Source: Thermocoleostomius sinensis A174
GTDB taxonomy: Bacteria > Cyanobacteriota > Cyanobacteriia > Elainellales > Elainellaceae
NCBI RefSeq assembly: GCF_026802175.1
Contig: NZ_CP113797.1
Coordinates: 3,263,026-3,327,025 of the forward strand
DNA: 64,000 bases
Reading direction: 5' to 3'
Shown: in pieces, positions 1 to 64,000 of the stretch
Layout of the letters: every line of letters begins with the position of its first letter
Numbering within the stretch: the stretch's first letter is position 1
Notes under the pieces: generated by a model
Told to the model about the DNA's origin: nothing
The model's database searches: none
Seen by the model: only the letters and a program-made list of their open reading frames with translations
Made by a program: the position numbers and the translations under genes

Positions 1-443
1 GGCAACCACGTAAGATACACCAGGGCGGCAAATACAGCCGGAGGGCGTGGATAAAACACCTCGCGGGCCACACCATACATTAACGGTACAGAAGCTGCCG
101 TCAGCAGTGCGCCCGGTAAGCGAGCCGTCCATTCGCTGACCCCTCCCATTGAGTACATCAGCGCCATCAAGCTATGGACTAATGAGGGCTTGTTGAAGTA
201 GGGTTCGCCCCAAAGAGTGGGATGTAGCCAAGTGAGTGAATTGATTGGAGATTGCCAAATTTCTCGTGCTACCTGTGCCACGAGTCCTTCGTCCCAATCT
301 CGCAGCGGCAGTTCACCTAAATTGACCACAAACAGAACGATCGCCGCCATCCATAACCCCAACGTAATCAGCGAGTCTGTTTGGCGATCGCCTCGCTGCA
401 AACAGCGTTCTAAATCACCCACCTGAAATTTTTCGTTTTGCAT
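1..443 (-). CDS. GT39-type membrane glycosyltransferase, N-terminal part (runs off the window)
   Basis: An open frame starts at the ATG at 443 and stays open to the left edge, giving 147 residues. A first membrane segment lies at about residues 24-40 and is followed by LRDWDEG, the acidic loop motif typical of GT-C enzymes of the ArnT/PMT (GT39) type. Next comes WLHPTLWGEPYFNKPSLVH, which also fits the first periplasmic loop, and then a second helix with a short loop rich in aromatic residues. Such enzymes move a sugar from a polyprenyl-phosphate carrier to lipid or protein at the periplasmic face. The acceptor is unknown. The gene lies 83 bp downstream of the ABC permease gene on the same strand. 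Only the N-terminal third is visible. Confidence 0.75.
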   Translation of the reverse strand, partial: MQNEKFQVGDLERCLQRGDRQTDSLITLGLWMAAIVLFVVNLGELPLRDWDEGLVAQVAREIWQSPINSLTWLHPTLWGEPYFNKPSLVHSLMALMYSMGGVSEWTARLPGALLTAASVPLMYGVAREVFYPRPPAVFAALVYLTWL

Positions 444-526
444 TTCAGATTGAAAATCCCAACTTTTCTGACTTTAGACGGTAGACAAGCGATCGTCTAC
501 ATTAGTTGAAACGATTTGCCTCGAAA

Positions 527-1411
527 TTACAACGGGTCAGTCTCAGAGATTTGCAACTGAATGTAAATCAACACTAGGGTAATGGCTAGCAACACAGTGG
601 TAATAGTGGCAGCATAGCCAAAATCGAACTGGGCAAAGGCTTGGTTATAGACGTAAAACACCAGCAAATTCGTAGAATTTAACGGCCCACCCCCTGTCAT
701 CACATACGGCTGTTCAAAGCTGCGTAGGGTAAAAATGACAGTAGTAATTGTTACAAAAATTAATGTCGGTCGTAGCCCGGGTAAGGTGATATGCCAAAAA
801 CTTTGCCAATCTCCGGCTCCATCCAGTTCAGCAGCTTCGTAGCGACTGATGGGAATGGTTTGCAGCCCGGTCAGAAACACCACCATGTTGAAGCCAAGTT
901 GTTTCCAAATACTGAGCAAAATTAAGACAGGCATGGCCCAAGTGGTGCTGCTGAGCCAAGGAATAGGATCGAGTCCTGCCATACTTAACAAACCATTGAC
1001 CGGCCCATCAGTTTGAAATAGCCAGCGAAAGCCCAGCCCCACAGCCACTAATGAGGTGATAGACGGAATAAAGTACGCTGTTCTCAGCCAGCCCCGCAGT
1101 GCCATCGATCGATTTAACAACACCGCTAACCCCAGCGGAATGACCAAACTAGGAATAACCGTCGCGATCGTAAAGTAGATTGTATTGCCCAACACTTGCC
1201 AAAAATCTGGATCAAGCGCCAGCCGCAGATAATTGCGTCCCCCGATCCAAACCGTACCAGCCCGTGTAAAGCTACCCGTTGTAAAACTGAGGTAGAACAA
1301 GTAGGCGATCGGGTATAAAACGAAAATTCCTAGTAACAGTAACGCCGGAGTTAATAACACCCAGGCTTCTACGGTTTCTTGCCGAGACTTGTCAACCAAT
1401 TTGCTTGGCAT
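527..1411 (-). CDS. Sugar-type ABC transporter permease (MalF/UgpA family)
   Basis: This 294-residue protein has six predicted membrane segments (first at about residues 16-37, last at about 266-285). The cytoplasmic EAA loop, YEAAELDGAGDWQSFWHI, is near residues 192-209 and docks the ATPase. These features mark a binding-protein-dependent carbohydrate permease of the inner membrane. The partner permease (MalG type), solute-binding protein and ATPase are not in this window, so it is either an orphan or part of a scattered system, as is common in cyanobacteria. No clear ribosome binding site precedes the ATG. The substrate cannot be told from the sequence. Confidence 0.88.
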   Translation of the reverse strand: MPSKLVDKSRQETVEAWVLLTPALLLLGIFVLYPIAYLFYLSFTTGSFTRAGTVWIGGRNYLRLALDPDFWQVLGNTIYFTIATVIPSLVIPLGLAVLLNRSMALRGWLRTAYFIPSITSLVAVGLGFRWLFQTDGPVNGLLSMAGLDPIPWLSSTTWAMPVLILLSIWKQLGFNMVVFLTGLQTIPISRYEAAELDGAGDWQSFWHITLPGLRPTLIFVTITTVIFTLRSFEQPYVMTGGGPLNSTNLLVFYVYNQAFAQFDFGYAATITTVLLAITLVLIYIQLQISETDPL

Positions 1412-1599
1412 AAGCAGCGAAGTAGAGACAAATATGTCTGAGAGACAAATAAATGTGATGATAGAAAACTAGTAATGTACCATTCCTCATAGGGTAGCCC
1501 CTCTGAGGATTTGATGGATTCATTTTCCACCTTCCTCTTGACGAAACCCAACAAAACCTAACCCAGTTCCACGTTCGACTGCCAGACTCTTTGCCATTC

Positions 1600-2247
1600 A
1601 TGTTCCCTTCTAACCCGACTGCAACTTTGATCTCGCCAGATGTATCATTGCCGATGGCACAACTTGCCGCACCGCTCAAACTTGGCATTATGGCATCTGG
1701 CAGTGGCAGCAACTTTGAAGCAATTGCCCAAGCTATTGCCAATCATGACCTCCTGGCCCAGTTGCAAGTGATGGTATACAACAACCCCACTGCTAAGGCT
1801 GCCGAGCGCGCCGATCGATTGGGCATTCCCAAAGTGCTGTTGAATCACCGAGAGTTTTCAAGTCGTGAAGTCTTAGATGCTGCGATCGTGGACGTTATGC
1901 GCGATCACCAGGTGGATTGGATTATCATGGCTGGCTGGATGCGGGTTGTTACTAACGTATTAATCGAAGCCTTTCCCCGCCGCATTCTAAATATTCATCC
2001 CAGCCTGTTGCCTAGTTTTCCTGGTGCAAATGCGATCGAGCGAACCCTGGCGGCGGGCGTCAAAATTACTGGCTGCACCGTTCACATTGTTGAACTCGAA
2101 GTCGATAGTGGCCCCATTCTAATGCAGGCGGCTGTTCCTGTTCTGCCAGACGACACCCTGGAAACGCTGCACCAACGCATTCAATCACAAGAACACCGAA
2201 TCTTTCCAAGAGCGATCGCCCTCGCCGCTGTGCAATTTGGGGATTAG
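1600..2247 (+). CDS. purN: Phosphoribosylglycinamide formyltransferase
   Basis: GAR transformylase transfers a formyl group from 10-formyl-THF to glycinamide ribonucleotide, the third step of purine synthesis. The N-terminal signature LGIMASGSGSNFEAI binds the phosphoribosyl group. NIHPSLLPSFPG carries the catalytic Asn and His, and VDSGPI carries the catalytic Asp; all three are intact. The frame opens at a TTG at 1591. I chose the ATG at 1600, which gives 215 aa, but the ATG at 1654 just before the conserved core is also possible. The gene stands alone between divergent or convergent neighbours. Confidence 0.93.
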   Translation: MFPSNPTATLISPDVSLPMAQLAAPLKLGIMASGSGSNFEAIAQAIANHDLLAQLQVMVYNNPTAKAAERADRLGIPKVLLNHREFSSREVLDAAIVDVMRDHQVDWIIMAGWMRVVTNVLIEAFPRRILNIHPSLLPSFPGANAIERTLAAGVKITGCTVHIVELEVDSGPILMQAAVPVLPDDTLETLHQRIQSQEHRIFPRAIALAAVQFGD

Positions 2248-2294
2248 AAATTGCTCGTTCTTCATTCTTTGTCCTTATCATTCGTCCTTTCGCC

Positions 2295-2882
2295 TTACCT
2301 CCTGCCCAGCCAGGTACGAATGCGAATGCGGCTAGAAATATAGAGCGGTAGCTGGTAATGCTCGGCGAGGAGCCACGACACCATCAGTAAATGAACGCCG
2401 ATCGTACATCCAAGCCAAACGTTGGGAAACCAAGCCCAAGTGCTGCCCGGTAAGGGAGGGAAGAGATAGGCCATGAGCCAAACGATCGAGCTTGGCAATA
2501 CAATCAAAATGGCCCCAATGAACCAAATTACCAAGGTCAAGTTGGGGTCATCCTGGTAGGTAGACTTCCAGGTACGCCCATTCCAGCGCCATGACATCGG
2601 TTGCGAACTGTCCACCACCTGAATGGTTTGAGCCGGAAGATTCGCTGTGAAGATGTGCCGACAAAAATTGCAAGCAAAGGCGTCCATTAAAGTCAGTGCT
2701 GAAATCTGCCCATGCCGACACACAGGACAAAGATATGTGCCTTGGTAATCGAGTTCGCAGCCTTCTGACGAAGGTCTAGATACAGACGGTTCGTAAGAGA
2801 ACTTGGAGGACAAGGCGTTAGATTGGCAATCAGATTTACTAGGGGGTTGATTGGGGGTAGCCCGATCGGAAGTTGGCTTCAT
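2295..2882 (-). CDS. Zinc-ribbon membrane protein of unknown function
   Basis: This 195-residue protein is not a family I can name. The first 50 residues are polar and Ser/Pro-rich. Next come two CxxC pairs (CPVC and CNFC, near residues 52-75) spaced like a zinc ribbon, then a soluble stretch with several tryptophans. Two hydrophobic segments follow, at about 117-141 and 153-171, and the C-terminus is Arg-rich. The layout suggests a membrane-anchored cytoplasmic zinc finger. It is convergent with purN and lies downstream of, and on the same strand as, the Pro-rich lipoprotein gene, with an A/T-rich gap of 66 bp between them. Confidence 0.7.
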   Translation of the reverse strand: MKPTSDRATPNQPPSKSDCQSNALSSKFSYEPSVSRPSSEGCELDYQGTYLCPVCRHGQISALTLMDAFACNFCRHIFTANLPAQTIQVVDSSQPMSWRWNGRTWKSTYQDDPNLTLVIWFIGAILIVLPSSIVWLMAYLFPPLPGSTWAWFPNVWLGCTIGVHLLMVSWLLAEHYQLPLYISSRIRIRTWLGRR

Positions 2883-2948
2883 TATTCACTCTGCGCAAAA
2901 TAGCTCTGGATAAAGTAAGAATATATAGATATATATAGAACCGGAAGT

Positions 2949-3725
2949 TTACAATAGCCCCAGAGAAGGACTAGCGCTTCCCACATAGCGAGTCACCTCC
3001 TCGCCGTTTTCCTCTAAAATCACCACTGGCTCTACACCCATTTCAACACGCTTGACCCAAACATTGCCATCGCTCACGTACTCTCCCACCTGAACATAAC
3101 GGCTTGTCTGTTCATCGGGAACTTGAACAATGACGTTGGTTTTGCCGCCCACTTCCACCACCCCACTAATCTCGATCGCTTCTGAGAGACGGCGAGGAGG
3201 TAAAGCAGGCAATACCGGAGGAAACGGATTGATGTCAACCGGGGCTGATTGTAAAACAGGTAAGGGCATTGGAGCAGCGGTCACGGGTGCCACGATCGGC
3301 GGGGCGGCAGTTGAAGTAGGAGCAACCAAGGCAGGAGGACTCGTAGCTGGAACCGAAGTGGTTTGAACAGAAACAGTCGGCGGCACGATCACTGTCGTAA
3401 AAGGATCAACCCGACCAATTTCTGACTGGGGTAACTGAGCGCTTGAAGGCGTGGACGGAATCAAGTGAGGCAGTGGCGGCGGTGAATTAGTTGTAGCAGC
3501 CATTGAGGGCAGTTGTAGCGGTTGAGAATTGAGCGCGCCATCTATGTTTTCTCGCACACCTGTATTCTCAATAATCGACGTTGATAGACGGTCCTGGGCA
3601 ACCTGTTGTCCAGGGGATGCTGTCTCTGTCGAGTTCAAGGCAGTATTAGTTCGACAGCCAGCCAAAGTGCCAGTGAGAGCGATTGAAACGGTCAACCCCA
3701 TCAGCCACCCACGCATTTTGATCAT
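2949..3725 (-). CDS. Proline-rich lipoprotein, possibly PilP-like
   Basis: This 258-residue protein has a lipoprotein signal: a short basic start, a hydrophobic helix, then a cysteine in TLAGC near residue 24. Residues 80-180 are Pro/Ala/Ser/Thr-rich and probably unstructured. The last 80 residues form a compact domain with ISGVVEVGGKTNVIVQVPDE, QVGEYV and a closing VTRYVG. It resembles the small beta domain of pilus assembly proteins such as PilP, but that is an inference from pattern only. The ATG at 3725 has a GAGGAAA ribosome binding site. Confidence 0.65.
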   Translation of the reverse strand: MIKMRGWLMGLTVSIALTGTLAGCRTNTALNSTETASPGQQVAQDRLSTSIIENTGVRENIDGALNSQPLQLPSMAATTNSPPPLPHLIPSTPSSAQLPQSEIGRVDPFTTVIVPPTVSVQTTSVPATSPPALVAPTSTAAPPIVAPVTAAPMPLPVLQSAPVDINPFPPVLPALPPRRLSEAIEISGVVEVGGKTNVIVQVPDEQTSRYVQVGEYVSDGNVWVKRVEMGVEPVVILEENGEEVTRYVGSASPSLGLL

Positions 3726-4106
3726 GACATTTCCTCAACCATCTTCCTCAGGATAATTCTAGATTTCAAATCTCAATCACTTAGATAGATAAAGAAAACA
3801 TAATTTACTCGGAATATCTCGGATCTGTAACCTTAAGAGAACCTGTATTGTATCCCTCCATTTTCCCCAAGGAGAAAGAAGACAAAGCGGATTGAGCCTC
3901 CTTCGCTTGCTCTGAAAGACAAAGACTAGGTTGAAAGCGAGCAAATGCTACTGAGCATCTATTTAGCTTTTTGCTCACAATTAGTCAAAACCACTTAATC
4001 CCTCATGTTTTAGGCGATCGAGTCATACGCAAAATTTAAAATTGTTACAAAACGTAAATTGCGTTAAGCTAAGGGCAGTGGATGAAGCGGCTCAATTTCT
4101 TGACAG
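3726..4106. other. Intergenic region between divergent genes
   Basis: This A/T-rich spacer separates the lipoprotein gene (left, reverse) from the DUF2605 gene (right, forward), so promoters for both should lie here. I see no RNA gene, repeat or strong hairpin. Confidence 0.5.
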
Positions 4107-4427
4107 ATGTCTAGCTCAAACTCAAATTTGCCAGAACCCGAATTATTGAAGTCCCTCTTAGAACCTTTACTAGATGATTTTTTATATTGGTTTGAGCGAT
4201 CACGATCGCTACTAGAAGGTAACACCCTTAACTTTCTTAGTACTGAAGCCCAAGCCGATTTGCTGCAACGAGTCCGACAGGCTCAGCAGGAGGTGGAAAC
4301 TGCCCGGATGATGCTCAAGGTTACAGACGGCCAAGTCGGCTTAGACACAGCCGTACTAATGCCTTGGCATCGCTTGGTTACAGAGTGTTGGCAGGTCAGT
4401 ATGCGGTTTCGATCGCAGAACCCCTAA
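4107..4427 (+). CDS. DUF2605-type cyanobacterial protein
   Basis: This acidic 106-residue protein resembles the cyanobacteria-restricted DUF2605 family, whose function is unknown. The core runs from LLKSLLEPLLDDFLYWFERS (residues 13-32) through an alpha-helical stretch, QADLLQRVRQAQQEVETARM, to a conserved MPWH near residue 89. No signal peptide or membrane helix is seen. It is followed after 277 bp by a DUF2973-type gene on the same strand. The two families often sit together in cyanobacteria, which suggests a shared role. Confidence 0.75.
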   Translation: MSSSNSNLPEPELLKSLLEPLLDDFLYWFERSRSLLEGNTLNFLSTEAQADLLQRVRQAQQEVETARMMLKVTDGQVGLDTAVLMPWHRLVTECWQVSMRFRSQNP

Positions 4428-4704
4428 GAGTCGTTAGAAGCAACTAGAGAAGCAACTAGTGCATGAAGCGGGTAAACAAGAATTTCGCCTCCTAGATTGA
4501 TTTACTTTTCTAAAGAATCTGAGAAACTAGAGTAATAGATTAAGAAATTGTTGCATACAATACTGGTAGAGCAGGTCTTTGTCGAGAATAGACGAATGGG
4601 AGGACACTGTCATTTCATCTCAAGGCAGTTCTAGTAAATTCCTGTTTGGCGGTTAGGCATGCATATCAGATCTGTCCATCGGTCTCGGCTTGGAGAAAAA
4701 ACTT

Positions 4705-5022
4705 ATGTTGCATCTGATTTACATCCTTGCTTTTACAATTTTGGCTTTCCTTGCCGTCAGTAATTTGATCCGCAATCTGATGACATTGGGAATGGAAGCG
4801 CAGTCTTATCGTGGTAATCAATCTCGCGGTTCTAGTAGTGGCTCTCCTTCCTCTCGCCTGCGTTCGGTTCCTCACCCAGAGCTACTGGACGAGCAAGGAA
4901 ATGTAGTCAATGAACCATTTTTGGTGATGCGATCGATGACTGTAGAAGATGCTCGTGAGCAACTCGACGCGCTGTATAACTCTTCCCCAGGCTACAGTGA
5001 CGAGGCACACGACGAGGCGTAG
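4705..5022 (+). CDS. DUF2973-type small membrane protein
   Basis: This is a 105-residue protein with one N-terminal membrane helix (about residues 3-20) and a cytosolic tail. The tail holds the motifs PHPELLDEQGNVVNEPFLVM and SMTVEDAREQLDALY, as in the cyanobacterial DUF2973 family. I chose the ATG at 4705 because a GGAG lies nine bases upstream; an in-frame TTG at 4690 is less likely. The role is unknown. Its partner DUF2605-type gene lies just upstream. Confidence 0.78.
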   Translation: MLHLIYILAFTILAFLAVSNLIRNLMTLGMEAQSYRGNQSRGSSSGSPSSRLRSVPHPELLDEQGNVVNEPFLVMRSMTVEDAREQLDALYNSSPGYSDEAHDEA

Positions 5023-5051
5023 GAAAGGTTGAAAGACCGTCACAGCACAGA

Positions 5052-5942
5052 CTATAGCCACCGAGATAGCGGACGCTGGTGGCGAATGTCCAGATCATCG
5101 GCGATGCTGGATTCATTCCAATCTAGGGGGTGATCTTCATAGGCAGGCACGACGGCAACTGATGGTGAAGCAGGCTTAGCGTGGCGTTGTGTAGCTACTA
5201 CGCTGTTCTTCTCCTGCGCTAGTAACTTCTTAGTTCGACGTCGAGAGCTTTGGCGGGAAGGGTTAGCGCCAATTCGGGGCACTCGCGATTGAGACGGAAA
5301 CTGGGGAGGCTGTCTGGATAATGAAGTATGGAAATGGCGCGACAGCAGCAAACAGCCCGCCGCACATCCAAGCGCTACAATGCCCAAGGAGAATAGGGGC
5401 AATGTCTCTTTAGTTGCGCCATAGGTTGCGATTACAGGTAGATCCGATCCGGCTTCAATCATGCCCCCTTGCGGCGAAGCAGAATCAGTCACCCGTGGCA
5501 AACCTTCTGTCAGGACTTGCTCTGACACATGTCGCTGAGGCTCACCGGATGAGGTAGCAGTGGGAAGGTTAGGGTTGATTTTGAAAATACTAATGGCGGC
5601 AACGCTGCCAACGCAAATAGATAGAAGCCACGCTGCACCAACCGCAGCAAATGGGTGGCGAGTTATTTGCGTTACCTTGGCGGTCAGCTTAATCGAACGG
5701 CAGCGCATCCGAGGCACACCAAGAACAAACGGAGTTAGGCACTTGATTGGACGACTGACTGAACGGTTGAGTAGCGATGCGGAGGTTGACAGGGATGGGG
5801 GTTCATGTTGAAGAACTGGCTTCACGGAGTCCGACTTGTGAGCAGCCTTAGGAGCAATCGGCTGAGCGGGCGGAATACTCTGCCGAATTCTTTCGATATT
5901 TTGCTGCCAAACATGACGATCGACAGGCGGACGTTGAGCCAT
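5052..5942 (-). CDS. Two-helix membrane protein of unknown function
   Basis: This 296-residue protein belongs to no family I recognise. A basic, proline-containing N-terminal region (residues 1-95) precedes one membrane helix at about 99-118. A 55-residue loop follows, then a second helix at about 180-200, and finally a basic Ser/Arg-rich tail ending in an acidic patch. The start MAQRPPVDRHVWQQNIERIR reads like a real conserved N-terminus. It is convergent with the DUF2973-type gene, only 29 bp away. Confidence 0.6.
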   Translation of the reverse strand: MAQRPPVDRHVWQQNIERIRQSIPPAQPIAPKAAHKSDSVKPVLQHEPPSLSTSASLLNRSVSRPIKCLTPFVLGVPRMRCRSIKLTAKVTQITRHPFAAVGAAWLLSICVGSVAAISIFKINPNLPTATSSGEPQRHVSEQVLTEGLPRVTDSASPQGGMIEAGSDLPVIATYGATKETLPLFSLGIVALGCAAGCLLLSRHFHTSLSRQPPQFPSQSRVPRIGANPSRQSSRRRTKKLLAQEKNSVVATQRHAKPASPSVAVVPAYEDHPLDWNESSIADDLDIRHQRPLSRWL

Positions 5943-6131
5943 ATTCCACCCCGCTTAGGCGTTCCCTAATTCCATAGCCTCATATAAACAATTCTAAGGG
6001 GTAATTATTCCCATGACTAGAGGATAAGAAAAGAGAAGCATGGGAAAGAATGAGGGAGGAAGAAGGAGATGGGAGTCGATGCAGAGAAAAGCTGAAGACC
6101 GAAGAAAGAGATAATATGAACCAGATGTAGC

Positions 6132-7199
6132 TCATTCTTGCGATCGTTCTAGCCCAAGTTGAATCAAACGATCGATCAAGTCCGCAAAGGGTATGCCGCT
6201 TGCCGCCCACAGCATTGGATACATACTAGTTGCTGTAAAGCCAGGCATTGTATTGATTTCGTTAATTAGCACCTTGCCTGTTGATTCCACATAAAAGAAA
6301 TCGACTCTGGCAATCCCGGCTGCATCCACCGCTTTGAAGGCCCGAATCGCCATATCTTGAATCTGAGCCACTACCTCCGACGACAGTGGTGCCGGAATTA
6401 GGTGCCTGGATTTACCCTCAGTATATTTAGTTTCATAATCGTAGAAGTCGCTGCTGTAAGTAATTTCACCAATTACCGAGGCTTTGGGTTGGTCGTTTCC
6501 CAACACGGCACATTCTACTTCACGGGCCGTCACTCCTGCTTCTACAATAATACGGCGATCGTAGCTGGCAGCGCTATCTAGAGCCGCTTCTAGCTGTGCT
6601 CGAGTCCGAACTTTAGCGATACCGACCGATGAGCCGAGGTTAGCAGGTTTGACAAAACAAGGATACCCCAACACCGCCTCGATACGATCGCAAAGCTTAG
6701 GAAACACACACGGGTTTGACCAAACTTCAGTGCGAGTGACCGTCACATAGTCGACCTGTGAGAGTCCTGCTTGGGCAAAGGCAGATTTCATGGCAATTTT
6801 GTCCATGCCCAACGCTGATGCCAACACACCTGACCCCACACAAGGAACCTGCATTAGCTTCAGCAAGCCTTGAATTGTACCGTCTTCACCATTGGGACCG
6901 TGCAAAATGGGAAACCATACGTCAACGTCTGCCACGTCCGATGGAAACTGCCAAAGAGACAATCGAGTTGCACCCATCGACTCATCCACTGGCAATGGTA
7001 TTCCAGTTTCTAACACTTGCTGGGCGATCGCTCCGGTTTGCCAGCATCCGTCTTTTTGAATGTAGAAAGGCCGCAGAGCATAGTTCTCGGTATTAGGAGC
7101 CGTGACGAGGGCGCGGGCAATGGCTCTGGCTGAACTAATCGATACCTCGTGTTCTCCAGAGCGACCGCCGAACAACAGTCCTACATTGAGTTTTGCCAT
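6132..7199 (-). CDS. ddl: D-alanine--D-alanine ligase
   Basis: An ATP-grasp enzyme that joins two D-alanines for the peptidoglycan stem peptide. It starts [15 protein letters not shown] (the N-terminal Ddl signature). [14 protein letters not shown] follows, then the ATP-binding lysine region [18 protein letters not shown], and the Mg-binding stretch [19 protein letters not shown] near the C-terminus. The frame extends 19 codons further upstream, but the ATG at 7199 has an AGGAG ribosome binding site and begins at the conserved sequence, giving 355 aa. Confidence 0.95.
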
Positions 7200-7446
7200 A
7201 GCCCTCTCCTTCTCTAACCGAGCGATATCGCCGCTAGCGTACCATACTCGTATCAAAGATGTTTCAACTGACGCAGTTCATCTAACAGGGCACCAGTTTT
7301 CTTCCGCTTTTTCCAACAAAGTGCAAAGTGCTCTGGCCGTGTCCTTAGTGAGGTAATAAGAGGTAATAAAAAGAGGCACAGATCAACTGTCCCCCTTTAG
7401 CTGTTCAAGAAGATGTTCAAGAATCGGTTCCTGGGCAATAAACTAT

Positions 7447-9030
7447 TTAGCGAGATAATTCTGGTTCAGTTGCAATCCGTTGGCTTTCAGCGATCGCCAC
7501 CTTTTCAGGAATAGCCATCGTTGCAGGTTGTAGCCAAGTAGTGCGAGCAACGGAATTATTAGCCAAGGTAAACAGTGGATTGGACAAAATTCCAGCTAGC
7601 GAGGTTGCCACCAGACAGACAATCAACCCCACCTGCAATGGTCGCATTCCTGGTAAATTCCATTGAATCGGCGGATAGTTTTTCACTGCATCGGACATTT
7701 CCTCCGGTTCCTTCACCACCATCATCTTCACCACGCGAATGTAGTAGTAAATGGAAATGACGCTCGTAATCAGTCCTAGCAGCACCAAGGTATAGGCTCC
7801 CGCTTTCCAGCCAGCCCAAAATAGATAAATCTTGCCGAAAAAGCCCGCTAATGGCGGGATGCCACCCAATGAAAGCAGGCAAAGGCTTAAACAGAGGGTC
7901 AGCAGTGGATCTTTTTGATACAAACCGCTGTACTCGGTAATTTCATCCGTTCCAGTGCGGAGAGTAAACAAGATTACGCAGGCAAAACCGCCCAGGTTCA
8001 TGAACAAATACACCAGCAAATAGAATACCATGCTGGCATAGCCTGCCTCTGTGCCGACAATTAAGCCAATCATGACAAATCCGGCTTGGGCGATCGATGA
8101 GTAGGCTAACATGCGTTTCATGCTGGTTTGAGCCAGCGCTACCACATTGCCCAATATCATACTAAGAATTGCCAACGCCGTAAGCACAAATCGCCATTGG
8201 TCAGATACCATCGGGAAGGCACTAACCAGCAAGCGAATCGCCAACGCGAAGCCAGCGGCTTTGGAGCCAACAGACAAAAAGGCAACAACTGGGGTTGGTG
8301 AGCCTTCGTACACGTCGGGCGTCCACTGGTGAAATGGAACTGCCGCGATCTTAAAAGCAATTCCAGCAATCACAAACACCAGCGCAATTACAATGCCCAA
8401 AGATTGTTCGCCGTTATTGGCAACGATATTCGTTGTGATGGTGCTAAGTCGGGTTTCGCCGCCCGATAGACCGTACAGCAACGACACACCATAAAGAAAG
8501 ATTGCCGAACTAGCTGCCCCAATGAGCAAGTACTTCAAGGCTGCTTCGTTGGAACGCGGATCACGCTTCATGTAGCCTGTCAGCAAATAAGACGAGATAC
8601 TGAGAGTTTCCAGCGAAACAAAGACCATAATAAGCTCGTCAGCACCAGACAGGAACATACCTCCCAACGTGGCTGTGAGTAGGATCACAATAAACTCGGC
8701 AAGGGCCGTTCCTGACTGTTCAACATAGCGAATCGACATAAGGAGGGTGACAGCGGCTGAGAGGGCAATCACTCCCCGGAAAACAATGCTCAGCGCATCG
8801 CCATTAAACGCTCCTAAAAAGGAGATTGGGTTTGAGGTGTCCCAGCAAAAGTAGAGGGCAACCACCGCCGCAAGCAGACCAGCGATCGCCAGGTAGGGCG
8901 ACCACCGAGCCGAGGATGCGCGTCCCGTGATGAGATCACCCACCAGCACTACCAGTAGGGTTGCAAGCACAATTCCCTCTGGCAAGATGGTTCCAGTATT
9001 CAACTGGGCGACAAGGTTGGCAAAGTCCAT
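7447..9030 (-). CDS. ndhB: NDH-1 subunit 2 (NdhB)
   Basis: Antiporter-like membrane subunit of the cyanobacterial NAD(P)H dehydrogenase-like complex, which accepts electrons from ferredoxin and pumps protons in respiration, cyclic flow and CO2 uptake. At 527 residues it has the family length. It starts [19 protein letters not shown], is hydrophobic throughout (about 14 helices), and carries the Nuo-N type motifs [31 protein letters not shown] and [15 protein letters not shown]. It is monocistronic here, away from the ndhAIGE cluster. Confidence 0.97.
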
Positions 9031-9587
9031 AGAATTCTGGCAAGTTGAGTAATATCAGCAAAGAACAAGAGAGCAGGAGGATGGTTGTAGATGATAGAAA
9101 TGGCTACTCATTAACTTTAGCGAGGCTCGATCGCATCCTTCATCCTCATCTCTCAGTCCTTATCTGAAAAGATTCTTCATACTGGATCATACCCTGTGAA
9201 ACTGCTTAATCCTGGTCGAAGCGTGATCAGAAATCACAACGTCAACTCTAGTTTTACTGATATGAACTATAAAGTATGGATCTGGGTCTGCTTACATCCG
9301 CTAGTTAGAGGCACTTGTGCAGCACACAGCCTTTCATTCACCCATCCTTAGCCGCAGCAACCTCCTGTGACGTGAAAATTTTATCTCGGAAATTTAGCCC
9401 AGTCGTTAGTTCAGTGTTCTGTTTGGCAAAGTCGGTTTCTAGGAGCGATCTTCAGCAAAGTTCTTCAACTCCACGGTTCCAAACTGCTAGGTTAGAAGAA
9501 CAGATAGGTTAGAAGACTGAATGAGGCAAGCTCTCTCGAGACTTAGCCAGTTGACCGCCAGATTTTTGTCGAAGAGCGATTGATCCC
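9031..9587. other. Divergent intergenic region between ndhB and topA
   Basis: The spacer must hold promoters for ndhB (leftward) and topA (rightward). It contains T/C-rich text of the ATCCTTCATCC type near 9133-9165 that recurs elsewhere in the window. No RNA gene or strong hairpin was seen. Confidence 0.5.
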
Positions 9588-12365
9588 ATGTCAACTCTTG
9601 TCATTGTTGAATCCCCAACCAAAGCCAAAACCATCCGAAACTATCTCCCTAGAGGCTATCGAGTTGAAGCATCAATGGGACACGTGCGTGATTTGCCACA
9701 GTCTGCCAGCGAAATTCCTGCCTCGGTGAAGGGACAAGATTGGGCCAAGATTGGGGTAAACGTGGAAGCAGATTTTGAACCGCTTTACGTAATTCCACAG
9801 GACAAGAAGAAGGTCGTGAAGGCACTCAAAGAAGCCCTCAGCGACGCCGATGAATTAGTGCTGGCAACGGACGAAGACCGTGAAGGAGAAAGTATCAGTT
9901 GGCACTTGCTCCAGGTGCTAAAGCCCAAAGTGCCAATCAAGCGCATGGTGTTTCACGAAATTACCGAGGAGGCGATCCAAGAGGCCCTCAACCATTGCCG
10001 CACGGTGGACGAACAACTGGTTCGCGCTCAAGAAACTCGACGGATTCTCGATCGTTTGGTGGGGTATACGCTGTCGCCGCTACTGTGGAAAAAGATTGCT
10101 ACGGGGCTATCGGCTGGGCGGGTACAGTCAGTGGCGGTGCGGCTGCTGGTAAACCGCGAACGGGAACGGCGCGCCTTCCGCAAAGGCACCTACTGGGATC
10201 TCAAAGCCAGCTTAGAGAAAGACAAAACACCGTTTGAAGCCAAGCTGGTGACGCTGCGGGGCGCTCGCATTGCCACCGGGGCCGATTTTGACGAAACCAC
10301 TGGACAGATTGCCGCCGGACGGAATGTGCTGTTGTTGGGCGAAGAAGAAGCTCGATCGCTGCAAGAACGGCTACAGAATGAAGTATGGACTGTCACCAAC
10401 ATTGAGGAACGCCCTACCACGCGCAAGCCGTCGGCTCCGTTCACCACCTCCACTCTGCAACAGGAAGCCAACCGCAAACTGCGACTGTCAGCTCGAGAAA
10501 CCATGCGGACAGCACAAAACCTGTACGAGCAAGGCTACATTACCTACATGCGAACCGACTCTACTAACCTGTCACAACAGGCAATCAGTGCTGCCCGATC
10601 CTGCGTAGAGCAAATGTACGGCAAGGACTATCTCAGTCCTCAGCCGCGTCAGTATGCAACTAAAAGCAAAGGCGCCCAAGAAGCCCATGAAGCGATTCGT
10701 CCAGCGGGTAGCACGTTCCGTACCCCCCAAGAAACCGGATTATCGGGACGGGAACTGAAGCTCTATGACCTCATTTGGAAGCGTACTGTCGCCACCCAGA
10801 TGGCCGAAGCCCGCCAAACCCACATCACGGTGCAAATTGAAGCAGGCGATGCAGGATTTCGCGCGACGGGCAAACGCATCGACTTTCCAGGCTTTTTTCG
10901 TGCCTATGTGGAAGGATCGGACGATCCGAATGCAGCGATCGAAGATCAGGAGGTGATTCTGCCCCGTCTGCGTGCCGGAGATCATCCAGAGTGCAAAGAA
11001 CTGGAGGCAATCGGGCATGAAACCCAACCGCCCGCCCGTTATACCGAAGCCTCACTGGTGAAAACGCTGGAAAGCGAGGGCATTGGTCGTCCCAGCACCT
11101 ACGCCACCATCATTGGCACAATCATCGATCGGGGCTATGCCCAGATGGTGAACAATAGCCTAGTGCCTACCTTCACGGCCTTCGCAGTTACAGCCCTGCT
11201 AGAAAAATATTTTCCTGATTTGGTCGATCCGCAATTCACCGCTCGAATGGAGCAAACCCTAGACGAAATTTCCACGGGTGAAGCCCGATGGTTGCCCTAC
11301 CTACGCCAGTTTTATTTGGGAGAGACTGGGCTGGAAACTCAAGTTAAACGGCAGGAAAGCCAGATTGATCCAAACGAGGCCCGATCGGTCCCGTTAGATG
11401 GACTAGATGTAAAGGTACGAATTGGGCCTTATGGAGCCTATCTAGAGGTAGAGGACGAGGCAGGGCCGGTGCGGGCCAATATTCCCCTAGATATGCCACC
11501 CGCAGATCTCGATCCGCAACAAGTTGATGTATTGCTGCGGCAGAAAACCGAAGGGCCCGACAAACTTGGATTCCATCCAGATACGGGCGAACCAATCTAT
11601 GCTCTGATTGGACCTTACGGACCTTATGTGCAGTTGGGCGATAAAACCGACGATAATCCCAAGCCCAAGCGGGCTTCACTGCCTAAGGGCACAACTCTAC
11701 AGGATGTCACCCTAGATATGGCGGTGAATTTGCTGGCATTGCCGCGTACGCTGGGCGTTCATCCCGAAACTGGAGCCAAAATTCAGGCAAATCTGGGGCG
11801 GTTTGGACCCTACATCGTGCACGATCAAGGTAAGGACGGCAAGGATTATCGCTCTCTCAAAAAAGAAGACAATGTCCTCACAATTACGCTGGAGCGAGCC
11901 TTAGAACTGTTGGCAGAACCCAAAACTGGACGTGGGCGCAGCAAAGCAGCGGCGAAACCCTTACGCGAACTGGGACCCCATCCCGAGGACGGCGAACCCG
12001 TGAATATCTACAACGGCCCCTATGGACCCTATATCAAACACGGTAAAATCAATGCCTCTTTGCCCGAAGGACAAACGATCGAGGCAATCCCGATGGATGT
12101 AGCCCTACAAGCCCTAGCCGAGAAAGCTAGCACGAAGAAAAAGACAGGACGTTCTAAATCGACAACTAGCAAGACTGCCGCTGAACCAAGTACAGCTGAA
12201 GCAACAACCGCCGAAACCAAGACGGCCAAGAAATCTACCGCGAAAAAAGCCACCAGTAAGAAAACAACAAAAACTGCTGCAAAGACGGCTAAAACCTCTA
12301 AAACCAGTACCAGCCGTAAATCGACAAAATCGAACGAATCCAGTAATGAGTCAAGCAAAGCTTAG
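9588..12365 (+). CDS. topA: DNA topoisomerase I
   Basis: Type IA topoisomerase that relaxes negative supercoils. The Toprim domain starts [12 protein letters not shown] and has the metal site [10 protein letters not shown] near residue 93. The catalytic tyrosine lies in [11 protein letters not shown] near residue 321. Instead of zinc fingers the C-terminal third holds several copies of a GPYGPY or GRFGPY repeat (from about residue 610), as in cyanobacterial enzymes. The last 80 residues are a Lys/Thr/Ser/Ala tail of low complexity, probably a DNA-binding extension. The whole is 925 residues and intact. Confidence 0.97.
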
Positions 12366-12474
12366 GAACGGCAAAGACAGGAGGACAATCCGCTCAAGTG
12401 CAATCAAACCAGTTCGCTCAATTCTGATTGGGGGTTGGTTATGATCGGGCTGGGGAACTCAGGTAAAGAGCAGC

Positions 12475-13503
12475 ATGACCCAACAGCCCCATAACTCAAC
12501 GTCCTTGGACTCGATCGCGATTCGGCGTCCTCCATCCCGGCCTCGCTGGCTGTGGTTGGCGCTGTTAAGTGGCTCAGCGGTGGTTCATTCGGTGCTGGCA
12601 GTCGCAACTGTGCCATTCTTGTCCCATTTGACCAACCCTACTGACGAAGTCGCACCGATGCCGATCGAGTTGGTGGAGCTAGCCTCGATTGATCCAACTT
12701 ATGCTCCAACCGATTCATCCAACTCCAACCCGATGCCACCAGACCCGATCGCGCCCAGTCCTGATGTGGCGATGTCACCTGCCAAAATTGTGGGGCCAAT
12801 GCCGCCAGATCAGCAGACAGCCATCGTGCCACAGGAACCTGCCTTAGCGCCAACCTCTAACGCGATCGCGCCCTCGACTGCTCCACCTCTGGTGCCAGCG
12901 CCAGCCCCTGTTCCTGTACCGGAATCAGTCCCCGCTGCACCGCCCACTCCTCCTGCGGTTGCGCCCGCGCCGCCGCTTCAACCGGAAGCCTCTGAATTCT
13001 CAACTATCCCCATCGATCGCCCACCACCCGACGTTTCGGCAACATTGCCCACTCCTGCGAACTCCGTTGATCCATCTGGGTTAACCCAAGTTGAAGTAGA
13101 TGCAGCCCGCACTCCCGTTCGGCTTGTGGCCAGTTTAGAAACTGAACGCCTGTCTACCGAGTCCACCGACGATATGCCTGAGCAACTGGCTGCCCCAGTC
13201 GGAGATGTGTTTCAACAAGATGTTGCCACCCTTGGGGATGCTGCCTGCTTAAATGCCGTGACTCCGGCCGTTCTGCAAACGATCGGCACCCGAGTAGGGG
13301 TGCAAGTCGCAACCAATGTAGAAGGTCAAGTGGTGCAAACCGTTCTTCAAGCGTCCAGCCAAAACTCAGACTATGATCGATTGGTCGAGTGTTTGGTACA
13401 ACACTGGAACTTTAGCCCCGCCACAACCCAAAACCAGCCCGTGCCAAGTCAAGCCTTGCTGGTATGGGTGACGATCGAACCTCGTACCCCCTCTCAGGAG
13501 TAA
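12475..13503 (+). CDS. TonB-like proline-rich envelope protein
   Basis: This 342-residue protein has a TonB-like plan: a short cytosolic start, one membrane helix at about residues 26-48, a long Pro/Ala/Val-rich periplasmic linker (about 60-230), and a compact C-terminal domain (about 245-335) that ends in VWVTIEP. In TonB proteins this layout spans the periplasm and passes energy to outer-membrane receptors. No exbB/exbD is nearby and the C-terminal domain is divergent, so the role is inferred from architecture only. It starts 109 bp after topA. Confidence 0.6.
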   Translation: MTQQPHNSTSLDSIAIRRPPSRPRWLWLALLSGSAVVHSVLAVATVPFLSHLTNPTDEVAPMPIELVELASIDPTYAPTDSSNSNPMPPDPIAPSPDVAMSPAKIVGPMPPDQQTAIVPQEPALAPTSNAIAPSTAPPLVPAPAPVPVPESVPAAPPTPPAVAPAPPLQPEASEFSTIPIDRPPPDVSATLPTPANSVDPSGLTQVEVDAARTPVRLVASLETERLSTESTDDMPEQLAAPVGDVFQQDVATLGDAACLNAVTPAVLQTIGTRVGVQVATNVEGQVVQTVLQASSQNSDYDRLVECLVQHWNFSPATTQNQPVPSQALLVWVTIEPRTPSQE

Positions 13504-13645
13504 TTGATTGAACCCGATCGAACCCGATCGAATTCTTGCGTCCTGCTCTTTAAGGCCTTATTCTATCCCGATGGAAGTAAACTGCATGGCTGTGATCACA
13601 TCACTGTGATCAGTTGTGAGTAGCAAGTATTGGGATAGCAGGGAT

Positions 13646-14887
13646 ATGCGTTTTAGTGTGGTGAACCTGAAGAGGAGTCGGCAAAACATTTTTAGAAGCG
13701 GGAAACACAAGTTGCGATCGATTGGGCTAATCGGAGTAGGACTCGTGGTTGCCTTCATGGTACATCTTCCCTTGATGGCAATGGCGCAACTGTCCTCTCC
13801 CTTACCCACATCTGAACTACGCGGCGTTTGGCTCACCAACGTAGACAGTGATGTATTGTTTTCTAGAGAGCAGTTAGAGCAAGCCATCGATCGCTTAGTT
13901 GGGCTAAATTTCAACACGATTTACCCCACTGTTTGGAATGGTGGCTATACGCTCTACCCCAGCAAAGTCGCAGAGGCCTGGATTGGAGAAGCCGTCGATC
14001 CCATTCCTGAATTTGACGATCGCGATATGTTGGCGGAAGCGGTAGAACTAGGACATAAGCAAGGATTGTCGGTGATTCCTTGGTTTGAATTTGGTCTGAT
14101 GACCCTAGAAGACTCGGAATTGGCCCGGCGGCACCCCGAGTGGATTATGAGCCGTCGGGATGGCACTCAAGTGTTTGTGCACGGCGATCGAGGACAGCAT
14201 CGCTTTGTGTGGCTGAACCCGGCTCATCCGGAAGTTCAAGATATGCTGACGGGTCTGGTCGTTGAAGTGATCGACAACTACGACGTAGATGGAGTGCAGT
14301 TCGACGATCATTTTGGTACTCCAGTGGAATTGGGCTACGATGACTATACCGTTAGGCTTTATCAGCAAGAGCACGGTGACCGACGCCCCCCCGATAATCC
14401 AACCGATCCAGAGTGGATGCGGTGGCGAGCTAACAACGTCACCAACATGATGGTGAAAATTTTCTCGACTATCAAAACGCGGCGTCCCGATTGTTTAGTG
14501 TCGCTGTCGCCTAACCCCAAAGAATTTTCCTATCAAAACTATCTTCAGGACTGGTATCCGTGGGTGCGGCTCCGGTTCATTGATGAACTGATCATCCAGA
14601 TTTATCGGACGGAAATGGCGCTGTTTGTGAGTGAATTAGACCACCCAGAATTGTTAGCCATTCGACGACGCATTCCCGTCGGGATTGGCATTCTGACCGG
14701 ATTGCGGGTCCTGACTGTGGAAACCCATCAAATTGCAGAACAAGTGCGCATGACTCGCGATCGACAATATGCGGGAGTTTCTTTCTTCTTCTACGGCTCC
14801 TTGGGCGATCGAGATGCGGTATTTCAATCGTTATTTCCGCAACCTGTCAGCCGTCCTTCAGTTCGCAGCTATGCAGCAGAATTGTGA
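13646..14887 (+). CDS. Secreted GH10-like glycosyl hydrolase (GHL10/DUF187 family)
   Basis: This 413-residue protein has an N-terminal hydrophobic export segment (GLIGVGLVVAFMVHLPLMAM) followed by a TIM-barrel domain of the family 10-like type. Typical stretches are ELRGVWLTNVDSDVLFSREQ, FNTIYPTVWNGGYTLYPS, VDGVQFDDHF and CLVSLSPNPKEFSYQNYL. Family members are thought to act on cell-wall or exopolysaccharide glycans; the substrate is unknown. An in-frame GTG at 13616 would add ten residues. I prefer the ATG at 13646, but neither has a strong ribosome binding site. Confidence 0.85.
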   Translation: MRFSVVNLKRSRQNIFRSGKHKLRSIGLIGVGLVVAFMVHLPLMAMAQLSSPLPTSELRGVWLTNVDSDVLFSREQLEQAIDRLVGLNFNTIYPTVWNGGYTLYPSKVAEAWIGEAVDPIPEFDDRDMLAEAVELGHKQGLSVIPWFEFGLMTLEDSELARRHPEWIMSRRDGTQVFVHGDRGQHRFVWLNPAHPEVQDMLTGLVVEVIDNYDVDGVQFDDHFGTPVELGYDDYTVRLYQQEHGDRRPPDNPTDPEWMRWRANNVTNMMVKIFSTIKTRRPDCLVSLSPNPKEFSYQNYLQDWYPWVRLRFIDELIIQIYRTEMALFVSELDHPELLAIRRRIPVGIGILTGLRVLTVETHQIAEQVRMTRDRQYAGVSFFFYGSLGDRDAVFQSLFPQPVSRPSVRSYAAEL

Positions 14888-15283
14888 AGATAGATGAGTT
14901 CGCAGTAGAACGGCAATCGCACATACGGCATTGGAGTGTTCTTCCGCCGCCCTATCAATTTAGGTAGTGGTATCTCTTCCTGCATCTAAAAATCATTCTG
15001 AAAAACCGCATGAAGCTCCGAAATGAATAGTGAGCACGCTGCGAATTCTCTCAGTAGCTTCATTCAGGTAATTGACAAAAGACTTTAAGACTGAGCGTGA
15101 AACTCGGTTTATTCACTCAAATGTGAAACCTAAATAAATCTAAAGTTTGTCTGCCAAAATTTAGGCTAAGCTGTTAGCACGCTATTTGTAGCATCTTCAC
15201 CGTAGCGTACAGCTTTGTGGCGCTAAATATAGAAACGATCGTGTTCCTCTTAATTACAGTTGTCTTGAGCGAGTTTCCTGACC
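14888..15283. other. Intergenic region before the FAD oxidoreductase gene
   Basis: This is a 396-bp A/T-rich spacer with no convincing ORF, RNA gene or repeat. It probably holds the promoter of the downstream gene. Confidence 0.5.
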
Positions 15284-17251
15284 GTGGTAAATCAGCCGCT
15301 ATCCCCTCGTCAAATCACTCAATTAGCTATCGTCAGCTTTCTAATTCCAGGTAGTGCCAGCATCTTGCTGGGAACTTTGCAATATTTCTCCTGGGGTGGA
15401 GGTGTTTCATCCCATTCATTTGAACCACCCAGTGCCGCCGCAAGTACCGAAATTTGGAATCCTCCATCTGGTAACACTCTTGTCACCCAAGCCAATGGTC
15501 GCCCTCAACTGACCCCATTACCGCTGCCTAAAGAGGTATGGGAATGTGAAGTCGTGGTGGTGGGAGGAACCTTAGGAGGAGTTGCCGCTGCGTCCCAAGC
15601 TATGCAATCTGGAGCAACGACCTGTTTAATTGAGTTAAGCCCATGGCTGGGTGGACAGGTCAGTAGCCAAGGCGTCTCGGCGATCGATGAATCAGTAGCC
15701 ATGCAAACCAGGGATAACTACGCCCCCAGTTGGCTAGAATTTAAGCGATTAATTCAGCAACAGCTTGTAGAACTACCCAGTTGGACGGGCTTGTCATCGC
15801 CTCAACCTGTGAGCAATCTCAATAGTTGTTGGGTGGGCAATCTCTGCTTTCCACCCAAAGCAGGGGTAGGCGCGGTGCAACAGCTTCTAGAAAAAGCCGT
15901 TGAATCGGCTCCTCAAAGCCGCTGGGCCACGTCAACCGCCTTCAAAGGAGCAGAATTTGACGAAACGGGACAGGAAATTACTGCCATCTACGGGGTGCAG
16001 CGTATTCCGCGCAATCCTGGTTATGTGCCGTTGGGTAAACCGTCGATCGAATGGCCGCAGTGGTACTCTTGGGACGCCAACGAAACCTTCACCAAAGTGC
16101 CAATTCGTCTTCAGCCGCCTGAAGGTAAACGCATGATTGTCATTGATGCCACTGACACTGGCGAACTGGTAGGTTGGGCCAGAATTCCCTATCGCCTTGG
16201 TTCCGAGTCCAAAGCCACCACTGGCGAACATCACGCCCCCCGAAAAGATAATCCCCAGTGCACTCAGGCTTTTACGTTTCCCTTCACACTGGGCATTGTA
16301 GACGATGGAGGAGCGAGCCTTGCCGAACTGTCACAAATTCAACCAGCTTATACTCGCCGCGAACACGAACAGGATTATCATCTGGGGAAATTCACTATGT
16401 TCGATGGCGGCGGGCTGTTTGACTATCGCCGTATTGTGAGCACCACCCTTGGCAACCCCAAAGTGGAAGCGGCGGCACCCGGCGATATCACGATGGTGAA
16501 CTGGAATCGCGGCAATGATTGGGTGTGGATGGACCCACCGTTGCTGCTTACCGAAGATGAACTGGTCATCACCGGGCAGCACGCCAATTGGATGGGCGGT
16601 GTTTCATTCAGAGCCTTGAAACATGCCGAAGAACATGCTCAGCTTTTTGCTGAATGGTTGATTAAAAATCAGAGCCAGCCAGGGCTACCTTTAACGTATT
16701 TAGCGGGAGAAGATGCCCCCATGGGGACAATCTCAGGATTAAGCATGGCTCCTTACATTCGGGAAGGACGACGAATTCTGGGACGATCGGCCTATGGGCA
16801 AGATGCCTTCATGATGCTCGAAGCGGACATCCGGGCTGACATGAGCGGCGGTCGAGACTTTAGCTCTACGGTCGTGGGAATTACCCACTATCGGGTAGAT
16901 ATTCATGGCTGTCGTTACCGCGATCAACGTCCGTCTTATGAAGCGAGTGGTGCCCCAACGAACGAAGACAACTTAATTAAGCCCACCTATATTCCTCTAG
17001 AAAGTTTGATTCCGCAGGGCGTGAACAACTTGCTCATTGGCGGCAAGGGTATCGCAGTCAGTCATATTGTCAATGCGTCTACACGAATCCATTACGGTGA
17101 ATGGATCATTGGCTCGGCAGCAGGAGCAACGGCTGGCTGGTTAGCAACTGAAACCGATCTTGATCTGATGCCTGTAGAAATTATTCCTAATCAACTCATA
17201 CCCGATTTACAAAACCATATGATAAAGCAAGGGTTACGCTTAGACTGGTGA
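15284..17251 (+). CDS. FAD-dependent oxidoreductase, exported or membrane-anchored
   Basis: This 655-residue protein starts at a GTG. A hydrophobic N-terminal segment (about residues 13-36) suggests export or anchoring. The dinucleotide-binding start is VVVVGGTLGGVAAASQAMQ near residue 89, followed by GGQVSSQGVSAID. Toward the end NNLLIGGKGIAVSHIVNAST resembles the second FAD contact of the 'FAD-dependent oxidoreductase' (FAD_oxidored) family. The substrate is not known. Family members are frequent in cyanobacteria and planctomycetes. The gene has no obvious operon partners. Confidence 0.83.
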   Translation: MVNQPLSPRQITQLAIVSFLIPGSASILLGTLQYFSWGGGVSSHSFEPPSAAASTEIWNPPSGNTLVTQANGRPQLTPLPLPKEVWECEVVVVGGTLGGVAAASQAMQSGATTCLIELSPWLGGQVSSQGVSAIDESVAMQTRDNYAPSWLEFKRLIQQQLVELPSWTGLSSPQPVSNLNSCWVGNLCFPPKAGVGAVQQLLEKAVESAPQSRWATSTAFKGAEFDETGQEITAIYGVQRIPRNPGYVPLGKPSIEWPQWYSWDANETFTKVPIRLQPPEGKRMIVIDATDTGELVGWARIPYRLGSESKATTGEHHAPRKDNPQCTQAFTFPFTLGIVDDGGASLAELSQIQPAYTRREHEQDYHLGKFTMFDGGGLFDYRRIVSTTLGNPKVEAAAPGDITMVNWNRGNDWVWMDPPLLLTEDELVITGQHANWMGGVSFRALKHAEEHAQLFAEWLIKNQSQPGLPLTYLAGEDAPMGTISGLSMAPYIREGRRILGRSAYGQDAFMMLEADIRADMSGGRDFSSTVVGITHYRVDIHGCRYRDQRPSYEASGAPTNEDNLIKPTYIPLESLIPQGVNNLLIGGKGIAVSHIVNASTRIHYGEWIIGSAAGATAGWLATETDLDLMPVEIIPNQLIPDLQNHMIKQGLRLDW

Positions 17252-17286
17252 TGATCTTCCACAAAAGCTGCATCCATCTATCGTTT

Positions 17287-17394
17287 GGCGTTGCTGAACG
17301 AAAGTATGATTCTCGTGCTGGAGCTGCTTGCCGTCCTCGCCCTCGGGAGAAGAATTGGGGACGAGGGCAATTCATCTCTGCGTTCAGCAACGCC
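17287..17394. mobile_element. Small MITE-like element with terminal inverted repeats
   Basis: GGCGTTGCTGAACG at 17287-17300 and its exact reverse complement at 17381-17394 bracket about 80 bp without a convincing gene. Similarity continues inward imperfectly (ATGA at the same spacing in both arms). Inside is a further short stem (17339-17345 with 17362-17368). From memory, GGCGTTGCTGA resembles ends of cyanobacterial IS elements, so this is probably a non-autonomous relic. A clear target-site duplication was not found; TCGTT occurs on both sides but at unequal distance. Confidence 0.55.
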
Positions 17395-17549
17395 TGTCGT
17401 TCTATTACCTGGTATCTGGTTCTATCACGGTTGCCATTCAAGAGAACAGGGCAGAAACGCGATCGCGCCCCTGCCCAAAGCTAATGTGAAGCTTGAGTTG
17501 AACTAGAAATCCCAATAATTGATTGGTCTTTGCTCTAGTGGGAAGATGC

Positions 17550-18393
<844 letters not shown>

Positions 18394-19173
18394 ATGAATC
18401 ACAGCATTCCCCTCCTGCAACCAGCCTTGCCTCAACCGCCTGTATTCGAGTGCCTGGAGGAAGAAAGATTACATCGTAAGCAGAGGCTTGCAGCGGCGTT
18501 GCGGTTATTTGCGCATTACGGCTTTGACGAAGGCGTCGCTGGACACATTACCGCCCGCGATCCTGAACGGCTCGATCATTTTTGGGTCAATCCCTTCGGC
18601 AAATACTTTGGGCATATTCGCGTATCTGACCTGATTTTGGTCAATCACAAGGGCGAAGTGGTGCAGGGCGATCGCCCTGTGAATGCGGCAGCCTTTGCTA
18701 TTCACTCACAAATTCACCTAGCCCGACCAGATGTGGTGGCAGCGGCCCATGCTCATTCTCTATATGGCAAAGCTTGGTCTACGCTAGGACGCTGTTTAGA
18801 TCCACTGACTCAAGATGCTTGCTCTTTCTACAACGATCATGCTGTGTTTGATGACTACACTGGAGTGGTGCTGTCAAGCGAGGAAGGACGGCGAATCGGA
18901 GAAGCTCTGGGACAGAAAAAGGCAGTGATTTTGCGCAACCATGGCTTGCTGACGGTAGGACAGTCAGTCGATGAAGCGGCGTGGTGGTTCATTGCCATGG
19001 ATCGATCATGCCAAGCTCAACTGACAGCCGAGGCGGCAGGTACACCCGTGCCCATCAATCCAGAGGTAGCCAAGCTGACCTTTAGCCAAGTGGGATCACC
19101 CTACATGGGCTGGTTTAGCTTTCAGTCTCTCTACGATAAAATCGTGAAGCTGGAGCCGGATTTATTGGAGTAA
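18394..19173 (+). CDS. Class II aldolase/adducin family protein
   Basis: This 259-residue protein has the zinc-dependent class II aldolase fold. The metal-binding histidines appear in AAHAHSLYGKAWS (near residue 119) and in ILRNHGLLTVG (near residue 188), and YGFDEGVAGHITAR forms the N-terminal substrate loop. Bacterial members act on fuculose- or ribulose-phosphates. This subgroup with a C-terminal GSPYMGWFSFQSLYD is closer to the adducin-like branch, whose substrates are mostly unknown. It stands alone and ends next to a small reverse-strand ORF. Confidence 0.88.
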   Translation: MNHSIPLLQPALPQPPVFECLEEERLHRKQRLAAALRLFAHYGFDEGVAGHITARDPERLDHFWVNPFGKYFGHIRVSDLILVNHKGEVVQGDRPVNAAAFAIHSQIHLARPDVVAAAHAHSLYGKAWSTLGRCLDPLTQDACSFYNDHAVFDDYTGVVLSSEEGRRIGEALGQKKAVILRNHGLLTVGQSVDEAAWWFIAMDRSCQAQLTAEAAGTPVPINPEVAKLTFSQVGSPYMGWFSFQSLYDKIVKLEPDLLE

Positions 19174-19177
19174 ACGC

Positions 19178-19315
19178 CTATGGAGCGAGCGGCGGCGCGG
19201 CGGCATTGGGTAGGGTTTCGATCTCTGCCTGTTCGTAGGTTGCTTCTAGGGGTGTCTCACAAGCGATCGAGCTGAATTGTACGGGTTGTCCTAGCACAGC
19301 AGATACCATCATCAT
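19178..19315 (-). CDS. Small ORF coupled to the SNF2 helicase gene
   Basis: Three consecutive ATGs, the first overlapping the helicase stop codon by the classic ATGA, open a 45-codon frame ending at TAG. The product begins MMMVSAVLGQPVQFSSIA and ends in an Ala/Pro-rich tail. A GGAGG ribosome-binding-like sequence lies in the last helicase codons just upstream. I recognise no family. In several cyanobacteria the helicase gene is followed by a SWIM zinc-finger gene, but this is not one. It is either a real small gene or the stump of a lost gene. Confidence 0.4.
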   Translation of the reverse strand: MMMVSAVLGQPVQFSSIACETPLEATYEQAEIETLPNAAAPPLAP

Positions 19316-22300
19316 TCATCCTCCTCATCTATGACAGCCGCTCGATCGAGTAATAACAAATTGCGCAAAGCATCAGTATCCAGTTCGGACAACCAGTTTT
19401 CACCTGTGCCTACCACCTGTTCTGAAAGCGCCTTTTTACTTTCGATCAGTTCATGAATGCGTTCTTCCAGTGTCCCTGTACAGACAAACTTGTGTACCTG
19501 GACATTGCGCGTCTGCCCAATCCGGAACACCCGATCGGTGGCTTGATTTTCCACAGCCGGGTTCCACCAGCGATCGAAGTGAAAGACATGATTGGCCCGA
19601 GTTAGGTTTAGCCCGACGCCGCCCGCCTTTAACGACAGGATGAACAGGCGCGGCCCCTGCGGATCATTCTGGAAGCGATCGACCATCTCTTCTCGTTGCT
19701 TCTTCGATGAGCCGCCATAGAGAAATAGCACATCCCGCTCAAACCGTTGTGCCAAGTATGCTTGCAACAGCTTACCCCACTCGGCAAACTGCGTGAAAAT
19801 CAGCGATCGATCGCCCTCTGCCAGCACCTCTTCTAACATTTCCTCTAGGCGTTGCAGCTTGCCAGAAGCCAGTCTAAAGGCTAAAGGCTCAAGGCTCAAA
19901 GTTGAATCGAGATCGTCCTCTTTATCCTTTTGCCTTTTGCCCTTTGCCTTCTCTTCCTTCTGCTCTCTGCTTTCCTCCTTAAATAGCACTGGATGATTAC
20001 ACACCTGCTTCAGCTTAGTTAATAGGGCCAAAATCATGCCTTTGCGCTGGATACCGTCGGCCGATTCAATCTCCACGAGCGATCGCTCCACTAAGGTCTG
20101 GTAAAGGGCAGCTTGGTCTTGAGTTAAGCCACAGAACACCGTCATTTCTTGCTTTTCTGGCAAATCTTGAATAATCGATCGATCGGTTTTGAGACGGCGC
20201 AGAATGAAAGGTTGCACCAACGATCGCAGGGTTTGCAGGGATGCCGTATCGCCATAGCGTTCGATCGGCACGGCAAAGCGACGCTGAAAGAAGTTGCGCG
20301 GCCCCAAGTAGCCGGGATTGAGAAAATCCATAATTGACCACAGTTCCGCTAAGCGGTTTTCTACTGGCGTGCCGGTCAGAGCAATGCGAAACTGGCAATC
20401 TAACTGACGTATCGCTTGCGATTGCTTGGCATCGGGATTTTTCACATTTTGCGCCTCGTCCAGCACTACCCCTTGCCAAGTTACCGTTTGCAGATCTTTC
20501 ACGTCTCGCTGCACCAGCGCATAGCTAGTGATCACCAAATGTTTGTCTTTGATGGCTTTGACAAAAGCTTTGCCCTGCGATCGTTTGTCGCCGTGATGCA
20601 CCAGCGTTTTCAGACTAGGAGCAAATCGTTTAACCTCTCGTTCCCAGTTGCCCAACACCGACGTCGGACAGACCAGCAACGTTGGTTTTTCTAGTCCCCC
20701 TTGTTCTTGCAAATGCAGCATCAAGGCGATAAACTGCACAGTTTTACCCAAGCCCATATCATCCGCTAGGCAAGCTCCCAGCCCCCATCTTTCTAAAAAG
20801 GCAAGCCATGAAGCTCCACGCACTTGATAGGGGCGCAATGTTCCCTGGAAACCTTTGGGAATCGGAATCGATTCGATCGACTGATTGCCGTTGGTGAGCG
20901 CATTGATAAGTTCTTCTAGAGGGCCAGAGGCTTCAAAGCCAACAACAGGGAGCTTTTCAATCATCTGGGCGTCGCCTGTGCTAATACGCAGCGCATCTTC
21001 CAACGACAGCGACATTTGTTCTTTGCGGCTCTCGAAGAAGGCCTGGGCTGCCCTGACATCTTGAGGACGCAACTCTACCCACTCACCATTGATTTCCACC
21101 AGTGGCGTATTGAGTGCCACCAGTCGATCGAACTCCGCCTTGGATAACCGCTGACCGCCGATCGTTAGTTCCCACTTAAAATTCAGCAAACTTTGCAGTC
21201 CTAACCGCTGATTTTTTCCCGCTTTGGGCGTTTCTGCCTGTACACGCAGTCCTAAGCGGTTGGCCCAGCCCTCCTGATTGGACAAACTAGGCGGCAAAAT
21301 TACGCCAAAGCCACTGTCTTGCAGTCGCCAAGCGGTGGTTTTAATGAATTCATATACTTGCAGCGGATGTAGTTGACAGGCGTGTGGCTGTGAAACTTGC
21401 AAACTGGGTTCTAAAACGGGATACAATCGCGATGCCAACCCTAAACCAGCCAACAGCGTTTCTTGGGGTTGATCAATCGTCCGTCCCATGTAGTCTAGCC
21501 GCTCCACCGGGTTATTCCATACGGTGCGGGCACTAACCAAGAAGTCTGGATCATTAGCCGCTTGCAAAAAATACTCTAGCGTCCAGTCCTGTTGTCCTGC
21601 GGTAGGAGGATGGAGATAAAAACAGGTGCGAAAAGCATTCAAGCGTTGATTTAACTGATGTTGCAGCGGTGCCGTCCAACTGGTCAAGGACGTTACCAAC
21701 CGCTCTAACTTGGCAGGTTCGCTGTCGATCGTCGGCTTGTCCCCCAAGGCTTGCAGCCATTCTCGTAACGCTATGTCTTTAGGAAAAGACGCAGAGGAGG
21801 GCATCGCTTGACTGCTAGCAACTGCACGAACTTGAGCATCGATCGCCTGATTCAAAAAACTGAGAAGAATGGGTGGAGCGGGCGACAACACCGCAGTAGC
21901 CGGATGGGTGGAGGGATGTACCCCGTTTGCCGCTGTTTCTATTTCATTCTTTGCTTCAAACTGAGTTGCTCCAGACAGAACATAAGCTCGACAAACACTG
22001 GGCATTTGCCGCGTAAAGTGTTCTAGCCGATCTTGATCCACCGAGCTATCAATCAACACATGCCAACGTACCTGCATTGCTGCATGTTGCTCTAAAGTGG
22101 GCAAAAATTTAGCGCGCGCCAATAAATCTAGTTGCCATCGAGCCACATGCGACCAGAAGCGCAAGTCAGACCCCAGCCAGGAAAATTCCTCACCTTGCAC
22201 CGAACTTAACGGCAGCGATTGCAAAACCTGCAAAGCTTCAGTTACCGTGAGGCGAAGCCCTTGAATTTGCCAAGGACAGAGCGATAGGGACAAAGAATGA

Positions 22301-22824
22301 TGGGGATGGTCGGATTCAGAAGCTGCGATCGACGATTCTAAAATTGACGTTTCTAGATCTAGCTGTCCTTGAGCGGCCGAATGTTGGGGCAACAAGGCAA
22401 TGGTTTGGGTGGAGGGGGTCGGCAGTTGATAGGTTGGCAGCATCAACGATACGGTCTGCCACCGATCTGGCGGTAGGGAAATAGCCGTCTTGGTAGAGTG
22501 AGAAGATTTAGCTCGGCGGTTGTGACCTCGGCTATCTGCGGCAATGGGAGCGTCAATCGGCACATCCGCCACAGACCACTGAAGCTGCTGAGACTGGTGC
22601 TTCGATCGCAACAGCTCTAGTAGTTCATCAACCGTCATAACAAACGGATGGATCGCAGGAGCCGCAACTGCATTTGACTCGGCAGCAATCGGCTCAACTC
22701 TACGCCAAATTTCTCCCCAAATCAAGAAATAGCCACCGTCGCGATCGTCAGTATAGGAATCGGGGGTGGACTCAGCCAAAGCTTGATCAGATGAAGAAAT
22801 CCAGCTACCGTGTAGAATTGCCAT
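19312..22824 (-). CDS. SNF2/RAD54-family helicase
   Basis: This 1170-residue protein has an N-terminal half of the type found in bacterial SNF2 proteins (about residues 1-620) and a C-terminal Swi2/Snf2 ATPase. The Walker A motif is DDMGLGKT near residue 685, motif II is DEAQ near 789, GTPVENR is motif III, and QATDRVFRIGQTRNVQVHKF near 1095 is motif VI. Such enzymes translocate on DNA and are thought to clear proteins or assist repair. An unusual Lys/Glu-rich insert of about 40 residues lies between motifs IV and V (see the repeat entry). Confidence 0.93.
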   Translation of the reverse strand: MAILHGSWISSSDQALAESTPDSYTDDRDGGYFLIWGEIWRRVEPIAAESNAVAAPAIHPFVMTVDELLELLRSKHQSQQLQWSVADVPIDAPIAADSRGHNRRAKSSHSTKTAISLPPDRWQTVSLMLPTYQLPTPSTQTIALLPQHSAAQGQLDLETSILESSIAASESDHPHHSLSLSLCPWQIQGLRLTVTEALQVLQSLPLSSVQGEEFSWLGSDLRFWSHVARWQLDLLARAKFLPTLEQHAAMQVRWHVLIDSSVDQDRLEHFTRQMPSVCRAYVLSGATQFEAKNEIETAANGVHPSTHPATAVLSPAPPILLSFLNQAIDAQVRAVASSQAMPSSASFPKDIALREWLQALGDKPTIDSEPAKLERLVTSLTSWTAPLQHQLNQRLNAFRTCFYLHPPTAGQQDWTLEYFLQAANDPDFLVSARTVWNNPVERLDYMGRTIDQPQETLLAGLGLASRLYPVLEPSLQVSQPHACQLHPLQVYEFIKTTAWRLQDSGFGVILPPSLSNQEGWANRLGLRVQAETPKAGKNQRLGLQSLLNFKWELTIGGQRLSKAEFDRLVALNTPLVEINGEWVELRPQDVRAAQAFFESRKEQMSLSLEDALRISTGDAQMIEKLPVVGFEASGPLEELINALTNGNQSIESIPIPKGFQGTLRPYQVRGASWLAFLERWGLGACLADDMGLGKTVQFIALMLHLQEQGGLEKPTLLVCPTSVLGNWEREVKRFAPSLKTLVHHGDKRSQGKAFVKAIKDKHLVITSYALVQRDVKDLQTVTWQGVVLDEAQNVKNPDAKQSQAIRQLDCQFRIALTGTPVENRLAELWSIMDFLNPGYLGPRNFFQRRFAVPIERYGDTASLQTLRSLVQPFILRRLKTDRSIIQDLPEKQEMTVFCGLTQDQAALYQTLVERSLVEIESADGIQRKGMILALLTKLKQVCNHPVLFKEESREQKEEKAKGKRQKDKEDDLDSTLSLEPLAFRLASGKLQRLEEMLEEVLAEGDRSLIFTQFAEWGKLLQAYLAQRFERDVLFLYGGSSKKQREEMVDRFQNDPQGPRLFILSLKAGGVGLNLTRANHVFHFDRWWNPAVENQATDRVFRIGQTRNVQVHKFVCTGTLEERIHELIESKKALSEQVVGTGENWLSELDTDALRNLLLLDRAAVIDEEDE
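19860..19985 (-). repeat. Low-complexity repeat inserted in frame into the helicase gene
   Basis: On the plus strand this stretch reads as repeated AAAGGCT/CAAGGCT units followed by CCTTTTGCCTTTTGCC-type text and a T/C run. That composition is typical of cyanobacterial intergenic repeats, not of coding DNA. Read in the gene frame it encodes a charged stretch (EESREQKEEKAKGKRQKDKE, then DDLDST). This interrupts the normally short link between CNHPVLF and SGKL in the helicase core. The frame is kept. Confidence 0.6.
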
Positions 22825-23581
22825 GCTAGTCGAGAGTCTCCGAACCTTGCTGTATTGTGAATGCCTTTGCCAGCAGCAAAATAGGTGAAAAATACTCGAT
22901 CGCCAGAGGAGGCGCTGGTTTGAAGCCGCTGTTCCTCAGACAATGCAGTTACCCCTGCAACCGATTTCCTAATTGTACAACTCCACATTGAAAAGACTAA
23001 CCACCCAGCTTCTAGCGAGGCTGAGAAAAGGAGGACAGAAAATCTTCTTCACCTGTTGGTTGGAACGTTATGCTAATTGCAGAAAACCATTTTCTTAAGA
23101 ACAGGAGTAAGAAGAATAGGACTGTTTTCTTAGAACTGTTTTCTAATGTGAGCTTTAGGGATTATTACTGCTGAAGTTTTCAGCCTAGGGCAAGATTACA
23201 CCAAACTAGTATCGGTTTTTAGTGAATTAGTTGATAAACGATCAGGTAAAACAGGCAATGTACCAGAACGAACCGCTTTCCATAGTGCGATCGTATCTAG
23301 CTCTGATTGGGTTGCTAATTCGTGTTCAAGAATGGTGCAACAGCAATCATCAACAGCGATCATATTGTTGTAAAGCTGCGGTTCGCTGTTGACGTTGTGC
23401 CAGAATTCGCATCAAACAGCGAGTCCTATCTCATTCCAGGGTTCAAGTTGAAGCTGTGTCGTTGAAAAAAATCTGCGCGGGCTGTTCCCACAGCTATATA
23501 CCAAGACTGAAGCCCCAGCCATTATAGCCGGGACTTCAAGAACAATTAAAGACAAGCCGAGGTGATAATTCAGAGATTGTC
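22825..23581. other. Long intergenic region between the helicase and Hlip loci
   Basis: This is 757 bp without a firm gene. An imperfect stem at 23508-23538 (TGAAG with CTTCA, CCC with GGG) could be a transcription end for the Hlip pair, but no T-run follows. A 44-codon frame on the plus strand (23258-23392, beginning MYQNEPLSIVRSYLALIGLL) has only a weak AGG upstream, and I do not call it. A/T-rich text around 23080-23140 repeats TTTTCTTA. Confidence 0.45.
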
Positions 23582-23821
23582 TTATTGAATGCTAGTGAAC
23601 ACGCTAGCGCCGATTGTTCCAGCCACTCCTACGGCAATTAGCAGGTTAGTGAAAAATCGTCCTGCTTCTGAGTTAAAGCCTAGGTTTTTGTCCTCTTGTC
23701 CGGCTGTGAAAAACAACGACCATGCTTGATTGACATCGATCGCTTCAAAACGATTGAAATCAGGTCTGAAGACAACAGGTCCAATTAAATCTTTGTTAGG
23801 AAATTCAAAATCAGTTCTCAT
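23582..23821 (-). CDS. Small membrane protein next to the Hlip gene
   Basis: This 79-residue protein starts MRTDFEFPNKDLIGPVVFRP and ends in one hydrophobic helix (about residues 57-76), preceded by GFNSEAGRFFTNLL. I cannot name the family. The position 63 bp behind an Hlip gene on the same strand suggests co-transcription and a link with thylakoid pigment proteins. The pattern GF..EAGRFFTNLL faintly recalls the chlorophyll-binding helix of Hlips (E..NGR) but lacks the Asn-Gly pair, so pigment binding is not supported. Confidence 0.6.
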   Translation of the reverse strand: MRTDFEFPNKDLIGPVVFRPDFNRFEAIDVNQAWSLFFTAGQEDKNLGFNSEAGRFFTNLLIAVGVAGTIGASVFTSIQ

Positions 23822-23884
23822 AACTGTTCTCCAAAGAATTATCGCTTAATGCTACTTGCTCGTTAACTAATTCGACTCGAGCAG

Positions 23885-24097
23885 TTACAGATTGCTTAAC
23901 CATCCAATTACACCATGACCTGTCAAAGCTTCCAGAAGCAGCGCTGCAACAAAGCCGATCATAGCCAACCGTCCGTTTAGCATTTCCGCGTATTCAGTGA
24001 AGCCGAATCGCTGTGTGTCATCGACGTACACTTTAGGTTCGATCGCATAGTTATTCAATCGATTACCTTCTTCTACGACTGCACCACGATAAGTCAT
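23885..24097 (-). CDS. High-light-inducible chlorophyll-binding protein (Hlip)
   Basis: A 70-residue single-helix protein with the chlorophyll-binding motif [19 protein letters not shown], which has the conserved Glu and Asn-Gly-Arg. The helix continues into [10 protein letters not shown]. Hlips dimerise in the thylakoid membrane, bind chlorophyll and carotenoid, and protect photosystem II and chlorophyll synthesis under excess light. The frame is open further upstream, but I chose the ATG at 24097 because GGGAG lies about eight bases before it. The symbol is left blank because hli gene naming depends on the strain. Confidence 0.93.
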
Positions 24098-24484
24098 CAG
24101 CTTTACTCCCTTGTTTCTTGTGTTTCTTGTCTTGTAAACAAATATAACATAATGTAAATAAATATTGCAAACTATTGACAATTGCTGGATAGTTTTGGTG
24201 TGGACTTCAAGTCAGCTTGGTTAGCTGTAGTCGCTATCAGGGCAACGATCGCAAAACACGTTGAACTCGTGACAACTCAGGAAAATCATCGCGTTTATAT
24301 CCCCCTCTATGGGATTGAACTTTTGCCGAAACAACGATTTACTGTGATCTTTGAGGTCTAAAAATCGATCGATTAAAAACCGAGAATTTTGCGAATACGT
24401 TGAAACGATCGCGGTAAACTTTCGTTTCTGAACCTTGCAGAGTGTGTTGGCGATTGATGTATCGATAAAAACAAGATTAGGTTT
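24098..24484. other. Divergent intergenic region between hli and the metal operon
   Basis: It must hold promoters for the Hlip pair (leftward) and the metal uptake operon (rightward). The first 90 bp are A/T-rich. A clean 53-codon GTG frame at 24200-24361 on the plus strand (ending RFTVIFEV) has no clear ribosome binding site and is uncertain. I looked for a cobalamin riboswitch here and saw no B12-box sequence. Confidence 0.45.
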
Positions 24485-25369
24485 ATGAATAAACGATTGA
24501 TTTTCTTGACAACATTCGTGGTAATGAGCGCAATTGGGGTACAAAGTTGTGCTGGAGGAACCTCTCCTCAAGCAGAAGCCCCAACAAACGAACCGGCATC
24601 GCCCACGCAGCAAGCAACTGCACCGACGTCTGACGAAACTGGCACATTACAGATTCGAGCCAACGGAGAGGATTTTATCCGACAAGGATTTGTTTCTAAA
24701 GACGGATGGCAGATTGATTTTGATCATGTCTATGTCAACTTAGATCAAATTACAGCCTATCAAACTGATCCTCCCTTTGACCCAGAAGCTGATCAGTCCA
24801 TTGATGCCAAAGCGCAAACCGAAGTTCGATTGGAAGGAATCAAAACGATCGACCTAGCTGAAGGCGGCGAGGATGCAGAACCCATTTTAGTTGGTGAAGT
24901 CGAAGCACCCGTCGGACGTTATAATGCATTGTCCTGGCAAATGGTGAAAGCCCCCGATGGGCCAGCAGCGGGGTATCCATTAATGTTGCAAGGCACGGCT
25001 AGCAAAGATGGACAATCCGTTGACTTTACCCTCCGCTTTGATGAGGAATTGAGCTTTACCTGCGGTGATTTTGTTGGAGACGAGCGCAAGGGCATTGTAC
25101 AAGCTGGACAGACGGCCGACTTGGAAGCCACCTTTCACTTCGATCATCTGTTCGGCGATGCCGATACACCCGCAGAGGATGCACTGAATACGGGCGCACT
25201 AGGGTTCGATCCCTTGGCGGCGATCGCTGAAAATGGTCAACTGGACGCTGATCTCGCTACGCTAGAGAAGCAATTATCCCCCGAGGATTACACGAAATTG
25301 GTAGAGATTCTGCCGTCATTGGGACATGTGGGAGAAGGACACTGTCAGGAAACTACGCTTACATCATGA
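24485..25369 (+). CDS. Predicted lipoprotein, first gene of the metal uptake operon
   Basis: This 294-residue protein has an export signal with a cysteine at residue 22 (VQSC, an imperfect lipobox) and a Thr/Pro/Ala-rich linker. An acidic beta-rich domain follows, with WQIDFDHVYVNLDQITAYQT and a later LSFTCGDFVGDERKG. The mature part is strongly acidic and ends near a His/Cys pair (GHVGEGHCQ), which could bind metal. I cannot name the family. Its stop overlaps the next start (ATGA), so it belongs to the cbiMQO operon and may capture metal in the periplasm. Confidence 0.72.
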   Translation: MNKRLIFLTTFVVMSAIGVQSCAGGTSPQAEAPTNEPASPTQQATAPTSDETGTLQIRANGEDFIRQGFVSKDGWQIDFDHVYVNLDQITAYQTDPPFDPEADQSIDAKAQTEVRLEGIKTIDLAEGGEDAEPILVGEVEAPVGRYNALSWQMVKAPDGPAAGYPLMLQGTASKDGQSVDFTLRFDEELSFTCGDFVGDERKGIVQAGQTADLEATFHFDHLFGDADTPAEDALNTGALGFDPLAAIAENGQLDADLATLEKQLSPEDYTKLVEILPSLGHVGEGHCQETTLTS

Positions 25370-25884
25370 AACTCATCATTCGGAAAACAGTTTTACCATT
25401 CCTCAGTCTGCTGTGTGTAATGGGTTGGCAGACTAGAACCTCTGCGCATGGTGTAGTGCTTGATTATCAATCGACTCAAGCCTATGAGATTCAGGCCGCT
25501 TATGATACTGGCGAACCCATGGACAACGCACAAGTGGTCGTATTTTCGCCCGATGATCCAGCAACCCCATGGTTAACCAGCACTACTGATGCCCAAGGAC
25601 GGTTTCTTTTTAGTCCCTCTGCACCGGGTAATTGGGAAGTGCAAGTGCGGCAGGCTGGGCACGGCGACATCTTAGTCATTCCTGTGGAGACTGGCTCCGT
25701 TCAGCCAGAAGCTGATGCTGTGTCTACAGCAGAGACTAACGATACTCCGTCCACTGACAACTCATCACCTACGGCTATTGCTGGAACGAGTGGGTACTCG
25801 CCGTTGCAAAAGAGCCTGATGATTGGAGCCGTGATTTGGGGCTGTGTGGGAACGGCGCTGTTCTTCTCGCGTGGCAAGAGATAA
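25366..25884 (+). CDS. Periplasmic accessory protein of the Co/Ni ECF transporter (NikL-like)
   Basis: This 172-residue protein has a signal peptide whose likely cut (TSA|HGVV) would leave a histidine at the mature N-terminus. A carboxypeptidase-regulatory-like beta sandwich follows (AYDTGEPMDNAQVVVFSPDD, then TTDAQGRFLFSP). Next are a Ser/Thr/Asp linker and a C-terminal membrane helix at about residues 147-167. The pattern fits the extra membrane-anchored components (NikK/NikL type) that accompany nickel ECF transporters. That assignment comes from pattern and context. It sits 3 bp before cbiM. Confidence 0.7.
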   Translation: MKLIIRKTVLPFLSLLCVMGWQTRTSAHGVVLDYQSTQAYEIQAAYDTGEPMDNAQVVVFSPDDPATPWLTSTTDAQGRFLFSPSAPGNWEVQVRQAGHGDILVIPVETGSVQPEADAVSTAETNDTPSTDNSSPTAIAGTSGYSPLQKSLMIGAVIWGCVGTALFFSRGKR

Positions 25885-25887
25885 CCT

Positions 25888-26538
25888 ATGCACATCCCTG
25901 ATGGTCTAGTTCCGGCTCCTGTGGCGATCGGTGGTTATGCCTTGACTGGGTTAGCCACTTGGTACTCGTTGCGGCAAATTAACCGCCGACCCGAACCGAC
26001 CGCTGGCATTCCCAAAGCAGCCTTATTGACTGCCGCTTTTTTTGTAGCTTCGTCGATCCATGTTCCGATTCCACCTGCGAGTGTACATTTGGTGTTGAAT
26101 GGTTTGCTGGGTGTGGTACTGGGCTACTATGCTTTTCCAGCAATTTTGATTGGTCTATTCTTTCAAGCGGTAATGTTTGGCCATGGTGGACTGACAACTT
26201 TGGGTGTCAATGCCGCCATGATGGGGATTCCAGCCCTGCTGGCCTATCACCTGTTTCGGGTATACCCGCGATTTGAACAAGCGTTGAAACCGAATTGGGC
26301 GATCGCATGTTTTGCGTTTCTAGCTGGTGCATTTGGATTGGGACTAGCCACACTAATTTTTCTGATTTTGATCATCACAACAATTCCGGCTGGATTTGAT
26401 GCGGCCACTGAGCAAACGGCCGTGTATGGACTGGCGATCGCACACATTCCCTTAATGATTCTCGAAGGCATCTTTACAGCAATGCTGGTGTTGTTCTTGC
26501 GGCGCGTCAAGCCAGAGTTGCTGAAGGGTGAAATATGA
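25888..26538 (+). CDS. cbiM: Co/Ni ECF transporter substrate-binding subunit CbiM
   Basis: This 216-residue membrane protein begins MHIPDG, the diagnostic CbiM/NikM N-terminus whose amine and His2 chelate the metal ion. It continues with several hydrophobic helices, including HVPIPPASVHLVLNGLLG, which supplies further ligand histidines. With CbiQ and CbiO it forms an energy-coupling-factor importer for Co2+ or Ni2+. Which metal is carried cannot be decided from sequence. cbiD elsewhere in the window favours cobalt, while the NikL-like partner favours nickel. Confidence 0.92.
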   Translation: MHIPDGLVPAPVAIGGYALTGLATWYSLRQINRRPEPTAGIPKAALLTAAFFVASSIHVPIPPASVHLVLNGLLGVVLGYYAFPAILIGLFFQAVMFGHGGLTTLGVNAAMMGIPALLAYHLFRVYPRFEQALKPNWAIACFAFLAGAFGLGLATLIFLILIITTIPAGFDAATEQTAVYGLAIAHIPLMILEGIFTAMLVLFLRRVKPELLKGEI

Positions 26539-27347
26539 GACTAGAGTTAGATGAGTATGCTCATCTCAAGTCATGGCTGCATCAATGGGAGCCTCGATGT
26601 AAACTGATTGGGCTAATGGCAATCATGTTTGCGTTCGCCTTTGTAGAAACATTGCAGCTAATTCCCTTTATGTTAGCGGTCACGGGTCTGCTCTATGCCC
26701 TCTCCAGACTACCCCTAACATTTTGGTCTACTCGCATTCGTTATCCTGGACTATTTTTGTTAGGCGTAGTGGCGCTATTGCCGTTTATGTCAGGGCAAAC
26801 AGTGATCTGGAATTGGGGCCTTTTAACTCTGCGACAGGAAGGGGTAATGGCGGTCATTTTAATTGCCAGCCGGTTTCTGTCTATTATTACCGTGAGCTTA
26901 ATTTTGTTTGGCACAACGCCATTCCTGACAATTGTGAAAACTATGCGATCGCTGGGGCTACCGACTATTCTGGCGGATATGCTGTTGCTCTCCTATCGTT
27001 ATTTGTTTGAAATTGCCGAACGCTTGACCCAAATGCGGCGATCGATGCGATTGCGGGGATTTCAAAGCCAACGAAAGCAGCGCTGGTTGTTTCCCCATTG
27101 GCAAGACCTGAATCGCTTCGCCAGTTCGACAGGAACCTTGCTAGTGCGCAGTTATGAACAAGCCGAACGAATTTACAAAGCCATGCGATTGCGAGGATAC
27201 GGGAATCAGTCACCCCAACAGCAAAACTTCATTCCTCCCGCTCAATCTGTCGCTAAAGCCAGATTTGCCCATCCGTGGAGTGTAGTAGGATTAGTGCTAT
27301 CACTTGTGGTTGCAATCAGTTTCGTGGTCACAGAGGTCATTCTGTAA
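26535..27347 (+). CDS. cbiQ: Co/Ni ECF transporter transmembrane subunit CbiQ
   Basis: This 270-residue T component has five or six helices and the cytosolic coupling signatures seen in CbiQ proteins: ERLTQMRRSMRLRGF and, later, AERIYKAMRLRGYG. Both are of the A-R-G type that contacts the ATPase. It links CbiM to the ATPase. The start overlaps the cbiM stop by four bases and its own stop overlaps the cbiO start (TAATG), so translation is coupled throughout. Confidence 0.93.
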   Translation: MRLELDEYAHLKSWLHQWEPRCKLIGLMAIMFAFAFVETLQLIPFMLAVTGLLYALSRLPLTFWSTRIRYPGLFLLGVVALLPFMSGQTVIWNWGLLTLRQEGVMAVILIASRFLSIITVSLILFGTTPFLTIVKTMRSLGLPTILADMLLLSYRYLFEIAERLTQMRRSMRLRGFQSQRKQRWLFPHWQDLNRFASSTGTLLVRSYEQAERIYKAMRLRGYGNQSPQQQNFIPPAQSVAKARFAHPWSVVGLVLSLVVAISFVVTEVIL

Positions 27348-28108
27348 TGCAAATTCGATCATCTCAGCAATTTACTGATTCTCCATCAATAGACCCTACG
27401 ATTGCAATCACAGATTTGTGCTTCTCCTATCCAGATAACCCCGATGTTCTTCGTCACATTACACTCAATATTTGTCAAGGCGATCGAGTCGGTCTCATTG
27501 GCTATAATGGCTGTGGTAAAACCACGCTATTTCTGCTAATCTGCGGTGTACTCACGCCCAGTTCCGGTGAAATTCGCCTGCTAAATCAACGAGTTCGTCC
27601 TGGAACGTTCTATCCAGAAATTGGGTTAGTTTTTCAAAATCCTGACGATCAACTGTTCTCTGCATCGGTTTGGGATGATGTTGCCTTTGCACCCCAGAAT
27701 ATGGGTCTATTGGATGACGAAGTCCACCAACGGGTGACTGAAGCCCTTGCCATTACAGGCGTACAAGAATTAGCCACCCGCCCGCCGCATCATTTGTCGG
27801 GAGGGCAAAAACGGATGGTGGCGATCGCAGGCATATTAGCCATGCGTCCGCAAATTATCATCTACGACGAACCGACCGCCAACCTTGATCTGCGCGCTCG
27901 TCGTCGCTTGATTCAATTCCTTCAACAGTCTCAAGAAACCCTGTTGATTGCCTCACATGATCTAGAATTTGTGTTGGAAGTTTGCGATCGAGTTGTGCTG
28001 ATGGATGAGGGACAAATTGTGGCAGACGGTAATCCTCGTCAACTGATGAGTGACATCGAGTTAATGGAGAAGCATGGATTAGAGCGTCCCTATTCCCTGC
28101 GTCCCTGA
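27347..28108 (+). CDS. cbiO: Co/Ni ECF transporter ATPase CbiO
   Basis: This 253-residue ABC ATPase energises the CbiMQ transporter. The Walker A motif is GYNGCGKTT, the Q loop is GLVFQNPDDQLFSASVWDDV, the signature is LSGGQKRM, Walker B is IIIYDEPTANLD, and the switch is ASHDLEF. The frame is open further upstream inside cbiQ, but I chose the ATG at 27347 because it overlaps the cbiQ stop by one base and precedes the conserved domain. It is the last gene of the operon and is convergent with the next pair of genes. Confidence 0.93.
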   Translation: MQIRSSQQFTDSPSIDPTIAITDLCFSYPDNPDVLRHITLNICQGDRVGLIGYNGCGKTTLFLLICGVLTPSSGEIRLLNQRVRPGTFYPEIGLVFQNPDDQLFSASVWDDVAFAPQNMGLLDDEVHQRVTEALAITGVQELATRPPHHLSGGQKRMVAIAGILAMRPQIIIYDEPTANLDLRARRRLIQFLQQSQETLLIASHDLEFVLEVCDRVVLMDEGQIVADGNPRQLMSDIELMEKHGLERPYSLRP

Positions 28109-28181
28109 TTGACTAACAAAACCTGGAACCGCCCTCCCTCTAACTCCTCTTCCAGTACAAACGTAAAAACCTCAAATGACA

Positions 28182-28580
28182 TCAAATGACAAGATTCATA
28201 AAACCGCTGTGCCCCGTTTGCTCAACGCGAACAGTCCATCGCCCCCGCTGAGTCAGATCTGGCGTGAACGTATATCGACCTTGTGCATCCAGCGTTCCGG
28301 TTTGCCAAGGTGTGGATGGATTACCAGGTGCAAAAATATTGACCTGTGCTCCTGACATCGGCTCTCCAGTGCTGTACATTCCAATGATTTCGATCGAGGT
28401 AATCTGTGCACCAGTCGGCAAATCATCAGCCGTGTAGGTTGTTTCTCCGCTTAACGTTTGAGCACGAATATTGGCGCTGAGTCCAACTTCGTGTGCAATG
28501 ACCGTTGCAACCATCGTTAGCACAAACAACGGAACGAGAAAAATCTGTCTCAGAGACTGCATCATGTATGTTATTTTCAT
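28182..28580 (-). CDS. Short paralogue of the periplasmic NikL-like protein
   Basis: This protein of about 132 residues has a signal peptide that would be cut before a histidine (VIA|HEVGLS). Its beta domain matches the operon accessory protein closely: MYSTGEPMSGAQVNIFAPGN, DAQGRYTFTPD and VEQTGHSG. It lacks the linker and C-terminal membrane anchor of its relative at 25366, so it should be a free periplasmic protein. The frame begins at 28604; I chose the ATG at 28580, but MM at 28565 is possible. It follows the gene at 28608 by 27 bp. Confidence 0.68.
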   Translation of the reverse strand: MKITYMMQSLRQIFLVPLFVLTMVATVIAHEVGLSANIRAQTLSGETTYTADDLPTGAQITSIEIIGMYSTGEPMSGAQVNIFAPGNPSTPWQTGTLDAQGRYTFTPDLTQRGRWTVRVEQTGHSGFMNLVI

Positions 28581-28607
28581 CTTTCTTGTCATCGCGCATG
28601 ACACGCA

Positions 28608-29177
28608 TTACACATCACAGGCAGTAACTCCTTCGGCACAATAAAGACTCCACCACGGATCGAGCCGCGTTGTATCTGCCTCACCCGTACTCATATTCAG
28701 CAAGCTTTCAAAGTCAGTACCTTCGCCACCATAACGCATGTGCATGTGGATAGGTTCACCATGTGGGGAACGCAAAATCACATATTGAAATCCGCTACAG
28801 GCTGGATCAGTGGATGTTAACTCAAACAAATCCCAGATCGAAGTTTGAAACTGAGGATAATAGAACGGGTCAGGAGCCGCCCCACGATAAGTATATTGGC
28901 AGTTCTCAGCGATCGGTTCTTCACCTTGCAAATCGCGGTAAAAAGAAAACTGCTCCATTTGATAAAATTCAACTCGGGCCGGATTGCGAGGATCGTGAAG
29001 CGATGAGGGCACCGAAGTATCGAGAGTAAATACACCATCTACTCCTAAATGGGGAACATCCGCATTGGGTGACTCAAGCTCGATCGCGGGTGCAGCGGTT
29101 TGGGCTATGGTGCGTTCCGCACTCACCCCTATCATTGCAGCCACGATCGCTAAACCTATTACAGCAAATTGTTTCAT
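28608..29177 (-). CDS. Secreted Cys/His-containing protein of unknown function
   Basis: This 189-residue protein has a signal peptide (MKQFAVIGLAIVAAMIGVSA). The mature part contains four cysteines (ENCQY, DPACSG, LYCAEGVTACDV) and the histidine pair HMHMRYGG, a layout that suits metal binding or disulfides. I do not recognise the family. I chose the ATG at 29177 because the signal peptide starts there. It forms a two-gene unit with the NikL-like paralogue and faces the cbiMQO operon, so a role in metal handling is plausible but unproven. Confidence 0.62.
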   Translation of the reverse strand: MKQFAVIGLAIVAAMIGVSAERTIAQTAAPAIELESPNADVPHLGVDGVFTLDTSVPSSLHDPRNPARVEFYQMEQFSFYRDLQGEEPIAENCQYTYRGAAPDPFYYPQFQTSIWDLFELTSTDPACSGFQYVILRSPHGEPIHMHMRYGGEGTDFESLLNMSTGEADTTRLDPWWSLYCAEGVTACDV

Positions 29178-29436
29178 ATTTTTAAAGTCTACACACCCCA
29201 ATCACACACTGATACCTTGATCAGCGCTCAGACGCTTGAATGAACAGCGCCAATTGACTCTAACGCTGAGTGTATAGGGTTGATCCTGAGTTTTCTATGC
29301 CCCCATCCGGGATTTCGGAAGATATGTTTCTAGTTCGTCGCGGATTTCTACCTTTAGGAAGAGCCACCAGATAAATGGGCAACCAACGCCAGACACCCTA
29401 ATTCCACATCCAACCGTCCTACTCGCTCTTGGAGTT

Positions 29437-30562
29437 CTACACTTGTCCAGCCTCAACTAACTGATTTTCTTGACGCAAGCAGCTTTCAATAAACGGATCA
29501 ATCGCGCCATTCATCACATCCTCGATCGCCGTTGTTTCTTGACCTGTGCGCAAGTCTTTGACCAGTTGGTAGGGATGGAACACATAGTTGCGAATTTGAT
29601 TCCCCCAAGCAGCTTCTACCATATCACCTCGAATATCGGCGATTTCCTTAGCGCGTTGTTCTTGAGCAATTACTAACAGCTTGGCCTTAAGCCGGGCCAT
29701 GGCCTTTTCTTTGTTTTGCAGTTGCGATCGTTCTTCTGTACAACGCACCGCAATCCCTGTTGGAATGTGCTTCACCTGCACCGCTGTTTCAACTTTGTTG
29801 ACATTCTGCCCACCTTTGCCGCCCGATCGCGATGTAGTCACCTCTAAATCTTTTTCAGGAATGTCTAAGTCGATCGACTGGTCTAGAACAGGCATCACTT
29901 CCACACCCGCAAAGCTTGTCTGACGTTTACCATTAGCATTGAATGGAGAAATACGCACCAGACGATGGGTACCCTTCTCAGACTTGAGATACCCATAGGC
30001 ATAACGCCCTTCTATTTCCAGCGTAGCTGACTTGATGCCCGCTTCGTCGCCTTCCGAAAGTTCAGTCAGCCTAACCTTGTAGCCGTGCGACTCACTCCAG
30101 CGCTGATACATTCTCAGCAGCATCTCGGCCCAATCTTGAGCATCGGTTCCACCCGCCCCAGCGTTAATTGTCAAAACAGCATTTTCGGCATCATATGGTC
30201 CAGACAATAGCTGCTGTAATTCCCATTGATCAAGTTCACGACTCAGGTGGGTAATGTTAGATTGAGCCTCCTGGAGAAGTGCTTCATCCATTTCTAACTC
30301 CAGCAACTCCAGGATGGCTTTTGTGTCGCCAATACTGGTCTGCCAGCGCTCTAGCTGCTGCATATGAGATTTCAGATCGTTCAATTCTTGCAAGATACGC
30401 TGAGCACTCGCTTGATCGTTCCAAAATTCTGGTTGAGCCGCTAGTTGTTCTAGATCTTCAATCTTGGCAGTGAGGGCAGGCAGGTCAAAGATAGTCCTGG
30501 GTTTTACCCAGGCGGTCAGACAACACGTCAAGCTCGCGCTTCATTTCTAACGTATCTAACAT
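29437..30562 (-). CDS. prfB: Peptide chain release factor 2, with programmed +1 frameshift
   Basis: RF2 ends translation at UGA and UAA. The reading frame is in two parts. Codons 1-25 (ATG at 30562, [20 protein letters not shown]...) end at an in-frame TGA at 30487-30485. The rest, about 349 residues, continues in the +1 frame from GAC. The main part has the SPF tripeptide ([10 protein letters not shown]) for UGA recognition and [11 protein letters not shown] with the catalytic GGQ. The full product is about 374 residues. A caller that ignores frameshifting would start wrongly at 30531. Confidence 0.95.
30484..30500 (-). promoter_or_regulatory. Programmed +1 frameshift site of prfB
   Basis: On the minus strand the sequence reads CCAGGACTATCTTTGAC. 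The slippery CTT-T is followed by the in-frame stop TGA and then C, identical to the canonical RF2 site (CTTTGAC). The upstream AGGA can act as the internal Shine-Dalgarno that promotes slippage. When RF2 is scarce, termination at this TGA is slow and ribosomes shift, raising RF2 synthesis. Confidence 0.92.
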
Positions 30563-31026
30563 ATTGCTTCTACAGTCTCAAAAATAAGTCCCAATCGTGA
30601 TCAGCGCACCGTTGGTGAACTGGCCCTGCAAAGGCTCACATCGAGATCCATTATTGCTTAACTTCTACAAATGTTGCTAAAACGATCGCCCTCGTTGCCG
30701 CTACCTCTCCAATCCCCCTTTTCCTATTCTGTTTTCGGGTCAGTGCTGGTTCAACTCGCTTTCCTTATGGGTGCTATTCCGAAGAACAATCCAGGTAGGT
30801 CACGTTGTTCCTATTTTTCTCGCGATCGATCCTTATAATTAAGAAAGGTGAATAGACGCTCAGACGGCTTAGCCCTTACCGGTTTTCTAAGCTGGTGGGC
30901 AAACCACTCTGCTCAGGCGTTGGATGAGAAGACTCAAGTAAGAAGACTATTGACTGTTGACTGGTTCCACTCAAGCCAGTGCTATCACAACTAGCCGATG
31001 CGATCGCAAGGGGAGACAACAAACCT
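30563..31026. other. Divergent intergenic region between prfB and ndhH
   Basis: The 464-bp spacer should hold promoters for prfB (leftward) and ndhH (rightward). I see no RNA gene or clear repeat. An open in-frame extension upstream of ndhH (from 30979) does not match NdhH proteins and is not used. Confidence 0.5.
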
Positions 31027-32214
31027 ATGACAATGATCGAAACCAAAACCGAGCCAATGGTGATTAACATGGGCCCTCACCATCCCTCGATGCATGGGGT
31101 GTTGCGCCTCATTGTCACGTTGGACGGGGAAGATGTCGTGGACTGCGAGCCAGTCATTGGCTATTTGCACCGGGGCATGGAAAAAATTGCCGAAAACCGC
31201 ACCCCCATTATGTACGTGCCCTACACCAGTCGATGGGACTACGCGGCTGGTATGTTCAATGAAGCGGTGGTGGTAAATGCGGTTGAAAAACTGGCAGATG
31301 TAGTCGTACCCAAGCGGGCTAGCTACATCCGCGTCATTATGCTTGAACTTAACCGCATTGCTAATCATTTGCTGTGGCTTGGCCCCTTCTTGGCAGACGT
31401 GGGCGCACAAACGCCCTTCTTCTACATCTTCCGAGAGCGTGAACTCATCTATGATCTCTGGGAAGCGGCAACGGGCTATCGCATGGTCAATAATAACTAC
31501 TGGCGAGTTGGCGGCGTGGCTGTTGACTTACCCTACGGTTGGGTTGATAAGTGCGAAGATTTTTGCGATTACTTCTTGCCCAAAGTCGATGAGTATGAAA
31601 AGTTGATCACCAACAATCCTATCTTTCGTCGCCGTATTGAAGGGGTAGGGACAATCACTCGCGATGAAGCGTTGAACTGGGGCTTGTCAGGACCGATGCT
31701 GCGTGGCTCTGGGGTGAAGTGGGATCTGCGCAAGGTCGATCACTATGAGTGCTACGACGATTTTGATTGGGAAGTGCAGTGGGAAACCGCAGGGGATTGC
31801 TTTGCGCGTTATCTGGTGCGAATTCGGGAAATGCGCGAATCAGTCAAAATTATTCGTCAGGCATTAAAAGGGCTGCCGGGTGGTTCCTACGAGAATTTGG
31901 AAGCCAAGCGGATTGCTGAAGGCCCTAAATCTGAGTGGGTAAAAAGCCCTGACTATCAATTCATTGGCAAGAAAGTAGCGCCGACATTTAAGATTCCTAA
32001 GGGCGAAAACTATGTACGCATTGAAAGCGGCAAAGGCGAACTGGGAATTTATATCATTGGGGATGATAATGTCTTCCCATGGCGATTCAAAATTCGAGCA
32101 GCAGATTTCAACAACCTACAAATTCTGCCGCATGTGCTTCGAGGGGTAAAGGTAGCAGATATTGTGGCAATTTTGGGCAGCATTGATATCATTATGGGAT
32201 CGGTCGATCGCTAA
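31027..32214 (+). CDS. ndhH: NDH-1 subunit H (49-kDa type)
   Basis: Peripheral-arm subunit of the cyanobacterial NDH-1 complex, forming part of the quinone pocket near the last iron-sulfur cluster. Conserved text includes [18 protein letters not shown], the start of the 49-kDa family signature, then [13 protein letters not shown]. The C-terminal [19 protein letters not shown] is the usual end. I chose the ATG at 31027 (GGGGAG upstream), giving 395 residues, the usual family size. It is separate from the other ndh genes. Confidence 0.97.
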
Positions 32215-32265
32215 TGACATCCTGATGCGATCGGGCGTGACGAATTGATCGTGTTAATTCTCATT

Positions 32266-32290
32266 AGGGGCGGTTTTCACACCGCCCTTA
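32266..32290 (+). terminator. Likely terminator of ndhH
   Basis: The stem AGGGGCGG / CCGCCCTT (one G-U pair) closes an eight-base loop 52 bp after the ndhH stop. Only a short T-tract follows, so termination may be partial or the element may be a dispersed palindrome. Confidence 0.5.
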
Positions 32291-32372
32291 TGTATGAGGG
32301 CATGGAGCTTGCAGTGCAGAAAGGGTCGGGCCGGGTCAACTTCTTTGGGGTAACTTATACTCCCCGACTTAG

Positions 32373-33236
32373 CTAGAGGCTAGTGGTGTTAAACGTATCG
32401 CACTGATTGATGTCGCCAGTTTGAATGCCGCGCTTAAACCACCGCACCCGTTGTGCTGAGGTGCCGTGGGTAAATGATTCTGGCACTACGTATCCTCGAG
32501 CCTCTCGCTGCAACCGATCGTCACCAATGGCGCTGGCCGCATTGAGCGCTTGTTCGATATCACCAGGTTCTAGCGAGATATTTTGCCCCGATCGATCGCC
32601 GTGATAAGCCCAAACGCCCGCTAAACAATCGGCCTGTAACTCTAACCGCACCGAAAGCTGATTGGCTTGCTCTTGTCTGACCCGCTGCTGCATAGCTTGC
32701 ACCTGTCTAGAAATGCCCAGTTGATTTTGCACGTGATGCCCCACCTCATGGGCCACTACATAAGCACGGGCAAACTCTCCAGGAGCACCATGCCGACGTT
32801 TTAGATCTTCAAAGAAACTCAAATCAATATAAATTGACTGATCGCGGGGACAATAGAACGGGCCCATCGCGGCCTGAGCATAGCCGCAGGCCGACTGCAC
32901 CGCTCCGGAAAACAAGGTCAGCGTTGGCTCTTGATAATTTTCTCCAAGCTGCTGTCGGAAGATAGTATTCCACGTATCCTCGGTATCTGCCAGCACAACC
33001 GAGGTCATTTCAGCCATTTCCTGATGTTGGGGAGAGATTTCGGTTTGCGTTGGATAGGAATTGGGACCAGAACTAACTTGATCCAGGACGATCGATGGGT
33101 CGCCGCCCAGCAGCATCACCAGCAGTGCCAGCACGATCGTACCAATGCCACCACCTACCGCGACCGCACGGCCACCACCGCCCCGCCCCCGCAAATCTCG
33201 AACATTGCGACTGCGACGCCCCATTTGCCACTTCAT
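32373..33236 (-). CDS. Neutral zinc metallopeptidase (YpfJ/COG2321 family), membrane anchored
   Basis: This 287-residue protein has a basic Gly/Arg-rich N-terminus, one membrane helix (about residues 25-43) and a periplasmic peptidase domain. The zinc motif HEVGHH sits in YVVAHEVGHHVQNQLG near residue 162. ELQADCLAGVWAY supplies the third ligand region, as in this family. The conserved GAVQSACGYAQAAMGPFYCP precedes it. Its substrates are unknown. The ribosome binding site AGGAGAGGG lies just before the ATG. It is convergent with ndhH. Confidence 0.9.
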   Translation of the reverse strand: MKWQMGRRSRNVRDLRGRGGGGRAVAVGGGIGTIVLALLVMLLGGDPSIVLDQVSSGPNSYPTQTEISPQHQEMAEMTSVVLADTEDTWNTIFRQQLGENYQEPTLTLFSGAVQSACGYAQAAMGPFYCPRDQSIYIDLSFFEDLKRRHGAPGEFARAYVVAHEVGHHVQNQLGISRQVQAMQQRVRQEQANQLSVRLELQADCLAGVWAYHGDRSGQNISLEPGDIEQALNAASAIGDDRLQREARGYVVPESFTHGTSAQRVRWFKRGIQTGDINQCDTFNTTSL

Positions 33237-33541
33237 AGTCCCTCTCCTGTCTGCTTTAGCTAAATTCGATAGTTCTAATCAAACCGATATAAATACAACG
33301 CTGATTTTAAAAAGAATTGAATGGTTGTAATTTTACTATTAACAGGTCAGTGCTCACTTCAGGAGTAATGCGACATACCAATTAAATTAATAGTTCATCA
33401 GGCGTAAAGTGGTGGGTTTCCTTACTAACTTAGAAGTTACAGGTTGATTGCTTTCGAGTTGAGCATGACCTGAGCGGGTTCTGCCAATGAAAAACCGGGA
33501 GAAATTCCCCCGGTAAGTGCTGAAGTTTATTGATGTTTAAG
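33237..33541. other. Intergenic region between the nuclease and peptidase genes
   Basis: It holds the terminator of the nuclease gene (33490-33514) and, next to 33236, the likely promoter region of the peptidase gene. The remaining sequence is A/T-rich with no gene. Confidence 0.5.
33490..33514 (-). terminator. Rho-independent terminator of the nuclease gene
   Basis: On the minus strand ACCGGG pairs with CCCGGT around a nine-base loop and is followed by TTTTT. It lies 28 bp past the stop codon of the long nuclease gene. Confidence 0.85.
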
Positions 33542-36500
33542 CTAGCTTCCGTTAGCGGCGCCAGCGGCAATCGGTGAGGTCAATCCCGATGTTAGCGGCG
33601 TATCACTGGGTTGCAATAAATTGATTCCCGCACTAAACGTAGCCGCATTCGTAACACCAGTGACAGGCTCAGCCATAGCAGTTCCAGCACCGCGATCGAT
33701 TGTTGCCACCTGTGACGATTGAGTGGTTGCAGTTCTGGTGGTGAGATTGTTGAGCAACGCATCATCGCTATCTCCATTCAGCGTGATCCGCACCAGTAAC
33801 GGATCATGATCGCTAGCTTGATTGGAGAATTCTGCATTGACGTGCACCGCATCAAATTCGCTGCGATCGGCCAGGTTATTACTCACCAAAATATGATCGA
33901 GCGACTGGGAATTGCCCTGGAAAATGTAACTATAGCGCTCATTTTCGGGCAGCGTGTTGGTGAGGTTGGTCAGACTACGCTCTAGGATAGTTAGCGGCGA
34001 GATGAACTCGAATTCGTTCAAATCTCCGGCTACAACCACATTTGCATCGGGATTCTCGGCGGTGATGCCATCGACAAAGCTTCTGACTGATCGCGCTTGG
34101 GCCCGACGCACATCTACATCGCTGTTCACCGCTGGATTTTCCTGCAATTGGTCAGCGGGTTGAAGTTGCCCAAACAACGGAGCACTGCCGCCTTTAGACG
34201 AGAAGTGATTGTTGACCACCGTTACGTCTTCACCATTAAAGGTGAAGGTAGCCGCGAGGGGCAACCGACTCCCGAAGAAGGGATTATTCTCATTGGTTTG
34301 CTGATCGGCTGGATCGGTGACGGTGCGCAACGAGCCTTCCACGAAGCTAACGCGATCGGGATTGTACAGGAAAGCATTGCGAATGTTGCCGCCGGGTTGA
34401 CCACCGCTGGTGCCGTTGCCAATGAACGGATTGTCGATGTAGGCATAGCGAATGCCGCTGATGGCTTCGATGCGATCAATTAACTGTTCCAGGGTTTCGC
34501 TAGCCGAGGTGACAGCGCTGATTTCGGCTCCGTCGTTATCCTGGATCTCTTGCAAGGCCACAATATCCGGCGAGTTGAGGTTATTAACAATGTGAGCGGC
34601 GATCGCGTCAAACTGCCCACTGCCAATATCGTCATCTACATCGTTTTCACCGCCTTCAGTCAGGGCCGGATCTTCAATTTTGGGATCTAAATTGAGAACA
34701 TTGTAGCTAGCGATCGTCAGTTGCGTATCTGTGCCTCGCAGGGCGGAAACTTCCGGCTGAAGGGTGGAATCGCTGGGAGTGAAAGGTTCGGTAACGTTGA
34801 CTTCGTAGTTACCAAAACTATAGCCGACAACGCCTGTGACATCCCCCAGTCGAGCACCCACGTTCACAGTTTGCTCAAACCCAGGCAACAGATCATCATC
34901 AAACTGTACTTGAACTCGCTCTGGGTTGAAGTCGTTGGGGCTAATGTTAATCGTGCCGCGATCGCTAACGCCGGTAGCGTTTTCGCCATTATCAGCCAAG
35001 GTGAAAATTTCGCCAAACTGATTCGTGGGGCTAACGGCCACAGCATCCCGAACCGTAACGCGCATTCCTTCCAAACTTTCGTAGAAATCAATGCCGTCTT
35101 CGTCGGGGTCAAAGGGGCTATTGTTCAGCCCTTCGGGAGTGGGGGCCGTCGCATCATTGTTGATGATTTCGGTGGGTGGAGTGCGTCCTTCTGCGCCAAT
35201 AATCGTGGCAGTGGGCAGGGGATTGCCGCTGGACAGCACTTCTACGCTGATATCACCGCTGATCTGCGTAATCGACAGATTGCGGGTAGACTCGCCGCCC
35301 GGCTGAAACTCGCTGACCGTGCCGCTGACTTGCACCGCATCGCCCACTTGTACCGTCGGGGAATTCCCTGTAAACACGAAGATCCCCTCAGAAGTGGCGT
35401 CGTTGTCGTCAGGGTTGGGGTCTTGCAAATAGAAGCCGTTGCTATCTACAGCAGTGACAACGCCGGGTACGTCTGTCACGTCTTGACCCACCAGCGGCGA
35501 GACGTGGGCCGCACCTTGAATATCACTGATGCGCACGGGGGGATTCACCTCAAAAATGGCGGTAGTATTGCTGACTTCATAATTGACCACCAGCAGCGGC
35601 GTTCCGTTGGGGCTATCTTCCGCCGAGATAAAGGTCAAGCCTTCGGGTCCGGAATCGCCCTGAATCTCTTCAGCATCGCCGCTAAAGTCACGGGTGTTGA
35701 TGTATTGCACAAACACCGGTCGATCGGGATTTGTCACCTCGTACACCATAATGCCGCCGACACGCTCCAGCCCGACAAAGGCATAGGTGCGATCGTTAAT
35801 TCGCGCCGTGACCACGCCTTCCGGTTCTGGACCTTTGTTGTCGCTGCGGGTATCGAAGGTATTCTCATCGTTATCCGAGTTGAAGTTATCGGGAAGCGTA
35901 GCCGCCGTAATTTGCTCAAAGTCATCGCCGCTGTCGTAGACCAAGTTGCCCGCCGCATCACGAATCGAGAACGATCGCCCACCATAGGTGAATACTTGAT
36001 CGAAATCACCATCGCCATCGGTATCGCCCATGGTGCTAGTGACAATCAGCCGTCCCAAATTTTCATCGGCTTGCAGTTCAGCCGCATTGGGAAAAGCCGT
36101 CGGGTCGAGGGGAAGATCGCTGAAACGCACTTCTTCGTTGAAGAGATCGCCTTCTGCCTGACCGGGCACTTCCTCATCTCCCGTTGGACGAATCCGCGCA
36201 TCGCCCTCATTGGCAGTGATGTAGTAAGTTTGCCCGCCTGCGGTGAATGTGGCGATCGCATCCGGCTGATACATGCCAAACACTGGCTGATTGCGGATGT
36301 TAATTTCCCCATCAGCATCGCTGGCATCCAAGCGATTATTGCCCTGAGTGTAGTCTTTGTAGCCCAAGGGTTGAATAGCCGTGACGGTGCTGGTAGCAAT
36401 ATCCACAACAGCAACGGCATTGTTTTCTTGCAGCGTCACATAGGCGGTGCTGCCATCTGCTGAAATCGCAATGTATTCGGGTTCCACATCTTGCGCCACG

Positions 36501-37090
36501 GTGGCATTGGGTCCCAAAATGCGCACGCCATTGGCTTGCAGTTCCGTTTGGCGATCGTTAAATGCACGAAAGTCTGCCGTGCTGACGGTGGCGTTTTCCA
36601 CCCCGTTAAACAGATTAATAATGCTAACCGAGCCTTCCGGGTCAACAGTATAGTCCTCGCTGGGTTCGCCTTCATTGGCAACGAGAACCTTGCTACCATC
36701 GGGCGTAAAGGTCAACATATCGGGCAAAGCCCCGACTTCCACTGCATTCAAGAACGTGCCATCGGTGCGGAAGAATACCACCTTGCCAGCCTCGGTGACA
36801 GGCTCGGCTTCTACCGCTACGGCTACAATGCCATTGTGAATGGCCACGCTATTGGCTCCGGCTCCGTATTCAGAGATATCCAGCGTATCCACGAGGGTGG
36901 GGTTGGTTGGATTGCTCAAATCCAGAATTTCTAGATCTGTACCGCCCGAAATCACAAACAATCGCTGAGTGGTGGCATCATAGGCAGAAATCTCCGAGCC
37001 GCTTCCGGCAAAACCGCCAATTTTCGTCAGAAATCCAGTCTGATTAGACAGTGAAGGACTGTCTGGTTGAGAAGGTTGCAATGCCGACAT
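33542..37090 (-). CDS. Extracellular nuclease: choice-of-anchor I propeller + OB domain + EEP nuclease
   Basis: This 1182-residue protein combines three parts. Residues 15-530 form the beta-propeller-like 'choice-of-anchor I' domain (LFVISGGTDLEILDLSNPTN, PEGVVTARINDRTYAFVGLE). Residues 535-800 are OB-fold repeats of the ExeM/NucH type (YLQDPNPDDNDATSEGIFVF). Residues 815-1110 are an endonuclease/exonuclease/phosphatase domain (IASYNVLNLD, IVALQEIQDNDG, VVAGDLNEFE, SDHDPLLVRI) with its catalytic Asn, Glu, Asp and His. There is no N-terminal signal peptide; the acidic, Asp-rich composition suggests type I secretion. It probably degrades extracellular DNA or phosphoesters. Confidence 0.88.
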   Translation of the reverse strand: MSALQPSQPDSPSLSNQTGFLTKIGGFAGSGSEISAYDATTQRLFVISGGTDLEILDLSNPTNPTLVDTLDISEYGAGANSVAIHNGIVAVAVEAEPVTEAGKVVFFRTDGTFLNAVEVGALPDMLTFTPDGSKVLVANEGEPSEDYTVDPEGSVSIINLFNGVENATVSTADFRAFNDRQTELQANGVRILGPNATVAQDVEPEYIAISADGSTAYVTLQENNAVAVVDIATSTVTAIQPLGYKDYTQGNNRLDASDADGEINIRNQPVFGMYQPDAIATFTAGGQTYYITANEGDARIRPTGDEEVPGQAEGDLFNEEVRFSDLPLDPTAFPNAAELQADENLGRLIVTSTMGDTDGDGDFDQVFTYGGRSFSIRDAAGNLVYDSGDDFEQITAATLPDNFNSDNDENTFDTRSDNKGPEPEGVVTARINDRTYAFVGLERVGGIMVYEVTNPDRPVFVQYINTRDFSGDAEEIQGDSGPEGLTFISAEDSPNGTPLLVVNYEVSNTTAIFEVNPPVRISDIQGAAHVSPLVGQDVTDVPGVVTAVDSNGFYLQDPNPDDNDATSEGIFVFTGNSPTVQVGDAVQVSGTVSEFQPGGESTRNLSITQISGDISVEVLSSGNPLPTATIIGAEGRTPPTEIINNDATAPTPEGLNNSPFDPDEDGIDFYESLEGMRVTVRDAVAVSPTNQFGEIFTLADNGENATGVSDRGTINISPNDFNPERVQVQFDDDLLPGFEQTVNVGARLGDVTGVVGYSFGNYEVNVTEPFTPSDSTLQPEVSALRGTDTQLTIASYNVLNLDPKIEDPALTEGGENDVDDDIGSGQFDAIAAHIVNNLNSPDIVALQEIQDNDGAEISAVTSASETLEQLIDRIEAISGIRYAYIDNPFIGNGTSGGQPGGNIRNAFLYNPDRVSFVEGSLRTVTDPADQQTNENNPFFGSRLPLAATFTFNGEDVTVVNNHFSSKGGSAPLFGQLQPADQLQENPAVNSDVDVRRAQARSVRSFVDGITAENPDANVVVAGDLNEFEFISPLTILERSLTNLTNTLPENERYSYIFQGNSQSLDHILVSNNLADRSEFDAVHVNAEFSNQASDHDPLLVRITLNGDSDDALLNNLTTRTATTQSSQVATIDRGAGTAMAEPVTGVTNAATFSAGINLLQPSDTPLTSGLTSPIAAGAANGS

Positions 37091-37692
37091 AAGCTCTGAA
37101 TGATTAACCGTGTTATTAGGTAGAGGACACTATAGACAAGCTAGACAAGCTAATTGGGACAATCGACACCGATCGCAGAGAGACCGCAGTGACGAACCGC
37201 TAAAAGATAAACCAGCTAAACTCTCTGGGGAACATACGGATATTGAATTGATACCTCTGCGTTGCCGCCACGCCACTGTCATAGCTTGCGTCTAGCACCC
37301 TACCATCCGTATTCCGCTTTCGTTAAGTTTGCTGGACTACACGAAGCATTAAGACTGTGTGAAGTGATACAGTTTTGTCTCCAAGGTCGGATCGATGCCA
37401 GCGAAACGTCATGATTTCTGTGACAAATGTGACTTGATTAACCGATCGGACTCTGATACTGTGGAGCGTTAAGGCTATCTTGCTTTAAGAGGTGGATAGC
37501 CCGGATTCCTGGAGGCAGAATAAGCGCTGGAAAGGGAGAGCACCACCAATCCCTAACCAGCTAACCTCTTAACCTGTGCATAGCAGGCGAGAGGCTAGGC
37601 TCATTGTAGTCCTAGTCTGTCTCAACTTGCTTCCTTGCAAAAGGGGGCTGTCTCTAGGTTTTCCTCTGCATATCCTAGAGGTCTAAAATCTC
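37091..37692. other. Long spacer carrying the structured leader of the small gene at 37693
   Basis: The first 370 bp look unstructured and should contain promoters for the nuclease gene (leftward) and the small gene (rightward). From about 37473 the DNA is packed with hairpins that form the leader described separately. Confidence 0.6.
37473..37680 (+). promoter_or_regulatory. Structured 5' leader RNA, copy 1 (candidate riboswitch)
   Basis: Successive helices are: 37473-37479 with 37495-37501 (GGCTATC/GATAGCC); P2, 37526-37530 and 37533-37537 with 37550-37554 and 37557-37561; P3, 37565-37569 and 37573-37576 with 37584-37587 and 37590-37594, loop TGCATAG; P4, 37595-37599 with 37611-37615 (CTAGG/CCTAG); P5, 37652-37658 with 37674-37680 (CTCTAGG/CCTAGAG). 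P5 buries AGAGG, the only ribosome-binding-like sequence before the ATG at 37693. The 3' arm of P4 can instead pair with the 5' arm of P5, which would free it. P2-P4 recur before the paralogous gene at 44263 with compensatory changes. Confidence 0.72.
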
Positions 37693-37947
37693 ATGCCACA
37701 ATTTATGTCGTTTGACTCCGACGAGTCTAGTTTTGTGTTGCCATCAGCCCGTCATCGCGAGTCCGTCAAGCTGATTTTGATTGGTAAACCAGAACCCGTG
37801 ACGATCGTGATTGCCAGCTTGCAAGTGAAGGGGTTCACCGATGCGGGCAACTGGTCGCGTCCATTGCAACCACCCGAAACCACCGAGGCCTTGGCGCGAT
37901 CGGTGGGTGAAGTCATGCGGGTCTATAAGCACTACGTCAGCTTGTAA
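37693..37947 (+). CDS. Small cyanobacterial protein, copy 1 of a paralogous pair
   Basis: This 84-residue soluble protein belongs to no named family I know. After a Ser/Asp-rich start it has VKLILIGKPEPVTIVIASLQ, GFTDAGNWSRPL and an end GEVMRVYKHYV. The product of the gene at 44018-44263 shares the pattern VK..IG.PE.V...IA.L...GF....NWSR.L...GE.MR.YK.YV. I read it as a small alpha/beta fold. Both genes lie behind the same structured leader, so they are probably controlled by the same signal. Confidence 0.75.
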   Translation: MPQFMSFDSDESSFVLPSARHRESVKLILIGKPEPVTIVIASLQVKGFTDAGNWSRPLQPPETTEALARSVGEVMRVYKHYVSL

Positions 37948-38107
37948 AGCCCACCCAAAGTCCGATCGAACTGGCTCTGTCCCAAGATGGAGATCTAGCA
38001 CCATACTGATGGAAGATGTGAATTCCTCAAGTCAACTTCATACTGAAGATGGAGCCGAAATGATTTAAACCTTCTCGCGCTCATCAATCTTGTAAAGGAG
38101 ACAACAT

Positions 38108-38296
38108 ATGAGTATTGAAGATCGAGCTAATGCTGTTGCCAAAAACATCGAAGGTAAAGTCCAAGAAGCCGTTGGTAATCTAACTGGCGACACGAAAACC
38201 AAGAGCGAAGGTCAAGCCAAGCAAGCAGAAGCAGCAGCCATGCATGCTGTAGAAGATGTCAAAGATACAGCAAAAGACATCGTCGATAAAGCGTAA
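38108..38296 (+). CDS. CsbD-family stress protein
   Basis: This 62-residue, highly charged helical protein starts MSIEDRANAVAKNIEGKVQE and continues AVGNLTGDTKTKSEGQAKQA, the CsbD-like pattern. Members are small, abundant, stress-induced proteins of unknown mechanism. A strong AAAGGAG ribosome binding site lies seven bases before the ATG. A perfect palindrome follows the stop at once. Confidence 0.9.
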   Translation: MSIEDRANAVAKNIEGKVQEAVGNLTGDTKTKSEGQAKQAEAAAMHAVEDVKDTAKDIVDKA

Positions 38297-38303
38297 GCCA
38301 CTT

Positions 38304-38331
38304 GTAAGGGCGATTCGCAAATCGCCCTTAC
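38304..38331. terminator. Perfect 12-bp palindrome between convergent genes
   Basis: GTAAGGGCGATT and AATCGCCCTTAC flank a four-base loop (CGCA). It lies 7 bp after csbD and 22 bp before the end of the convergent lipid kinase gene, so it could end transcription both ways. The GGGCGATTCGC core is, from memory, a dispersed palindrome of many cyanobacterial genomes, so this may be a repeat copy used as a terminator. Confidence 0.65.
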
Positions 38332-38353
38332 CTGATCTGATACGTTTTCAATT

Positions 38354-39355
38354 TCAATTTAGGGTCAGCGATGCAATCGTAGATGGGTGGGTTGGAACAA
38401 TGACGCGCAGTGCTTGCTTGACCGCTTTCATTGTGACAGGCAATTCGCCGATCGGTTGTCCATCCACATGAACTGGCAGTTTTGCCCGTGCAGACAGGCG
38501 CACTTCTGCCACCCGATAGGTTTCAATTTTGGGGTTATAGTGGTGTTGTCCTAAATTAATTGACCAGAAATGACGCAACAATTCCCATTTGCTGAAGTTA
38601 CGAAATACGCTAATGGTGAGTAATCCATCATTCAGTGCAGCATCTGGCGCAACGGTAAATCCACTGCCATAGTATGGCCCATTGGCTATGACAACTAATA
38701 ACGCTAAGCGCTGCAACTCGTATCGTTTTGCAGCAAGGCGTTGCCACAACCTGCGTTTTGTGGGGTGGGTCGTCAAATCAGCAACATAGCGAGCCTCAGC
38801 GATCGATCGATCAAATCGCATCCGGATGCGCTTAGGCTGATAGTTCAACGTCAACGTAACCACTTGCCAGAGCCGTTGCCACCGTCCCCCCTTAATTTCT
38901 TCACCCAACGGAAATAGTACTGCATCCAGCCCAACCCCTGCCGCCTCAAAAAAATAGTGCTGGTTATTAGCAACGCCTACATCAATGCTCACAATTTGCC
39001 CATGAATCACGACTTGGCAGGCATCCATGATCTCGAGGGGAAGGTTCAAGCTATGAGCAATGTTGTTGTACGTACCGATCGGTAAAATTCCTAGTGGCAT
39101 GGAGGTGTGTAACAAGCCTTTGGCCACTTCGCTCACGGTTCCATCACCACCTGCCGCAATTACCAAATCATAGGCTTGGGTCAATGCTCGTTGCGCCAAG
39201 GTTTTTGGAGAAGTGCCGGATTCCGTTAAAACCACGTCTGTGGTAATCCCCCCCGATTGCAGAGCCGAGACGATCGACGGCAACTGCTCCACGTTCACGG
39301 GGTCATCTCCGACAGTACCCGATGTCGGATTTACAATTAAACAGGCCCGCCGCAT
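38354..39355 (-). CDS. Diacylglycerol-kinase-type lipid kinase (YegS/BmrU family)
   Basis: This 333-residue protein has the DAGK catalytic fold: IVNPTSGTVGDD at the N-terminus, the ATP-site motif AAGGDGTVSEVAKGL, and LGILPIGTYNNIAHSLNLP, as in bacterial YegS-like lipid kinases. The C-terminal half holds FEAAGVGLDAVLFP and the beta domain ending in LPVHVDGQPIGELPV. It phosphorylates diacylglycerol, sphingosine-like or related lipids; the substrate is not known. I chose the ATG at 39355 with GGAGG five bases upstream, rather than the GTG at 39367. Confidence 0.9.
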   Translation of the reverse strand: MRRACLIVNPTSGTVGDDPVNVEQLPSIVSALQSGGITTDVVLTESGTSPKTLAQRALTQAYDLVIAAGGDGTVSEVAKGLLHTSMPLGILPIGTYNNIAHSLNLPLEIMDACQVVIHGQIVSIDVGVANNQHYFFEAAGVGLDAVLFPLGEEIKGGRWQRLWQVVTLTLNYQPKRIRMRFDRSIAEARYVADLTTHPTKRRLWQRLAAKRYELQRLALLVVIANGPYYGSGFTVAPDAALNDGLLTISVFRNFSKWELLRHFWSINLGQHHYNPKIETYRVAEVRLSARAKLPVHVDGQPIGELPVTMKAVKQALRVIVPTHPSTIASLTLN

Positions 39356-39687
39356 CACACCCTCCACAACTACCTGAAACTAGTTCACTGGAACGGCACA
39401 GACCTCTCTGTAGACCGATAGGTAAGGTAGACTGACTGCTTGCTAGTTTGTCTAGACTTAAGCTTTGCCTCCTTCAGTGTAGCGTGTGTGCCGAATGCAC
39501 TATTAGACAGACCAACTAGGCGATCGCCCCTCTCCTCTCGTTGCAGTGGCATAATTAAGAACTGCTTATGCAAATTCCCAGAACTTCTTCTATGTCGCAA
39601 CACCGTGTAACAAACCTGGCAACGGTATACTAAGGCAGGAGGTTCTGCTAAGAATCTTCACACAGTTGATCGCCTATTGCGGGAAAC

Positions 39688-40806
39688 ATGAGTCCAGGAA
39701 TTGATTTACAAGGAAGTTTCATCCAGCTACTCGAAGGGTTGGGTTTGCCTCATGGGGCTGCCAAAGCCGTTTGGATACCCCTGCCCATGGTCGTCATCGT
39801 GGCGGCTGTCACAGTCTTAGCATTAGTTTCAACATGGCTTGAACGAAAAATTTCGGCAGCGGCTCAGCAGCGCATTGGCCCAGAGTTTATGGGCCCCTTT
39901 GGGATGCTGGTTCCAGCGGCTGATGTGATCAAACTGTTGTTCAAAGAAAATGTGTTGCCAGCTAAAACCGATCCCTGGTTGTTTATCCTGGCTCCCATTC
40001 TCGTTTTCGTCCCGGTCTTTTTGTCTTATCTCATTGTTCCGTTTGGGCAAAACCTCGTTATTACCGATATTAATGTCGGCGTGTTTCTGTGGATTGCCCT
40101 GTCCAGTGTGGCTCCGATCGGCTTGCTGATGGCAGGCTATGCCTCTAATAATAAGTACTCTCTGTTAGGCGGGCTGCGGGCGGCGGCGCAATCGATTAGC
40201 TACGAGATTCCACTGGCGCTGTCGGTGTTGGCAGTTGTCATGATGTCCAACTCGCTGAGCACGATCGACATTGTGGGTCAACAGTCAGGCTATGGCATCT
40301 TGGGCTGGAACGTTTGGCGACAGCCAGTTGGGTTTTTGATCTTTTGGATCGCAGCCTTAGCTGAATGTGAGCGCATGCCCTTTGACCTGCCCGAAGCTGA
40401 AGAAGAACTGGTAGCTGGCTATCAAACTGAGTACAGCGCTGTCCGTTTCATGCTGTTCTATGCGGGTTCCTACGCCAACTTGGTGCTCTCCTGTTTGCTA
40501 ATTGCGGTGCTTTATCTGGGCGGTTGGGAGTCGCCAATTCCAGTTGGCTGGGTTGCTAATGCCTTGGGCGTTAGCGAAGCCACTCCCTGGCTACAGGTCA
40601 TCACAGGTAGCTTGGGTATCGTCATGACCCTGTTCAAAGCCTACCTAATGATTTTCCTGGCGATTCTGTTGCGCTGGACAGTGCCACGGGTTCGCATTGA
40701 CCAGTTGCTAAACTTGGGGTGGAAGTTCCTACTCCCAGTTTCCCTAGTGAATCTGCTGCTTACGGCTGGATTGAAGCTGGCCTTCCCCGTTGCCTTTGGT
40801 GGATAG
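39688..40806 (+). CDS. ndhA: NDH-1 subunit 1 (NdhA)
   Basis: Membrane subunit that forms the quinone channel and joins the peripheral arm of NDH-1. It has 372 residues and eight or nine helices. Family signatures are [20 protein letters not shown] and the acidic loop [20 protein letters not shown]. It begins the classic cyanobacterial cluster ndhA-ndhI-ndhG-ndhE; the gap to ndhI is 88 bp. Confidence 0.97.
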
Positions 40807-40894
40807 TGTATTGAAAAGTTAAACGCTGAAGAGTTTTATTTCTTACCTTTCCTGTTCCCCTCGCTTGCTGAACTTGACTTCTCACGAGAACACT

Positions 40895-41494
40895 ATGCTG
40901 AAGTTCCTCAAACAAGTCGGTGATTACACTAAAGAGGCGGTTCAAGCTGCCAAATATATTGGTCAAGGATTGTCTGTTACCTTCGATCACATGCAGCGCC
41001 GCCCGATTACAGTGCAGTATCCCTACGAGAAATTAATTCCGTCGGAACGCTTTCGCGGCCGCATTCACTTTGAGTTTGATAAGTGCATCGCCTGCGAAGT
41101 TTGTGTCCGCGTTTGCCCCATTAACTTGCCGGTTGTGGATTGGGAATTCAATAAAGAAACGAAGAAGAAGAAGCTGAATCACTACAGCATTGACTTCGGA
41201 GTTTGCATTTTTTGTGGCAATTGTGTCGAGTTTTGTCCCACCAATTGTCTATCCATGACTGAAGAGTATGAGTTGTCAACCTACGATCGCCACGAACTGA
41301 ACTACGATAACGTGGCGTTGGGTCGTCTGCCCTACAGCGTCATGCATTCTGACCCAATGGTGACGCCGCTGCGTGAGTTGGCTTACTTGCCTAAAGGGGT
41401 GCTTGACCCCCATGCCTTGCCAGAGGGCACTCGTCGGGCGGGTAGACTGCCGGAAGAACTTCTGCAAGAACAAGAGCGCGCAGACGCCAAATAA
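40895..41494 (+). CDS. ndhI: NDH-1 subunit I (two [4Fe-4S] clusters)
   Basis: A 199-residue peripheral-arm subunit that carries two [4Fe-4S] clusters on the electron path from ferredoxin to plastoquinone. The cluster motifs are [12 protein letters not shown] (near residue 64) and [12 protein letters not shown] (near residue 104). I chose the ATG at 40895 ([19 protein letters not shown]), the usual N-terminus, over an in-frame start ten codons upstream. It sits in the ndhAIGE cluster. Confidence 0.96.
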
Positions 41495-41521
41495 CTATAA
41501 GAGTAGGGAGATCGTATTGCC

Positions 41522-42142
41522 GTGAATTTAGCCGACGGAGTTCAACTCGTATCGTTGATCGTGCTAGCCGTGATGATGATCGGCTCAGCCCTAGGTGTTG
41601 TTTTGCTGTCCAATATTGTCTATTCAGCGTTTCTGCTGGGGCTTGTTTTCACCAGCATGGCTGGCATTTACATTTTGCTGAATGCCGGGTTTGTCGCAGC
41701 AGCGCAGGTGCTCATCTATGTGGGCGCTGTCAATGTTCTGATTTTGTTTGGAATTATGCTGGTGAACAAGCGGGAAGATTTTCTTCCGGTGAAGAACGCC
41801 TGGATTGGCAAAGCAGCAACCGCGGCTGTATGTCTGGGGTTGTTTGTCTTGCTAGGCGCGATGGTGCTTTCAACTCCATGGGCATTGTCAGCGGCAATTC
41901 CGACGGGTGATGACGCCATGGTTGTCATCGGTAAGCACTTCTTCAGTGATTTTCTGTTGCCGTTTGAACTGGCCTCGGTTCTGCTATTGATGGCGATGAT
42001 TGGGGCGATCGTGCTGGCGCGTCGCGATTTTCTGCCAGACGAACTGGCCGAACAGAATGGTCGAGGTTCAACGGCTTTGACCTTGCCGGAACGCCCCCGC
42101 GAGCTTGTTTCCAGCGGTGTCTCCAGCAGTAAGGAAAATTAG
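41522..42142 (+). CDS. ndhG: NDH-1 subunit 6 (NdhG)
   Basis: A 206-residue membrane subunit with five helices; AAQVLIYVGAVNVLILFGIM is the family-typical segment with the pi-bulge region. It starts at GTG with GGGAG about 11 bases upstream. The C-terminal 40 residues are polar and variable. It is the third gene of the ndhAIGE cluster, 27 bp after ndhI. Confidence 0.95.
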   Translation: MNLADGVQLVSLIVLAVMMIGSALGVVLLSNIVYSAFLLGLVFTSMAGIYILLNAGFVAAAQVLIYVGAVNVLILFGIMLVNKREDFLPVKNAWIGKAATAAVCLGLFVLLGAMVLSTPWALSAAIPTGDDAMVVIGKHFFSDFLLPFELASVLLLMAMIGAIVLARRDFLPDELAEQNGRGSTALTLPERPRELVSSGVSSSKEN

Positions 42143-42165
42143 AATACTTTGTGGTTGATTGAATT

Positions 42166-42471
42166 ATGCAGCTTCAATACTTCCTGATTTTGGCGGCCGC
42201 TTTGTTTTGCACAGGCATTTTTGGCTTGGTCACTAGCCGCAACGCGATTCGAGTGTTGATGTCGATCGAGTTGATGCTGAACTCGGTGAACCTAAACCTG
42301 ATGGCATTCTCCAACTATCTTGATCCAGAGCGCATCCGAGGGCAGGTGTTTGCCGTGTTTGTCATCTCAATTGCCGCTGCTGAAGCGGCAGTGGGGTTGG
42401 CGATCGTGCTAGCCATTTACCGCAACCGCAACACGATCGATATGGAACAATTCAACTTGCTGAAGTGGTAA
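42166..42471 (+). CDS. ndhE: NDH-1 subunit 4L (NdhE)
   Basis: A 101-residue three-helix membrane subunit of the proton pathway. [20 protein letters not shown], with its conserved glutamate, and [18 protein letters not shown], with the second, are diagnostic. It is the last gene of the ndhAIGE cluster, 23 bp after ndhG. Confidence 0.96.
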
Positions 42472-42616
42472 GGGAGGATTGAGCCGGATAAAGGATGAAT
42501 TTCATCCGTCGATCACAGCACCTTTGTAGAATGAAACGATGAAGCCACACAGATGTTGTGCAAGCTTCATCTTGGTTTTTATCCTTTATCCTTCATCCGT
42601 TATCCTTGATTTAGAC

Positions 42617-43540
42617 GTGGAGCTAAACCAAGTTATTGTTGTCCACAAGGCTCATGATGCTTACAGCAAGCAGTGGGCAGAGAAATGTGCTGCTCAGCTA
42701 GAACAGCGCAATTGTCGGGTCATGCTGGGCCCTAGCGGACCGAAAGATAACCCCTATCCCGTGTTTTTAGCGTCGGCTCAGCAACCGATCGATCTGGCGG
42801 TGGTATTGGGCGGAGATGGTACCGCCTTGGCAGCGGCTCGGCATTTAGCATCCGACGGTATTCGGATTTTGGCAATCAACGTGGGTGGGCATTTGGGGTT
42901 TCTCACAGAGCCAGCTGACACATTAATGCAAGACCCAGAACAAGTTTGGGATCGCTTGTTGCAAGATCGGTTTGCAGTACAGCGGCGGATGATGCTACAA
43001 GCCATGACCTTTGAAGGCAACCGCACCAATCTAGAGCCTGTCAGCGATCGCTACTTAGCGCTCAACGAAATGTGTGTCAAACCGGCCTCTGCCGATCGCA
43101 TGATCACTTCCATCTTGGAGATGGAAATCGATGGGGAAGTGGTCGATCAATACCAGGGCGATGGGCTGATCATTGCAACACCGACAGGTTCTACCTGCTA
43201 TACCGTAGCTGCCAGTGGGCCAATTTTGCATCCAGGCATGGACGCCATGATTGTGACGCCCATCTGTCCCCTCAGCCTCTCTAGCCGCCCGATTGTCTTA
43301 CCCCCTGGATCGGTGGTCAGCATTTGGCCACTGGCCGATCGCGACCTACACACCAAACTGTGGATGGACGGAGTATTAGCTACAGCCATCTGGCCAGGGC
43401 AGCGCGTAGACATCCGCATGGCCGATCGGGCCGCCGAGTTTATTATCTTGAAGGAAAACTATTCCTATTACCAAACCCTCCGGGAAAAGCTACACTGGGC
43501 AGGGGCGCGGATTCAGTACAGTAATAATCATCGCAATTAA
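42617..43540 (+). CDS. nadK: NAD kinase
   Basis: It phosphorylates NAD to NADP and so supports photosynthetic NADPH supply. The 307-residue product has the catalytic GGDGT (VVLGGDGTALAAARHL), NVGGHLGFLTEP, and the second conserved region DGLIIATPTGSTCYTVAASG. The frame runs upstream to 42539, but that part is translated T/C-rich repeat text, so I chose the GTG at 42617 where homologous proteins begin (VELNQVIVVHKAHDA). No clear ribosome binding site is present. Confidence 0.93.
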   Translation: MELNQVIVVHKAHDAYSKQWAEKCAAQLEQRNCRVMLGPSGPKDNPYPVFLASAQQPIDLAVVLGGDGTALAAARHLASDGIRILAINVGGHLGFLTEPADTLMQDPEQVWDRLLQDRFAVQRRMMLQAMTFEGNRTNLEPVSDRYLALNEMCVKPASADRMITSILEMEIDGEVVDQYQGDGLIIATPTGSTCYTVAASGPILHPGMDAMIVTPICPLSLSSRPIVLPPGSVVSIWPLADRDLHTKLWMDGVLATAIWPGQRVDIRMADRAAEFIILKENYSYYQTLREKLHWAGARIQYSNNHRN

Positions 43541-43622
43541 GCGATTCAAAAAACTGCCCTGAAGAAGTTGCCATATTGCCCCCATCCTGTGTTACCGTTA
43601 TATACGGTCGAAAAAACGACGC

Positions 43623-43694
43623 GGGTCGCTAGCTCAGTGGTAGAGCACTCGGCTTTTAACCGATTGGTCCTGGGTTCGAATCCCAGGCGACCCA
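43623..43694 (+). tRNA. tRNA-Lys (UUU)
   Basis: A cloverleaf of 72 bases. The acceptor arms GGGTCGC and GCGACCC pair perfectly, followed by discriminator A. The D arm starts at AGCTCAGTGGTAGAGC, the anticodon loop is CTTTTAA with anticodon TTT, and the T arm is CTGGGTTCGAATCCCAG. The 3' CCA is not encoded. Confidence 0.97.
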
Positions 43695-44017
43695 TTGAAG
43701 ACTGAAATACACATTAGGAAATACACATTAGACATTCGTTTTTCCGATTTTAGCGAATGACTGCCTTCGACCTAGCTTTGGGCTACGGCTTAGTGTCATG
43801 ACCGAACTCCCAGTTTTGAGCAGCACTCCCTTAGCGCTAACCGTTCAGCAAGTGTTTAGCTGGCTCGTTTTTGGCTAGCGATCGTCATTCGCGTTTGCAG
43901 CAGTTGGATAGGGGAATGGTGCAATGATAGCCACCACAGCGAAATAGAGACTCGTTGCCGATTCCCGATTCCCGACTAGTCATTCCCCATTCCCGACTCC
44001 CGACTCCCTAACCCCTC
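43695..44017. repeat. Repeat-rich spacer after tRNA-Lys
   Basis: Just behind the tRNA a 14-bp unit, GAAATACACATTAG, stands twice in tandem (43704-43717 and 43718-43731). At 43957-44010 there are heptamer-like units GATTCCC, CATTCCC and GACTCCC in runs, the short tandem repeat type known from filamentous cyanobacteria. Between them a 26-codon frame (43798-43878) is too short to call. Confidence 0.7.
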
Positions 44018-44263
44018 CTACCGATCGACATAGCGCTTGTAAATCCGCATAATCTCTCCGGGTTCTCGCACCGTGGCTTGTTGAATCTGGGCATAGGGCA
44101 AGGCCCGTGACCAGTTTTCCACCCGGCAAAACCCGCAGTGGTACAGATGGGCGATTGTGTGCTCCACATCCTCCGGTTGTCCAATCATCAGAATTTTGAC
44201 GGCGCGGCGCTTAGTTCTGATCGATCGTGTATCTTCTGATGGAATATCAATGAAGTCAGCCAT
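44018..44263 (-). CDS. Small cyanobacterial protein, copy 2 of the paralogous pair
   Basis: This 81-residue protein is the relative of the product at 37693. It has VKILMIGQPEDVEHTIAHLY, then GFCRVENWSRAL and PGEIMRIYKRYV. Two cysteines (CGFC) are absent from the other copy. The ATG at 44263 has AGGAG eight bases upstream. The gene points toward copy 1, with csbD, the kinase gene, ndhAIGE, nadK and tRNA-Lys between them. Its function is unknown. Confidence 0.78.
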   Translation of the reverse strand: MADFIDIPSEDTRSIRTKRRAVKILMIGQPEDVEHTIAHLYHCGFCRVENWSRALPYAQIQQATVREPGEIMRIYKRYVDR

Positions 44264-44745
44264 AGTGAAAACTCCTAGTTTCGGTAAGGAAACTAGAAGC
44301 TAAATTCGATTCACCATTGCAGCAGGATCTGTCAGCTAGATGAGATAATCTCTTCTAGCCTTAGACCGGCTATGCCCCGGTTTAAGGTTAGCTGGTTAGG
44401 GTCGCTGCGAACTTCCCTAATCAGCGCTCCTAGAATTCAGCTTCTAGGTAGTTTGCTGTTTAGATGACAGCTACCTTTGATAGAAGAAAAAGATAGCCTT
44501 GACTTCTGAGGCTATCACTTTGCCGTGTAATAATCAAGCGCTTTCAAGCAGGAGCACATGAACTATGTACGAACCACTGCTGCGGGATATCTACGCGCTC
44601 AGTTGAATGCTATCAATACCGTCTGACCTCAAGCCCTCAATAGAAAATCTTTGGCGAGCTATTGGGAGGTGGCGTATTGCACGGCAAAAGCTCCATCTCT
44701 ATTCTCATACCCGCTATCCTGATGGTGTAGAAACGTAGCCTGACC
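44264..44745. other. Spacer with leader copy 2 and a further hairpin
   Basis: Besides the leader, GATAGCC at 44492-44498 pairs with GGCTATC at 44510-44516, and on the minus strand this stem is followed by TTTTTC. It could end transcripts that enter from the right, or be the upstream helix of the leader. At 44558-44626 a 22-codon plus-strand frame (MNYVRTTAAGYLRAQ...) has an AGGAG four bases upstream but no known relative. Confidence 0.5.
44272..44425 (-). promoter_or_regulatory. Structured 5' leader RNA, copy 2 (candidate riboswitch)
   Basis: Read on the minus strand, 44425 to 44272. P2 is 44422-44425 and 44415-44418 with 44398-44401 and 44391-44394 (GCTG..AGGG / CCCT..CAGC). P3 is 44383-44387 and 44377-44380 with 44366-44369 and 44359-44363, loop GGCATAG. 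P4 is 44354-44359 with 44335-44340. P5 is 44289-44296 with 44275-44282 (CTAGTTTC/GAAACTAG). The 3' arm of P5 takes in the first two bases of the AGGAG site at 44272-44276. CTAGAAG in the P4 5' arm can pair instead with CTTCTAG at the start of P5. Confidence 0.72.
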
Positions 44746-44943
44746 ATGCAGTTTCATTTGTTGCAATCAGAATGGGACGGCATTACCGTTGAATACGGGC
44801 AAATGCTGGAAACAGGAGAATTTGATGCGGAGATGCCTCGACATGGCGTGGCAGTGGCGTTTGCGCCGCACGATCGCGTTACTTGGTCTGTTGATGGGGG
44901 CGATCGTAAAACGACACCCCGTTGTTTGGTAAAGTTTTACTGA
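44746..44943 (+). pseudogene. Possible AraC-type regulator N-terminal remnant
   Basis: A 65-codon frame begins MQFHLLQSEWDGITVEYGQM and continues with FDAEMPRHGVAVAFAPHDRV and WSVDGGDRK. The plan of a sensing cupin-like N-terminus recalls cyanobacterial AraC-family regulators, but no helix-turn-helix part follows and the end (RCLVKFY) looks out of frame. I read it as a truncated gene; a short real gene cannot be excluded. Confidence 0.35.
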
Positions 44944-45033
44944 CCAGGGCTACGTCTCACAAGCGTTGTCTGAGCCATTGCTAATACCCCACTAGCCTAA
45001 CGCCGCGGCTAGTGGCTGTATTACTTCTACTGA

Positions 45034-46638
45034 TTATTCCCATTCGATCGTCCCCGGTGGTTTGGACGTAATATCGTAGACCACACGATTGACGCCAGCC
45101 ACCTCATTGACAATGCGATTGGAGATAGTTTCCAACAAATCATAAGGAACCCTGGCCCAGTCTGCGGTCATGCCATCTTCACTGGTAACAAGCCGCAGCA
45201 CGATCGGATAGGCATAGGTGCGTTGATCGCCCATCACCCCCACACTACGAATTGGCAATAGCACGGCAAATGCTTGCCATAGGTCATGATAGACGTCGTT
45301 GCGGTTAATTTCCTGGCGCACAATCAAATCAGCATCGCGCAGAATCTCTAGACGTTCGGCGGTGACTTCGCCCAGGATGCGAATCGCCAAGCCAGGACCC
45401 GGAAACGGATGGCGACGGACAATTTCTTCTGGCAAGCCGATCGATCGACCAACTTTTCGCACTTCATCTTTGAATAATTTGCGCAACGGTTCGACCAGCT
45501 TAAAGCGCAGGTCTTTGGGCAACCCGCCGACGTTATGATGGCTCTTGATCTTCACCGCCACCCGCTCGCCAGTTTGGGGATCAACGTTGGTATCGGCAGA
45601 TTCGATCACATCGGGGTATAGCGTGCCCTGCGCCAAATAATCAAAGGGCCCTAACCGTTTAGATTCTTCTTCAAACACACGGATGAATTCATAGCCAATG
45701 CGCTTGCGTTTCTCTTCCGGGTCGGTGACTCCGGCAATAGTAGCTAGGAAGCGATCGCGAGCATTCACATACTCCACCGGAATATGGAACTGTTCACGGA
45801 ATAGCTTCAGCAGCCGCTCCGGTTCGCCTTTGCGCATAAAGCCCTGATCGATAAACATACAGGTCAACTGATCGCCAATGGCGCGATGTAGCAGAAACGC
45901 CAGCGTTGAAGAATCCACGCCGCCTGACAACGCCAGCAGCACCCGTTTGTCGCCAACCTTAGCGCGAATTTCGCGAATGGTTTCTTCCACAAAGGCATCG
46001 GTAGTCCAAGTGGGCTGACAGTTGCAAATGTGATAAACAAAATTGCGAATGAGCGCTTGCCCGCCGATCGAATGCACCACTTCTGGATGGAATTGCACCC
46101 CATACAGTTTCTTACCATGATCGGCGATCGCCGCGCATGGAGTATTTTCAGTATGGGCCAATAACTCAAACCCCTCGGGCAGATGCGCTACCGAGTCGCC
46201 ATGACTCATCCACATCGTAGCGCCATCGTCCACATTGGTGAGCAAATCCGTGGGGTCGTCAATATACAACGATGCCTTGCCATACTCTCCCCGCTCGGCG
46301 CGTTCCACACCGCCGCCTAACTGCTGTACCATCAGTTGCATTCCATAACAAACACCCAAAATAGGAATACCCAATTCCCAAATTCCAGGGTCACAGTGGG
46401 GTGCCCCTTTGTCATAGACCGAACTCGGCCCACCCGATAGGATAATGCCCTTGGGGTGTAGTTGTCGGAGTTGTTCAGCCGTGGTTCGATAGGAAAGTAC
46501 CTCAGAATAGACTTGCGTTTCCCGAATGCGACGGGCAATCAACTCGGAATATTGCGAGCCAAAATCGAGAATGACAATCATTTGGCGGCTGAGTTGATCC
46601 AGAGAAGAGGGCTGTGGAGGTTGTTCAGTTTGAATCAC
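45034..46638 (-). CDS. guaA: GMP synthase (glutamine-hydrolysing)
   Basis: It converts XMP to GMP with glutamine as nitrogen donor. The glutaminase domain has the nucleophile loop GVCYGMQLM and the HPEV histidine/glutamate. The ATP pyrophosphatase domain has the P-loop [13 protein letters not shown] near residue 240, and the C-terminal dimerisation domain ends in [11 protein letters not shown]. All 534 residues are in place. It follows cbiD on the same strand after 102 bp. Confidence 0.97.
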
Positions 46639-46740
46639 CGCTGAGATCCTACCTTAGAGGCTAATGAAGGCTAATAAACGAACAAACATAGCTTGAATAC
46701 AACGGTCTAGGTACGAGCAAATTAAACAAACATAAGAAAT

Positions 46741-47898
46741 TTAAAAGTTCTGAATATTGTAACTATATTGGCAAATCTGAGGGAATATGGCTGCGGCTGT
46801 TTTGCTTTGCGTAATTCGTTGACGTTGTCGATCGAACAGAACACACCCGACCTGTACCGAGCGCTCACTGTGGGTTTGAATGTAAGCCTTAGCCCGCCGA
46901 TCAATCTCCTGAGCGATCGAGCCATATATCAGTTCTACCCAATCACTACCGCCAGTGACATCTAATTGGCGCAAATGTTGCAGAGCAGCTTCTGCGGTGG
47001 CGCTTTGAAATACTGCTTGTACCTCGGTGGTGGGTAAGCCCAAGTTCGCACAGTGGGCTGCCAAAATTTCCTGTCGGGCATCTGCCACATGATGATGGGT
47101 ATGAAAAATGCCGCCCGCTAGTTTGATCAGTTTACCGTGATACCCAAACAGCACGATCGATCGCACCCCTTGCAGCCCTGCTTCCACCAACATCGACCCC
47201 AACCAATTCGCCGTTTTAATCAGGCGATCGGACTCGATCCCTAGTTGCTTGGCTAAATCTAGCCCATTCTCGCCAATGCAAAACACTAGCCCGTCATACC
47301 AATCTTGCCGCTGCCGCAATTCCTGTTGATAGAGTGCTAGCTGTCCGGGGGCGCTCAGGGGTTGGGCAATACCAGAGGTTCCCAACAGCGATAAGCCTTC
47401 TACTACTCCAAACGCGGCGTTCGAGGTGCGTTCGGCCAAGCGCTTGCCCTCTGGCAGAATAATCGTCACTTGAATCTGTTCCATCGATCGCCGCCAGCGC
47501 TGCAAATTTTGCTCCAGCAATCGCCGGGCATAGGCATAGATGGCAGGTTGCTGATCTTGATGCACTTGCTTGCCAATCCCTTCACCACCTTTCAGCAGAA
47601 TTGGGGGTTGGGGATTGGGGGTTGGGGGCGTGATTTGCTCGACTAGGGCCCAGACGGGTGTATTGCGGGTCAAATCTAGGTTATCGCCGGGATCGCTACG
47701 AGTAATGGCTAATGCGGAGTTGGGACCAAGGCAAGCGACTTGTTCGATCGTCACATCCACTGTCTCGGCGGGTTCAATCAAATCAACCGAAACGCAAGAG
47801 CAAGAGTCATGATGCAAATGTCGCAGGGCGGCGATCGCCGCTGCACAAGCAAACACTGGTAAAGTATAGCCCGATCGAGGTTGAGAATTAATTGTCAA
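46741..47898 (-). CDS. cbiD: Cobalt-precorrin-5B C1-methyltransferase
   Basis: It methylates C1 of the corrin ring in the anaerobic (early cobalt insertion) cobalamin pathway. The 385-residue product has RSGYTLPVFACAAAIAAL at the start, RTSNAAFGVVEGLSLLGTSG (family signature) and KLAGGIFHTHHHVADARQE. The frame opens at TTG (47898), since no ATG or GTG lies between an upstream stop and the conserved start. The use of cobalt early in synthesis fits the Co/Ni importer at 24.5-28 kb. Confidence 0.92.
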   Translation of the reverse strand: MTINSQPRSGYTLPVFACAAAIAALRHLHHDSCSCVSVDLIEPAETVDVTIEQVACLGPNSALAITRSDPGDNLDLTRNTPVWALVEQITPPTPNPQPPILLKGGEGIGKQVHQDQQPAIYAYARRLLEQNLQRWRRSMEQIQVTIILPEGKRLAERTSNAAFGVVEGLSLLGTSGIAQPLSAPGQLALYQQELRQRQDWYDGLVFCIGENGLDLAKQLGIESDRLIKTANWLGSMLVEAGLQGVRSIVLFGYHGKLIKLAGGIFHTHHHVADARQEILAAHCANLGLPTTEVQAVFQSATAEAALQHLRQLDVTGGSDWVELIYGSIAQEIDRRAKAYIQTHSERSVQVGCVLFDRQRQRITQSKTAAAIFPQICQYSYNIQNF

Positions 47899-48136
47899 GG
47901 AGTCAGGTTTTTACAGGGGTACTATGGTGGAGTAAACAGCCCGAACGATCAACGAAGTCTTCTATCGAGTGTAGCGTCTGATATTCCGTTTGAGAGCTAG
48001 GCTGAAATAATAGAAGCTATCGATTTCGCTTAGCCCTGCCCGATTAAGTGGTCGCGTGCATTCGTTAGGATCAGTGTTAAGTGACTGTTCAGTTTCCCGC
48101 AAGTGATTTCAATTCACCGTTCACAATTCTGTCTCA

Positions 48137-49138
48137 GTGCCTACCGTGAATCCAATTGTTGACTATCTGCGCATCAGCTTGATCGATCGCTGCAACTTTC
48201 GGTGTCAGTACTGTATGCCTGAAGGCGAAGAATTGACATACCTTCAGCGGCAAGAGGTGTTGTCGAATGATGAACTGTTGACCTTGCTGCGAGATGTGTT
48301 GATTCCCTGTGGATTTACGCGCTTTCGTTTGACGGGCGGCGAACCGTTGTTGCGTCCGGGCGTGGTGAATTTGGTAAAACAAATAGCGGCGCTGCCACAA
48401 ACGCAGGACTTGTCGATGACCACAAATGGCTTCTTGTTAGCAGATATGGCACAGGACCTTTACAAGGCTGGACTGCGGCGTATTAATATCAGCCTTGATT
48501 CTCTTGATCCGGCGACATTCGATCGCATCGTTGGTCATCGGGGTCGATCGCAGTGGCAACGAGTTTGGGACGGCATTCAGGCGGCCTATCAGGTTGGGTT
48601 TAATCCGTTGAAGCTGAATGTGGTCGTAATTCCCGGTGTCAATGATCAGGAGGTATTAGACTTGGCTGCCCTCAGTCTCGATCGCCATTGGCATGTTCGC
48701 TTCATTGAGTTTATGCCCATTGGCAACGCTGATTTATTCAACCATAAAGGCTGGATTGATTCGGAAACCCTGCGGCAGCAAATTCGCGATCGATGGGGGC
48801 TAACGGAGGGACAAGTGCAGGGGAACGGCCCGGCCGATGTGTTTCAAATTCCGGGAGCGAAAGGCACGCTGGGGTTTATTAGCCAGATGTCAGAATGCTT
48901 TTGCGATCGCTGCAACCGCATGCGTCTCTCGGCAGACGGCTGGTTGCGCCCCTGCTTACTGAATGAAATTGGGCAACTGGATCTGAAAACAGCCCTGCGA
49001 TCGGGCGTCCCTCTCGCCGAATTGCGATCGCAAGTCCAAAGCCTATTAGAGCTAAAACCGGCTATTAACTACAAACAGCGAGAGTCTGGCACGATCGGAC
49101 AAGCCTACAGCCGCACCATGTCTCAAATTGGCGGCTAA
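48137..49138 (+). CDS. moaA: GTP 3',8-cyclase (MoaA)
   Basis: Radical-SAM enzyme of the first step of molybdenum cofactor synthesis. The SAM cluster motif is CNFRCQYC near residue 18; the second, GTP-binding cluster uses [20 protein letters not shown]. The 333-residue protein starts at GTG ([18 protein letters not shown]). No other moa genes are in the window. Confidence 0.95.
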
Positions 49139-49169
49139 TGTTGAGTTTTGGGGCAACTGTCGAGTCAAC

Positions 49170-49361
49170 TTACAAGGGCTTCCATAAGTGATGATCGGGC
49201 GACAGATCAAACCCCATGCGTTGATAAAACTCGAAAGCGCGATCGTTTGTCTGAACAACCTGTAGTCCCAACGCCACCGCCTTCCCGCGAAACTCTGCCT
49301 CCAACCACTGAAAAAAAGCCGCACCAATCCCTTAGCTGCGGTACTCGTTAGAACACCCCCG
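49170..49361 (-). pseudogene. Remnant of a GNAT acetyltransferase gene
   Basis: The C-terminal half of a GNAT protein is readable: NEYRS, then a stop (TAA at 49334-49332) in the middle of the acetyl-CoA loop R-x-x-G-x-G, then GIGAAFFQWLEAEFRGKAVA and QVVQTNDRAFEFYQRMGF, ending at 49170. The N-terminal half is missing and is replaced by T/C-rich repeat text. The gene is therefore broken. It lies 31 bp beyond the moaA stop, on the other strand. Confidence 0.7.
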
Positions 49362-49399
49362 AAATCTGAGCTTTATCCTTCATCTCTCGTTCTTCTTAT

Positions 49400-49436
49400 A
49401 AAAAAGAGGCTCTCTGAACTGACGGATTCAGAGAGC
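49400..49436 (-). terminator. Rho-independent terminator of rpsD
   Basis: GCTCTCTGAA and TTCAGAGAGC form a perfect 10-bp stem around eight bases and are followed on the minus strand by CCTCTTTTTT. It lies 54 bp past the rpsD stop. Confidence 0.9.
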
Positions 49437-49489
49437 ATTGCGAAAGACTAGATGGCTCATCGTCGCCGCTTACGATGCAACCAAGTAAA

Positions 49490-50101
49490 TTAAACTTTTC
49501 GAGAATAATACTCAACCACGAGCAGTTCGTTGACCTGTAGGGCGACCCACTCGCGTTCAACAATGCCGTTGACTTTTCCTTCCAACTTGTTCTTGTCAAA
49601 TTCCAGATGGCTAGGCAAATGAGCCAGACCGGGAAACTGCAAATTCGCTTCTACCAACTGACGCGAGCGATCGCTGTCTCGCACACCAATCACTTCCCCA
49701 GGACGACATTGATAGCTAGGAATATTAACAACCTTGCCATTCACTGTGACATGACCGTGACTTACCAACTGACGAGCGCCCGGAATGGTGGGAGCCATGC
49801 CTAAGCGAAACACAATATTGTCTAGCCGCATTTCCAAAAGTTCTAACAGCGCTTGTCCGGTTGAACCAGCCGCACGCCGAGCTTTGCGCACATAGCGAAC
49901 CAATTGTCTTTCCGAAACACCATAATTAAATCGGAGCTTCTGCTTTTCGTCCAAACGAATTGCATACTCCGAGCGCTTTTTGCGCGCTTGGCCATGTTGA
50001 CCGGGCGGATACGCCTTCCGAGGGGTTTTACGCGACAGTCCAGGCAGTTCAACACCAAGACGCCGCACAACCCGAAGGCGTGGACCTCGATATCGCGACA
50101 T
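49490..50101 (-). CDS. rpsD: 30S ribosomal protein S4
   Basis: Primary 16S rRNA-binding protein of the small subunit. The 203-residue product begins [16 protein letters not shown] (bacterial S4 start), with an S4 RNA-binding domain [20 protein letters not shown] and [20 protein letters not shown]. As usual in cyanobacteria it is outside the main ribosomal cluster and stands alone with its own terminator. Confidence 0.97.
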
Positions 50102-50510
50102 CTAGCTTCCTCTCTAGAATATATATACCCAAAGATCCAATTTTAGCTCTAAACCGCACTTACAGCAATAAGTTTCTCAAGCGATCGATTCCAGCCCAGC
50201 TTCAGTCGTGAGTGCTCGATACGGTTTGTCTACTGCAAGGTTACTGAATTAACCGATCGGCACCCCTCACAATCAAGAAATTAGCCTATAATGTTAACTA
50301 TGGGAAAAAACGAGGTGAAGATTAGCATCTGTTATGGTTCCCCAATTTTGTAAAATGTGCTGCCTTGCGATTCAAACCGTGTGCTAGCATAATCATCTAG
50401 ATGGATGCATCTGGCTTTCAGAACCCTGAGAAGCTGCATGAAGCAGTTCTGTGGAGTCAGAATCGATCAGTAACTGTTTGACGAGATTTGTAAAACCTGA
50501 ATACTTAGCT
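50102..50510. other. Divergent intergenic region upstream of rpsD
   Basis: It should hold the rpsD promoter (leftward) and that of the 78-aa gene (rightward). I see no RNA gene. A T/A-rich core with TATAATGTTAACTATG near 50286-50301 may be a promoter element. Confidence 0.45.
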
Positions 50511-50747
50511 ATGACTGAGACTCTTATGAGCCAGCGGATTGCCCATCCGATGGAAAAACTTCAGCGTCAAGTTCGTTCACTGGTGCAATCAAAAGTCTTG
50601 AACCCATCCGATCGGCTTTGGAAAATTGCACTACTTTACGGTGATGATTGGTCTTATTGGAAAAAAGAGCTAGAGGATTTTGACTTCTCGATGCAAGACC
50701 CTATCTGTGATCTTTTAGCCGTTGAAACCTGGGAAGAAGATGGCTAG
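50511..50747 (+). CDS. Small cyanobacterial protein of unknown function
   Basis: This 78-residue soluble protein starts MTETLMSQRIAHPMEKLQRQ. Its core RLWKIALLYGDDWSYWKKEL is rich in Trp and Tyr, and it ends acidic (ETWEEDG). I recognise no domain. The frame opens 20 codons earlier, but the ATG at 50511 begins the plausible protein. Helical content and charge suggest a small regulatory or adaptor protein, but no function is supported. Confidence 0.6.
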   Translation: MTETLMSQRIAHPMEKLQRQVRSLVQSKVLNPSDRLWKIALLYGDDWSYWKKELEDFDFSMQDPICDLLAVETWEEDG

Positions 50748-50919
50748 CCCAGTTCATCGCACAGCACTTTAGTGACCTGTATCTTCTGCTAAAGGAGCCT
50801 ACTGGTTCTGCATCTTCCACTTTGCTTTTTGTCGGTTTCTCTGTTCTAGCTTTAGTTTCTACGGTTGCCGATTGCAACCAAGAATGAATTCGCTATGAAT
50901 TCTTTAACGAGTTCACCAG

Positions 50920-52917
50920 TCAATCGACCAGTTTTTGCACTTCAATCGACTGCTTGAAGGTCGATCGAGGCTTAAAAGAGGCATAGTTTGGGCGGACTTG
51001 AATTCGCACAGCCACGACTGTAATGTTGTCGTGACCACTAAATTGATTGGCATCCTCCACCAATTGATTAACGCCTTGGTCAAGGTCGATTTGACCGCTC
51101 AACATGGATTGAAGAGGCTCTTGCCCGTGCAGTTCTAAAAAGTCATTATCGGTCAATCCATCGGAAGCTAGGATGAGCAACATGTCTTCATTAGCTTCCA
51201 GGAATTTTACATCGGGATGAATGAAGTTTTCGTCGCGCGGGCCAAGCGCTTGTGTTAGTTGATAGGCATCAGGGCGGGCATAGGCGATCGCGGGTTCAAC
51301 GCCGCGTTGGATTTCCCGTTGCCCAACTTCATGATCGGTGGTAAGTTGCTCTAACCCTTGCCGTCGGCTATAGCGGTAAAGGCGACTGTCTCCCACATGG
51401 GCGATCGCCACTTCGGTATCTTGCAGCAACAACAGCACCAGCGTTGTCCCCATGCGCCCACTGCCCGATCGCAATCCTTGCTGGTTTTGATCATAAATTG
51501 CTTGGTTGGTAAGGCGAATCGCTTCTCGAATGCTGGCTTCATTGGGTAGGGTATCGTGCCAGTGGGCGTCAAAATAAGTACGCAAGGTTTCGACCGCTAG
51601 AGCGCTGGCTACTTCACCACCATCGTGACCGCCCATACCATCGCATAGGATGTATAGCCCCTTAGCCTGAACAGTGCGGTCTTGACTATCGTCCAGTTGC
51701 TTTGTTTCGGTGCGCTGGCTGGCTGTGCGAATGTAGAAACAGTCCTCGTTGTGGTCTCGCTGTCGCCCGGTGATAGTACGCCCTGCATCTTCCAGATTTA
51801 TTAGCCGCATCGGTAGGACGATCGTGGGCTGGTCATCATTCTCACTAGCAATATCGTCTTCATCAACATCAACTAACAAGGGCAAGGACTGGTTATCAAC
51901 GCTGAGGGATAAATCAGAGGCTGGGGCTGGGATCATTGCTGTTGGTTGTAGGGTCGTGGCAATCGATTCAATGCGCGATCGGAGTTCGTCGATCGAGGCA
52001 ATCGCTCCAGACTGAAGATCTCGACAAAGTAAAAAGATATTGCCATTTTGGGTACGCTGCGATTGTTCAAACAGAGTTTGCCACAGCAGCCCCAAGTCCT
52101 TGAGAGAGGGGGGCTGATCAGGTCGATCGGCATACAGCCGCTGAAGACATAGCACATAGTCTTCGGAGTCCACTCGCAAGTTGTCTGGCTCTAATAAACT
52201 TTGACCATAGTGATGAGGGGCTAGGGCTGCCCAGTGTTCCACAATCTCATGCAACCAGTGCAGTATTTGCAGCGGTAGTACTTCATCATTTTGGCAGGCG
52301 TCCGTGAGCAACGGCAGGTTGGCGCGATCTTCCAACAGCACAATGCTGAGGCCATTCTGCTCCCACGCATCGTGAACTTTGGGTAAGGGCAGTGATGGAT
52401 ATTGCTCTTGCAGCGCGATGTAGGATTGAGCAATGGTTGGAATTGTTGTGGTTTGTAGAGAATTCGACGCTAAATCACTGCCTTGATGTTGATATAACAC
52501 TTCCAGCAGCGACGGTTGTAGCGGTTGGCAATCTAAGACTTTGGTCTCTACTTCTGCAAGTCTATTGGGCAGGGGAGAAAGATCTAGAAGTTGATAGCGC
52601 TGTTGAGCGTCGAGGTACTTACCGTTGGTTAACACGAGGATGCCGGGTTGCTCAATCGCATCTGCGGATTCGACAATCTGAGGCGCTTCGATCGCCGCCG
52701 AATCATGACCGTTCGATAATCGATCGGGGAAGGGAAATGCGAGAATAGCTTGCCATAAAGTTCCAGTCATATAACCGCAGTGAGGACATTGGGTGGTATC
52801 AAGGGGGGTTAGGTCCCCACAGTGAGGACAGGGTTTGTCGGTCAAAGACTCCCCACAATTTTGGCAAAAGTTGTTCGCATCTGGATTTTCAAACTGACAA
52901 TGAGGACAAACAAGCAT
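50920..52917 (-). CDS. PP2C-type protein phosphatase with zinc ribbons
   Basis: This 665-residue protein has three parts. Two zinc ribbons open it (CPHCQFENPDANNFCQNC, then CPHCGDLT and CPHCGY, residues 4-48). Residues 110-340 resemble a degenerate protein-kinase lobe (IALQEQYPSLPLPKVHDAWE, HYGQSLLEPDNLRV) without a clear catalytic loop. The PP2C domain (about 385-645) has RDHNEDCFYI, LCDGMGGHDGGEVAS, AHVGDSRLYRY and SGHDNITVVAV with its metal aspartates. It should dephosphorylate Ser/Thr proteins; the middle part may sense a partner. Confidence 0.88.
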   Translation of the reverse strand: MLVCPHCQFENPDANNFCQNCGESLTDKPCPHCGDLTPLDTTQCPHCGYMTGTLWQAILAFPFPDRLSNGHDSAAIEAPQIVESADAIEQPGILVLTNGKYLDAQQRYQLLDLSPLPNRLAEVETKVLDCQPLQPSLLEVLYQHQGSDLASNSLQTTTIPTIAQSYIALQEQYPSLPLPKVHDAWEQNGLSIVLLEDRANLPLLTDACQNDEVLPLQILHWLHEIVEHWAALAPHHYGQSLLEPDNLRVDSEDYVLCLQRLYADRPDQPPSLKDLGLLWQTLFEQSQRTQNGNIFLLCRDLQSGAIASIDELRSRIESIATTLQPTAMIPAPASDLSLSVDNQSLPLLVDVDEDDIASENDDQPTIVLPMRLINLEDAGRTITGRQRDHNEDCFYIRTASQRTETKQLDDSQDRTVQAKGLYILCDGMGGHDGGEVASALAVETLRTYFDAHWHDTLPNEASIREAIRLTNQAIYDQNQQGLRSGSGRMGTTLVLLLLQDTEVAIAHVGDSRLYRYSRRQGLEQLTTDHEVGQREIQRGVEPAIAYARPDAYQLTQALGPRDENFIHPDVKFLEANEDMLLILASDGLTDNDFLELHGQEPLQSMLSGQIDLDQGVNQLVEDANQFSGHDNITVVAVRIQVRPNYASFKPRSTFKQSIEVQKLVD

Positions 52918-53329
52918 TGGGAACTTCCCTCAATCCCGTTATGATTATTTTCCGAGGTTTAAGCCTAAAGTTTGTCACCGCGATCACCTGTTAAGAACTC
53001 TTTGCCTGAGCTACACAATTCGCGAGGTGGCGCTGCCGCCGATCGATCGTTCATCAACATCTTTGAGGGATTGATCAATTACTTTGATCAAAACTGACTG
53101 CTCTAATGCTGACCCAGTAGCCGTTCTCTTTAGAGTACCCAAAGCGGCATGGGGAATGTGCAGTGAATGGGCTTAATGCTGATTTTCTAATCGATCTTCA
53201 GTTTTTTTAGTAAAGCAGCAGGATAATAGTTTCAATTCAACTATACCGATTTTGAATCGGAGAAGCAGAACTCTCAAATTTAAGTTAATACACGGGTCAG
53301 TTTTATCTTTGCAGACCATCAAGACCATC
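52918..53329. other. Divergent intergenic region between the phosphatase gene and folP
   Basis: It should contain the promoters of both genes. I see only short HIP1-core palindromes (GATCGATCG at 53041-53049) and an A/T-rich run. The in-frame extension of folP (53252-53329) is not used. Confidence 0.45.
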
Positions 53330-54217
53330 ATGATATTGAGTAACTTACAGGGGTTGAAACCCCTTGTGCTTCGCGAGAAAGTGTTCAACTGGGGACAACA
53401 AACCTATTTGATGGCGGTTCTGAATGTCACCCCTGACAGTTTCAGCGATGGGGGACAATTTAATTCACTGGCGGCCGCCCTCGATCGGGCCCAAACGGTG
53501 GTGCAGGCTGGAGCCCATCTGCTTGATATCGGTGGGCAATCAACTCGTCCCCAAGCGGAAGACATTTCCTTGGAAGAGGAACTGGTGCGGGTCATTCCAG
53601 TCATTGAAGCGGTGCGATCGGCGGCGGATCGATCGGTCGATCTGGCTTCAGTTCCCATTTCTGTAGATACCACCCGGGCGGCGGTGGCACGGGCAGCGGT
53701 GGCGGCGGGCGCCGATCTGATCAACGATATCTCTGGCGCTACGTATGATCAGTCCATGCTGTCTACCGTAGCAGAACTGGGGGTTCCCATCGTCTTGATG
53801 CACATGCGAGGAACCCCCAAAACCATGCAGCAACTCACTACCTATACAGATTTGCTGGGCGAGATCTATGACTTTCTAGCTAACCGAGTGGAGGCGGCCC
53901 TCGCCGCCGGTATTGCCTCTGATCGCATCATCCTTGACCCAGGGATTGGGTTTGCCAAAACCTATGCCCAAAATCTAGAGATTTTGCGGCAGTTATCTAC
54001 CTTACGATCGATGGGCTGTCCATTATTAGTAGGCACTTCTCGCAAAAGCTTTATTGGGCATATCCTCCAGCAACCTGATCCGCAACAGCGAGTCTGGGGA
54101 ACGGCAGCAACCTGCTGTGCGGCGATCGCCGCTGGGGCTGATCTGGTGCGCGTGCATGATGTTGCAGAAATGCGTGATGTGTGTCAGGTTGCTGATGCCA
54201 TTTGGCGTCAAGCATAG
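53330..54217 (+). CDS. folP: Dihydropteroate synthase
   Basis: It joins pterin pyrophosphate and p-aminobenzoate in folate synthesis and is the sulfonamide target. The 295-residue product has MAVLNVTPDSFSDGG (pterin site), LLDIGGQSTRPQAEDIS (second signature), and near the end LLVGTSRKSFIG. I chose the ATG at 53330 (MILSNLQGLKPLVLREKVFN); the frame is open to 53252. Confidence 0.95.
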   Translation: MILSNLQGLKPLVLREKVFNWGQQTYLMAVLNVTPDSFSDGGQFNSLAAALDRAQTVVQAGAHLLDIGGQSTRPQAEDISLEEELVRVIPVIEAVRSAADRSVDLASVPISVDTTRAAVARAAVAAGADLINDISGATYDQSMLSTVAELGVPIVLMHMRGTPKTMQQLTTYTDLLGEIYDFLANRVEAALAAGIASDRIILDPGIGFAKTYAQNLEILRQLSTLRSMGCPLLVGTSRKSFIGHILQQPDPQQRVWGTAATCCAAIAAGADLVRVHDVAEMRDVCQVADAIWRQA

Positions 54218-54270
54218 GAATAGAAAGGGACACAAGACAGCTAATGCGCTCAATCGCTTAATGCGATCGC

Positions 54271-55191
54271 TTAGCTTGATTCCCGTGAACTAGAGTTCCC
54301 GCTGGACGGACCTGGATTGATACGGCGGGGGCGAAGATCTGGCTCAATCAATTCCGAGAGGCTCTCGGTGAGGTCTCTCGGATTCATAAACACAATCTTA
54401 GAGTTATCACTTTCGCCGAGCCGATAGTTAGCTTCAACATAGCGTTGAGCCACTAGGTATTTGAGAATATCTTGCGGGTTGGCACCGGGCGGCAACACCT
54501 CAGCAATGCGTTTGACCGACTCGGAAATGGCTTCGGCTTCGCGGATGGTGGCTTGTTTGCGACCTTCCGCCTCTTGCACGGCAGCTTGCCTGCGGCCTTC
54601 GGCTTCCGCAATCGCTGCCCGTTTTTCACTCTCGGCCGCCCGTTCCCGCTCCAGGGCTTGAATAACACTGTCGGGCGGCTTAATATCTTGGATTTCTACG
54701 CGAGTGATCTTAACCCCCCACGGTTCAGTCGCTTCATCCAGCGCTTCTAAAAGGGCCCGAATAATTCGATCGCGACCAGAGTTCGTTTCTTGCAGCGTCA
54801 TCTGTCCCACTTCCGATCGCAGAGTGGTAATCACAAGGTTTTTAATGCCTTCTTCCACATCTTCAATCGCATACCAGGCCTTTTCCAGTTCAAAAATTCG
54901 CCAAAATACTACTGCATCTACCGTGACACGAACGTTATCGACGGTGGTGGCTTCGCTGATATCTTCTCTAGGGTTAATGTCCAAAATTTGCTCTTTCACC
55001 GACGCTTGGACAACCACGCGATCGACAAAAGGAATGATTAAATAATTTAACCCTGGTGTTAGTTTGCGATGGTATCGTCCCAGTCGTTCTACCAGTGCTT
55101 CGTTTCCTTCGGTAATCAGCTTTGTGGAACCCACCGTGGCCGCGACTACCAGTAAGATAAACACAATCACCCAAGCAAATGCGCTACCCAT
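54271..55191 (-). CDS. SPFH/Band 7 membrane protein (stomatin-like, QmcA type)
   Basis: A 306-residue protein with one N-terminal membrane helix (residues 5-23), then the SPFH domain (VERLGRYHRKLTPGLNYLIP-type start; DNVRVTVDAVVFWRIFELEK). An Ala/Glu/Arg coiled coil follows (ERERAAESEKRAAIAEAEGR and repeats), and the C-terminus is Ser-rich. Such proteins form large membrane rings and organise lipid domains or protease access. An NfeD-type gene lies upstream on the same strand, the usual partner. The ribosome binding site is AGGAGA. Confidence 0.92.
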   Translation of the reverse strand: MGSAFAWVIVFILLVVAATVGSTKLITEGNEALVERLGRYHRKLTPGLNYLIIPFVDRVVVQASVKEQILDINPREDISEATTVDNVRVTVDAVVFWRIFELEKAWYAIEDVEEGIKNLVITTLRSEVGQMTLQETNSGRDRIIRALLEALDEATEPWGVKITRVEIQDIKPPDSVIQALERERAAESEKRAAIAEAEGRRQAAVQEAEGRKQATIREAEAISESVKRIAEVLPPGANPQDILKYLVAQRYVEANYRLGESDNSKIVFMNPRDLTESLSELIEPDLRPRRINPGPSSGNSSSRESS

Positions 55192-55575
55192 GTATTGCTT
55201 TCTCCTGCCATGCGGCTCAATTTTAGTCGATTTGAAGCGGGATGGATCGTCATTAACCTGTGAATCACACTCCTCAACGTTGCGATCGAAGTATCTTTCC
55301 TCTGATTCACCCTAACAATGCGCCTTCCAAGCGATAGCGATACTGAAGTATGCCGATGCACCCAACATTACAGAGGATAGCTAGTTGCTAGGCTAGCATT
55401 TTCAATCGTTGGAACGAGTGAATGCTTGCCTAGGACTGATTCACCTCTCACTGTTGAGATGATCTTGTTGAGATGATTTCACTGATCCAGATACCCTAAC
55501 TGCCTCAAGGCGATCGAGTGTCTTTATTCTCGATTGTCTCTCAATATTATCTGTAAGGGAATTGCCCACATGACC
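55192..55575. other. Spacer between the NfeD and SPFH genes
   Basis: This is 384 bp between two same-strand genes. No gene, RNA or repeat was seen. The length suggests a separate promoter for the SPFH gene despite the functional pairing. Confidence 0.45.
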
Positions 55576-56031
55576 TTATCGATCAGAGTCGGAATAGGTA
55601 TGAAGTTCCGAGTCGGGAAATGTTGTTGGCATTACGATTAACGTTAGCCCTTGTCGCGAGACCACCTGAACCGCTTCCCCTGGCAAGAGGGTAGCGTCCG
55701 AAATTTGGCAACGCGCTTTCCAAAGTGCACCGTCATAGGAAACCAAACCCGTACCACCTTTGGGAATGGTTTCTGAAACAACAGCGTGGGTACTCGGAGC
55801 CAGATCTTTGGCTTGTTTGGGAACCATGCCCCGCAATACTACCGCTAGGGCGATCGACAGCACCCCCCAAATCACAATCTGTGTGGTGACAGAAGTAACG
55901 GTGAGGGCAGCCATGGCCGTAATCAACGCAGCAATGCCAAGCGAGGCCACAATAGGTTCGCCTACTAATGTTCCTAGAACTAAAAATAAAAAACCAAGCA
56001 CTAGCCAAACCGCATAGGGTTGATCAGTCAT
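55576..56031 (-). CDS. NfeD-family membrane protein
   Basis: This 151-residue protein has three or four closely packed helices (about residues 5-75), then a C-terminal OB-like domain (GGTGLVSYDGALWKARCQIS, LPGEAVQVVSRQGLTLIV). NfeD proteins pair with SPFH proteins such as the one downstream. I chose the ATG at 56031; a TTG at 56055 would add eight residues. It probably anchors or caps the SPFH ring. Confidence 0.88.
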   Translation of the reverse strand: MTDQPYAVWLVLGFLFLVLGTLVGEPIVASLGIAALITAMAALTVTSVTTQIVIWGVLSIALAVVLRGMVPKQAKDLAPSTHAVVSETIPKGGTGLVSYDGALWKARCQISDATLLPGEAVQVVSRQGLTLIVMPTTFPDSELHTYSDSDR

Positions 56032-56203
56032 CAATTCTGTTAAGTTCACAGTCAAAACCTACCCGCTAAATCGTTGAGTAGAAGAATTGGTTAAAGGTTC
56101 TGTCTTAAATGTAACGGAGGGTGTTGTCACTATACCGCAACACCGCACAGATGAATAACTGTCTGGTAGCAGGGCGGCCTTAGCAGACAGCTAAATTTTA
56201 GAT

Positions 56204-58174
56204 TTAGGATTTTTTATGATTTCGCGATCGCCGCCGAGATGCCTGTTTGAAGAATTGATAGCTGCGGTAGGGGCTACTACCCGACAAAATAAACATCACT
56301 AGGGGCAAGCTGCCAAACAGACAACTGGACTCGGAGCGACAGATGCCAATCGGAGCCAAGGCAACCCGGTTGCGAGACAGGGAACTGGCAACAAGCTGCT
56401 CCATGGGTAGCGCCGCCATTTTCAACCAATTGGCAAAATTGGGAGGCAACTCTGAATTCAACCGCAGCTTCAAGGAGTCGGTCGAAAACGACTGAGCATA
56501 GGTTGGAGAAAGAAACGGACTATAGTCTGCGGCTTGCGGCGAAAGTTGTTGCACAAAGGCCAACGTTACCCCTTGCAGCAGTTGACGCAGCGATTCGGTA
56601 TCTTCTTGGCGTTCTCGCACAAAGATGCTTTGAGACAAGGCTCGGTTCAAATTGGCTGGATCACCCACGCTTAAATGGGTAGCTCCGATCGCCGTCAACA
56701 AATATTTGGAGGTGCGCAGTTGAGTAAAGGGGAGAAACTGCTGGCTTACCGCCGGGGTAATGGTGTCATCGGTAGACGCCAACATCAAGGTTGGAATTTT
56801 GACCTGTGACAAGCTTTTCTCATCAAACAAATGTCCAATCACCGGATTGAGCAACACCACCCGCGCCACTCGCGAGTCGCCCAAATCGGTCGGAGTATCT
56901 GGTAAATCAGCGGCGTTGCACTGAATTAGATCGGCGGGCGAAAACATGACTGGGTTTGGATCATTACAAAATTTCCGCAAATGCTCCAAACTAAGTTGCG
57001 TTCCAGCCAACGATAGGGCTGTGTATCCTCCCAACGAATGTCCAATGACAACTACTTTCTCGGTGTTGAATTTGCCGTTCAGTGTTCTTGAAAAACGGTT
57101 TAAGCGCTCAAGGCGATCGAGCAAAAAACTGACATCTTTGGGGCGATCAATGAACTCACTGGCTGGTAGCACACTGCCCGTCTTGATGCCAGACTGCTGC
57201 AATTCGCCCGTCAGCCAGGCGACATTACTCCCTGGATGTTCAACTGCCACCACCGTTAGCCCATAGGACGCCAAGTGATAGGCCAAATAGCCCAAAAACC
57301 GACGATCGGCCCCAAATCCGTGGGAGATCACCACCAATGGCCCTTCTGTGCGCCGGCGAGTCCAATACAAATCCACGGGAATCGAGCGCTCCCGCTTGTA
57401 ATCTTGCAGCGTCATGGTCTGCTTCCACACCCAGTAGGGGCCAGGGTTACTGGGATCAAAGGTGGTTTTGGGTGGTTTGCCTTCGACGGTCAGTTCACGA
57501 TCAAGCACCGCACTCAGGGTTTGGCTTTGCCAGGAGGGTAGGTTTAACTGAGACGCTAGCGCGATCGCCGAAATCACATCCACCGTCACGGTTTGCCCTG
57601 GAAATGCCTTCAAAAAGCCCAAGAAACTAATACCATCGGGTTGCTGTGCAGCTTGACTAAGGGCGGTTTTAATCTGTTCGGCATCGGCATCTGGGATAGC
57701 CGCTTGAAGGGTATTGAGAAACCGCTCGCCTGCCGAGGAATGCAGCAAATCCTCGACCAATTTGTCACCCAGATTGGGATCAATTTGTAGCCGACTTAAT
57801 AGAATCTTGCGAACTGAGGGTTGGGATAACAGAGGCGAGTAGAGCTTCAAATCTTCAGGCACTTCGCCAGTTTCGGCAAAAGATTCCAAGGTATTGACTG
57901 ATATGGATTGGCGAATTGGGCCCACCCGCACCACCAACCGTTCGGCAGCAAAACCCGGGGTTGCCATACTGCAACCTAGCAATACAAATAGCCCACCGAT
58001 CGCCGATTTCCAAGACCATCGGGGTCGCCCATCTGACCGCGATCGAGCGATGTTTACAGTCTGTTGAGGTAGGCTCAACGCAGCCGCGCCCGTTGCTGCA
58101 TTGCTTACATAGCTAGCCTCAGAAGAGCAAGCAGGAACATGAGTCTGGGGCGATCGAGAAAAGTTGATGGACAT
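56204..58174 (-). CDS. Exported alpha/beta hydrolase with DUF1400 domain
   Basis: This protein of about 656 residues has an N-terminal polar stretch, a signal-like helix (AIGGLFVLLGCSMATPGFAA), and DUF1400 (about residues 85-230: RLVVRVGPIRQSISVNTLES and onward). A lipase/esterase fold follows, with VISHGFGADRRFLGYLA and the nucleophile elbow VVIGHSLGGYTALSLAG, plus a late aspartate/histidine (STDDTIT, GATHLSVGD). A substrate is not known; relatives are called predicted dienelactone hydrolases. I chose the ATG at 58174 because the frame upstream (to 58285) does not read like protein. Confidence 0.85.
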   Translation of the reverse strand: MSINFSRSPQTHVPACSSEASYVSNAATGAAALSLPQQTVNIARSRSDGRPRWSWKSAIGGLFVLLGCSMATPGFAAERLVVRVGPIRQSISVNTLESFAETGEVPEDLKLYSPLLSQPSVRKILLSRLQIDPNLGDKLVEDLLHSSAGERFLNTLQAAIPDADAEQIKTALSQAAQQPDGISFLGFLKAFPGQTVTVDVISAIALASQLNLPSWQSQTLSAVLDRELTVEGKPPKTTFDPSNPGPYWVWKQTMTLQDYKRERSIPVDLYWTRRRTEGPLVVISHGFGADRRFLGYLAYHLASYGLTVVAVEHPGSNVAWLTGELQQSGIKTGSVLPASEFIDRPKDVSFLLDRLERLNRFSRTLNGKFNTEKVVVIGHSLGGYTALSLAGTQLSLEHLRKFCNDPNPVMFSPADLIQCNAADLPDTPTDLGDSRVARVVLLNPVIGHLFDEKSLSQVKIPTLMLASTDDTITPAVSQQFLPFTQLRTSKYLLTAIGATHLSVGDPANLNRALSQSIFVRERQEDTESLRQLLQGVTLAFVQQLSPQAADYSPFLSPTYAQSFSTDSLKLRLNSELPPNFANWLKMAALPMEQLVASSLSRNRVALAPIGICRSESSCLFGSLPLVMFILSGSSPYRSYQFFKQASRRRSRNHKKS

Positions 58175-58680
58175 TGTGTTGAGAAGATGAAAGCAGCGAA
58201 CACGAAACAAAGCAGTTGTGCCAAAGAACAGTTGCGCAAGAAACGGTGATGCCAGCGTGCCGTGATCCGATATCGCTTCCCTCATTCATGCTAGTGGTTC
58301 AACTCTGCGGTTGACCAAGGTGAGGGATAAAGCAAACCGAGTCAAATCAAAAGATGCTTATAATATTTCCCTATATTTTTGACCTCATATCAATGCACCC
58401 CTTCGTATTTATTTACACGTTTTTTTAACCCGAATCCCAACCAACGGCAAAAGCGGTCTGCACCGAAATTTGAAGAAGATAAGCTTTAAGTGTTGAGCCG
58501 GATGGCCCTATCTGCTGTAGCAAAAATAGCGATTTGGGAATTGTCTTTACGATCGGGTCTAGCGGACATAAGCCCGCTATGTACCAGCTTAATTGGTTGA
58601 CCGATGACCGCCAAGCAGGGCTGAATCCTGTGGTTAGCTTTAGTGACTAGCTTAAGTAGGCAGGCGTAGCGCCATCCTTA
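58175..58680. other. Intergenic region before the hydrolase gene
   Basis: The 506-bp spacer lies between the GT2 gene and the hydrolase gene, both reverse strand. It should hold the hydrolase promoter; an A/T-rich stretch is at 58350-58430. No gene or repeat was identified. Confidence 0.45.
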
Positions 58681-59700
58681 TCAACCAGAGGAGGCATCTG
58701 AACTGGGTACAGTTGGCAAATAAGCAACTTGTCGGGCTACCTCTGGCAGCTTAGATTGCCGTTGACCTTGAGCGCGAGCATGGCGGCACAACAGATCAAG
58801 TGGGGTGTCGATCAAACGATCGAATACAGACTCGATCGAGGTAGCTCTAGAAGGCAAGCCTGTTGCACTCAAGCAGGCAGCCGGGATCTCTTTGAATAGC
58901 CACCGACCACAACGGTATAGATAATCTGGCACAGACATTTCTCGCATTAAGCTCACTCCATGCAACTCGGACAAATAGCGATTGGAACAGCCATACCGCC
59001 GCCACTGGCTATATAAGGCTCCTAGCGTAGAGCGATGACGATGACGCACAACAGACTGTTCCGCAAACTGAATGCGCCACTGCCCCGATTGAAGAACGCG
59101 CCAGCACAAATCCGCATCCCCCCCAGTAGTGAGATAGGGTCGAAACAGTCCTGTTTGCTCAAAAACCGTTCGCCGAACTGCCAGATTAGCGGTTTGTCCG
59201 TAGGGGCGAAACGAATGAGTCAGGGTATGTTTTTGCGACAAGGTTTCGTGACGATCGGCATAGCGCTCTAAAAAGGTAGTTCCGGGCAACGCTATGATCT
59301 CTCCAGCCACCAGTCCCACCTCAGCTTCGACAAAGGGCTGCACCAGGTGCAACAGCCAATCCGGGTCTGGGCGGCAATCAGCATCTGTAAACGCATATAC
59401 GTCTCCACTGGCGGTACAAATGCCAGCATTACGGGCTGCATAGGAACTTTGAATCGATGTTTCGTTGACTAAGCGTAGGGGCAGGGACGTTGAGCTTACT
59501 GCCGTTTCTAGGAGTTGCCGGGTACGATCGTGGCTACCGTTATCAACAACTATGTATTCAACCTGAGCCGTGGGATAGGTTTGGCAGCCGAGGCAAGCTA
59601 TTAATTCGGGAACATCTGTTTCGCCATTATAAATAGGCACAATCACTGAAACCTTTGGAACAAACCCATAGTAGCGGGATGATGAGCTAGGACAAACCAT
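58681..59700 (-). CDS. Family 2 glycosyltransferase
   Basis: This 339-residue inverting glycosyltransferase starts with KVSVIVPIYNGETDVPELIA. The DxD-type metal motif is in AFTDADCRPD, and the acceptor-side pattern is TGGDADLCWRVLQSG with the RHRHR patch behind it. It transfers an activated sugar to a cell-surface glycan or lipid; the product is unknown. The frame runs on upstream to 60177 for 159 codons, but that part is not protein-like, so I start at the ATG at 59700. A GT4 gene lies upstream on the other strand. Confidence 0.83.
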   Translation of the reverse strand: MVCPSSSSRYYGFVPKVSVIVPIYNGETDVPELIACLGCQTYPTAQVEYIVVDNGSHDRTRQLLETAVSSTSLPLRLVNETSIQSSYAARNAGICTASGDVYAFTDADCRPDPDWLLHLVQPFVEAEVGLVAGEIIALPGTTFLERYADRHETLSQKHTLTHSFRPYGQTANLAVRRTVFEQTGLFRPYLTTGGDADLCWRVLQSGQWRIQFAEQSVVRHRHRSTLGALYSQWRRYGCSNRYLSELHGVSLMREMSVPDYLYRCGRWLFKEIPAACLSATGLPSRATSIESVFDRLIDTPLDLLCRHARAQGQRQSKLPEVARQVAYLPTVPSSDASSG

Positions 59701-60620
59701 GCTTGGTACAGAGAGAGGATGGAAGTTAGCTAGCTTCAGGTTTCCCACCTCGGTAGGAGTACGTAGCGTTGTAAACAAAACGCAATCGGGCTGCAAAGTT
59801 TTGATGAAGCATTCCGATCGCATCCGGCGCAACTTTAAGAACTGTGAATAAAGTAGTGGCTGAGTAAACAATAACGCCGATCGCCGAAAACAACGCTGGA
59901 ATGGGTTTTGGAAAACCTGATAAGCTTGGCAGGGTCTACAAAACTTAATAGACCGCAACAAAATCAGGAGAAAGTGGGTCGTATTGAGTACTGGCTTGCC
60001 TAGTAGCTGAGAGCGCGAGAGTCCGAAAGACAGTCCAAGGTTCAATTTGCTGCCAAGACGTACGTAACTGAGGAAATCTCCCGCCATGATGAACCGAATG
60101 CTTCGATCGATTCTGCTCGATCGAGAGTCAAATCTGAGGCAACTCTGGTTGCAACTGCTGATAGACGTTGCCCTCATCCTTAACTCTTCTCCCCGAAGGA
60201 GCAGAGAACCGGATCGCTTCCTCGCTCGGTTGAGAGAGGGCTAGGGAGAAGGGGCGTCCAGAGTCAGATCTCAATTCAGCCATGCCTGCTCTCGAATGGC
60301 TCAACCGTGCTGCTGTAGATGGGCACTTGGAGGGAGTGCAATTATCTGAAACGACCGTAACAATCTTACACAGTGCTGTTGAAATAGCTGAGTTTATGAG
60401 ACTTATCGTCGCTGTCAGCAAACCTGTTAAGCCCAATGCCTACGCTTAACGAAAACCTAAAAACAGGGTAAGGTTAAGATTTCGACTTGGGTTGACTCCG
60501 GTTATTAACTGTGACATTGCGATCGGTTGACTGACATTTGCAGCGTTCATGACCTTGTAAATCCTATTTGGCGCTGTGCTCAAGACATCGCAATTGTTTT
60601 AGCCAGGTGAACAACACTAT
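59701..60620. other. Long divergent spacer between two glycosyltransferase genes
   Basis: This is 920 bp in which the GT2 frame stays open for 477 bp without convincing protein. An 8-bp inverted repeat (CTTCTCCC at 60186-60193, GGGAGAAG at 60244-60251) borders C/T-rich text. The rest holds no gene and should include the promoters of both flanking genes. Confidence 0.45.
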
Positions 60621-61910
60621 ATGGTGGTACACAAGATTCAACAACAAGGCATGTTGCTAGTTCTACCGGTTCCATTCCAAATGCATAATGGGCAGCTTTT
60701 GTTTGAAGCCCAGGCCTGCAATGGGTTGGAACGCTGGGCTGATAATTTTGGCAACGTTATCGTCGCCGCCCCGGTCATGCCCAAGTCAATAGCAGAGCAC
60801 GATCGCACCATTGTTTGGAAAAACACGGCAATGCTGGACAATCCGCAGCGGTTCGAGTTTGTGCTGCTTCCCTGGGCCTATTCTCTACGAGATTTCTTTG
60901 CACACTACCGATCAACCAGAACCCTACTTGCCAAGCTTATCCACCGCAGCGAGTATTTACAGTTTGCCATCAGTAGTTTGTGGGGAGATTGGGCTGCGAT
61001 CGCCGCGTTAGAAGCGAAAAAACAAAACCGTCCCTATGCGATTCACACCGACGTAGTGGACTATCGAGTCATTCTGCAAATTAATCAGGATAAAAGTTTA
61101 CCCAAACGCCTAAAAGCCAGGGTGCTGTCTTCCCTGATGCAGCAGTATCACCAGTGGATCATTCGCAACTGTAGCTTGGGATTGTGGCATGGAAACGATT
61201 GCTACCAAGCCTACAGTCCTTTTTGTAAGAATAGCCATCTGATTCATGATGTGCACACCAAATCTGAGGATGGCATTACTCCTGCACAACTCAAGGCGAA
61301 ACTAGAGCAGTGCCAAACCAATGCTCCGCTGCGCATCTGTTACGCCGGTCGGATGGTAGATATGAAAGCCCCGCTGGATTGGATTCGAGCCATTGCCCAC
61401 GCCCAGCAGTTGGGAGCACCGCTTGAGGCAACCTGGTATGGAGAGGGCCCGCTTCGTCCTGCGATGGAACAACTCATAGCCGAATTAGGACTACAAAACG
61501 TTGTGCATTTAGCGGGGTTTGAACGCGATCGCCAGGCTCTCTTGCAAAAAATTCGGGAGGCGCATGTCATGCTGTTTACCCACATCACACCAGAGTCGCC
61601 CCGTTGCTTAATTGAGTCCTTGATCTGCGGTACACCGATTATCGGTTATCACAGTGCCTATCCCGAAGATTTACTGCGCGGCAAGGGTGGAGGGTGCTTG
61701 GTTCCTAAGCAGGATTGGCAGCAACTTGGCAAAACGCTCCACGATCTAGCGATGCATCGTCCTAGGCTCGTGCAGTTGATTCAGCAAGCCGCTGCCAATG
61801 GTGAACAATATAGCGATGAGTTTGTGTTTCAAGAGCGCAGCCGTCTGATTACCACTCATCTATCTCGACCGAACCATTACTCCTTAATGCAGGAATTGCT
61901 CAGGGTATAG
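60621..61910 (+). CDS. Family 4 glycosyltransferase
   Basis: This 429-residue GT-B enzyme has an unusual N-terminal domain (no clear acceptor motif) and a well-conserved C-terminal nucleotide-sugar domain. Its features are RICYAGRMVDMKAPLDWIRA, WYGEGPLRPAMEQLIAELGL, HLAGF, and the E-x7-E motif in TPESPRCLIESLICGTPIIG. It probably works on an exopolysaccharide or glycolipid together with the divergent GT2 enzyme. An AGGTGA ribosome binding site lies ten bases before the ATG. Confidence 0.87.
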   Translation: MVVHKIQQQGMLLVLPVPFQMHNGQLLFEAQACNGLERWADNFGNVIVAAPVMPKSIAEHDRTIVWKNTAMLDNPQRFEFVLLPWAYSLRDFFAHYRSTRTLLAKLIHRSEYLQFAISSLWGDWAAIAALEAKKQNRPYAIHTDVVDYRVILQINQDKSLPKRLKARVLSSLMQQYHQWIIRNCSLGLWHGNDCYQAYSPFCKNSHLIHDVHTKSEDGITPAQLKAKLEQCQTNAPLRICYAGRMVDMKAPLDWIRAIAHAQQLGAPLEATWYGEGPLRPAMEQLIAELGLQNVVHLAGFERDRQALLQKIREAHVMLFTHITPESPRCLIESLICGTPIIGYHSAYPEDLLRGKGGGCLVPKQDWQQLGKTLHDLAMHRPRLVQLIQQAAANGEQYSDEFVFQERSRLITTHLSRPNHYSLMQELLRV

Positions 61911-62007
61911 GGTACAGGCAGTCTTCGGTAACATGCCCGTTTCGCCTGATCCTTTCGCTTAATCAAGGCAAGTTCATTTCATCTGAGCCAGCGTCGATCG
62001 GGATTCG

Positions 62008-62994
62008 TTAACTAGATTGCAACCAGCGGGCCGCGTCTTTGGCATGGTAAGACAGAATCAGGTCTGCACCCGATCGTTTGAAGCCAATCAGGGTTTCCAT
62101 CACTACTCGCTGTTCATCGACCCAACCATTCAGGGCAGCCGCTTTGATCATGGAATATTCGCCAGAAACGTTATAGGCGGCAACGGGTAAATTGGTTGCT
62201 TGCTTGACGCGCCAGATGATATCCATGTAAGCCAAGGCTGGTTTCACCATCAGCATGTCTGCGCCTTCGGCAATATCTAGAGCAATCTCTTTGAGAGCTT
62301 CTTGACCATTAGCAGGGTCCATTTGATAGGTACGACGATCGCCAAACTGTGGGGCTGATTCAGCGGCATCTCGGAACGGCCCATAGTAAGCGGATGCATA
62401 TTTCGCTGCATAGGACAAAATCGGAATATCTTGGAAACCGCCCTCATCCAATCCCGATCGAATGGCTTGGACAAAACCATCCATCATTCCAGAGGGCGCA
62501 ATAATATCCGCCCCAGCTTTTGCTTGAGAAACGGCTGTTTTCTTCAGAAGTTCCAAGGTTGGATCATTCAATACACGCCCGGTTAAATCTCCCACTTCTA
62601 GATAGCCACAGTGACCATGCGAAGTGTATTCGCACAAACAGGTATCCACAATCACAATTAGATCGGGCACAGCTTCCTTAACAGCAGTGGTGGCCACTTG
62701 AACAATGCCATGATCGTGCCAAGCGCCAGTTGCATCCATATCTTTATCAGCCGGAATGCCAAACAAGATGATGGCTGGAATGCCCAAATCGTAAACTTCC
62801 TTCGCTTCTTCAACAATCTTGTCTACAGATAGTTGATAAACCCCTGGCATCGATTTCACTTCATTAGCAATTCCTTCACCAGGAACCGCAAACAAGGGAT
62901 AGATCAGATCATTTGTCGTTAGAACATGTTCCTGTACCATCCGTCGCAGCTGGGGATGGTTACGAAGACGACGAGGGCGTTGAGTTGGAAACAT
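62008..62994 (-). CDS. hemB: Porphobilinogen synthase (5-aminolaevulinate dehydratase)
   Basis: It joins two 5-aminolaevulinates into porphobilinogen for chlorophyll, haem, bilins and corrins. The 328-residue protein has [20 protein letters not shown], whose cysteines recall the zinc-type site, then [20 protein letters not shown] and the Schiff-base lysine in [12 protein letters not shown]. It starts [20 protein letters not shown]. It is convergent with the GT4 gene, 97 bp apart. Confidence 0.97.
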
Positions 62995-63847
62995 AGCGTT
63001 TACTAAGCTTTACTAAGAATTGAAGCAGCGAGACTCTCACCAATGCTTAAAAGTCTAAAACCTAGCTGTCCCTCTCGTTGATATCGGGTTACAAACTGTA
63101 AAACCGTCGCTGTTGAACGAGGGGTTAAGGTGAGGGCGGTGTGAGGCTTGTCAGTCGATCGTCCTGCACAGCATAGAGATGTGCACACAGAAAGTTCATG
63201 GATTTTCAGGATCTTCCGGTTTTATCATCCGGAATAGTTCGTGTTTATCTGTAGAGGGAAGTGAGTATTGCTGCTAAGCAGCTACGTGTGGTTGAACGAT
63301 TGCCCGCTATTTGAGAAGTTCCCTGACATGATTTCCTCCTCAAGGCTTAGAGTTGGTAGGTATGGTTTTGTCGGTTACTTCTATTCAGCAATTACTTCTT
63401 GAATATTTCGATCGTTGGATAGTTATCGTGACTATCTACGTGGTTAATTTGAGTGTTCAATTAACCACGTTTGAGCAGCAACGATCGAGCAGATGTTGCA
63501 CACAAATTCAGAAGCCCTCTACTTGGATAGGCAACCTAGTGACTTATTCAAGTAAAAAGCTCTATCCATTCTCGTATTTAGCGTTACGCTCTGTCATCCT
63601 AATAAACGAGAATAGCAGCAAGCGGCAAGTTACTGTAATTAAATATGAGTTTCAAAGATTGACAAAATCAATTCTAAACTCTATTTTTTCTTCTAAAAAT
63701 ATCAATGAAATACGCTATAGTACTTGGTAAAATAAGCTCTCAAATTGGTTTCTAAACTAGATGTTTTTTGAGTTTATAATCACTAAGCGTCAGTATTAAA
63801 GTTGGTTAATGAATCGTTCGTGTAATAGCTTTCAGCAAATTGCACGC
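62995..63847. other. Long A/T-rich intergenic region near the right edge
   Basis: It includes the hemB promoter region at its left. The open frame at 63353-63730 has an A/T-rich composition and no protein-like pattern, and I reject it. A 12-bp palindrome lies at 63438-63470. The A/T content is higher than in the rest of the window, which hints at an accessory or decayed segment. Confidence 0.5.
63438..63470. repeat. Perfect 12-bp inverted repeat
   Basis: ACGTGGTTAATT at 63438-63449 and AATTAACCACGT at 63459-63470 surround nine bases. No T-run follows on either strand, so it is not a standard terminator; it may be a protein-binding site or the trace of an element. Confidence 0.6.
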
Positions 63848-64000
63848 TCAATAATAGAACTGGGCAGAGATAGTTGAATTTGATGAAACGTTACGCTCTG
63901 CCAGTAAAGCATTTTTACAAGCAGGGGCATCGTCGATAGATATTGGGGCAGGGGCATCAAAATCAGTGCTTACGTAGTAGCTATCACCCAGAAGCCAATA
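63848..64000 (-). CDS. C-terminal end of an unidentified protein (runs off the window)
   Basis: A minus-strand frame is open from the right edge for 50 codons and ends at TGA (63850-63848). The peptide begins YWLLGDSYYVSTDFDAPAPI, then SIDDAPACKNALLAERN. An 11-bp direct repeat (63921-63931 and 63948-63958) encodes two DAP units in it. No family is recognised. The reading is coherent, but the fragment is short. Confidence 0.4.
   Translation of the reverse strand, partial: YWLLGDSYYVSTDFDAPAPISIDDAPACKNALLAERNVSSNSTISAQFYY

What the first reader, a model, noticed from the sequence alone, without database searches (positions are those of the whole stretch)
37473..37680. Shared structured leader before a small gene: candidate new cis-regulatory RNA (copy 1)
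Seen directly: at least five nested or successive hairpins just upstream of an 84-aa ORF. P2 and P3 have double stems (GCTGG-aa-AGGGA / TCCCT-aa-CCAGC; CCTCT..CCTG / CAGG..AGAGG with loop TGCATAG). The last hairpin hides AGAGG, the only ribosome-binding-like site before the start, and its 5' arm (CTAGG) could instead pair with the 3' arm of P4 (CCTAG). That two-state layout is what a translational riboswitch or leader would need. The text CAGCTAACCTC recalls part of the ydaO (c-di-AMP) riboswitch, but the GGGGUGAAUC part of that motif is missing, so I do not equate them.
Basis: partly seen in the sequence, partly recalled or inferred. Interest (0 to 1): 0.88.

Follow-up and report, generated by a model that had tools for sequence, protein, structure and literature searches.

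The report
Antisense-addressed small-gene leaders in cyanobacteria
The structured leader is one of a large family of RNA switches that sit before dozens of closely related small cyanobacterial genes, and nearly every copy carries its own pair of loop sequences that look like an address for its own antisense RNA.

Summary
The leader is real and matches no Rfam family. It belongs to a dispersed family: 27 matches of its small-ORF family in this genome and leader matches in 22 of 36 genomes of the order. Its helices covary. A ligand riboswitch looks unlikely. Two hairpin loops are hypervariable between paralogues whose RNA core is otherwise near-identical: pairwise difference 0.585 and 0.481 against 0.006 in the other core columns of one genome. 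In 60 of 64 distinct first loops a U-N-R U-turn lies in the loop or in its reverse complement, never both (shuffles 17.5, sd 3.5). A -10 box on the opposite strand, just 3' of the hairpins, is conserved. A long-range helix P1 competes with hiding of the ribosome-binding site in several groups. Best explanation: a cis-antisense RNA kisses the private loops, opens P1 and shuts off translation, as in type I toxin-antitoxin or plasmid copy-control RNAs. The small protein is of unknown function.

The parts
37434..37462 (+). sense promoter, TTGATT - 17 nt - TACTGT
   Evidence: same layout TTGATT-17-TAnnnT by eye in L036 and L040 and in copy 2; letters checked; no consensus-scan hit; inferred
37473..37501 (+). 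5' hairpin of the mRNA (GGCTATC / GATAGCC)
   Evidence: sequence; 5' hairpins recur in relatives by eye
37508..37518 (+). P1 5' arm CCTGGAGGCAG
37526..37561 (+). P2 hairpin, conserved CCAGC / GCTGG base
37538..37549 (+). loop 1 (12 nt here); its reverse complement begins UUGG (YUNR)
37565..37594 (+). P3 hairpin
37577..37583 (+). loop 2, TGCATAG
37595..37615 (+). P4 hairpin, holds the antisense -10 in its loop
   Evidence: by eye
37603..37608 (-). antisense -10 box TACAAT
   Evidence: letters; conservation in relatives (copy 1 itself was not in the alignments)
37508..37596 (-). predicted antisense RNA, minimal extent (3' end not located)
   Evidence: inference
37648..37658 (+). P1 3' arm / anti-SD strand CTGTCTCTAGG
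37674..37682 (+). SD strand CCTAGAGGT, pairs with 37650-37658
37693..37947 (+). 84-aa ORF of the small-protein family
44509..44537 (-). copy 2 sense promoter TTGATT-17-TAGCCT
44433..44447 (-). copy 2 P1 5' arm
44391..44425 (-). copy 2 P2; loop 1 TTCGCAG at 44405-44411
44355..44390 (-). copy 2 P3; loop 2 GGCATAG at 44370-44376
44344..44349 (+). copy 2 antisense -10 box GATAAT (shifted two bases from the place aligned for its close relative L036)
44293..44307 (-). copy 2 P1 3' arm; overlaps anti-SD 44292-44301
44270..44279 (-). copy 2 SD strand
44021..44263 (-). copy 2 small ORF, 81 aa

Best explanation
The leader is the 5' region of an mRNA whose translation is controlled by a cis-encoded antisense RNA. 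The antisense RNA starts at a -10 box in P4 and runs back over P3 and P2. Its two hairpins would meet the mRNA by kissing of loop 1 (U-turn driven) and loop 2, then spread into a duplex that takes up the P1 5' arm. Without it, P1 holds the anti-SD strand (window copies) or competes with the SD hairpin as a pseudoknot (66-aa subfamily) and the SD can be read; with it, the SD is sequestered. Because tens of related copies share a genome, each needs its own loop pair, hence the hypervariability. Shown by computation: the family, the conserved -10, the loop 1 rule, the near-uniqueness of loop combinations, P1, and in several groups the competing SD helix. Inferred: that the antisense RNA is made, the order of binding, and the off state.
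For: Loops: 64 distinct first loops from 106 parsed of 115 copies; U-N-R at positions 2-4 in sense (39) or antisense (21), both 0, neither 4; shuffles mean 17.5, maximum 34 in 20,000. Of 42 distinct 7-nt loops, 40 have YUNR in sense (21) or antisense (19). Loop 2 follows the rule much less: 21 of 50, shuffles 11.9, sd 2.9. Hypervariability in G025 (18 copies fetched of 22 matches): 0.585, 0.481, other core columns 0.006; ORF third positions 0.145 in 11 of the 16 copies of the main ORF type. Loop 1 plus P3-segment combinations among parsed fetched copies: 18 of 18, 32 of 32, 14 of 14, 9 of 9, 8 of 9 and 16 of 19 distinct in six genomes. Antisense -10: A, T, T, n, T stood out in an alignment not selected for them (30 sequences); T 78, A 91, n, A 75, A 84, T 90 of 91; TAnnnT at that exact offset in 24 of 29 non-redundant leaders, at most 5 at any other offset. 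P1: score 10.5 or more in all 44 non-redundant leaders, mean 14.8 against 7.8 shuffled; SD helix mean 10.6 against 7.4. Masking the antisense-covered stretch with the P1 arm lowers modelled SD accessibility in 33 of 37 leaders (mean 0.22 to 0.09); masking P2-P3 alone does not (0.22). Copy 1: P1 state -85.7, SD-hairpin state -81.9 kcal/mol; AGAGG unpaired 0.21 free, 0.06 masked.
Against: No transcript data. No -35 signal upstream of the antisense -10 (3.0 matches against 2.82, sd 0.15), no consensus promoter hit at copy 1; at copy 2 the only antisense-direction promoter hit lies inside the ORF (44025-44053 +), not at the P4 box. No antisense terminator found at the two window copies. The loop rule was put into words after seeing the loops, and T at 1 with R at 3 is also frequent (38 of 58 words; T at 2 with R at 4: 54 of 58). 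The stricter YUNR form held in 43 of those 58. The SD helix is weak in G010: 17 of 18 leaders score under 10, near the shuffled mean. SD accessibility does not fall in 4 of 37, all of this genome (L036, L037, L040, L042), and falls only trivially in others, among them window copy 2 (L058, about 0 in both states); the free-state mean is only 0.22. Some loops of one genome are reverse complements of each other (L160, L162), which would allow loop 1 cross-talk. Copies with the same combination exist (L043/L050/L051, L048/L054, L148/L149). Other leader stretches outside the core vary too, one of them just 5' of P1.
Confidence: 0.62

Rival explanations
1. A metabolite- or ion-binding translational riboswitch: the invariant CCAGCTAACC core binds a ligand and the loops are free to drift.
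For: Strongly conserved core and SD control.
Against: In G025 the loops differ 80-100 times more than the other core columns and three to four times more than third codon positions, yet loop 1 obeys a rule symmetric under reverse complement; drift explains neither. No Rfam match. The ORFs match no curated protein family.
Confidence: 0.1
2. A mobile element whose RNA loops are guides to DNA targets, in the manner of IS110 bridge RNA loops (recalled).
For: Units of about 505 bp from promoter to stop codon are near-identical between several unrelated flanks; an empty site in a sister genome; two variable loops; weak excess of loop matches in flanks (15 of 500 shuffles reach it).
Against: The unit holds only a 66-84 aa ORF of unknown family. 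The U-turn rule and the opposite-strand -10 are not expected of guides. The flank excess was measured with related copies and an early, partly wrong loop parse.
Confidence: 0.07
3. The loops act in trans: the leader pairs with leaders or antisense RNAs of other copies or with other mRNAs, forming a network.
For: Nine pairs of loop words are reverse complements of each other and eleven words recur in two or more genomes.
Against: Loop combinations are nearly always unique among the copies parsed, which favours private pairing; conserved cis antisense -10.
Confidence: 0.14
4. Full type I toxin-antitoxin: the same antisense control, with the small protein a toxin. An extension of the best explanation, not exclusive with it.
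For: Multi-copy, small; in other families relatives of the gene can have divergent XRE or RHH (CopG-like) genes (10 of 26 loci examined), regulator types common in addiction and copy-control modules (recalled).
Against: No apparent membrane helix by eye (no prediction was run), unlike most type I toxins; no PADLOC match at E 1 for five members; toxicity untested.
Confidence: 0.3

Closest known systems
Ibs/Sib type I toxin-antitoxin of E. coli
   Same: Several chromosomal copies (five in MG1655); recognition domains in the antisense RNA (passages of PMC4147584).
   Different: Sib covers the ibs coding region and RBS; here the predicted antisense covers only the upstream leader. This protein is not shown to be toxic. 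That TRDs vary between Sib paralogues is recalled.
Hok/Sok and Ldr/Rdl
   Different: Here the U-turn is in sense or antisense about equally among 7-nt loops (21 and 19), and loop combinations differ from copy to copy. No direct sequence comparison with these systems was made beyond Rfam.
Plasmid copy-control antisense RNAs (pIP501 RNAII/RNAIII; ColE1 and IncF systems recalled)
   Same: U-turn loops, two loop pairs needed together in pIP501 (passage and reference title in PMC6562991); loop changes set incompatibility (recalled).
   Different: Tens of loci per genome here, and a proposed translational read-out by SD sequestration.
msoT1/msoA1 of Microcystis aeruginosa
   Same: Cyanobacterial small gene with cis-antisense RNA; its authors call it the first type I candidate of the phylum (abstract and passages).
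   Different: Antisense lies at the 3' end; toxin predicted with two membrane helices; the authors looked only for membrane-protein candidates.
ydaO (c-di-AMP) riboswitch
   Different: No Rfam hit to it even at E 10.

Membership tests
Known Rfam family (incl. ydaO, Cyano-1, Cyano-2, glutamine riboswitch) | score above the gathering threshold | tested here: not met
   window: one hit only, a tRNA; leader at E up to 10: four sub-threshold hits, none of these families
Metabolite riboswitch | ligand binding | not testable with these tools
   needs in-line probing
Cis-antisense-regulated gene | opposite-strand promoter over the leader | tested here: inconclusive
   conserved -10 at a fixed place; no -35 signal, no consensus hit at the P4 box of either window copy, activity not tested
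Cis-antisense-regulated gene | antisense transcript present | not testable with these tools
   no RNA-seq held
Cis-antisense-regulated gene | U-turn loop in one of the two partners (common, not universal) | tested here: met
   loop 1: 60 of 64 distinct words, never both; loop 2: 21 of 50
Type I toxin-antitoxin | small toxic, usually hydrophobic protein | tested here: inconclusive
   no Pfam, NCBIfam or PADLOC family; toxicity not testable
Type I toxin-antitoxin | RNA antitoxin represses the toxin mRNA | not testable with these tools
   SD-accessibility model only
IS110 element with bridge RNA | recombinase gene in the element | tested here: not met
   unit of about 505 bp ends at the stop codon of a 66-84 aa ORF; integron-integrase remnants stand beside 6 of the 24 own copies fetched

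The most novel reading that the evidence does not exclude
A chromosomal RNA address system: a dispersing small gene that spreads to tens of copies per genome, each under its own antisense RNA, with an unknown process that rewrites the two loops of each copy, the first always as a U-turn-competent word, so that control stays private, like dozens of plasmid incompatibility groups inside one chromosome.
Probability: 0.33. Interest if true: 0.92.

Novelty: new variant of a known kind. Interest (0 to 1): 0.77.

Why it matters
If right, it is a large antisense-controlled gene family in cyanobacteria, a phylum where the first type I candidate was reported only in 2025 (PMC12390103, abstract), and a natural library of kissing-loop pairs: 64 first-loop words and 50 second-loop words seen so far. 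The U-turn rule for antisense recognition, known from a few systems, could be tested on many natural variants. It also raises the question of how loops change while the core around them stays nearly identical.

Tried and rejected
Rejected: ydaO or another known riboswitch. Integron attC: an integron integrase and deleted copies of it lie beside some units, but the units end at the stop codon, with no attC-like site there by eye. Loop 1 pairing with loop 2 of the same copy: no complementarity by eye. Guide loops matching flanks: weak signal, not pursued. Transposition: one empty site among three loci compared with a sister genome (two searches gave none); the extra block is about 1.6 kb with other repeats, so the unit's own mobility is not shown.

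Selection and circularity, told. Model R1 was built from sequences cut at an ATTnTA match, after 7 leaders without a clean match were dropped; of the 30 kept, 17 went into the alignment. The -10 pattern had been seen first in the unselected alignment. The alignment was fitted to R1 and left out L040-L042, L052, L059, L206 and L007; R1 does not find L040-L042 or L007 at E 0.01, although they show the layout by eye. The 80 leaders were taken from the best-scoring listed matches of five genomes. Loop parsing: 9 of 115 copies not parsed, among them window copy 1 (12-nt loop), four own copies with larger loops and four G011 copies that were mis-anchored. Loop combinations use loop 1 and the P3 segment. 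Two leaders without a recognisable SD were dropped. Three of the 27 own-genome protein matches were not fetched. The loop 2 parse was partly wrong and is not used. The 386-genome phylum search ran with stricter filters; L206 of another family shows the layout by eye and scores 28.6 bits, so the spread outside the order may be underestimated. The ten divergent ORFs scanned were chosen, from 18 found at 26 loci, because they looked like DNA-binding proteins. Confidence in the best explanation was lowered from 0.68 to 0.62 on rechecking, because the SD helix is weak in G010 and window copy 2 shows no modelled change; rivals were raised slightly.

Full report
What is there. The stretch 37473-37680 lies between a likely sense promoter and an 84-aa ORF. 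Rfam has no match in the leader. A BLASTN search of the own genome with the leader gave five places, itself included, and each proved to lie before an ORF of one small-protein family.

How many. A profile of that protein found 27 matches in the own genome and matches in 31 of 36 genomes of the order, up to 68 in one. I fetched 24 of the 27 own copies; all 24 carry the core AGCTAACCT upstream. A covariance model of the core found leaders in 22 of 36 genomes, with 54, 35 and 22 matches in the richest three and 20 in the own genome. It misses the L040-L042 group and L007. In an even sample of 386 genomes of the phylum, with stricter filters, the RNA was found in 2 and the protein in 32. One leader from another family, L206, has the same layout and 28.6 bits, E 8.6e-5.

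Structure. On 91 leaders (90 distinct), 91.6% of pair cells are standard pairs, 11 of 20 pairs have changes on both sides, and the covariation score is 0.226 against 0.091 in shuffles (0 of 500 reach it) and at most 0.112 for slid structures; the number of further pair types shows no excess (22 against 21.7). That alignment was fitted to the model, which leans towards it. A helix P1 joins an arm just 5' of P2 to one before the SD region: score 10.5 or more in all 44 non-redundant leaders (of 85), mean 14.8 against 7.8 shuffled; by eye its sequence changes between groups while pairing is kept. The SD helix has mean 10.6 against 7.4, but in G010 17 of 18 leaders score under 10. In the window copies the P1 3' arm overlaps the anti-SD strand, so the two pairings exclude each other.

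Hypervariable loops. In G025, 18 of 22 leaders were fetched. Their core is almost identical except for loop 1 and loop 2: mean pairwise difference 0.585 and 0.481, 0.006 over the other 90 core columns, and 0.145 at third codon positions of 11 ORFs. Outside the core other stretches vary as well, one just 5' of P1 and some before the SD. Every one of the 18 has its own loop pair. For loop 1 plus the P3 segment, the other genomes with more than one parsed copy give 32 of 32, 14 of 14, 9 of 9, 8 of 9 and 16 of 19 distinct combinations. Some loop 1 words are combined with several loop 2 words and the reverse.

The loop rule. Of 64 distinct loop 1 words, 39 have U-N-R at positions 2-4 and 21 have it in the reverse complement; none has both and 4 have neither; shuffles give 17.5, sd 3.5. 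By copies it is 101 of 106, and by genome with more than three words 23 of 23, 15 of 15, 10 of 10, 6 of 6, 9 of 10 and 5 of 7. I framed the rule after seeing the loops; the motif itself (YUNR) was known. On the first 58 words, T at 1 with R at 3 also reached 38, later offsets 9 and 11. Loop 2 shows only a mild excess (21 of 50 against 11.9). A rule that holds for a loop or its complement is what two complementary partner loops would need. YUNR loops in sense or antisense RNAs are known to speed pairing, though not all such systems have them (passages of PMC6562991).

The antisense promoter. Columns A, T, T, n, T just 3' of P3 were invariant or nearly so in an unselected alignment; with a following A they read TAnAAT on the other strand. 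In 91 leaders the letters are T 78, A 91, n, A 75, A 84, T 90. In 24 of 29 non-redundant leaders TAnnnT sits at that exact place and at no other place in more than 5. The box lies in the loop of P4 in the window copy, and P4 stems vary by eye. No -35 signal was found. The window copies have TACAAT and GATAAT.

Mechanism. In folding models, taking the stretch from the P1 5' arm to the antisense start out of play lowers the accessibility of the SD in 33 of 37 leaders (0.22 to 0.09), while taking out P2-P3 alone does not (0.22). For copy 1 the P1 state is the minimum (-85.7 kcal/mol) and the SD-hairpin state is 3.8 higher. This supports a switch in which antisense binding frees the anti-SD strand. 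It is not uniform: the four exceptions are own-genome copies with 81-82 aa ORFs (L036, L037, L040, L042), several falls are trivial, and window copy 2 (L058) has its SD hidden in both states.

The protein. It has no match over a curated Pfam or NCBIfam cut-off, no PHROGs match better than E 0.05, no PADLOC match at E 1, and no solved relative better than E 0.6. Of 20 loci from other families whose 330 upstream bases I read, only L206 showed this RNA by eye. Of 26 such loci, 18 have a divergent open frame; ten chosen ones were scanned, six matching helix-turn-helix and four ribbon-helix-helix models, one of the six (L222) below the cut-offs. I read this as one gene family kept under control by exchangeable regulators; that is inference.

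Dispersal. Own copies of the 66-aa MTGEWN-type group (L043-L055) are mostly 86-97% identical from the promoter region to the stop codon (99.6% for L050/L051); several, such as L044, L045 and L047, have unrelated flanks, while six share integrase remnants upstream, and the left border is fuzzy. One of three loci compared with a sister genome shows an empty site, with the flanks 28 bases apart there. Whether the unit moves by itself, or is spread and homogenised in other ways such as gene conversion, is open.

Literature. In the rows listed by searches I saw no paper describing this family; the library holds open-licence PMC papers only and some lists were cut. Read in part: PMC12390103 (abstract, passages), PMC6562991 and PMC4147584 (passages).

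Noticed in passing
G000:C1:445621-446559 and L060-L065: A near-full-length integron integrase (TIGR02249, 397 bits, one TAG) stands just upstream of one unit, and deleted copies with a similar internal gap stand upstream of five others; integrase-like scraps also seem to precede units in other genomes (L013, L018 by eye).
   Followed up: partly
L060, L062, L064, L065, left ends: The longer duplicated block with the deleted integrase begins at one shared sequence, CTAACTAC, which forms an inverted repeat with GTAGTTA about 50 bases on.
   Followed up: no
L145, L151, L183 ORFs: About ten extra residues inside the small ORF; at the matching place in L104 a 30-base stretch recurs many times in sister genome G033, as a small dispersed repeat would.
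   Followed up: no
L160-L176 (G025): Several small ORFs read on past the usual end (LVR) into differing C-terminal tails.
   Followed up: no
L082:662-2302: Block of about 1.6 kb holding a unit, absent from the sister genome; it carries copies, in both orientations, of a short repeat found at many places of that genome.
   Followed up: no
window:38108-38293 and 38354-39367: CsbD-like protein and a YegS/diacylglycerol-kinase-type gene next to copy 1; ordinary.
   Followed up: no
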